A stretch of DNA of 64,000 bases from Glandiceps talaboti (Eukaryota > Hemichordata > Enteropneusta > Spengelidae): the NCBI RefSeq assembly GCF_964340395.1, contig NC_135566.1:8822001-8886000 (forward strand). Direction: 5' to 3'. Below the pieces are notes generated by a model, which ran no database searches, had not been told where the DNA came from, and saw only the letters and a list, made by a program, of their open reading frames with translations. Every line of letters starts with the position of its first letter. Within the stretch, counting starts at the first letter, position 1. Below are positions 1-64,000 of the stretch, in pieces. A program made the position numbers and the translations under genes.

Positions 1-3000
1 TATTCAAACATCTACCAGAGTTTGTTATTTACCAGGAAATCATAGAAACTGGAAAGCTCTACATGAGAGGTAGTAAAGTATGCATGTAACATTCATTTTG
101 TTGTCTTGTTAGATTTGTGTACAGAGTGTTGGATATCATTTGATGTTGAATTACTTTCTTATGGTACTACATTACTTATATTTAAAAAATCTTGATTATC
201 ATATATTATTTCTTTAAATATTGAAAAAAAATATATGCTGGTTTACTTCTATACACCACTAGAATATATCAGGGCTTTAGCATGCAGGGCTGGTAAGCAA
301 GGACCGACAGGGTTGCAACGGGGCTATTACAGCAATGATGAATATCTGTGAAAGAAAGTGAATCCAGCAGGGCTGCCCTGAATGCAATTTATAGTTTCTA
401 ATACAACATATATATGCATTTGTTGCCATTTTTGTGTGTGCTTGAACATAGAGGGCGCTGTCACAATTTTCTCGTAACCTTTGTCTGCATGGCGTATCTT
501 TTATACACAGGTTTGACAGCCATTGAAGCTGATTGGTTACCAAGGTTACTACCCCACATGTGTACATTGTCCAGACCCCTTGATGACCCATCGCCAAGTT
601 ACCACGACAACACAGGGACAGTACGTGGTCATATGACAAGTACATTTGGTAAGTTTAGCTGTAAGAATATACAAGTTTAAAATAAATGGAGATTTGTACG
701 TTCAAATAATGTGCACACCTCACAAATCAAAGCTCCAACTCATTCTCAGTTAAAATCAAGAAAAAAATATCAGGTCATCGTACAAATTTGAAAAGAGGTC
801 AAAATGTTATCAAAATGAAATCATTTAGAATCCAATATGACTGCTGAATATCCATGAGACATGAACAATTTGATGATTTCCAAGAAAACAAGCTCAAGAA
901 ACCCTTAATTACTTTTATTATTTCTAAAAGGACATGAACAAACTTTCATATGGCAAAGTTTGGAGAAATTTGAAGAACTTTGATTTTCAAGGAAATTAGT
1001 CTTCAAGGCACATCCTTACATGGAGGATATTGTAACAAATGATTTGTTTTGTTGGTAGAAGTACCATCTATTACTAATCTTGAATACTGACTTTTTTTGT
1101 TTTGTTTTCAGGACGTAATTCCTGGCAAGTACCTGCCGTAGAACTAGAGTTTCCAACTGGACTAGAAAAATACAACTATTTTGCTAAGTATCTTTTGGAA
1201 GGAAAGGTACGTGAACATTCCTACACAGTGCTGGTACACAGACATCCGGATAAGAACTAGAACTAATACTAGTAGAAATACTTTCAGAATAACAAATAGT
1301 GGATATTAGGAACTCAAATCTAGTTGACCTTTGACTTTTAACCTCTAACATCTAAAAATCCATCATTCAGTCCTATATTCACCCTCGAGTAATGAAGGAT
1401 GTAACCCCATTGCTGATTGGTTAGTGAGCTCAGAATAAAAATAGCATGGGCAAAAAAAGTGTGTGTAGTAATACAAGTTCTATTGTTGTTCTACAGGTCA
1501 TACCATCACTTGGACAGTTTGTTCCATATCTACTATCAACACCAAGTACTATGATTAAAACATGGGCCAAGTAAGTATACATTTGTACTATGATCAAAAC
1601 ATGGGCCAAGTAAGTATACATTTGTACTATGATTAAAACATGGGCCAAGTAAGTATACATTTGTACTATGATTAAAACATGGGCCAAGTAAGTATACATT
1701 TGTACTATGATTAAAACATGGGCCAAGTAAGTATACATTTGTACTATGATTAAAACATGGGCCAAGTAAGTATACATTTGTACTATGATTAAAACATGGG
1801 CCAAGTAAGTATACATTTGTACTATGATCAAAACATGGGCCAAGTAAGTATACATTTGTACTATGATCAAAACATGGGCCAAGTAAGTATACATTTGTAC
1901 TATGATTAAAACATGGGCCAAGTAAGTATACATTTGTACTATGATTAAAACATGGGCCAAGTAAGTATACATTTGTACTATGATCAAAACATGGGCCAAG
2001 TAAGTATACATTTGTACTATGATTAAAACATGGGCCAAGTAAGTATACATTTGTACTATGATCAAAACATGGGCCAAGTAAGTATACATTTGTACTATGA
2101 TTAAAACATGGGCCAAGTAAGTATACATTTGTACTATGATCAAAACATGGGCCAAGTAAGTATACATTTGTACTATGATTAAAACATGGGCCAAGTAAGT
2201 ATACATTTCTGTTGAATCAGCTTTTGGATAAAAAAAATTCATTCACAGAAGCTCATCAGACCTGGCAATATAACTACATCAGGGATTGAAGGCCATGTCC
2301 TAAATAAACCATCATAGAATATACAAATATAATGAACAAATAAAAGTTATGGCATCTTCCACCTTTCAGCCACATAATACCTTACAACAGATATAAGCTG
2401 TTTTTCAGATGTGATCCACTGTACAACAGCTATTAACTTCGTAATTCAGTATAGAAGTGACACCCATCCAATCAAGACCTGTTCAGATATTTGTTTGTCT
2501 CGATACTCCCGCATACAAGAAATTATCTATAATGTTCCTGTAAGAGGTCATTTGTATTTGTTTTCACTTTCTTTCAGACTTCAGCCAAGAACTCAAGTGT
2601 TATTGCAGACGCTGGTCAGTGAGCAGGTAGATTCTCGGGACAAGTTACTCAAAGTTTGGCAAAACAATGACAAGTGTAAGTATGGACATTCTACTAAGCA
2701 AGTACTACATGACAGAAACCACTGATGACATGATGTACAAAACATGTTACATCTACACACTTTCAACAAAAGCTGTGTGTTTTATGTACCCAGTAGTATT
2801 ACAGTAGTGGATGTAGTGTGTGTGTGTGTGTACAGAACATGTTATTTGGTGGTTAACTGTAGTTCATCATTCTGATGGTGATTATCAACCAGGACAACTC
2901 AAAAGCTCAATGCTATTTCCTAAACTGAACTGTATGTTGATCTAGCAAGCTGATGAACATGCGTTTCTTTCTACAGATTTACTCTCAGCATATTTTGAGT

Positions 3001-3074
3001 GGTTACCCAAGGAGAAGCATTCAGATATCATTATCATATGGCCACCAGCAAGGAGGAAGACTGAGGACAAATGA
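1..3074 (+). CDS. DHX37: DHX37-family DEAH-box RNA helicase, C-terminal exons (5' truncated by window edge)
   Basis: These are the last six coding exons of a DEAH-box helicase of the DHX37 (yeast Dhr1) family. That family acts in the nucleolus on U3 snoRNA and 18S rRNA maturation. Exons are 1-69, 511-648, 1112-1206, 1497-1570, 2578-2675 and 2977-3074, all with GT-AG junctions and compatible phases, giving about 190 residues. The first exon reads FKHLPEFVIYQEI, the usual start of the post-OB-fold region. Later blocks LEKYNYFAKYLLEGK, MIKTWAKLQPRTQ and YLLSAYFEWLPKEKHSDI match the family's C-terminal domain in order, and the protein ends a few residues after a WPP motif, as in vertebrate DHX37. 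The helicase core is upstream of the window. The donor of the 1497-1570 exon lies inside a 39-bp tandem array (see that entry). The gene is convergent with INTS2. Family assignment is from remembered similarity. Confidence 0.88.
449..458 (+). promoter_or_regulatory. CTCF-like core motif in a DHX37 intron
   Basis: TAGAGGGCGC fits the core consensus YAGRKGGCRC of bilaterian CTCF sites. It lies in the intron before the 511-648 exon. A single motif match is weak evidence of binding. Confidence 0.25.
734..1035 (+). repeat. Dispersed repeat family A, copy 1
   Basis: About 300 bases in a DHX37 intron match 31740-32050 over most of their length. Shared words include a CAAATATG/CCAATATG-GCTGCTGAATA block, TTTTTATTATTTC, AAAGGACCATGAACA-like text and GATTTTCA-GAAATTGGTC. 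A shorter inverted copy lies at 12750-12845. No open frame or terminal inverted repeat is visible. It is probably an old non-autonomous transposon. Confidence 0.6.
1546..2208 (+). repeat. 39-bp x 17 minisatellite that copies a DHX37 exon end and its 5' splice site
   Basis: Seventeen head-to-tail 39-bp units fill 1546-2208. The first unit is half exon: its first 25 bases are the last 25 coding bases of the DHX37 exon ending at 1570, followed by the intron donor GTAAGTAT. Every other unit repeats this junction, so the sequence GGGCCAA then GTAAGTAT occurs 17 times at exact 39-bp spacing, from 1570 to 2194. Units are identical except for one T/C site in the Ile codon (ATT or ATC). Units 2, 8, 9, 12, 14 and 16 carry C. 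Reading on past the first donor meets TAA at 1572-1574, and each unit repeats that stop. Confidence 0.97.
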
Positions 3075-3473
3075 ATTTTTTTAGCAATTATTAAAGAACC
3101 GACTATCTTGAACACTGACACCCTGTTCCCCAAAATAGCATGCTGAACTTTGAAACTCAGGTCTCTGAATTAGTACGAGTCCAGATTTACAGCAACTAAG
3201 AACAGACTATCTTGACCTGTAATTCATGTCTATGAATATGCATGCATCAAGACATAATGTAACTATCTTGAACTCTGTAACGCTGATCTTGGAATTTGCA
3301 TGTGTCCAGACTTGACGCAACTATCGTAAACTCAGTTCTCTAAAATACCACAAGTCCAGACCTTTTCACAAAAGTGTACATCAATACTTTTGCAGAAACT
3401 TAAAAAATACAACAACAATGTCTAAATGATTCATTTTTATTTAAGGAAATGTTTTATTATACAAAAAGTAGTG

Positions 3474-3479
3474 AATAAA
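3474..3479 (+). terminator. Poly(A) signal AATAAA for DHX37
   Basis: This is a canonical AATAAA 400 bases after the DHX37 stop codon at 3072-3074, followed by GT-rich and T-rich sequence. It is the first canonical signal downstream of the gene. Confidence 0.6.
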
Positions 3480-4231
3480 GTCACTTGTAATATTTACATC
3501 CATATATCAAAGTGATGTTGGTATTTTTTTTTTCTTATTCATGATTTCATCCATAGATGAGACAAACATCTAACATCATGACCTTTTGGCAGATGAAAGT
3601 CCTCTAATAGATAAACTCCTTCTTTGAAAACACTTTATTGTACTCATTTCCATATATGGAAACATATTAAAATATATTATCTATACGACATGATCTTGAC
3701 ACAGATGCTTCATGTCAGACTTCTAGCAATAAAAGTCTGTGATTGGATGTTAAACAGGTGTAAGCAGTCCATTTGCCAATCAGAACTTGATCTAGGTCAG
3801 TGAAATACTTCAGGAAAGAAGTCTATTCAAAGAGAAAGATTCCCAGTTGTGTGGTTGTTTAAAATGGGAATTCTGCAACATTACCAGATCAGTTTCCTGT
3901 GTTGCATTATAAAAAAACCATACTCTACATCAAAGTAAAATCAGATTGATGCTCAGACAAACTAGTACTTGTATGTAATAACCATACGTCCATGGTTATC
4001 AGCGATCTTAACTTCATGGGTCAAATAATGGTTATTTACAGCCACCAGAGAGCACACTCTTCAATCTGAACTGTCCACGTCACAGGCACTTGGTACGCAT
4101 TGAGTACCACACATGCAATATCAACAACAGACTCTGGAGGGCGCCCTTTCAAACCTGGCCTGGCCACACCTCATACTTCACGTCAGTGACTCAATCACAG
4201 ATAGTGCACTGATAGAGACTCAGACCATAGT
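3480..4231. other. Convergent intergenic region / 3' UTRs between DHX37 and INTS2
   Basis: No coding sequence was found here. The stretch is the DHX37 downstream flank and the probable INTS2 3' UTR. The candidate poly(A) signals of the two genes are only about 160 bases apart and face each other. Confidence 0.6.
3634..3639 (-). terminator. Candidate poly(A) signal for INTS2
   Basis: TTTATT on the plus strand reads AATAAA on the minus strand, about 600 bases past the INTS2 stop at 4232. Other TTTATT words near 3436 and 3452 would make the INTS2 transcript overlap the DHX37 3' end. Confidence 0.4.
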
Positions 4232-19203
<14,972 letters not shown>

Positions 19204-19484
19204 TATGAAGGCAAAGATGTTGTATCCGCGCCAGATTCCCACGAACCCTCAGCAAAGATTCGCCATTTCGAAATCAAATAAACAGCGCCCTCTACGAAAG
19301 TTAGGATGTTGTATTTTATTTGTCGACAAACGCTTTATTTGGCGGTGTTTCACAAATTCAAAAGTAAAACATACAAATAAATAATATTTTTTTTGATCAT
19401 TCAACAAATAGTCTACTATAATTTTGTTTTCTTGGCACCACAAGAGCTACTTCCGGTAGGCCTCAATTTCGTTCAGGAAGCAAC
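19204..19484. promoter_or_regulatory. Bidirectional promoter shared by INTS2 and MED31
   Basis: The two start codons are 281 bases apart and point away from each other. The interval holds ACTTCCGGT (19449-19457), a perfect ETS/GABP-type site typical of housekeeping promoters. It also holds CGAAATGGCG on the minus strand (19261-19270) and AACATGGCG across the MED31 start (19482-19490), both YY1-like, and a CTCF-like core at 19285-19294. No TATA box is evident. Promoter function is inferred from layout and motifs. Confidence 0.65.
19285..19294 (-). promoter_or_regulatory. CTCF-like core in the shared promoter
   Basis: The minus strand reads TAGAGGGCGC, an exact fit to YAGRKGGCRC and the same 10-mer as at 449-458. 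Confidence 0.3.
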
Positions 19485-21830
19485 ATGGCGACTTCTGCAG
19501 AAACTGGTATGTTTTGTTGTTGTGCTGTCTTTCGATGTACAATCTGGAGTGTACTCCACTCTGCGTTGGTCTAAGTACATTTTTTATATTCACTAGAAAT
19601 ACTACATTTTATTGATCTTTACTTTAAGCCATTTACTAGCTGTGTTTTTATTTATTTATTTCTAGAAACAGACGAACAGCAGAAGATTCGGTTCCAGGTT
19701 GAGTTAGAGTTTGTTCAATGTTTAGCTAACCCACACTACCTGAACTGTAAGTGTCAATATAGACTACGTCACACAATGTTTATCAGTCTTACTTATTAAA
19801 TTCAAATAATATAAAAATTTTATTGATGGAATTTGTGTTTTGGAAATGTAGTGTTATGATACATTGGAAGACTAATACTGTGTTGGTGAGGTCATGTTGC
19901 TAATTCAAATCGAAGGATGTACTTTATTATTTGTTCAAATTGTTGATTCGTTATTTGCTCTAAAAATGATCTGGATCTGAATAATTAATTGGTACGCCTC
20001 CTGAGGAGTATCACGCCAATTGGGATCAAGGGTTAAGATATGAATACTACTTATTTAAGTGATCTCTAAGTCTTGAATGAATATGTCGAAGGCGATTCGA
20101 TGACAGAAGAGGGTAGTGCATTCCAGTCAACGATTGTTTTGGTGAAAAATGAGCTCTTGAAAGTTTCGGTTTTTGAATCAAGGTATTTATATCTGGCTGG
20201 ATGGAGTCGTGTATTCTTAGGAGCAGCATATCATACATACATGTATTTGTATGATAGTATATGTTTAGCAATAGCAGTGTCTTTGTTTTTATGTTTAACT
20301 GTACCCCACTGCCTTTCAAAATCAATTTTAGTAATGGATGTGCAGCACTTTGCAAATACTAGCATAACAATTCTGCGATTCCCCCCCCCCCCCCCCATTA
20401 TCTGAATGTGGAATGTGGAGAATTGACACTGTGTATTAGACAAGACATGTAAAGTAATAGGTATACTGTAGGTGCTAAACAATCAAAGTGTTTCCGTATT
20501 CAAGAATTATGGAATTGTGAACACAATACTAATGTCGTTGTATCTGTAGAGCTGCAAAATTATTCATCTATTATTGTTTTGATTTGTAGTTCTGGCACAG
20601 AGAGGATACTTCAAAGACCAAAAATTTATCAACTACCTCAAATATTTATTATACTGGAAGGAACCACCCTATGCCAGGTTTTTAAAGTGAGTATAACAAC
20701 CTTCAAACTTTACCGATCAAAAATGAAATAAGTTTGGTGAATGTTTAATTTGCCAATACATGTATATCAAACTGATTCTTAGCAATCTTTGCAATGTGAG
20801 GTTAGAATGGTCAAATTCTAACTAGTAATATCTCTAGGTTCCAGCTTCATTCTGTAATGAGGCAGATTGTGGTATGATAATGACAACAGCATAAGATGTG
20901 TATAGATAGATTTTCAATTTGCATTACATTGCAGGTGCGATGCAAACATTAATTACATCAAGTTAACTACATGTACTACTAGACTGATGAAAAGCAGTAA
21001 AATCTCAGTTTCAATAGGGAACTTGCAAACCCATCATGTTGAATGTTGCATCATGGGAAATGTGATAATAAATACGAACCAATTAGTATTATAAACAATA
21101 TTGTTATATTGTTTGTAACCACAAATAATCAATTCATAGTTACCCTGACCATTGTGGGAGGTTTATTTTATTGGTAGCTCCAGATTATGTATTACGGCAA
21201 ACACAGATAATCCCATAGTCCTTTGTGTCTGAGCATGCTCAGTCTGCATTGCAAGTTCCCTATTACGATTAACAGTTAGGTGTAAAAAATATCTGGTAGA
21301 GCTAAAGAAAATTTTTTTCCTGAACAAACGAATGATTGCATGTATTAGCTGTACCGATATGAAATCACTAATGGGAGAAGCTAGGATTGAATCATGATCA
21401 TGAAGTTAAGGAGCATTAAATTAATTCAGTATTTACCATATTATTAATATTCTACTTGTGTACAAATGCAAATATAAACTTGAAGCATAAATATGCAAAA
21501 GTAAACGAATGTAAAAGAAATTTAGACTTAATTAGATAAATCCAATTCAGTGAAACCAGTCCAGAAATGTGTCTAGATAGATTACAGCCATGTAATTTTT
21601 GGAATGTGTAGCAAGCTTACAATTTTGATTTCTACCTTTTCAGATATCCACAGTGTCTCCATTTTTTAGAACTACTTCAGTATGAACATTTCCGCAAGGA
21701 ACTCGTTAGTGCTCAGTGTGCCAAATTTATTGACGACCAACAGTTACTTCAGTGGCAACATTATGCAAGGAAGAGAATGAAACTGCAGCAAATGCATGTA
21801 GAACAGCAACAGCTGCAGCAGCAGCAGCAA

Positions 21831-21868
<38 letters not shown>

Positions 21869-22040
21869 ACAGTTACAAGGCCAACTACCACCTCCACCGC
21901 CGCAACAACAACAACAACAGCAGCAGCAACAACAACAACCACACCATCACCACCAACCACAAATGCCGCAGGGACAAATACCAATGCATCAACAAAATCT
22001 ACAACCATTGCCACCCCAGGGGCATGTCCAACCAAAATAG
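19485..22040 (+). CDS. MED31: Mediator complex subunit 31, complete, four exons, 198 aa
   Basis: MED31 (Soh1) is a small subunit of the Mediator middle module, which links transcription factors to RNA polymerase II. Exons are 19485-19506, 19666-19746, 20590-20686 and 21644-22040, giving 199 codons with the stop. The conserved Soh1 core is complete: RFQVELEFVQCLANPHYLNF, then LAQRGYFKDQKFINYL, YLLYWKEPPYARFLKYPQCL and HFLELLQYEHFRKEL. Vertebrate MED31 has 131 residues. The extra length is a low-complexity tail from about residue 112, rich in Gln, Pro and His. The start codon is the only ATG in exon 1 and lies in a YY1-like context. The gene is head-to-head with INTS2. Intron 2 holds a LINE remnant, and intron 3 a family B repeat. 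Confidence 0.96.
20066..20230 (-). mobile_element. LINE reverse-transcriptase C-terminal remnant
   Basis: The minus strand in MED31 intron 2 reads HPARYKYLDSKTETF followed by FFTKTIVDWNALPSSVIESP and SFKT, then a stop. The WNALPSSV block with an upstream FF-TI is the typical end of ORF2 proteins of non-LTR retrotransposons (Jockey/CR1-type). Only the last 50 or so codons remain. Confidence 0.75.
20381..20396. repeat. Poly(C) tract, 16 bases
   Basis: A homopolymer C run in MED31 intron 2. Similar C/G runs occur near 32886, 38293, 38545 and 52918. Confidence 0.9.
21290..21420 (+). repeat. Dispersed repeat family B, copy 3
   Basis: In MED31 intron 3 this carries GGTAGAGCTAAAGAAAA, TCCTGAACAAACGAATGA and GAAATCACTAATGGGAGAAG followed by AGGATTGAATC. 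Confidence 0.5.
21780..21950 (+). repeat. MED31: CAG/CAA polyglutamine tracts in MED31 exon 4
   Basis: Mixed CAG and CAA codons encode two Gln runs (about 21799-21873 and 21901-21942), separated by a Leu-Gln-Gly-Gln and Pro-rich linker and followed by a His-rich patch. The codon mixture indicates a tolerated, not freshly expanded, tract. Confidence 0.9.
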
Positions 22041-22974
22041 CATGTCATTTGTATCATGTTAAAGTATGTGACAGTCAGTGATAATGACACTTGTCTTGCA
22101 GTGGTGTGGACTGCAGATTTCTTGTAGCCTAAGTGGCACATATACATGTATATGGACACAAAGACAATGAGATTTTAGAGAAAGCCAGTTACAGCTCAAT
22201 TAATGTATACTGACCTGAAGTGTGGAATTGTGTGTTGCTGGCTGCTTTAATATGACACAAGCTTTATTGATGGTGTTTAGTAGTTTTTGTCAAGCCGATA
22301 GTGAAAGTGGTTTCATGAGTACACATCAAAGAACATGTTATATTTGTTCACCATTTGGACAATACTCTGCTTGTGGCCATATTGGTTGACGATGCTATGG
22401 TATGCTAAAAAGGTGTACACTGTTGTGTGACTGTTGTGTGGGAACATGTATGCAACTGTAACAACCTTGTAGAGAAACGTCAGCTCTGGGACATGTGAAG
22501 TTGTGTGGAACGTGTATGTTGCTGCAACTTGTGTAGAAACATTTTTCTGTATTCAGCATGCTGCTTGATAATATCATATTCTTATTATTTCTAAATCTTG
22601 TTATGAACAAAATAACTGATCAAAGCCACTCAAAGTGGAACAAGTTAAATTTTCCAGGCCAGGCTAGTGTAAATCTGGCTGGCTAGAAGACCATGTTACC
22701 TGATAGCAAAATGATAACATCATGTATCAATAGAATGAAGTGCGTTCTAGTGCTAGTATATCAGCTGTGAAAACATTGGTTTCTTTCATAAACCTTCAAT
22801 GCACCATGTGGTTACACACCTAGCAGTCATTTTCAAAAGAATTGTGACAAGAGGGCATCCCACATGAGGAAAAGTCACATGCAGAAGTGAACAAAATGTG
22901 ACTAAAACATCTCCATGAGTTCCTAAACATTGCAAACCAAACAAGTAGAATGTTTGACTGGTTAAGAATGCAAT

Positions 22975-23125
22975 CAACCTTTGCTGTGAGAGTAATGGTT
23001 CTTTCAATGGAGGCTGTAGTAGTCAACCATTTATGGCCCTCCTTTCTGGTCCTAAAGCTGCTTTTGAACAGCACTCCTAGTGGCCAAGTGATAAAATCTT
23101 TTGTCTTCATGATAACTGGCTTATG
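22975..23125 (+). repeat. Dispersed repeat family D, copy 2
   Basis: This copy lies in the probable MED31 3' UTR and carries AACCTTTGCTGTG, GAACAGCACTCCTAGTGGCC and AAATCTTTTGTCTTC in the same order as 13466-13630. Confidence 0.5.
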
Positions 23126-23565
23126 ATGTATTGTAATGTGTCACTTACTTGTATCTGGTTTACTGCAATTGTCTTTTGTATTTATACAGAAATAATTCTC
23201 CCAGTCGTATATATAATTACTGTATAACCTAATGTGTTTATGCACCTGAAACACTGATATTGATAGTACTGCAGCAATTTCAGGTTTTATCGCTGTTGTT
23301 CAAGTTTTCACAATCAACACCAAACTTTTTAAAGTGTAAGTGAATGCAAAGAGTGAAGCTCATATGTCACAGGCATCTATTTGACACAGAAATATACTGG
23401 TACAATTCTGTCGTTGAGGGCGCTGTCATTTCAGGGCACCGATTATGGTTATCCAAGACATCTTCAAGCATGGAAATCGACACTAAAACAAATCTGTCAT
23501 TTAAATTTTTATTGGTTTCAGTAAATGTTATTTTACTAATTTAACCATTTATGACTCCTTATAAA

Positions 23566-23571
23566 AATAAA
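23566..23571 (+). terminator. Candidate poly(A) signal for MED31
   Basis: This is the first AATAAA I find after the MED31 stop at 22040. It implies a 3' UTR of about 1.5 kb that would include a family D repeat. Confidence 0.4.
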
Positions 23572-23810
23572 GAAAGTCTTATAAAGAACTTTGGAAGAGT
23601 TTAACTCCTCAGTCATATTTCTTTTCCTGTAACAAAACATTGAGTAAGTGGATGCTGAAAGAAATATGGTTATTTTGTATGTAGAAGGACTATTTCAGGT
23701 AAAAGTAGTGGTTATAGTATAATGATGCATATTTGTGAAGTCCCACAATGTATATCATGATCATAGTGCTGTATAGTAATTATCCCCAGCACAGACCTGT
23801 ATTGGCACAA

Positions 23811-23870
23811 CGGGCACTATATAACTTCCTCAACTCCCTGGGGATCATACAATCCATTGCAGTCTCTGGA
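23811..23870 (+). repeat. SINE-like fragment, copy 2
   Basis: It shares AACTTCCTCAACTCCCTGGG and CATACAATCC with 16611-16670, and lies downstream of MED31. Confidence 0.45.
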
Positions 23871-25155
23871 CTACCAGGTTCCATACAGATTTAAAACTGC
23901 CTACTGTAATCATTTGACCATTATGACTACATAATTATGTAAATCTCGCTGATTACCATATTTGCATAATTTGATTTATTTCCACAGTGACAATAGACAG
24001 TATTGGTTTTAGATGAACTTTTGTTTTGGTTCTCAAAATGTTAACAGAAACATAATTTTTCAGTCTTTGACTCCACTTTAATTTAGCAGATAAAAAATTC
24101 TGATCACAGCATACTTATAGCCACATCACTTTGACCTATACCTGATAAATCTGCCTGTTTTACTGGTATTTTCTTAGACTTAAATTTACCAGTGAAGTGG
24201 TGTTTGTGAACTTGTGTACCATTTGGGTACGGAAGCCCTGAAAGTGCAGATGAGCGGCACATCCAAGTAGGTTTAGTTTCTCTTGGTAGGATTTAGCTGA
24301 TAGGGCCAAGTATTGGTGTATTAGGCAGGGTAGTCTGTAAGGTATGTCGTGAAGGCGCACCGGTGAGGGCGGAGGGACACGATGTATCTTACAGTCTATA
24401 AAGGCCTTGGCCTGGCTAACACGTCATATTTATACTTGTATTTTAAACCATTTAACCTTTTATCATTCAATTTTATTTTCAGCTGTATGTATCTTGCTCT
24501 ATATATATATATCCAAGATTCTTGACCTTTACAGTACCATATTGTTATTGGGTGTATAACAATCGACTGATATTATAAGCTGTACTTTTTTTGAGCTAGG
24601 GAGTTGAGATCTGGATAAGAACGTTGTGTAGACCCCCTGGACTGTCATATATAAACCCATGTTATATCAACCACTTTGTCCTTTGAGTATATGTAATGCA
24701 TTTTAGTACAACCGCATGGGGATATAGATATACTATTTCTTCTGCAATGACGTGGTATATATTTGAAATCCCTTCCTGACAATTCAATACTACCTTCATT
24801 CTATATTATGCACACAATTTTTCAGTTCAGAAGCACGTATCAAACACGGTCTATTTTCGTAACCATGACAACCATGATTTTGATACTGACCTCAATACAC
24901 TAACCTCTCTAGCATGTGTATGGTTTCCACGTCCATGGAATGAAACTATTTTGGAATCAACTACAGTCCATATGCTGTCAAATGTATATATTACATATGG
25001 TCACATAATTCTGTTCCTTATTACACAGGTACATTACGATTATAGTACTTGATTCTAAGGAAATTATTTTATTATGGGCTGTATATTTAATTAAATACAA
25101 TTTTAAAAAGATTACAACTGTGTTGTATCGCAGATTTGAAGCATTTTTGGCCATT

Positions 25156-25451
25156 ATGTATGTATGTATGTATGTATGTATGTATAATGTAGGTAGGTAG
25201 GTAGGTAGGTAGGTATGTATGTATGTAGGTAGGTAGGTAGGGAGGGAGGGAGGTAGGGAGGGAGGGATTGAGGGGGGGGGTAGGTAGGTAGGTAGGTAGG
25301 TACTTGCTAGGTGTCTGTCTGGTCTGTATGTCCGTCCGTCCGTCCGTTGGTCCGCCCGCCCGCCCGCCCGCCCACCCGCTCGCCCGTCCGTCCGTCCCTC
25401 CGTCCGTCAACCCACCTACCTACCTACCCACCCACCCACCCACCCACCCAT
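25156..25451. repeat. Compound tetranucleotide microsatellite (GTAT, GTAG, GGAG, GTCC, GCCC, CACC)
   Basis: A chain of tetranucleotide blocks runs from TATG through TAGG, GGGA and back to TAGG. After a short unique bridge with CTGTCTGG it continues with GTCC, CGCC, CGTC, CTAC and CACC blocks. The first half is G-rich and the second C-rich, so the halves are near complementary in composition. Confidence 0.93.
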
Positions 25452-27532
25452 GTACAATCTTTTAACTGTACTTCTTCGACCATTCCAGTCACAGTAAAAA
25501 AATATCCATAATCAATCTGATAGATGGATTATGGTTATTTTAGCCACACACTACAAGTTTCTTTACGTACATTGTGAAATGTTACCCATTGTCTGGTTGT
25601 TTCTAACCGCTATCGCAATCTAGTTTTATATTATGATGTCAATTGAAAGTAAGCTTACCGTGAAACGCAGTGGGGGTTATAAAGATGACATTCAATTTGC
25701 GTTAATAAGATATACATTTTTTAATCTGAATTTTAAGTGTACTATTACAATATGAAATATGATTAATGCAACCTATTTGAAAGAAATTTGTAATCTCCCT
25801 GGGGGAATCCGTTCGCTTCGATTCTTTTTGAGGTCAACTTGTGTTGGTTTTAAATATGGTAAGCTTACATATAAAAATGTAATACAGCCATACTTCGACA
25901 AAGTCTGCGATTCGATTCGTGTACGTCTCTGCACCTAATACATCCATGGTCTATGAAATAACCCCAGAGCACACACAAAGAAATTCACGCTACTATAGTT
26001 TCTATTCACGCAGAGTTTATTTACATAGGTTACCATGGTTACCATGTCACTACATGTATACAAATACAGTCTAACAGATGGTTTGACCAGTAACTTAATA
26101 CATACATGATGAATGTGTATATAATGTTGTATACCTCGTTGTTATTATTTCAACAACAATACCATTATAGTCACCGAGTGACATATAGTAATGACAAATG
26201 TACCACACCAAACGCCGTTTTCCCCGCCGCGCAGCATGTACTTTTCGGTCGCTCTGACCTTCTCTTCGGCGTGTCCCAATTTACATTGCATGACATTCAA
26301 AGAATTTCAATTTAACACCGACAAAAGAGACAGATTGTCTGTAGGAGGAATATAGATAAAGCACTACACTATTTCGTGGTGTTTTAATGATGCCAACGCG
26401 ATTTTCCGTTTAAAAAACCCCTCATGTATCTGCACGTGGTAGAATGTAACAGACGTTATGGCATATGGGAATAATAAAGTTCACCGATATTAAGGGAAAG
26501 CTCTGAATAATATATGAAATCCAAAAACCAAAACTTACAAACTCTAAAAATTATTTTCCACACAAGTTTAATAAACAAACGCAAAATACAAAATATGTAA
26601 ATGATCACTGAGAAGATATACATGTAAATTTCCACAAAACGTTAAGAATATGAAATTAACATACATCAGGGTGTAGTGATTTTAAATATTAATGATTTTT
26701 TTTATTGGGAGTGGGGTGGACAAATTGCATTTTTAAAATAATGAATTAAATTCACGCGTGCAAATAATTTTTGAAATCGCCAAATACATAATGAGAGTAA
26801 CTCTCATGCTGATGTAACCGAACCTTGTATAATACTGTGTCTGTGTCCTTTTCAACCTCTACAGCTATCAGTATTGTAGGACCGCGGATGATTTACGTAA
26901 CATATCTATATTGATTTGAATAGGCCTTCGAAACCTAGTCTGCTCTAAGCTGTAGTGTCAATAGTATTTATTTAGAATTGCAGGCACATTGTTACAATAT
27001 CCAAGGCTCCAACACGAACGTGACAACACACAATTCTAACCATAGACCCAACACACGAAATGTATTACGTGTATGGTCTATGTTCTAACAAAACATTTCC
27101 TGTATCCACACAACCATAACAACCTGGACATTCACAATCTCTACACGTTAAAAATAACGTTGTGATTGGATTTGTGCTAACGCTGTGAGAACTCCTTTTT
27201 ACATACGAATGACACAGCGAGAGCACTGTAAACAAACTAATTTTGAAATACATTTTATGTTTAGATAGAATAACAAACAGATTTATACCTCAAATAAAAT
27301 CGGTATGTCAGAAATCAACTACAGATAAAAATTGAATATATAACAACCATAATCTAAAAATAGCACTCACACAATCACGTGACCCACATCATGATATAAC
27401 AGCAAATGTCAAACATCTTGCAAGTTTTTGAAGTGATAAATTCGGCCATCTTTGACAGAAACAAAGTCTGACTTTCCGCTTGAAATCAAGGTGCATATAT
27501 ATTTTGTATCACATTGTGTATTGCGAATGTAC

Positions 27533-27538
27533 TTTATT
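27533..27538 (-). terminator. Poly(A) signal for the MS4A-like gene
   Basis: TTTATT on the plus strand (AATAAA on the minus strand) lies about 100 bases past the stop codon at 27641-27643. Confidence 0.55.
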
Positions 27539-27640
27539 AGATAAATAACATTAAAAAAAAACCATTTCGTCGACATTTTAGTATTTCTGTTTTCTTACAT
27601 GGCTGAATTTAGACAATTCTCACTTGATGACTTCTTGAAT

Positions 27641-30469
27641 TTACAGACTTATTTTTGTTGGTAATTCGACTGCCTCTTCGTAAGCTGGAGCTGGGGTTGC
27701 TGGTTTCTCTGTCAGGGGTGGCAGTCTTCCCTGAGGTGGTCCGCTAGGTGCCATGGTCAGAGCAGGGTTTGTGGATGGAGTGAAGTTGGGTGGAGGTGCG
27801 CTTGGGACACCGTGAAATAGAGAGTGCTGTCCATATCCTGAGAAAATAAAAATACACCACTTATATTATGAAAGTATCACTTCCCTGTTTATATTATAGC
27901 ACCCGACATCGGGAACAAATAGGTATTAGGGGTTTTATTGTCTTATACAATTCAAGTTTGTTTCCGATTTGTACAATGCTTTACTGCGAGTAATAGCTCA
28001 GAGGCCGATGGAAGTTGCAGAGATTTCTCAAACTGACGCATTGACTTGTAAGTCGTACCCCAAGGCAACATTTCTCCCTTGTCTGTGATAGACACAATAA
28101 GCTTGTTAAGGTAAAATGTTCACGGTCCAACAAAATCGCCGACCGTTTCCGAAGTAACCCTTTTAATAGGTCAGACCACCTAATTCTTTTAGTGGTCTGA
28201 GCCCTACCGAAAGTGGAAGAAATGGCTTTGACATTGGTAGTAAACGTTTTGGCAAGCTAAATGAGTGAAAGTGATTTTGGCAAAAGTATCGAAGTATAGA
28301 ACAGGTAAATTCTCCCTGGTAATTTAACCACTGTTATTTCTAGCCATTACATACTGGTTCATGTTTCAATACGAGTTCATAACCCCTAACCCTGGAGTGA
28401 AAGAAATGACGTTGGCATGGCGTTGTTTTGGCACATTGCCAACACCATTATCTTGACGTACTCACCGGCTTGCACGAAAACAAATTGTCCGTTGCTGCCT
28501 GGTATAATTTGCTGGCCAGGTTGCAGGATGAAAGTGTGTGGTAGGGTGCCCTGAAAGTGAAAAAGTATAAATAAAGCGATTAACAGACTGGAGTGGAATT
28601 CCATCAATTGTTTTACTGTGCTCCGTTTTGTCTAAGACTTGATTCTGGGTTGTTGCTTGGTTACATCACGATGGTATAATCATTATCTCCATAGTGACAG
28701 TAATCTTCACTTATCGTTTTTTTTTTGTTCCGTTTGGTTTAGTATAGTTTAAGTTTACAAGATACATATTAGTCAAATCAAGGTACGTTCGGCCAAATTA
28801 TTTGTGTTAGCCTTTCAAATAGCCTTTATCTAGTTCGTGTAATGCTTTAAAACCCAAGAAAGGGACAGTGGTATTGCAAATATTTGTTTTGTTTATTCTA
28901 TATACATTTCTTAAACAGTCGTAAAGTCTACAATAAAAGCAAATTAGTAAGAGACAAACATAGTAAGATAAAATGTTAACCAGAAACAAAATATCGACTG
29001 GCTCGATAAAAATCTTATCATAATTTACTACATTATATCGCCTGACTCTAAAAAATTGTTACATTGTAATCCTTTTAGCTCTGGCAATACTACCGGTAGT
29101 TCAATTTTTTGTCGCCGTCCATGACAATTAACATGTAGCAATCTTAGATTCACTGTTCTGAAATTATGAACGATTTTCTGTTTCAGTTTATCTGACTTCT
29201 GTTGTGAATTAAAAACAAAATGAGGCTAATGACTTTAATAAATGATAATGAATGCAGAAACTTACCACGCGAGTAGATGGTGTGCAGAGACCACAGCATG
29301 CAGATATGGCGGCAGAAAATACCAAGATAAGTTCGATAAATGCCAGTACCATGGAAACTGAGAACAATGCGATACTGGTTTGGTAATCATTCCACTCTGA
29401 GTCATAATCTTCATGCTTTCCCCAGGAATCTTCGTAGTCATCTCCGTGCTTTTTCTTGGAATCGTTGTCATCAAACCACGGATCATTGTCGTAGTCCATC
29501 CAGTCAGCTTCATCATGACCATCCGGACGTGGTCGATCACCATCATGATCTCCGTGCTGACGATGGCGTGTCTCGCCATCTCGCTCATCATCATCATCGT
29601 CATCATCATCATCATCACCATCATCATCGTCTTCTTCATCTTCTTCAAAGTGTTCAGTTAAGATATCCACCAGTTCCTCTATATCGTCTCCATCAAAATC
29701 TTCTGGTAAGTTTACATCGTCGCCTATATTGTCATGAAGCCATTCGTTGACCTCATCGACCTCTTCTTCACCGATGTCGAAATCTTCAGGCCACTCCTCG
29801 TTTTCCATGAATTCATGGAACATGTCTTCTAATTCTCCTGTGTCAAAATCTTCCGGCAAGTTCAAGTTCAGATGGTCGCCAAGGAATTCCATCAGTTCGT
29901 CATTGGTTTCATCTTTCTCGTCTCTATCTTCGTACCAAGAAAGTTCATATTCATCATGATAGTATGTGTAATCGTTATTCAATCCATGGCTGTCCTTGAC
30001 GATACCAACGACAGTGGCTATCCAAGCTGCAAATACTATCATTATACCCAGGACACTCATGACCAGAAAGGCCGTCATCTATATTGAGTAAAGAAAACAA
30101 ATAACAGAAATATTCACTTTTTAAATAGTACAGAACCAAGGCAACGCTTTCATCCATTATCGCAATGGTTACATCTGAATAGTTCATTTCCATTGATTCT
30201 AATGTCTGAATTACCCACTTTACATATATTCTTAATTTTGTTGTTGAACTATATAACCAGCTAGTCAGACAGCAGTTATATTACGAGAAATTCTATTTTG
30301 TTGTTAAAATGCATTACAGACAAATTATGTACAATCAACTTAAAAGACAATATAAAACAGTTTTTTTCCCACTCTTTAATGGTTGCACATCTGATAAGAA
30401 GAAACCAATAACATATAAATCATGTGAGAAATAATATAAAACCTGAACTAGAGACTCACATACGAAACA

Positions 30470-30539
<70 letters not shown>

Positions 30540-33360
30540 AAAAACCTACCTACCCCATCTATTCTAAAATTGAGCGTAATCGGAACTACACACTTTCTTT
30601 TGTTAGGCCTAACTGTTCGTCCTTTGTTTAGTGATGATGTTCAATGTGTCATGTGAACGTCACAATGTGGATCTTAAAGACTACCTAGAATATATGTACG
30701 TTGTATAGAAAGTCATAATCGAAGCTCATCGTTCGGTAAAATCCATTCTTGGAGATGACACTAGTACGACAAAACGCCACAAAGACGGGCAAAACATCTC
30801 AAAGAATGATCTGTGGTACCCCCACAAGTTACTTATTTTACTGCAGATTTTACTTTAGTTTTCGTCACGGAACTTATGTTTACTCTGTAAGATTATATTA
30901 TACCGCAAATTATATCATATATTAAGAGCTAGCTCGTGTATCTAACGTACCCAGCTGCCCGATTTGGGACGATATCCACTCATCAGTCCTATGGCTCCAG
31001 TCAGTACAACCTACAGAAGAGTAAAAAGACAACACCAAATTATGAGATTGATAAGGGTTTAAAAAATGTTAATAACAGTTCTTAAAAGTAGGAAAATTAC
31101 CGGCGTTTTGAGTTACGAATCTTTTACAACCTACAAAATAACACCGATGCTTTGCTCACTTGTGGTAAGCAGAAATGAAAAAAGTTTCATGCCAATAATT
31201 AGTGTCGGTAATTTATCAAAATATAAACACTACATGAGCCCCAGATCCAATCTTAACTCTGTTTACCCATAGCATGATATAAATTGTAACGACCGTCCAA
31301 TTGTTTCTATGATTATAAGTTACTAACGTCCACAAATGTAACCAAACTGATAAGAGTGTCATGTGAACCTACACCAGAGGCGTCCACTGTTGTTTTTGTA
31401 TCAGTTGTATCGCTGTTTTACCTAATTTTGTCTGTGCATGAATTATTTTCTTAGCTTACTGCACAGGCAAAGCCAAATACACTTGTTTTTTGTGTGGGGT
31501 TGTACACAGATACAAGTGAAATTACCAATGCGGATATAAGCATAATGATAACACCGGGTAAGTCACATTGTTGGTTCGTAAACGTCGAAGACATACTTTC
31601 GCAGGAGAAGCCAGGATAAAATGAGATTTTTATAGTTCAAGAAAGGCTGATAAAATGTAGATATAATACTGGTACCAGTAAAGAAGTATATGCCTTAGAA
31701 ATAGAAAGTTTAAATTTTTGTAATTATTTAGGTTAAGAAAACTCCTATCAATTCTCAATTAAAATAAAGAACAAAATTAGGGGGTCACCGTTGATTTTTT
31801 TATATAGAGTTCCAAATGATATTAAAAATGACATTTCAGAATCAAATATGGCTGCTGAATACGGTGTTACATGTAACTGTGTGGGCAAATAAAAGAGTTT
31901 TGATTTCCTTGAAAACAACTGCGAACAACAAAATTCTTTTTATTATTTCAAAAGGACCATGAACAGGTGGTAATGGTTGGAAAGATTTGAACAACTTTTG
32001 ATTTTCAGAGAAATTGGTCACCTGTGTACATTCGACCTTACAATATTGAACAATGTTGGGGGATCTTTACTTATTCCATCGTGTTTCATATCGGAGCATG
32101 CGAGCAGACGACTCGAGCTCGAAAGTTGTCAGACAAGTTGACGCGATGACGTCAGTATTCATGAATAAATTATAACGATGACAATGACAAAGTGATGGTA
32201 GTGTAATCGGTACAAGAATAGCCAGCAAACAAATTAAGACTAATTGATTAATTAAATTAAAGGAAAGAGTTATCGACTCAATCTTCTCAAAGTGGAAATT
32301 GATTTATTGATATTGTGCGACGTCTCAATTTTTTAACACGTCATGTTTGCGACACCATTTTCTGTACAATTTTAATGTTGTTACAACATTCTAATATCAT
32401 TTGTGACGTTAAGACCTTCACTATCTTATCTGCTGTTACAGTATTGGCGAATGTCTCATAGTTGTGACTTGTTATACATTCAAGCTAAAATTATTTTTCT
32501 TCACATTAATATTTGAATTAGTTAAAACCATTTACTTTTTTGGGCACTTCTAGAAGCGAGTTGAAGCAGTATATATGTACACACTTATGTTTATTGTCGC
32601 GGAGGCCACATGCCAATGTGACATTAACGTTCAATTCAATTATATATACATATGAGAATGCAATACATCACAGAGAAACATGTTGTTGATGAAAGTTAAC
32701 TGTACATATAGAATTCATCCCTCGAGACATTATAGCTTTAAATAGTTTACTGTTATTTTCTAAAAGAACTTTGGAATCTGACTTTATTAAATTATTGATC
32801 TTGTTACGTGTTGGGAAAATAAATATCTTAGTATATAGGTTTTTAATATAAGGGACATATCAAACAGAATAAAACACGTCTTCTGCCCCCCCCCCCCAAG
32901 TAGATCTCACAGATTTGTCTTGTGTCTGTCCCTTGAACAGACCTGAACAGCTTAATGTGTAATTTCGTTTTAAGGCACCGTTCGGATTAGGATTAAGATT
33001 CACTGAAATGATCTTTAATCCTGAAGAATAGAATGACACTAAATAAAGGTCATTGTTTATCGAGAAGATAATTCAGATAGAACTAATAGGCGAGAACCTA
33101 GGATTGAAACTATATCCTTTAACGAGAAATTGTGTTTTTTTTCTGTTGGTGTTTTCCCCTGGCGTACAGAAGATCAAAAATTCAGAAAGGAATTGATAAA
33201 TAGCTGTATTACTTACGAAGAATCCAGACCATATTGGTGCACCCAAGTACTTAGCATCTGAAACACATACGGGTATAGAAACCACGCCAAATATAACACT
33301 CAGTCCACCAAAAACGATAAGGATTGTCCCCAAACCTTTGGTAGCTCCCCCTTCAGCCAT
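27641..33360 (-). CDS. MS4A/CD20-like four-pass membrane protein with a long acidic loop, five exons, 432 aa
   Basis: Exons are 33217-33360, 30951-31010, 29266-30078, 28466-28550 and 27641-27837, totalling 1299 nt with intact frame and GT-AG junctions. Membrane segments lie at residues 9-31 (exon 1), about 43-59 (across exons 1 and 2; GAPIWSGFFVVLTGAIGLMS), 69-95 and 303-330. The second segment, P-W-G followed by a small-residue-rich helix, is the signature of MS4A/CD20 proteins (PF04103). Between TM3 and TM4 sits a loop of about 205 residues, dominated by Asp and Glu. It has three copies of an L/W-PEDFD motif (about 142, 164 and 192) and a nearly pure Asp run at about 213-242. MS4A loops are normally short. 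The cytoplasmic tail is Pro-rich and ends with APAYEEA, a possible PPxY-like or tyrosine-phosphorylation motif. The ligand is unknown. A generic tetraspan (TMEM) family is the alternative. Confidence 0.8.
28976..29190. mobile_element. MITE family C copy in intron 3 of the MS4A-like gene
   Basis: The left end AACCAGAAACAAAATATCG with AAAAATCTTATC and CTACATTATATCGCCTGAC is matched in inverted form by the right end, which includes ACATGTAGCAATCTTAG and ATTTTCTGTTTCAGTTTA. It is shorter and more decayed than the 46.7-kb copy. Confidence 0.6.
30325..30470 (+). repeat. Dispersed repeat family E, copy 1
   Basis: It shares ATCAACTTAAAAGAC, ACATCTGAT and GAGAAGAAACCAATAACA-like text, and then GAACTAG, with 55325-55465. 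It lies in intron 2 of the MS4A-like gene. Confidence 0.6.
30477..30536. repeat. (AT)n microsatellite
   Basis: About 30 TA units in intron 2 of the MS4A-like gene, a likely cruciform-forming tract. Confidence 0.97.
31740..32050 (+). repeat. Dispersed repeat family A, copy 2
   Basis: This copy sits in intron 1 of the MS4A-like gene and aligns to 734-1035 by eye with many substitutions and small indels. A still weaker relative may lie near 46155-46220. Confidence 0.6.
32975..33130 (+). repeat. Dispersed repeat family B, copy 4
   Basis: In intron 1 of the MS4A-like gene this carries GTTCGGATTAGGATTAAG, GAAGATAATTCAGATAGAAC and GAGAACCTAGGATTGAAAC, followed by CCTTTAACGAGAAATTG. Confidence 0.5.
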
Positions 33361-35343
33361 CTTAGAAGGATTGAATCAGGAGAAACCTCAGCTGAAATTA
33401 GATACATGTAACGTTACGTTAATCGTATATTCTGCCCGTTGTTATCCAAGAAGAGGCAGTACACTAACTGAATATAAACAGCTAGTAAATTAAAATGTTC
33501 TGGAACTACAAGTAATTTGTTCTCGAGTGTTTAGTTTGAACAGTTTCCCTGAGGCTACAGTCGTGTTAGTAGCAGTAAACTAATTTTCTATGTATCTAAT
33601 ACTAAATGAGCCTTTTACGTCGCCATTTTGAGAATATACCGATTAAGCTTGTATTACGCAAGTCTTGTACTAAAAATAGTCAGTATACTATATGAAATGG
33701 CAAGAAAAGTCGTTTAAAAATTGAAATGTTTTTAACATGCCAGAGCCATTTCTAGTACATAATTGTGATTTTGCACGCCACAAGAGAAAGAAGGTATACA
33801 TTAAATATGTTAATGGAAAGCGAAGATCGTACCTACTGACTCTGGACACCTTGACGAAATACCCGGTGAGCAGCTCTGTAGGCGAATAAACCCTATAGCC
33901 AGAGAACAGCCGCAACCTTTTTTTTTCCATGTAGTACCCGGATGTACTTTCTATTGTCAGTACGTCAGGTACGATCTCACGCCGTCACCAATTGTGTAAG
34001 AGTGTAAACATGGTGACACGAAAACATTCACACGGTCACAACAATGACGTTACACCTTCACCTTTTCTTTCCAATCTACACCAGTCTGTACCTACCTCAG
34101 TCTTGTACGACTGTTATTCACTTGCAGCGTTCGTTTTCAGCCTACTCTGCATGTAAACGTACGTCTGTCCCCGATCGATCAAGTGATTTACTCTGTTTTA
34201 ATACATCAATGTCATCTATCAAAGCCTGGTTAAATTCTCCAGAATAAACAGTATGGCTACCTGAGCTATAAATAGCTTTTTTATTTTTACGTTGTAAAAG
34301 AAGTGTATTGTGTTTTATTGAAAGAGGCATTCCTTTCAATGTCAAACTTTACATTTAATTGTATTGTTGTTGTTGTGAGCGACGTTACGCCACGTCAAAA
34401 AAAATTGGGTACCTCTACCTACCTATTTTTCAAAAGCACTCTCGTTTGATCGTTAGGGGTGTTCTGCTGTGTGTTTGTGGGGAGGGATGTGGGATGCCGG
34501 ATATGACGTGTGGGATTTGAAGCGTTTCGATCTTGTTGAAAAATATGGAGATGATCTAATAAGAATTCGAGAGTCACTATCGATAGTTGTACAGCACTCA
34601 GTCAGTTTAGTTAGACGTGAGGATGGCATCGTAGGATATCACGCAGTTGGTGCTTTGAATTCCACACCTGTAAATCGATGTAATACTTGCAGCAGTGTAC
34701 TTTAAAAAAGTAACCTCTAGTGAAAGCATTCTGATCATTATGATAACCGGTGAGCTGTCCATCCCCTTGTTGTCTTTTCTGGACTTTAAAATGAAATGTT
34801 TTCATGACATTGCACTGTAAGTTCACCGGCACTCAAAACATTGGCAAGGCCATACTAATGGCGGTCTTATTGCTCAACTCCCGCCCCTCCTCACCAATTG
34901 ATGGCAACTACCTAATGTGCGCACACATCGAAAGTCATGAATCGAACGCAGGCGATCGCGATGACATTGCAAAATCGCAAACACATAATATACTCATTTT
35001 CTTTGCCAGTGTTAATGGCACTACGAGCTGTAGGACTCACTTTCGTGAGTGTGATTACGTTACGATGTCGTCCTTGTAACAACACCTAAACACTCTCCAT
35101 TTATTTGCCAGACACAAATGTAATTATAAAACACGCAGGTGGGAATATCCCACTACAAAATTTATAGGTAAATACAACCCCTATTTAAAAAAATAATAAA
35201 ATCACAATCGGTTCGAATTAACCCTTTTTTTACAATTTGTGGAAGTAATATAAGATGCGGCCTTGTGCAAATAACACAGCGGCCACTTGAGAAAAGGGAA
35301 GATGTACGATCGCTTTAAGCTTATGTGTCTAATGGATATTACC

Positions 35344-35430
35344 CTGGATATCAATGCCCTTTCATCAATAATTGAACTATGAACTGCTGCAACATATGCC
35401 GTCTTAAAACCCATCTCTTTAGAGAAGATT
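35344..35430 (+). mobile_element. Possible LINE reverse-transcriptase tail, frameshifted
   Basis: One frame reads DINALSSIIEL, stop, TAATYAVLK and, after a +1 shift, LKTHLFRED. This resembles the WN-LPSS-I ... FK-LKTHLF end of LINE ORF2 proteins. It is short and broken. Confidence 0.4.
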
Positions 35431-36015
35431 GTTGTAGAAACGTGCACGTGGTATTCAACGTTTGCCTATGAGGAATGTTTTTTACTTTTTGTGGAGAAAT
35501 TGATATATTTTTTAAACGATTTAAATTGTATGGAAAAGAGAATACAGTCGTAAGTGAATTGAATTATATTGCATTGGATTTTTAAAACAGACGTTTTTCA
35601 CTCGTGTGAAAATAGTTATGGCAGCGGAAACCGAGTTTTCGGCGACCTAATAGATGGACACGAACTAAACAATAGGTGAGCTATTTAATGGTTGTTCCCT
35701 TAATTATATTCACAGTAGGGTGGCGTTTCTGACGACTTCCATGATCTTGCATGGTACATTTTGGGGACATCCAGTGTTTACACTATCTTAATTCAGTGTG
35801 ATTATACCCGCACAACAGAGGCACCGCTATCACAAGTGTAATCTTAACTACTTCATGGAACAACAATTATTTTAGTTTGTGTTTATTTAGAAAGCTGACA
35901 GTTCAGTTTCCGCTGTTGTAAATAAAGCCCCCCACTTTAACCATTCAACTAAAGTATGTAAATGTTGATACATATCTTCCATGACATGAATAATCAATAA
36001 CACTGTTGATATTAC

Positions 36016-36373
36016 ATTAAAGGGGCACAAGCTGAGTTTCTACGTAATTTTTGGTGTAGATTAAAAAATATCGTTTGTACTACAATTAATGAAACATACT
36101 TAACCATCACTTGTTATCAGCAGGATTCAAACCTGACATTTAGGAGTAAAACATAAATGATTCGATGACGTAATTTATTATACGTATGCTAAAATGTCGA
36201 TGAAACCAGGAGTATGCTGTCAAGTGTGCTAACAATGCCAGGATACAATAAAAATGTCATTGCGAGCATGTATCGACATTAACACCATACTAGTACAGCT
36301 TAATATTGTGGCTTTATGTCAATATGTTCACTTTAGTTAAATAGCTTATCAACACAGCTTGTGCCACTTTAAT
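36016..36373. mobile_element. 358-bp MITE with terminal inverted repeats and TTAA ends
   Basis: The left end ATTAAAGGGGCACAAGCTGA is matched by the reverse complement of the right end, ATTAAAGTGGCACAAGCTGT (18 of 20). TTAA at both extremes fits a TTAA target-site duplication as used by piggyBac-like transposases. There is no transposase frame inside. A related single end (ATTAAAGGGACGCAAGCTGG on the minus strand) lies near 36536-36556. Confidence 0.7.
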
Positions 36374-36687
36374 AGTTTCCTTGACATTTAAGTAAACGTA
36401 TACTAAATTACGTCACCTAATTGTGTAATGCTATGCCTTAATACCAAGTTTTGAGTTTCGCCAAGTGGTTATTATCCTTCAGCAAGTAATTTAAATATGC
36501 AACAAATGTTCCCCCTCAAATGTATAAAGCCAGCTTGCGTCCCTTTAATGGATAGTACAGTAAACTTTCTTTAATTGCTAATATCGATTTTCGATTTCTC
36601 AGACAGTATTTTCAATGAATTATGCAAATCTTGTTAGCGAACTATCGATGTGTCAAACTGAGGATAGAGATGTGAGAAATTGACGGA

Positions 36688-36690
<3 letters not shown>

Positions 36691-36761
<71 letters not shown>

Positions 36762-36765
36762 TTTT
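36691..36765. repeat. (CA)n followed by (TA)n microsatellite
   Basis: About 60 bases of CA lead directly into TATATATATA. Confidence 0.96.
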
Positions 36766-39249
36766 GATAGTTCTGGAACTCTCAAAACTATTGCGCTCTG
36801 CCACTGCGGTATAGAGCACTGTCTTAGCAGATTGATACTCACCGAGTTATATATATATAAGGGGAGAGATTAAAATGAATACATAAATAGATAATAAATA
36901 TGTAAAAAGATATCAAATGAATTCATGCATGAATAAATAAGTAATGAAATGAAACATTAGATGTATCGTTAAATAAGTAATTGATTGAAGGAATGATCGA
37001 TTGATCGGTGAATTGGTAAACTAGCAACAGAAGATTTATGAGTTCTCTCCGGAGTACCTAATGATCGGGAGCGGTTCACCATAATCATCAATTCCAGTGT
37101 GCAATATTAAAACAATCCTGTTGACGTTAAAACACGGATGAAGTTCGTGTATGAAACAGTCAAGTGATTTAAATTTCTACTCAGCTTCCTTCTCTTTTTC
37201 CATTTGTGAATTCCAGTCGAAATCAAGCTGAATTTATTTATTTTGTATTCATTTCCACCTGATGATCAGAACTTTTTTCTCCCACGGAATATCAAGTGAA
37301 GACACCTACATGACATTTTTGCATGAATGGCGTCGTTAACTGAACACGGACTCCATCAGATATTCACAGCGTCTGATCTGTGCTCCTATAGTAGCACTAT
37401 GACGTCTGGTGAACCCTTATACATGTTTATGCTTACTGAGTAAGACTTCAGTCAGAAACATGATAGCAGAATGTTTATACTACTGAGTATATTGACAAGG
37501 TCAAACAGGTGTGATATGATGTTATGACAATTTCTCATCACATGTGCCTGTTGTGTCAGACATTTTACTTCTACCTTTGTACATGTTTTTGTTTTACTCG
37601 AAACATTGGCGACTCTAGTACTTTTTACACACTCACACACTCTATATTTACTGTTGCACTTCTTTGATTTGACAGTTACTTTTTCCCTAAATACTACGTT
37701 GAACGTCAGACGCTGAGAATTTGAAGAGCGCACTCTATCGACTCTGTAATATTTTCAGCCTGGAAACGACACTGTATACGCTACATGTGCGCATGCTCCA
37801 ATTCATTCATCCCTTTCTGTCATTCATTTCTATTTTTAGTTAATTACGATATTTTGCTACCTTGTCTCTCAAGTTCTTTAAAATACTTGTGGCTTCCACT
37901 CCAGATATTTGTTCCAATTGTTGTATTTCTATTGATTCAGAAGCAAGTAATCTTACTTCATGTATTTCATGCTGTACAACTTGAAAACGACATTGTATAT
38001 TTTACGTTTCTGCTTTCTAACCCGATGGTATTTTGAAAAGGTCAAACTGACGTTATATATGTGTTGTTTTATGTTGGTATCAGATAGGCTTCTTGTCACG
38101 TGATTGCACCTGAGCAGTAATAGCATACATGTTGATATATCTCTTTTCAACAGGTGTTTGAAGGCTTTACAATTTACCGCTTTGCATAAACATACGCACT
38201 GTAGCAAAACCTTTTCTCACCTTCCCCTGGGGAGGGGTTCCAGCTGTATCATACAATCTGGACGCAATGCAGCCGCACAAAGGATTATACATGGGGGGGG
38301 GGGTTCACAGATTCTGTTTTCAAAAGATGTGACAGTGCAGAGGGGACAAGTAATATTTCTTCTAGAAGATTGTTGTTTTCCTTTTCGATGTGACTTGAAT
38401 ATATTTACGAGTCCCTACCTATATCTGAATTTTTTGTAGTAGCAGGATTTATATGATATTTCTCCTGTGAAAATAACAATCTAAGTAATAATACACATCC
38501 CTATGGTTACGTACGTCACTACAGCCTTCCTAACTTCATGAGTCCCCCCCCCCCCCCCCGTGTAGATCAGTTTCCCCTATATTTGTAGGATGTCTTCCGG
38601 CAACCAACATAACAAACACGGTGTGTTTTTATAATTTCTGCAGCATCCACACATTAGGCTACAAGATATGTACGTCGTGTCGCTCAGTCCAGATCAGGCC
38701 TCTCTTGAACTGAGTGATATTATCTGATAGGGTACCTATGTGGCACTACACGTTGTATCTTATAGACCGCAGTGTAACCCACGTAACAGTTTTAACACAT
38801 TTACGTCGAGTCGTTCAATTCCATTGGTTAATGTACAGTATGCTCTAATATCATTACAAATGTCACTATTCTGCTGGGAGAGTAGGGGGTGGATGGGGTG
38901 GGGTGGGGATGCGATTGGTGGTGGCTGTGGTAAAACGGACTGTAGATTCCAAACCTCACCTAGACTCTGTTTAGGTTTCCGCTACTTCGCGATCTACACT
39001 CATCTAACAATGTCCTTGTTTCAATTTGAACCGTGTAATTTCCCCATCGATATAATGTAGAAAGTGCTCCAATCATTGGCAATTTTCCATACTTTCCCTA
39101 ATGAGATCTAGATTTCCTGCAAATTGATGGGAAAATGAGATTGAAGCAATAGGCGAAATAATGAAGATTATAATGATGACAATAAACCATGCCGGATTCA
39201 AGGAGCCTTTAAATTGTGTTCTATAATGCTACATATTTACTTACTACAT

Positions 39250-39590
39250 TTTAGAGGAGTACACACAAGTGTACTTATCCTTATATGCAAAGTTATGGGA
39301 CTGTACACGTTCGATGTGCAGGTGCTCATGCACTTTCACACGTTAGATAATTAGGTGTAGATACATTTAAATAGAAGTTCACTGGAAGGTTCACGGTTCG
39401 GAATACAGGACTGGTATACATAATATTGACATGGATTTAGGGGATAATACACCTGAGATACATACTTGTACATATCCTACACTATGTAAATTCATTGGAA
39501 ACTGCATTTTGGATGTACAGGTGTACTTCCACTAACGTGTTAATTTAGTTGTACAGGTGTACATACACTTACATGGAAATATACACACCG
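39250..39590. repeat. Degenerate tandem region with GTACAGGTGTAC-like palindromes
   Basis: Words such as GTGTACTT, TGTACACGT, GTGCAGGTGC, GTACAGGTGTAC (twice) and CACTTACATGG-like text recur every 40-60 bases. The array is too diverged to set a unit length by eye. Confidence 0.4.
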
Positions 39591-41167
39591 AGGGTTTTAT
39601 TTCAAATACATAGGACGATTCTTAGATTCTGGATACTTTTCACAACCTGACCTCTCCTTCTAAGATATAAGTCGTGTCGTCCTGTCCTAGTCCACCCTCT
39701 CCTCCGCAAGTGAAGTACTAGATGATAACAACTATCCGCCTAACACAAACTGTTTGAAATTATGAAAATAAAATGCTGTCAAAATGATAAACGTTTCCTG
39801 TACGTGGATGTTCTTCTTACGCCTACAGCTGTGTACACATATTGCATTGACACTTTGCTTATCCGCAAAATGACAGATGGATGATTGTGAATTGAATCGA
39901 TGAACAAATTTCCTGCCATTTATGTCAACGATGCAACAACAATGCCTTGATATATACTGAGGAAACTGATTCATGCATGTTTGTCATTTGGCCCACATAC
40001 ATGACCTTCTACATATTGCAAATCAGATACAGACGCATAGATCACTTCCTATCAACGTAAATGGAGGAAATGTCTGGTTATTAACTCCAGACATTATTAG
40101 TTCCTCTTACATGTGCATATCCTTTTCAAAAGAGAGATTTACTACGAACGACTGGCTTTATTTAATATACTTACCTGGTTTTGATAACCATTTTCCGCCC
40201 AGGAGATCCTTTGGACGAAGTTTTTAAATTGATATTTATTGCGTGCCAGCTTATCATTCTGCAGCGATCACGAAAGCATAGTTTATGTATCGTACGAGGG
40301 CTTCATGGTTAATATTTCAGGTGAACGACAAATTCACACGTACTGGAAAAGATATCAAATATATATCACGTGATGACGCCCCCGCGCGTGTACGTGTGAG
40401 TGGGAGGGGAGAAGGAGAGTGCGAGAGAGAAACAGAGACAGGGAGGGAGAGAATGTGATACAGAGCGAGATAGACTGATAGACAGAGAGGCAGGTAGACA
40501 GTGTACGTGTAGGATCTACTCAGTGTCCTACCTCTGTCACTCCTCCCTGTCCGAGCACTCAAGCCACTTCAGAGACACACGTACACTTTATAAAGTTTAA
40601 AAAAATACTTGTTCAATGTCGCGTCCTACAAGAACGCTGTATAACTGACGAATGAATAATGACGAACGGCTCTACAAGGAAATATAAGCGAAAAATTCAT
40701 TTCAATTATATTTATGCCGTCTAATTACATGAAATAAATATGGATGTCTGAGCAACTCAAAATAAGTACTTTGAACACATAGGCTTGGCATGCTGTCTTT
40801 TGAAACTAAATGCGACTTGTAGGTCCAGTACATTGCTTCGTAAGAATTCTAACTTCAGTTTCCCTTGAAAATTAAACGGAACAAAAACTCACCTACGACA
40901 GTAGCGTCTTCAGGGGGACAAAGTAAGTTGGCCGCTGTCGTTGGTTATAATGACAAACGACATCCCACCAGGGACTATGGGCATAAACTAACTATACAAA
41001 TACGGCTTCCAGCCTCTACATACAGTTACAGACTACAAGGGGTCAATTTAAATATTACTACGGTACAGGTGTACGTATAGCAATGCAGCCAATCAGAGCA
41101 CACTTACAGAGAGAGAACACTTACCCATGATGTAATTATAATTCTTTGCCCGAAAAGCATATCTAAG

Positions 41168-41168
41168 T

Positions 41169-41239
<71 letters not shown>

Positions 41240-41300
41240 GGACGGACGGACGAAGAGACAGACGAATAAATAAACAGAGAGATAGATAGATAGACAGACG
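41168..41300. repeat. (GACA)n microsatellite grading into GACG and GATA
   Basis: About 18 GACA units run to 41239, then GGAC units, then GAGA/GATAGATA and GACA again. A second short GACA run lies at about 41395-41420. Confidence 0.95.
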
Positions 41301-42549
41301 GATACATAAAAACAGGGTGTGATATGATAGAGCAGGCATGCAGAAACAGGGAGGCAGACAGATACTAGCTCATAGAAAGAGGCAGACAACCACAGACAGA
41401 CAGACAGACAGACAGACAGGCAGAGAGATACAGAGGTAGAGAATGAGAGCGCTTCACCCGAACGTATCGACAAATGTATATGTTTTCATCAAGCAACATT
41501 AATAAGTGCAATTCACAGACATCAAATAGATAAGTATTTCGTCCTTATACATCACATTATCCATTAAGCAAAGACATCAGCTTCCTGATAATGAGATGCT
41601 AAATATTTCTATTTTAAATGCGTTCTCCATGAAACTTTCAACTTGGCAAAACTGCATATTTAATATACTCAGTTCCACGGCTGGTTGTCTAGGTTTTCAC
41701 TCTCAGTTACTCACACTAGTTCTTTTTGGGCCTAAAAAAACAACAGCATTGAATGAAAATAAAGATGATGGACATAATTTTTAGCGTGATTGAACAAAAT
41801 ACACGTGGAAAAACACCAAACCTCACTACAGTATATTTCTCGAGTTTTATTCTGGTGCATTCGTGCTTTGCTTGCGTTTGCTTTCATTTGGTTGTAGTTT
41901 CCATAGAAACCGTGATTCGATCCATAAATCTAGGTAAGAGTGTTGAAATACTAGTAATCGTCAAAATGAGTGCAGCCATAAATGACAGACTAACTATTTA
42001 TGGTGCAATATTACACTCAAATCACATAAAAAGTTCAGTCAATTTCAATAGTTTATCTGACCTATAAAATTGGAGACACGACTGAAGATCACTGAATAAT
42101 CGTAACAACAGTGTTTTTTTCACAGAGCCTTTTCAATTTAGATAGAAATTTGACGAAATGAACACAGAGTCACTTTAGACGTTCGCTCTCAAGTTGACTT
42201 TTTAATGTAAAACCACAAACCAAGCTGTTACCCGACACGTTCGCTCATTTCAGGAAAGTTGCATGTATCCATTAAGACGAAGTATAGTATTTTGAGCGGA
42301 TTAGAATATAGCTTCCTTCATAACGATTTATTCGAAGCTTACACAATGAAATGCTCAAAATCATTATTTTGGATTTGAGAAAAGAACATCATTGATAGCA
42401 CACATGTTCGCATACATATATACTCGAGAAAACCAACCCCCTATTTCTATTGCTCTGTGTGTGTCTATGAGCTTGTATTGAGAGTTTGACAGAGACAGAG
42501 GGACCAAGAGACAGGCAAGAAGGGCTCGAGACAGAGACAGGGGGAGGGG

Positions 42550-42554
42550 CAGGA

Positions 42555-42585
<31 letters not shown>

Positions 42586-42672
42586 GAGAGGTGTGAGTTT
42601 GAGTTTTTGTTTGTGTGTTTGAGTTTTTGTTTGTTTGTTTGTTTGTTTGTTTGTTTGTTTGTTTGTTTGTGG
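42550..42672. repeat. (GA)n and (TTTG)n compound microsatellite
   Basis: GAGA repeats (about 42556-42591) are followed by two TTTGAGTTTTTGTTTG blocks and then about 12 TTTG units to 42670. Confidence 0.95.
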
Positions 42673-43387
42673 GAAGAATTTTTTCCTACTGAACTGATAT
42701 TTGGTACCGGGTTGCTTATATCGGAACAGTGTAGAGTGATTGTAAGCTGAGAGAGATTGACCATCAGTACTTTGCTTCAATTTGTCAGTCGCTAAAATAG
42801 AACTGACAGAGTCTAGTCATATCCTAAACACAACCACTGATGACAGTTGACATTATTCGCTGGAAAATTGAAATTATATTAAGCTAGCGATCCCTCGGTT
42901 CTCAAAATTGCCGACATTGAGCTGTCAGCCAATCTGTACTATGTGTAGATGCGAAATGGTCAGGTGAATGAGGACGTAGGATGGAAAACTGTATTATTGA
43001 ATTAACATATACCAAATGATGAACACGTCACACCACAAATCGTAAATGAAGCTTCATTTATTACATCATGTTATTATAATTACATCAGGTAACCTTTGAC
43101 CGCTGGAAACTGTAAATGGCATAAAATATTAGGTCTATAAATAAACTTTGATATCATAATTCACACAATTGTAATTAAAACAATCAATATTTTATTAGAG
43201 AAAAACGAACAAAGGTAAGATTACAAAAAAACGAAAAATGGTATGACGGGTGATATGTAGTAATTGCTTATTTTTCTGTATTGTTACGTCGGATCGAGTC
43301 ACTATTTTTATTTATATATAATAATCTGATATGATATGAGGTTTTGCCCCGGGGTACTGCAGGGTTTGTGTTTAGAAAGGCTTCTTA

Positions 43388-43990
43388 CAACCGATAACGC
43401 AGTAAACAACCGATAACATCTTAGTCCTTCCTTCTTTTAAATGTTGAGTCTTATCATACATGTGTATTTTATCACTGTAATTGGTGTTCTGTCATGTTTA
43501 GTGTAATACATTTTTTTGTACCATTGTTGCCATGGCATTTTAAATATCCCCATGGGGACCACATTGGAAATAAGTGTTAAAAAATACTTTTATGTGTTAT
43601 CCTCGGTGATTTTTATTCCTTGTGTTTTAATGACTGTGTACTTGTATAAATTTTTACCGAATAAATTCAATTCAATCCAACCGATAACGCAGTAATCAAC
43701 CGATGACGTAGTAACCAGCTGATAGCGTAGTAAACAACCGATAACGTAGATATATTAAAGGTACTCTAAGCTACGACGTGCCGTGCCGCCCTATCAGCCT
43801 GCACTCACTAAGACCATTGAATGCTGAACGACCCGACGTATCTTATGGTATACCGGTAATATTATCGGTAGGTTTTTACGACATTATCAGTTAGTAAATG
43901 TTATCATGTTATTAGTTACATTATTGGTAAACTTTTACTACATTATTGGGTTGATACATTATCGGTTTGGTTACTACGTTATCAGTTGTA
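43388..43990. repeat. Fold-back array of CCGATAACGTAGTAAACAA-type units
   Basis: Direct copies of a 19-20-bp unit (CCGATAACGCAGTAAACAA and variants) lie at 43389-43417 and 43679-43750. Inverted relatives (TTACTACGTTATCGGTT-type) lie at 43860-43990. The central spacer (43760-43850) is unique. The layout resembles a fold-back element whose arms are built of tandem subrepeats. Confidence 0.65.
43418..43678 (+). mobile_element. LINE 3' tail inserted in the fold-back array
   Basis: It ends in GAATAAATTCAATTCAATCC, a short-tandem 3' end typical of CR1/L2-like LINEs, and contains CCCCATGGGGACCACATTGG. It is flanked by AACCGATAAC at 43408-43417 and 43679-43688. These could be a 10-bp target-site duplication, although the surrounding array itself is repetitive. 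There is no reverse-transcriptase sequence. Confidence 0.5.
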
Positions 43991-46726
43991 GCAATGCTTA
44001 CTTTACCGTCACAATCTTACTTTACAGTCCATTTTTTTATATAAAAATACAATTCAGAAAAATTATTACAGCCGAATCAATACTATTTATGGAAATTTGT
44101 AGTAGACTGACAAAGTCTAAAATTTGACTCTCGTTCGACACCCCTATTAAACTGTGTGTAGTTTTTGACGGTGTCTAGAATGTGGCTGAACTTCATAAAC
44201 TAATGAAAATAAGCATTAACAAATTGTATATTTGAATAATGGGTCTTAAAGGGACACATTTTGAAACCGGACTCTTTTCGGGGATATTTTTTTTTCAACT
44301 GAAAGACACCACGATTTCTATTCTAAGCTCCAACTACGCAGTTAGTCATGACATAAAAAGGAAGTTGATGACATAATAATTTGGTAACCAACAAAATCAT
44401 AATGCACATGTACAAGTTGAAACATTGCCAATATGAACATGGCAAACTTTGGAAAGAGAGAGATGTCTTCACTCAGTCTAATACATTGCCAAACCGATAA
44501 GCGACTCAGACACACGGTAAAGTGTATAGAGGAAGAAAACATGACTGCCATTTGCGAAGATGGCGTAGAAAAAAATGATTTCAGTTACAGACCATGACAC
44601 TTTAAATGATAAAGGTTGAATTGTTTAAAATATTTTATACAAGCATATACAATTTGGGTAGTATTAACCATCTGAAATTTATCAGGATATATAACTCTGA
44701 AAAAACACAAACAAACAAACAAACAAATAAATGAACAAACAACCAGACAAAAACTATAACCAACCAAAGAAAAGCAACCATGTAGTTTAAGTTGCGAGCT
44801 AAAATGTCAAGAATTTTGACAATTGTAACTTTCACTATGGAAATAAAACCTGTTTACGAATTCTGCCACTGTTTCAATGATTAAACAGGAACAGTGGAGG
44901 ACATAAATCACAAACTACTTAATCTCGGAGAGATTTACAATGTTGTTTGCTATCCTTCTAGTATTTTGACGACAATGAAACGTGTAACTTCAAGAATTGT
45001 GTAGATTTGCGCACGCGCAATGATGCGCCTCGCGTAAAAAATGTATATAATTTTGTAGATATAATAAAATCATCGTTGATATATTTACATTCTGATATTT
45101 AAAAAAATCACATCAAATTATTCGTGTTGTGGCATCGCAGATGACGGGGCGGGGGCGGTGAACAAATTGTAGCAGTTAAATTCTCCAACCGTCAATTTTG
45201 ATAATAAAACTGTAATGATACATCTAGTCCTGCCAGGGGAAAAAAGCAATTCACTAATTGAGCTGGATTTCTGTTCTATCTTCCATGTTATGGCAAACAT
45301 AGACGAATAACAGTGTAGTTGCAATCATTACTGTTCAAAATACGACATTAACAAAAACATCAAAATGTATATTGTGACATCATTTCCAGTAAATGTTTGA
45401 TGTAGAAGAAGGCAGAAGTCCGACATCTTTGGGTATAGGATGTCCCGAGGGACTACTGCATTTGTTATCTCTATACATTTAAAGTATATCTGCCATCAGT
45501 TTTTTTCCTACAGGGGAGTGCTACTCCATCTACATAGTACGGACGACATGATACAACTTCTTTCAAGAGCTGATGATGATATCACACATGTAGTTCAAAA
45601 ACTTTGTAATACTCAAACCAAAATGTTCTGTCATTGCCAACCGAAAAGATCAAGACACTCACATTTCTTAACTTTTGGGATTCACCGAATTTTCTTTCCC
45701 ATTGCAGTAAACCAATGTGGTTTGCATGTCTCGGTGTATCAAAAGTACTAACACTACAATTCAGCCTGCATATTAACATACATTATGAATTAACCGGTGC
45801 GTGCAATGGGCGGATAATTGCCCTTTCTCACGTAAGGAGAAAAACGCTTTGAGGAAACTTACAATGACAGCATTTGTTTTGTTCAATGAAGTAGACGAGG
45901 TGAACAATAAATCTCACAAAATGCTTCGAATGTAGGTGTATAAAATATATGCCTGCCTCGTACATATGAATTTCAACCATATCTACTGAGAGCCGTTGTA
46001 CATTTGTACATGTACTGCCAAGAAAAAGCACAGCGTCAGATAAAATAAACTGGTGTAACTTCTACCACTAGAGTTACTAGTATTCTTTGAAATGTTTCGC
46101 GAAGTTAGAAGTTTCTAAAACTCCCAAAATTTTCCTTTAAATCCCAAGGAGCAAGTACAAGTTTCCGTATGGTTAACTTTGGACAGGTTTCATAAAAGTT
46201 TATTTTCAGAGAAAGTTGTAACTTGTCCTCGGAGAGCATTCAAACTGAAGACCAGCCTACTGTAACAATTTCTACATACGGAAGGTTTTGACATCGTTCT
46301 TCTTCGTAACAGCACCCTTTTTCACGCAACGCATGTTTGTAGAGACCTGAGGATATTCAATATAATTATATCCTGAATATCTCACTGACCCTTTCTTGTA
46401 CTTTGGCTATTTACGTAAGTATCTATATTGATGGAACACGAGAACGGTCTTGACAGCATAGGCAAAATGGAACGGTAAGTCTGTCTAAAACCGCTTGCAC
46501 GTTTCCACGTCATTACACCACTGTTGATGACATTCTTTTAACGGTCAAATACAGCTGAAGTTTCTGCATCCCTGTCATGACGTTGCCGTTGCTGTCCTTG
46601 ATCGCCTGCTGGTCGAACATTTAGGCGCCAAACGCTATTGACGGAATAAACTCCAGTCTGTGAAACTGAGAAGAAAAATATACAACATTTGATGGGTGGA
46701 ACGAATGATACAATATAACCCAGTTT

Positions 46727-47030
46727 AACCAGAAACAGAATGTCGTCAGACGTAACAAAAATCTTACTAACCTTGCTACATTTTATATTTTCTGGTGTGG
46801 CTCCATAAAGGCCTTACTAGTTCGTCTACATTCATCCTCTAATGTAACAAAAATCTTGCCAGCATTGCTACATTTTCTTTGTGTGACCTATATGTAGGTG
46901 ATCCGTCCCTTATAAGGATTAACATGTAACAAATTATTGTATAATTTTAGATTTTAATCAAGCCAGACAATACAATGTAGCAATGTTAGTAGCGTTTTTT
47001 TACGCGCCAGATGACGTTGTATTTCAGGTT
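46727..47030. mobile_element. 304-bp MITE with about 70-bp terminal inverted repeats (family C)
   Basis: The left end runs AACCAGAAACAGAATGTCGT, a 10-base gap region, then CTTACTAACCTTGCTACAT. The reverse complement of the right end runs AACCTGAAATACAACGTCAT and then CTACTAACATTGCTACAT with TTGTCTGG. The arms match over about 70 bases with scattered differences. There is no coding capacity. Relatives lie at 28976-29190 and 56422-56756. Confidence 0.75.
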
Positions 47031-47454
47031 AGCTGGCTACTATTGTAATCATGGAACTAATTTACACTTATGAGTCCTTCGGAGCTGCAACAAGTATAAC
47101 TAGGAGATGACACGCTCAAGTCATCAATGGTTTGCTGAAATTCTACCACATGTTTATTAAAATTTAACGGTACAGTTCGTCTTCGAAGTAATCGTAAGAT
47201 TTATAATCATCCCATAGTCACATCACGTAGACAAATGTTCACGAAATCCACGACTGTAAATCAGTTGAAATAAATTTCAACCCCGGAGATAAAAACTCAC
47301 TTCACTTGTCTTTTTTATCATGTTTTATGTAAATTGAAGGCTAGTGCACAGAAGCACTCCTTCATCATTGTCTGTTTAGACATATCCATTACTTGCCACA
47401 TAACTCACAAGTCTCAATCAACGTAAAAGATAATAATGATGACCACGACAACAG

Positions 47455-47508
47455 AAGCAGCAGTAGCAACAGCAGTAGCGACAACAGGAGCAGCAGCAGC
47501 AGCAGCAC

Positions 47509-47561
<53 letters not shown>

Positions 47562-47590
47562 ACAACAACAACAACAACAACAACAACAAG
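47455..47590. repeat. Compound trinucleotide repeat (CAG, CAT, CAA)
   Basis: GCAGCAGCAGCAGCA passes into about 17 CAT units and then about 10 CAA units. All frames stay open over the tract because of composition, not coding. Confidence 0.95.
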
Positions 47591-47955
47591 AACAACAACA
47601 ACAAAACCATTTTACGACTGCATGCATGTGTGCGAGTACACTGTGTGTATTGAGTGCCAGGGATGTGAACCTGCTTTTTTTCCAAATAGAAAAGAAAACA
47701 TAGACACCGTTTTCACTTCAACGGCTTCTGATTTCAACTTGCCGTGTCGCTGATTGCTTATACACTTATCGGTCCGTGTCTTTATTTGACATTTCATTGG
47801 CAAGCACCACTCTCGGCAATATTAATACAGCATCTCACGCGAGAGCCGTGTTTGAAGCCCTCCTTGCCAAATGACTCATGAAATGGCCTTATGCACAATC
47901 TAAAATATGCACTTAAAGGAAAGAAAGGGTAAAACCGTCAAAGACAAATCCTTAC

Positions 47956-50900
47956 CTTCGGTGGCCTCTAAATCTCTCGGCATATAACAGAAACAGAAAA
48001 CCAGAACTATTGCCTTACGAACGCCTCTTCGATACCTCCGACGGTATGATAGAAATATATAGGGGTTGGCCACGTAATTTAATAATATGACAATCTCAAC
48101 TATACGGTCAGCAATTCGTGATTCCCATTTTAATGTTATAGTTCCCGTGGCGTGAATCTGTAAGAGACAAGATATTGAAAGATATAGCAATGAAATTCTA
48201 CTACACATATATCTTTATTATTGTTATATATGCAAATAAGTCACTGAAGTTCACTCTGTTTTCAATTTCCCTGGACTTCTTCAACCGTTTACAAATTGCC
48301 GTGATAGGGATTCGGTAAAATCAAACTGCGACTGTAAAGAGGTTCCACGTGGTCAGTATAATCGTGATTAAGAAGACGATTAGATGCATGTTTCGAGTCT
48401 TGATAAATTCTAGTAGTGTCCATCAGTGGTAAAATTGTGTGATTTCGACGGGAGTTATGCGTAATGAACATAATGATTGGTTTTGAGTCAGATTTTAATA
48501 CTACACTTCAAAGTATATAATGGAACGTTTGCGTGCTTAATTGCCTTCTTCAAGAACAAACATGTAACTTACTATTAAATCTTGTATCATCAACACTAAT
48601 CTCTCACGCGATGCATTGTGGTTTCTATCTAATCGACACATCACAAATTGGTGAAATACATCATATATAATTATGAAATGGACACAAGAGTTGCATGCTG
48701 ACTACAAGGACACCACTGACGTCATACTAAGATAACTATTTATTTCAATATTCATAAAACTAGTTATGTCGACGACTCTGAGAGTCAACATACAGAAATG
48801 ATATTATAGTAACAGTAGGAGGCTGGATTGTCATCCTTGCAAACGTTCCTCATAGCCTGTGAACTCAGTTATTCAAAGTCAGTATTTTTGCCCATGATTT
48901 CATTATCCTACAACCATGAGGAAACAACAGCATAACATTAGCATATCACTTGTTGACGTTCAGGGTTACTTGTACAAAAAAGGTAATATTTTTAGATACG
49001 GCCAACTAGGACACATCTGGATAACTGGACACTACTTGTGTAATATATGCATCACGTGACTTAATCAGATAATATACACATCATGTGACGTATCCAACCA
49101 ATCAGATTCTACACACGGTATCCATGAAATATACTGAATTTGAATTGCTGAGTTCACAGGCTGTATGGAAAGAACACTTGCCAGGTCGGCCATCGAGCCT
49201 GAAAAGGAGGCTCATATAAGTAACAGCATCAGAACATCAAGCAGTTACGTCATTGTTCATCATAATTATGCAAATTAATAAAAGAAGTTAAACATTTCCC
49301 AACTCTCAAAATTACAAACATTGTGTGTATGAGTTAATATGTGGAGGTCATTAGAAGGAAGGCTGAACTAAGTTTGACTGCAAAACACAATCCAAATGGC
49401 CGTTATATACTATCTACCAACTCGAGGAATGAAAAGTGATGAATATTAATTTCTTTTACTCAATATAGTCTAAATATGAGACATTGTGACTTTAATGATG
49501 AAGATGAATATGCAAGAGAGTAAGCAAGATTTGGATTAGAATGTATAACATGCAACAAATTATGAAATGAAGGAATGAATAAAAACTTAACTGCTTGACA
49601 AAAACCGAGCTGAAAATATTTCGGTAAATGAATAGCGGACATTTAAGAGGAGGCATTATTACGAAGGTATTGCTGCATTTGATCGAATACATTAAGTTAA
49701 TTTCAAATGAAGTCATACAATATATCTTTTCTATTCCTTGTTAACAATATCAATTGAATAGCCTCTTTATGGTTGACAACATCTTTAAGGACAGCATTAT
49801 TCCTATTTGTAACGAGCTAAGTCTATTTGTAATGATTGGCTGTCGCCAGGGTAGTGTGTTCATATTGTTTGCTATGTTTTTCTTTACGTGCATGTAGAGG
49901 ACTTGGTTCTTAAAGAACGCGACTCCGGTTGACTGCAATATCATGATCAGTCAATGAGACGGTGTCTGATTGTACGACTTGCCATACATAACAATTGTCG
50001 TTATTTTAATGTCATATTGTGTGTGTATCTTTTCTAAGCACTGCTATGGAATGTCACGTACGGGGATCTCTAGAACGCTTAAATGGCCCATGGCATCTTC
50101 AAGTTGCTCATTCTGTTCCAGGAATACCGATCCATTGCAAATCTGTACTGTTGTCTATTGCATCTGTTAACTCATATCCCTGGTGTAATAAACAATCTGA
50201 ACACAGATAGATAGCTTACTGATACTATAAGCCAACTGACATTTGCAGATCTATTCCACAGGGAAATTTAGCAATATTAAAATTATACTGGGAACAGATC
50301 GAATTCCGTAATGTCATATCTGAGTGTCAAATAACTGTGTGTTTGTAACATTGTACGATTATATCCCAAACCCGATGCACTGGTTAAATAGTCACGTTTA
50401 AATTCTTTGCAGATAGTAATTTTGATAATTTAAATCAAATATCACGTTTATGAATATTTCATCATCGACTGTAACGCAATAAAAATCATTTTTTGTCATT
50501 TCATCTTTACATTGAAAATGGTAGCAAAATTTCTAAATCATATATTGGATGAAGGTTATCAATCGAAAATGCCGATAAACTAAGGATCGTGTTCACGTTT
50601 CATACTGAAATACGCAGAATTCAACATAAACAATGTTTGAAAAAAATAACAAATGTAAATCAATTGTTCTTTAGGTTAACCAAGAATGGCTGCAAAACTC
50701 TGCTCTCAGGGTTTGTAAGGCTAAATGTTCATGAACATTTTTCAGTTAATTGAGAATCGATATAATTTATGGATATTGACACATGTGAAATACCTTTATT
50801 GACGAAAATACATAAGAACATATCCTCCTAAAATCCTTATTTAACCTAAAACTTAATCATTGTATATTGTATTAAATTTAATACATATATTCTATATGAA

Positions 50901-51056
50901 TATTCGTTAATTTTTCGGGTTTTTCAAAAACTTGATCGTATTAAGAAATTTAACGCTCCCAAAGCAGTAAGCAAGCAAGCAAATAAGCAATGTACAAAAA
51001 ACAAACAAACAAACAAACAAACAAACAAACAAACAAACAAACAAACAAACAAACAA

Positions 51057-51087
<31 letters not shown>

Positions 51088-52960
51088 CACACACAGACAC
51101 ACAGACAGACAGACACAAACAACTATGTACTGTAATCAGTTTCAATCTGATGGATTTGTTTTCCACTGACATCCTTGGAAAAGTACGTATCAACTCACGT
51201 ACTATTCTCTAATTCGAACTGATTGTTGTCATCACCTTTCAGCTAGCACATCTCCCGAGACTGGCATAGATCCTATAAATGTATTTCCTCTCCTCAGAAA
51301 GGTGTGATTAAAACCGACAAAGGGACGATTGCATGCCAACTGTTTCGAGACATGTTGGTGATCTTTGGTCTTCCGTTGAGAAGGAGCGACAATTAGGCAT
51401 GTTTGAGTCTCCAGGAAGAAACAACTCACGAAGATTAGAGGAGATAAGATGAAAAAAAGTGAAATGTAAGTGCCTACTGACAGGTGGACATTGTCATGTC
51501 AAATATGGAATGATCGGATACTTGGCCAGCTTGTAAGTTACAAGACTTGAATAGTCTATACTTTTTTAAAACTGAAATTTCTCTCTCTACAGGGCTTTAT
51601 TGTGGTAGAAACAAAGAAAAGAGGACGCTCACTTTAAGATCGTTGTAACAGTTTCGGGCACAATTTTATCCTTCGAGTTTACAAAGATCAACAAAAATAA
51701 AGTACCACCATTATCTATTCACTTGAAATTCAATTTTCTTAAAATTTGATTTTTTTAGGAAGACTTCGACTTCAATTGAGAGGCGTTTCTATTAGTAAAT
51801 AAACCATGGCGGTGACATTATCAAATTGAAATAAGTATCGAACACTTTGTTTTTGTCCCCTAAAATGCGCTGAAGATTTTACTATATACTATTAGCCTGA
51901 TGTCGTGACTACCGTATCTATTTGTGCCGTGTTCAAATTCATCGTGAAGAACACTTTTCACGGCAAACATTGTGTGATGGCAATATTATAGCCTCAGGAT
52001 GCGTTCTAATAAATGAACACAAAAAGCTGTGAGAAACCGACAAGGTTTATCAGAAAATCCATGCTACTTTGGACCAACTGAACAGTACCAGTTAAACATG
52101 GCGCTTTACAACAGCGTTAACGTGCCCGGCCAAAGTAGAAGAAAAGAAGAAAACAATGCAAATTGTTGACAAAATTTTGCCAATTCCGACAAACAAGAAT
52201 CATGTAACTACGAAATCATTTATTTCATAGTGACAATTGTATCATGCCTGTCTCAATTCTTTGTTCAGGAAAGGGAAAATACGAATGCCCTAAGGTTTCT
52301 TGTCGATTCGAGTCGAAACCCCTTAACTTCTGAGTCACGCGTATTTCCTTCTGAATGTTGGGGAGCAATAAATTAAATGCATATTTCAATAAAAAATGGG
52401 AAAAGTACTGATGATCAAGTTTGAACATGTTTGTTCACGTTCGAGAATTGCAGAACGAATGGCGTAGTTAGATGCACATTGACGTGACGCAGGACTACTG
52501 GGAAATAAATCCTTTTTTTCGTTCGAGCGCGTTCAACTCGGCCTGCGTGTGGAATAATTCAGCGTATACCATGGCTTATGTAAAACTGTAGTAGGACCAA
52601 TCTACAGTTTACAATCATTAGGTTTGACATCTTTCGACACTAAACCTATACATTACAATGATGACTATAACACCATTCGTCATCTTGTCCTCACCAATTT
52701 GTGTAAACACAGTATCGTTATTTAGCCTAAGCCTTGCCAAGTATATCAAAGTATAGGTGCTAACAAATCACACTCTATGACAGGATCCATCTTCATTTAT
52801 TGTTCCTTGTCCGTACAGTTACTTAAAATAGCCTTGATGAATTTAGCGGAGAATTGACACCGACAACTTCGTTGTGTTCCTTGAGAAACAAGAACAACAT
52901 TAATGAAGATATCCAAGGGGGGGGGGAGGGAGGAAGGGGAAGGGAGGAGGGAGTGAGTGA

Positions 52961-53001
<41 letters not shown>

Positions 53002-53374
53002 CGTGCGTGCGTGTGTGTGTGTGTGTGTGTGTGAGGGAATGATTTTCTCCTTCTCCTTTTTTTGGTAAGGCCAAAAAAAGAACTGTTCCTTGCAGGACGG
53101 TTTGTCTAAAATTCTTTTTTATTCTCAACAAATCTGTCACTCAGTCTACTGTTTAGGGCAGTTACTGTTCTTTTTATTTAGTAATTTAGAGCAATTGTGT
53201 ATGTGGGACAGATGTCATTAATTTAGCTTGTTCATGATTTGCTTTGCAGTTGACTTCACTGAAGTGGGGAGTGTTATTTTTGTGTTTCCCCACGGCTCTG
53301 CAGACTGCATGGTAGACAGACAGACAGACAGACAAACAAACAAACAAACAAACAAACAAACAAACAAACAAACA

Positions 53375-53418
<44 letters not shown>

Positions 53419-54172
53419 GACCGACGCGAGGGTATTTAAGTGATGCGCTAGCTGACCAGAAACAATTTCTGTTGGCCTAAGGCTGCTTATCGGAGCAGCG
53501 TAGAGTGAATAGGTTAGTTCTCAATCATACAACATATTCCTGTATAATCTATCAAGAATGACTCCAGACAGATGCTAATTTATTGTTGGTTTAGTACTGA
53601 CCCTTGACCGCTCGCATTTCTCTCATCACCTCGCTCATCAAATCATCAATCAACCACAATATCCGATGTGACATTTTACACAATTAGCTAATCATCACAC
53701 CATATATCTATCTTTGACTCTTCAAAAGCAATCGGCAATTGCGGCGTCCATAACGAGTAGACCGCAATGTATTAGCTGAATTATACATTTTGAACCTACG
53801 AGCAATTATTCCCTTCTTGAGACTATTTCTCAAACAGCAGGCTGTATTTCTATCCATAAATTTACTCCTTTTCCCTAATTTCAATTAAATTTAACGGAGA
53901 GTCACTATGTCTGGACAACGTAAGCATTAATCAACTATACGTGTATCCTGATACAGATTTTCAAAACATTTCAAAGCTTCATAAACTATATATCAGAATT
54001 GACCTTTAAGATTCTATAATAACGACATGATGGATATGTAGTCTGTAAATATGATATCGGATTTACTTAACCAACATCATTGTTCTGTGTATTCGACTTG
54101 GACTTTTACGATCTCTTACATTGCAGAACAATTTGCAGGCACTGAGATAACACTGACTGATCGACTCACTCA

Positions 54173-54215
<43 letters not shown>

Positions 54216-54349
54216 ACACACACACAGACACACACACACAGATTCTCTGTCTCTGTCTCTGTCTCTGTCTCTTTGTCTCTTTGCCTCTCTCTCTGTCTGT
54301 CTCTCTCCCTGTCTATCTCTCTGTCTCTATCTCTCTGTCTCTGCCTCCC

Positions 54350-54400
<51 letters not shown>

Positions 54401-57400
54401 GAATATCAAATTGTCAAATCTTCTGTAGGAGAAACACACCATGTGTAGATCTATAAAGTGAGATATCTACAGATTTGAATGACTTACAAACTACCAAATG
54501 ACCTCGTAAATGAATTATTTTTTCTCTTCCGAGTTAGCGCTGTCATGGCAACATATTCCTAACGGCGCTTTTGTACCCTTAGACATTCACATGGAAAGTT
54601 AATTTGAGCCCATGTTGTTGTCTTGCGAGTGTTACAATATTAGAAATTCAACTAACCGTTGTAGCTTTCCTCGAATTGCTGATGTCAGTTTTAGATCAGA
54701 CAACCCGAGGTGTGATAAAGCATTTGAACACACACAGAGATGGTCTGATCCTTTCATGTATGCTGTACTGATTCATAGCCTTGGCATAATTACACAAAGA
54801 TGTATGGTAACCATGGATACGTTATATTGGTATTAAAATACTAGACTTAGAGATCAGCTAAACATGTCTGTCAGGAGGTACTTCTACTAAGCACTTTTAA
54901 GCGACCTTCTTCTTTGTGTTGTTGCTGTTCGTTGGATGATGAAGTTCCGACCTCTTGTGTAGTATGGCATACTAATTGCCAATCAACAAACAGATATGCA
55001 AAGTTTGACGAAAGGTTGAGGTTATCCTTATAACTCCGGTACCATCATTTCGATAATGTAACATTAGGAATGATGGGGCAATTTAGAAAGGTTGATAGTT
55101 CCTATATCATGCAGACATCGCCGTTGTCTAGTAATTTGACATCTTCAATTGTTATAAGGATGCAAATGGCGCTAAGGTCTGCCTAAAAAAATTGTTTGGT
55201 TCCGGTTACCTGACCCTGTCTAGTTTTTCACTGCCAACTCTAAACATTTTGTTACGTTTTCGAGAAAAAAATAATAAAATCGCGAAAACTGAAATCTCGC
55301 AATTAGTGTTTGCGGAAACTGACATCAACTTAAAAGACGATATAAAAACTGTTCTTCTAATCTGTAATGGCCGTACATCTGATGAGAAGAAACCAATAAC
55401 ACATACAGAGACCATATGGAAAACAACGGAAAACATAACTACTTGAACTAGTAAGTCAATACAGCCGACAAATGAAATATATAAATAGACTTGGGCGACA
55501 GTAAGGAGGACACGTCGATGGCGAAATATCACGAAGGAGACTGCACACGATGTGGTTGATTAATTAGGAAAATGGTAAGCTCTTTATGGTCCTCCAAAGT
55601 GCAAAGCTGATTACTATCTCGAAGATATTAGATAGACCTTGGTGAAGTAGTTCCATCTATCAAATTACTTTTATGTATAAATGGCTTCACATGGAGCTAG
55701 TCATCTCTATGCCTCGAGGTTTTTTTCCGCTAAAAGTTTAGTTAAGTTATGAAGTGCTGTGTTGTAATGAGTTAGCTAACTGCATGAAGTGGACTTTTGT
55801 TGAAAACACGTTTAGGTAATTTGCGAATACAATGGATGAATTTGACGACGTGAGAGACAAAAAAAGTAATGTTTCCTCCATCTTGAATAATCTAGGCATT
55901 ATCTATATTTATCTCTCCATCTACTGCCTTGAATGAAAGTCATTTAAACTCATCTATCTTAGATCGTTCTAGAAAAAGTTAACCTGATTGGCTGCCATAG
56001 ACACAACTCAACTTGATACCCAATGGGATGCTTCGTTGTGTTTACTAAAGCAAATTGACTTCTGTTACCAGTTATTTCACAAACACGTCTGAATGCTTTG
56101 CTTTTGAAGATGTGTCAATGTCTTTATGTTGAAGCACCTTTCAACGACTTCGAAATTAAATTCGGTGAATTAAGATTCACTGGCAGCAATTATGGAAAAA
56201 GCAGTCAACATAGACAGTATAAAATGACCTGTGATTGGTCAATTTGCTGTTCGATAATGACAGGTTGGAAGTGTTTGAGCACAATCTAAGATATAAGGAC
56301 TTGTCTTCGAGGTAGTTGACAGAGATATATATATCGTCATTATGTCTTGATTATTCAAGATGTGTTTCCTCGAGATTTCATCAAATTTCTCAACGGTTAC
56401 GTTATAAAATGGAAACCATTTGAAAACAAACAAAACGTTGTCTGGCTAAAAAAATCTAAATCTGAATATTAAACATTGCTACATTTTATCGCCTGGCGCG
56501 ACAGCAATCTTACTAAAGGTGTTTCTTTCATCGTCTGATGTGACAAAAAATCTTATCAACATTCAGAGACATTGAAACAACATGTTAATGTCTATGGATT
56601 ACAATGTATCAATATGTAACAATTTTTGTGGTGTCAGACACAACAGTAGCAACAGTAATTTGTAGTTACCAATATTGGTAAGAAAATTGCCAAGCCAGAC
56701 AATAAAATGTAGCAATGTTAGTAACAATGTTATCGAAGCAGACGACAGTTTGTTTCTACTCTCTAGAGTGCTTTCTATTGCAAAAATGTACTTGAGATCA
56801 CCTTGCTGTTCTTATGAGGCGACCTGAAATGCCCAGAAGTAATACGTTGAACTTACCAGTGTTGGAGCCCAGCATAGTAAAAATACCATAGTGACCATAA
56901 AAACAAGTTTTGAAAATTCTATTTCTTCTCTAAGACGTGCCTCTGACGCTGCTCTATGGCGATTGGTTTGATGTCCAGGTGTAAGTGAAGACCTGCGACC
57001 GTGATTGGGTGTTAAAGACACACTGACTTGGTTACGTCGTATGTGACTCTGTCCAAGATGCTGTGTATTTTTTGAGTCAGAATTCTTACTCGTACTTTCG
57101 CTGGAAGACTGTGCGTTTCTTTCACCCGCCGAGGAAGGCCCACCTGCTGTTACAGTAGTTTGTGTTGTCACAGTATCGGATTCAATGGGCGCCACACGAT
57201 TGGTTGAGACTGGAACAGGGTGGAGGAATGACGTATTAATTCTCCTCATTGTGTACACCTGGATCAGAATGTAGGCATTGCCAATGAGAATACATCCACT
57301 GAGTGTAAAACTGATACCAAGGACAAGGAAACCATACACTCGGTCTGGATTTTGTTTGGCGTAGTACGTCGGTGTACAGCAATCTTCATACTCAGTGTTG

Positions 57401-57498
57401 TAGTAGACACCAATATCAAAATAGGGAAAGACAGTCAACAAAAGTACAATCAGTGCCAAGACACCGACCACGAATTTCGCCTTGGTATGGTTGAAGTG
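47956..57498 (-). CDS. Class A (rhodopsin-like) GPCR, two exons covering TM4-TM7, 5' exons outside the window
   Basis: Exon A (56857-57498, 214 codons) starts HFNHTKAKF. It carries TM4 (about residues 10-28), an ECL2 with a CC pair, TM5 (about 59-84), an ICL3 of about 105 residues rich in Ser, Thr, Gln and Arg, and TM6 (191-214) ending LLCWAPTL. Exon B (47956-48157) continues in phase 0 with IHATGTITLKWE, TM7 containing LLNYVANPYIF, and a basic helix-8 start YRRRYRRGVRKA. The distance from the CWAP proline to the NP proline is 34 residues, as expected for one receptor, so the 8.7-kb gap is an intron inside TM6. The NPxxY motif is NPYIF, with Phe for Tyr. A GTAAGG donor follows exon B, so another 3' exon is likely. 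Reading through instead adds 19 residues to a stop near 47900. TM1-3 and the DRY motif are not in the window. The ligand class is unknown. ECL2 faintly recalls melatonin/moody-type receptors. Confidence 0.78.
50998..51118. repeat. Compound microsatellite (CAAA)n(CAGA)n(CA)n
   Basis: About 16 CAAA units are followed by about 7 CAGA units and then mixed CACA/CAGA. Confidence 0.96.
52918..53035. repeat. G-rich tract and (GT)n/(GC)n microsatellite
   Basis: GGGGGGGGG with GGA-rich sequence is followed by GAGT, GTGT, a CGCGCGCG island and GTGT again. Confidence 0.93.
53315..53416. repeat. Compound microsatellite (CAGA)n(CAAA)n(CA)n
   Basis: About 4 CAGA units are followed by about 10 CAAA units and then a CA run. 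The same three motifs as at 50998-51118 appear in a different order. Confidence 0.96.
54171..54405. repeat. Compound microsatellite (CA)n ... (CTGT)n
   Basis: A CA run with CAGA insertions (54171-54240) leads into CTGTCT-rich sequence and about 12 CTGT units (54349-54396). Confidence 0.96.
55325..55465 (+). repeat. Dispersed repeat family E, copy 2
   Basis: It aligns with 30325-30470 in the same order, and lies in the long GPCR intron. Confidence 0.6.
56422..56756. mobile_element. MITE family C copy, about 335 bp
   Basis: The left end includes AACAAACAAAACGTTGTCTGG and AACATTGCTACATTTTATCG. The right end includes GCCAGACAATAAAATGTAGC and CAATGTTAGTAAC, then GACGACAGTTTGTTTC, its imperfect inverse. 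It lies about 100 bases from GPCR exon A. Confidence 0.7.
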
Positions 57499-57650
57499 CT
57501 GAAATGATAAGCGAAAAAAAATTAAAGTGAAATTACAATAAAACTGTTAGTATGAGAATATGAAAAGATATTCAACAAATTAAGTGCTAAGACGCAGACC
57601 ACAAACTTTACCTTTATGGATCGAAGTGTTGCGATGATAAGCAAAAAAAA
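57453..57650 (-). repeat. Decayed duplication of the GPCR exon A 3' splice site region
   Basis: About 65 bases spanning the acceptor and first 45 coding bases of exon A (57453-57518) recur at 57584-57650, offset 131. They share GATGATAAGC, GAAGTG and a GCTAAGAC/GCCAAGAC block. In the copy the acceptor CAG has become CAA and one base is missing, so it is not a usable splice site. Confidence 0.6.
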
Positions 57651-59120
57651 AACAAAGGGTAACGACTGGATGTGTACTGTTAAAAAGTTTATCTCCAGAA
57701 TGGAGTGCTCACCGCAAGGTTACAAAAAACCATCTCCATTCTGTAGATCTATTAGGCTTTTTAACATTGCGGAGAGGGATGAATTTTTGCGAAGAGTAAA
57801 ACATTCTGGACATGTTTTTTAAAAACAAGGTTGAGAGTAAAACATTCCGGGGGTGATTTTTTAACATTGCGGAGAGCAATGACTCCTTGGCTGCTTCGCT
57901 ACTAAAGTGAGGGTTACAAAATATAACATTGCAACACCAGAAACACTTGGCTTTATCTCAGATATAAACGAATACATGTCTGACGCGTTATTTAATAATG
58001 TTTCCACCGAATAAACCCCGTCTGTGAGTGTTACATTGTAACATTCTGTCTGTACCCAATACAAATATCATACGTGCAAGTTACAAATATTTTCAAAGAA
58101 GCTTCCACGAAGAGGCAGTGTCAAGGCGGAAAGCATGGCAAGGGGTTCAATTACAATAATATTGTGTAGACTTACTTTTGCAAAACAAACCCACCTATGA
58201 TCTCGGTTGTAGATTCCCTGTGATGTTCACGTTAATTCCGGAAATCTAGAAGTTGTTGGCTAACAGTCCATACCTAAATGACTCATTTCCGAGCCGCACA
58301 TTCGTATATCTACTGTTATGGAAGCCGGCTCCAGTTCCTTTTATGTTTCAGTAGTCAGTTAGATTTTAAAGTCTATATTCAGTAATTTAGGAAATTGAAT
58401 TCCCAGTAAAGTAGAAAGGATAGAAACTAATAAAAAGTAATATAAGGATGAGCTAAACCACAAAGCGAAAATCTACTTTAAAACAAATTTGCTTAATCGT
58501 GTGAGTGCTTTTCTTGTATAAAACAAGTGTAAAGAGCCATGTAAACGAAAGTTTCCTTTTAGTAAAATTACCTCTTTGTATAAACTTTCAAAAGCAGTTT
58601 CTTCTTCTAATAAACAGATTATGGAAGATATAAATCAGTAGTTTGTATACCTTGAGCCGTACAATTGCAATAAACGTGAAATTGTATGCCGCTCCTGGTA
58701 GAATCGATGAAGGAAAACGTGCAAAACCTTCAATTTTGATTTCTTATTGATTACAACTTCAAATTTAGTTGTTAAAAGGAAAGGCGAATAAAATATGCTC
58801 GATATTTAGCACTGTACGGCAAGACTTCTATCTTTGGAGGGTGATAGTAGTCACTTTCAATGCAGTGCAATGTCCATGGATTGTTTATATATTGTTCTTT
58901 ATATACTGGGCATGATGCCACAAAATTCAGTCTTATGTCAATCTAATATGTTAATATTCTGCTACATGCTTTGCATTTAACGTAAACAATTCAGCCACCT
59001 GGCAGTACAACACGATAATCCGCCACCAACTAATTTACATACAAAGTAAACATGTATTGACCAGGTGTCAATCCTAAGTTAATGTCCAGGTTAACATACT
59101 TTTATTAAACCTACAATAAC

Positions 59121-59259
59121 TTTGGGACAATGACCTTTCACAAAGGTTTGGTACGGGGAAGGCATTAATTGTACATCTAGTAAGAACTATGGGATAATGA
59201 TCTTTCACAAAGGTTTGGTACGGGGAAGGCATTAATTGCACCTCTAGTAAGAACTGTCA
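59121..59259. repeat. 67-bp tandem duplication
   Basis: Two copies containing TTTCACAAAGGTTTGGTACG and GGAAGGCATTAATTG lie at 67-bp spacing with only a few differences. Confidence 0.9.
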
Positions 59260-62079
59260 TATATCAGGGTTTTTGTTAACTCTGCCTTTGGGGCATAAAA
59301 ATAGGGGACCTTTATTTTCTAACTCATCAGAATGAACCTTCAAGTGCTTCACGTTATCTGTTAAAATGACTGTGTGGATTTCAATAGTAGCTAATAAGTC
59401 TATGATAAGTTTGAAAATAATGCCTTTCAGAGAGTAAGAATGAACTTAGAGATGCAATTCCACTACGCTTTGATGGAAATCTAATAACGTTTAAAAGAAA
59501 TCTACATAATTGTTTAGGGTTAAAATGTTCGCGTTACTGTAGCATAATTTATACATTTATAGCTTGAAGGAACGTTAATCCAAGAAGGCATTTTCATAAA
59601 GTTTGAGTTCCGGAGAGTCGTTTCATGATTTTACATCATTTATAATTGGCGCGAATTTGAACATCTGCCCCAGTTGAGATTTTTTACTGTGGGCCAAATT
59701 GCCTCATGGGAGTCAACAGAAATGCATATGCAGTAGGTTAAATAGTGGATATTCATGACTCCAAAGTGTTTATTACCTTCAGTGAGAACGCCAAGTTCAC
59801 ATTTTTTGTCATTTGTGCGGCCATTTACGATCACGTCTTTCTGTCACGGAGCGAAGTAATAAGAGACGTTGCTATGGCAACTCTTCTTATCTGTAACTGG
59901 CTCTCGGGACATAGTTGTTCTAATTCAAGAGAGGCGCCTAATATCTACGATAGGCCAAAAGGTTACAGCATTACGTTTGTCCTATAAATCGGATTTCCAT
60001 GTCTCGACAGTTACATTACAAACTAGTAGGAGGCGGAATGGCAGTTTAAAAAAGAACACCGAGCAAATCTATACAAAACGTACCACAGAAACTTTGCAAC
60101 GGCAATGGTAGGGGATACGGTGAACTCATAGACCATGTTCTACGTTTTCGCTAAACCCCAACATAAACTGATATTCAATATTTATTATATCACCTAAACA
60201 ATCCTGCACCTAAAATAAATCTTGACGCTTCTATGTCATACCATCAACATACAGTTTCCAACTGTTTCCGAGTGCTCTAAGACAGCCCAACAAAACGTGA
60301 AACGGCGACATGGCGACTAGACGTCTAAATGTATACAGATCAGAATTACCTAGCAGCAAAGGTCCATAATGACTTTTTTCACCTGTCTCGCATAAAGCTG
60401 CACAAAATCAAACTGATGACGTAGTGAACGCAGTATATTAAAGGTGAAAGTTAAGTAGCAGTTAGGGAACACCTAATCAGTATCCTAAAGTCTGTTTTTT
60501 TGGAACACTACAAAGAGTCATTCATGGAATGCAAATGTAACCACTTGTCAGGAGAGATATATATTCAAGAGAGGATGTGATTGCTAGGTTTCAGATACTT
60601 CAAGCTTTTACGAGTGTTGTTATTCTAGATTGATTGGGCAGGATCTAGGATCACAGACACACAGGATATGCAAGTTTACAAGTTTAAGCGCTATTAACCT
60701 ATTGCAATTATACTGACGAATACGTTCAGTGACTTTAATATTAAAGCGGATACCGACTCCTTTATTTAACTTACAGAAAATTGATTATTATTGTATATGA
60801 AAGACTGGATAAAATGACTAAACTAAGTCTAATAAACAACAACGTAAAGTAACATCAAAAGTAACGCATAATTTCAGTTTTATATAACAAAAAGAACTCC
60901 TAAATAACCCTACCTCTTCAATCATGGCACATAGTAGAGAGTAAATCAGGTATCGCCTGACGTGAACAAAGCGAGTTATCACGCGTGGTTACGAGAGATT
61001 CCTTAATCATGTGAGCGTTCAACGAGAATAAATCAGTTATCACGTGAGGGTGCATCCAAAAGTTCTGTAATCTCACGAGAGTTCAAACTATCGTAATCAT
61101 GATATGAGATGTTTCAACCGGAGTATATGATATTCACACGAGGTTTCCAAGAGTGTGCAGTTACCCCACGTGCAGCATAAGAGCGTTTACTATATACGTA
61201 CTGTTCTCACAGCATGGTGAACTCTTTCACTTGTATGACCCTTGCTGTTTTTTCCCAAAGACGGGTTTGTTTGATCTGTTGTAATAAGAACTCATTATTT
61301 CGTTAAATTACTCAAAATATTTCAGAATCACGAAACGCATGCAGTCCGGGAACTCTTCAATGTTTTAAACGTTGCTGAAAAGATATATTTGCATGTCCAA
61401 ACATTTCAAACTTTAATGAACAATTTTTACGACATTATTTCAAAGCCTAAACTGGTTTATACTCTTTTACGTCAAAGTTTTAATTTTTTTGTTCAATCAC
61501 TAGGCATGTTTATACTCCATAAAGGTAACAATTAGCAGCAAACATAAAAAAATGATTTCACGTATCTATCACAGAAATAACACATGGTTCTTGAGTGGGA
61601 AAAAAGCAACGCGAGTAAAAAAAACAATCGAACGTCTCAATGTTAGCACAGGTAATAAGCTAAAACATCGACTCAAGACACCTTTACGTGATGTTTCAAG
61701 GTAACGTGGAATTATTGAGAGCCATTGCAGATATTTTACATGGTGATGTTATTAATGAGGCGCACGTTTTCAAAGATATCACAGAAGTATTATATGTACT
61801 ACAGACGTGTGACTGTAGTTTGCCATCATGATGTACGTGCAGAATGATAGAAATATGGGAACCATGATAGCACCTTGATGAGTGCGTGTGACATTAAGTA
61901 AATTGAGGTAATTGTTCACGACAGAAGACAAATTGTTCCACAGGTTTCATCACGGTTTATATTCACGTTGGTAATGTGCCCTTTCGTTTAGATTGACTTT
62001 TAGAGCTATGTATAGTAACACAGTGGAATTGACCGTATCCATAGTGAATTTGAATACAAGGACAAGTCCAAGTCTGGTT

Positions 62080-62170
62080 AAAGCTTCTTTATTTGAATCT
62101 CGACGTTTCGACTGTACACAGAGAGTCTTTTTCAAGGACTATAAAACAAGTCTTTTTCAAGGGCTATAAA
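62080..62170 (-). mobile_element. Penelope-like element 3' fragment
   Basis: The minus strand reads CCTTGAAAAAGACTCTCTGT, a short gap, then GTCGAAACGTCGAGATTCAA and AATAAAGAAGC. The CTTGAA-AAGAC ... GAAACGTCGA arrangement is the usual tail of Penelope-like retroelements, by my recollection. A short local duplication, GTCTTTTTCAAGG, follows. Confidence 0.5.
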
Positions 62171-63711
62171 AAGAGGTGAGCAGGTAGTGGCATTACCGTT
62201 ATTAGTGTCCAAAGGGTACAAACGTTGAAGATACTGTCGACAACAGAACTCGAACACCTACATGCAGTATTATGATGCGTATATCTACTCGTTATTTCTG
62301 GTTACTATACAGAGTACGTCACTTCATACAGTTAGTTTTTCGGTCGTGTTTACGATCTGAGTAAAATTCTTAATGAACTATAAATCTAGTTACTGAAGTA
62401 ATAATAACAGAATCCAAATTGTGCTTTCAATCAATAGTATTTAACCAGACGATACATTTATGGGCAGCTGTAGCAGCTACAGATATGACTAAAAAGGCCC
62501 AAAAGAAAGTCAAACTGTAAAAAATTGTCATATAAAATCAAAGATAAACAAATTGCGAATAATGGTTTAAATAGTAATTATGAAAGCTCTCCACATTGTA
62601 TGCTATATACTCGATTAAATTTCTTGTCACATAAACACTTATTTTCAATGGTTTCTGTCTTCTCGTTGGACCCATTTTTACGAGATCGTTCGACGACAGC
62701 CCTGGGTTTAAGAGATTTAGCGAATGTGAAATGCCACATTGTCGCCGCCAACAACAAATCAAAAGAAACGTATGTCCTAATTCATGATCTTAATGGATGG
62801 AATGTTATAATGAAACGTGGAACTTTACGATTCTGTCTAGAAATCGAATACATCAACAGACATGTTAGCTTCAAGCGCTAGTAAACATTTGTCCCTTCAT
62901 TTAGTATATCTGTAAACTTTCTCCTCGTGACGTTAAAATGATATTTAGTTTTTAGAAAGACATAACTAAATGTGCTGTGTAATGTCGTAATTACTTTCAA
63001 CATGTTACCCAATTCACTATTTAATAGATGTATTTAAATCACCAATTTAGCTGATAGGGTCATAGTACACTATGCACTGTAAGAGCCGAATACCTAATAA
63101 GGCGACTTTAAGTTTGGTAACAATACAGCCTACATTGTGTTGTCGCAATTACATACAAGCACCACTGTTGTATAGACGAAGCAGTGTCCAATGTTGATCA
63201 TCAAAATAAAGATTGTATTTGTATCTTTAACATTTCACTTTACGGCTTAATTACTAAAATTGAGATCCGATAAGTGTTGATAAATTATATTTCAGTGATT
63301 ACCTTGAATGTTTACACCATAATGTATCATCCTAAATTTAATCTATAACGATTTCCGAGAGATGCAATGTTCATCTACCTTAACTCTAAGGTACGTGCTT
63401 CCTTTGACAGAAAAGGGCTCTAGAGGAAGTATGTAAAATCAAGGAAAGGAAAACACGGAACTTATGATGTAATGGTAAACCATATTCATTAAATTACTCT
63501 GAATAATACGTATGCTACCTTATGATGGACTGTTTAATTCGACAGTACATAATTTTAGTACCCCTGGAATTCATAACAAGTTGAATTCTAGCCTTTGTAA
63601 GTATGTATTAATAAAACCTACACTACCCAATCAAGTAAGGCTCGAGTCTCGATAGTGTTTTTGTAGCTTCGGCAAACATGTTTAGGGTCAATTTCAAACA
63701 GCGATCTACAC

Positions 63712-63713
<2 letters not shown>

Positions 63714-63752
<39 letters not shown>
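63714..63752. repeat. (AT)n microsatellite
   Basis: About 19 AT units near the right edge of the window. Confidence 0.96.
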
Positions 63753-63758
<6 letters not shown>

Positions 63759-64000
63759 TCAGGATATGTAAACTGACTATGTTGGAGTAAACAAGGGTTC
63801 AATACATATGTATGTAGAACGGTATAAATAACACAGCATCAAGCAAGATACACAGGAGCCGTTACACACTGTTTCACGCTGTTGTGATCATATATGTATA
63901 TTTGTACGTGTGTGCATGTATGGATAAAAAGTAAACTCTTGAAGACTTCCCCATATGACTTTGTCATATGATATGAATTATAAGAATAACTTTCAATGTT

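Follow-up and report, generated by a model that had tools for sequence, protein, structure and literature searches.

Seventeen tandem copies of an exon/intron boundary in DHX37 of a probable hemichordate, a minisatellite probably tolerated through exon definition

Description

An intron of DHX37 opens with a tandem array in which the end of the preceding exon and its 5' splice site are repeated 17 times, and this array is probably a junction-spanning minisatellite of the 'mirage' kind, near neutral and tolerated via exon definition. It lies near the start of the window, by which we mean the whole 64,000-nucleotide stretch of DNA analysed here, and is accompanied by similar arrays in the same gene and in its neighbor, INTS2 (Table 1).

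Table 1. Features of DHX37 and INTS2 and the tandem arrays at their exon boundaries (window positions, unless an L009 position is given)
Feature	Position	Strand	Evidence
DHX37 coding exon	511..648	+	frame, splice signals, mouse/human DHX37 match
DHX37 coding exon	1112..1206	+	frame, DHX37 match
DHX37 coding exon, last 25 bases being array copy 1; predicted productive donor after 1570	1497..1570	+	frame, DHX37 match
Tandem array, 17.0 x 39 bp, unit GTACTATGATYAAAACATGGGCCAAGTAAGTATACATTT	1546..2208	+	TRF, copy-by-copy comparison
Intron opening with the array; 16 predicted decoy donors after 1609, 1648, ... 2194	1571..2577	+	copy comparison, frame
DHX37 coding exon	2578..2675	+	frame, DHX37 match
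Last DHX37 coding exon, stop TGA	2977..3074	+	frame, DHX37 match
DHX37 acceptor array, 61 bp x2.3	L009 1109-1246, upstream of window		TRF, sequence
DHX37 donor array, 94 bp x4.3	L009 2890-3295, upstream of window		TRF, sequence
DHX37 donor array, 60 bp x2.2 (100% matches) plus a degenerate end copy	L009 3836-3967, upstream of window		
DHX37 acceptor array, 74 bp x4.5	L009 4434-4762, upstream of window		
INTS2 acceptor-side array, 57 bp x3.1, intron end and exon start	7705..7879	-	TRF, sequence, frames

Results

TRF reports the array with a period of 39, 17.0 copies and 98% matches without indels. Each unit consists of 25 bp of exon end and 14 bp of intron start with the donor GTAAGTAT, and copy-by-copy comparison finds the donor context CAA/GTAAGTAT in all 17 copies. 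The exon at 1497-1570 ends with the first 25 bases of copy 1 (1546-1570), the intron starts at 1571, and the donors are located after 1570, 1609, 1648 and so on to 2194. Variation is confined to unit position 11, which is T in 11/17 copies and C in 6/17 (copies 2, 8, 9, 12, 14 and 16), the other 38 positions being the same throughout; the two forms, ATT and ATC, both encode Ile and are synonymous in the exon copy. The T/C order along the 17 copies is TCTTTTTCCTTCTCTCT, and its alternating stretch at the array end looks like growth by two-unit steps. The first-pass annotation of this DNA had described a 39-bp unit made of a DHX37 exon end and its donor and repeated 17 times, a single synonymous T/C difference and this series of donor positions, and TRF and the copy comparison bear out all of these. 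Homogeneity within the array, in one assembly, is suggestive of copy-number instability. The unit has a single matching place in the 590-Mb assembly in a search that scores the best candidates only. On the minus strand, a 270-aa open frame in which MYTYLAHVLIIVQ is repeated (window 1430-2242) and a second frame of 226 aa run over the array; such a long open frame arises because 39 bp is 13 codons, and gene finders could call both.

Joined through donor 1, the five window exons form an uninterrupted open frame for a 166-aa C-terminal part that matches mouse DHX37 (structure 6o16, E 5e-54), human DHX37 (7mqa, E 2e-49) and Pfam DHX37_C (E 2e-35), and aligns with residues 815-972 of the 975 in the mouse chain. 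Translation of 30 kb upstream of the window gave much of the remaining gene, and pieces hand-picked from its open frames match residues 68-314 and 400-813 of the mouse chain. A search of the 590-Mb assembly (E up to 1, best candidates scored) detected the DHX37 C-terminal part in these five exons alone. The exon at 1497-1570 is flanked by introns of 290 nt upstream and 1007 nt downstream (383 nt from donor 17), and the DHX37 intron median in the draft gene model is 434 nt.

Each of the 17 donors was joined to the next exon. Donor 1 alone keeps the frame and predicts the full-length C-terminal protein; donors 2-17 (16/16) would bring a TAA at once, right after ...KTWAK, and the resulting stops would lie 133-718 nt upstream of the last exon junction. 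By the usual rule a stop so placed makes a transcript an NMD target, and transcripts from donors 2-17 would be expected NMD targets. The earlier statement that a TAA follows the junction, so that any donor beyond the first gives a premature stop, thus holds for all 16, with NMD-type placement, and the same TAA rules out, in the predicted frames, a longer protein variant via downstream donors. The donors had also been called 17 equally strong sites: they are equal, but they are not strong, since position -1 is A, not G, and the duplex of CAA/GTAAGTAT with U1 (-7.5 kcal/mol) ranks 12 of the 20 donors scored in the draft model.

In silico folding gives the array RNA a mean donor unpaired probability of about 0.2 with 17 copies versus 0.56 with one copy, and 4/200 shuffled-unit arrays had donors as little exposed in an eight-copy model. 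Donor 17, which is without a next copy, is the most exposed (0.26), and donor 1 is predicted to be hidden as much as the decoys. Such pairing could damp the decoys without favoring donor 1, and we give it little weight. A hairpin favoring donor 1 was considered and rejected, as the predicted copy-boundary hairpin covers donors 1-16 and is lost at donor 17, which would, if anything, leave the wrong donor exposed.

The earlier picture of one odd intron was not borne out. DHX37 holds four further boundary arrays, two at donors and two at acceptors, and a sixth, at an acceptor, lies in INTS2, the adjoining gene on the opposite strand, identified by a match to structure 7cun and by Pfam INTS2. TRF match rates across the six arrays run from 75% to 100%, a spread as expected of births and decay, and the 94-bp donor array retains GTAAGT in 4/5 copies, counted by eye. 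In INTS2 the predicted productive acceptor AG ends at 7726; decoy acceptors ending at 7783 and 7840 are in frame and open and would add 19 or 38 aa; a further decoy, more diverged, ends at 7933 in a frame that meets a stop. Three of the six units (39, 57 and 60 bp) have lengths divisible by three, and three (61, 74 and 94 bp) do not. Use of a decoy in the 57- or 60-bp array would add 19 or 20 residues in an open frame, and the 39-bp unit contains a stop. In the draft model, the 60-bp donor array has an 832-nt intron upstream and a 249-nt intron downstream. In 6/6 arrays, the conserved protein depends on whichever copy adjoins the exon body, meaning the first donor or the last acceptor.

Two repeats were left out of the boundary arrays, one of 69 bp (L009 6995) and one of 116 bp (L009 7108). 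The former, x1.9 at L009 6995-7123 (window about -3005 to -2877), runs from position +2 of another DHX37 donor and so abuts the exon without taking in any of its sequence. A 41-bp minisatellite x11.4 (L010 9164-9622) occupies much of a DHX37 intron and stops just before the acceptor, and a 35-bp repeat x2.9 with AG/GTGAGT on the minus strand lies upstream of DHX37 (L010 2582-2684). Elsewhere in the window, at 43389-43749, the 19-bp motif CAACCGATAACGTAGTAAA forms a short array and recurs close by.

This genome is rich in tandem repeats: a 284-kb sample (the window, three flanking pieces and 19 pieces at one fixed position on 19 contigs) holds 67 arrays of period 20-300, overlaps merged. GTRAGT is present in the unit, on either strand, in 5/22 arrays of the DHX37/INTS2 region versus 2/45 in the 19 other pieces, although two of those five carry it on the strand opposite DHX37 and are not demonstrable boundary arrays. 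Boundary crossing was counted against the 50 boundaries of a 26-exon draft DHX37 model, from which an unsupported 26-bp exon (-7760) was left out. Within the DHX37 span, 5/10 minisatellites cross a boundary versus 2.0 expected under random unit placement (P 0.03), and without the index array 4/9 do so versus 1.9 expected (P 0.09); the crossings thus exceed chance by little and may reflect a weak attraction. These counts do not support the idea that splice junctions strongly attract tandem repeats; boundary arrays recur in DHX37 and INTS2, and a strong boundary preference cannot be claimed.

At 17 matched exons of three CCT genes, three of several in the family-search list, no minisatellite was found at an exon edge as placed by profile matches, and because these genes are without boundary arrays DHX37 is not typical. 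A 278-bp (TACA)n microsatellite (L037 6844-7121) starts at or within a few bases of a CCT exon donor. Genome-wide, three AGGTAAGT at 33-63 bp spacing gave 3000 matches versus 1004 for the reversed motif, counts inflated by copies of a few large arrays; distinct arrays on contig C1 to 16.7 Mb number 7 versus 4, and single-site density is about equal (10 and 13, respectively, in 190 kb). An excess of donor arrays across the genome is therefore suggestive only, and at least one of the seven C1 arrays, the one at 5.05 Mb with a 27-bp unit, looks like satellite. That array (C1:5046389-5049298, ~2.9 kb) has AGGTAAGT in many units and is probably not genic. Three other C1 arrays with AG/GTAAGT, at 1321974-1322268, 1679140-1679638 and 2934484-2934841 (41, 47 and 50 bp), have units that on visual inspection could be coding as far as the donor, and are candidate boundary arrays.

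Mitochondrial contig C40 (51 kb) is, by cox1 spacing, a tandem of a 15,435-bp genome and probably an assembly concatemer. Its genes were named from recognized motifs, and cox1 from family search, giving the order nad2-N-W-A-Y-cox1-S-cox2-(K)-atp6-cob-cox3-nad3-R-nad4L-nad4-H-nad5. The cox1 gene has no AAA, AGA or AGG codon and has ATA at four places, three of which we take to be Ile in other animals, judged by the bovine sequence. Three other mitochondrial genes have AAA 2, ATA 29, AGA 0 and AGG 2 times in 1046 codons, and the tRNA-Lys loop reads CTCTTAA. ATA is reported to encode Ile in echinoderms and hemichordates and Met in chordates, Balanoglossus coding genes to have an AT content of 50-52%, and the CU-CUU-AA tRNA-Lys loop to occur in echinoderms, Balanoglossus and Rhabdopleura but not Saccoglossus (PMC3121625); echinoderm gene orders are described as very different (PMC2697986). 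The mitochondrial code, tRNA-Lys loop and gene order would thus fit an enteropneust hemichordate, and amphioxus, a host that the mirage literature had brought to mind, was rejected on these grounds. The position of cob between atp6 and cox3 (L034 about 1095-2240) differs from the published Balanoglossus order, and the few AAA and AGG codons present speak against a simple hemichordate match. The GFP family had no match in the assembly, which speaks only weakly against amphioxus, the control genomes being likewise empty.

Discussion

A 39-bp segment over the exon/intron boundary would have been duplicated, and the array would have grown through successive rounds of slippage or unequal exchange, so recently that its copies are still near-identical, and would persist as close to neutral. 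Under exon definition, the acceptor at 1496 would pair over the exon with the nearest donor, after 1570, and donors 2-17 would be removed as part of the intron. We infer the birth mechanism, the near neutrality and the actual use of donor 1, the last from the frame and from published rules. A tolerated accident was one of three options raised in the first-pass annotation and fits best.

Where donors are of equal strength and both flanking introns exceed 250 nt, the upstream donor is reported to be preferred, and five minigenes carrying a pair of identical CAG/guaagu donors between 365-nt introns used it exclusively (PMC9225289). In the same source, about 60% of all human events show a preference for the downstream donor, and in its long/short intron class equal human donors favor the downstream site. 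Compared with the DHX37 exon, those minigenes had donors of greater strength and longer introns upstream. That the first of 17 equal sites has to be chosen is right in that donor 1 alone would be productive, but given the upstream preference it is not a paradox. For acceptors, an across-exon rule is stated in PMC9225289 and the long/long class shows a reduced upstream preference only, so exon definition explains the acceptor arrays less well. The 60-bp array also runs against the rule, as it precedes a 249-nt intron and so falls in the downstream-favoring class, where its extra 20 residues would be in frame.

Use of donors 2-17 might nevertheless do harm. If the array made this haplotype partly non-functional, the animal would be carried by its other haplotype; no second DHX37 was found, any use of those donors would truncate the protein, and predicted donor exposure drops from 0.56 in the one-copy in silico allele to about 0.2. 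We think a damaging allele unlikely, however, as the DHX37 pieces at mouse 68-314, 400-813 and 815-972 are without sign of decay and the exon-definition data favor donor 1 (PMC9225289). The same 16 immediate stops, 133-718 nt before the last junction, would also suit a poison-exon switch, in which regulated use of donors 2-17 would yield stop-containing transcripts and lower DHX37 protein. This option of the first-pass annotation met with no positive evidence and is improbable: the arrays have no common design, the 60-bp unit being in frame and open and the 94- and 74-bp units out of frame, near-identical recent copies point to mutation over long-kept function, and published boundary arrays are reported without interference in regular splicing (PMC3087553, PMC3902484).

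That the copy number was inflated or collapsed in assembly is very improbable. Near-perfect repeats are a classic error site, and one amphioxus mirage was judged misassembled in a draft genome (PMC3087553), yet this 590-Mb assembly consists of 47 contigs, and among 20 with inspected lengths 19 measure 21-36 Mb, which makes long reads likely; 663 bp is short for such reads, and the irregular T/C order is unlike simple stutter. Hardest to credit is a selected U1-binding platform or splicing enhancer, serving as an exon-definition aid or as a shield against early polyadenylation. It could draw on the 17 evenly spaced U1-complementary sites and on a unit that may be non-random, the array RNA pairing its donors above most shuffled arrays (4/200 as low); but the complementarity to U1 is middling, the predicted structure hides the sites rather than exposing them, and the three acceptor arrays among the six are left unexplained. 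The U1 platform, too, had been raised before, and nothing positive was found for it.

The reading of the array as a mirage tolerated through exon definition extends to a broader claim, which we advance tentatively as quite possible: that boundary minisatellites are not confined to amphioxus and arise continually across a hemichordate genome, so that they are perhaps ancient among deuterostomes or else a side effect of repeat richness in any genome, and that they form a natural series of 2-17 identical competing sites on either side of the exon, exon definition deciding the outcome. Splice-site choice is usually studied with pairs of sites, and DHX37, with as many as 17 identical donors in an array and with acceptor arrays as well, provides a ready-made test. 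A shortest-exon rule predicts the first donor and last acceptor, a shortest-intron rule the last donor and first acceptor, and a first-transcribed rule the first donor and first acceptor. In 6/6 arrays it is the shortest-exon pattern that the conserved protein calls for; the shortest-intron choice is the opposite in all six, and the first-transcribed choice fails for the acceptor arrays. If RNA agrees, exon definition makes the genome tolerant of boundary duplications.

Comparison with known systems

The original paper on the Adh3 mirage is reportedly that of Canestro and colleagues in 2002. 'Mirages' are minisatellite-like duplications of intron-exon boundaries in amphioxus, described in globin genes, with Adh3 cited, at both 5' and 3' boundaries; their copy number varies between haplotypes, Adh3 data and globin RT-PCR suggest that regular splicing is undisturbed, and boundary duplications are proposed there as raw material for intron gain (PMC3087553). 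PGBD5 and TnC are further mirage genes, the first PGBD5 repeat abutting the splice site (PMC3902484). The DHX37 array resembles the mirages of Adh3, BflGb6/BflGb9, TnC and PGBD5, which are likewise boundary-spanning repeats on the donor or acceptor side with AG/GT in many copies and have units of comparable size, at 10-72 bp (Adh3), 60 and 108 bp (PGBD5) or about 150-160 bp (globins). Its units combine exonic and intronic sequence over one junction (25 + 14 bp), as do five similar arrays, and splice signals are kept in many copies (17/17 donors here; 4/5 GTAAGT in the 94-bp array, by eye). The host is apparently a hemichordate and not a cephalochordate, a difference of range and not of structure, five arrays lie in one gene, and 17 near-identical copies compare with 2-7 in the amphioxus mirages whose counts were compared, Adh3 excepted. 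A literature search of partial coverage found no report of boundary arrays in hemichordates.

A minisatellite with multiple splice donors in IFI6 is said to have been reported by Turri in 1995. In this human gene (6-16), each repeat unit at the exon end can act as a donor, and two downstream units are so used, giving three mRNAs and protein isoforms (PMC4526556). The DHX37 array is like it in form, but the downstream donors of IFI6 make variants and those of DHX37 would bring a stop (TAA in 16/16).

Tandem duplication of AGGT is a described route of intron gain, with dual-specific sites in UBC and VCX3A (PMC3443670, PMC10809524), and there, too, tandem duplication multiplies splice signals in a gene. 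In that route AGGT supplies the donor and acceptor of a new intron, whereas the DHX37 junction reads CAAGTA, not AGGT, and an existing intron, which ends in an acceptor of its own at 2577, is simply made longer by the copies. The array is thus a real, if extreme, case of the known boundary-minisatellite kind, and what it adds is a probable new host phylum, a size of 17 copies, five arrays clustered within a single gene and a natural test of splice choice.
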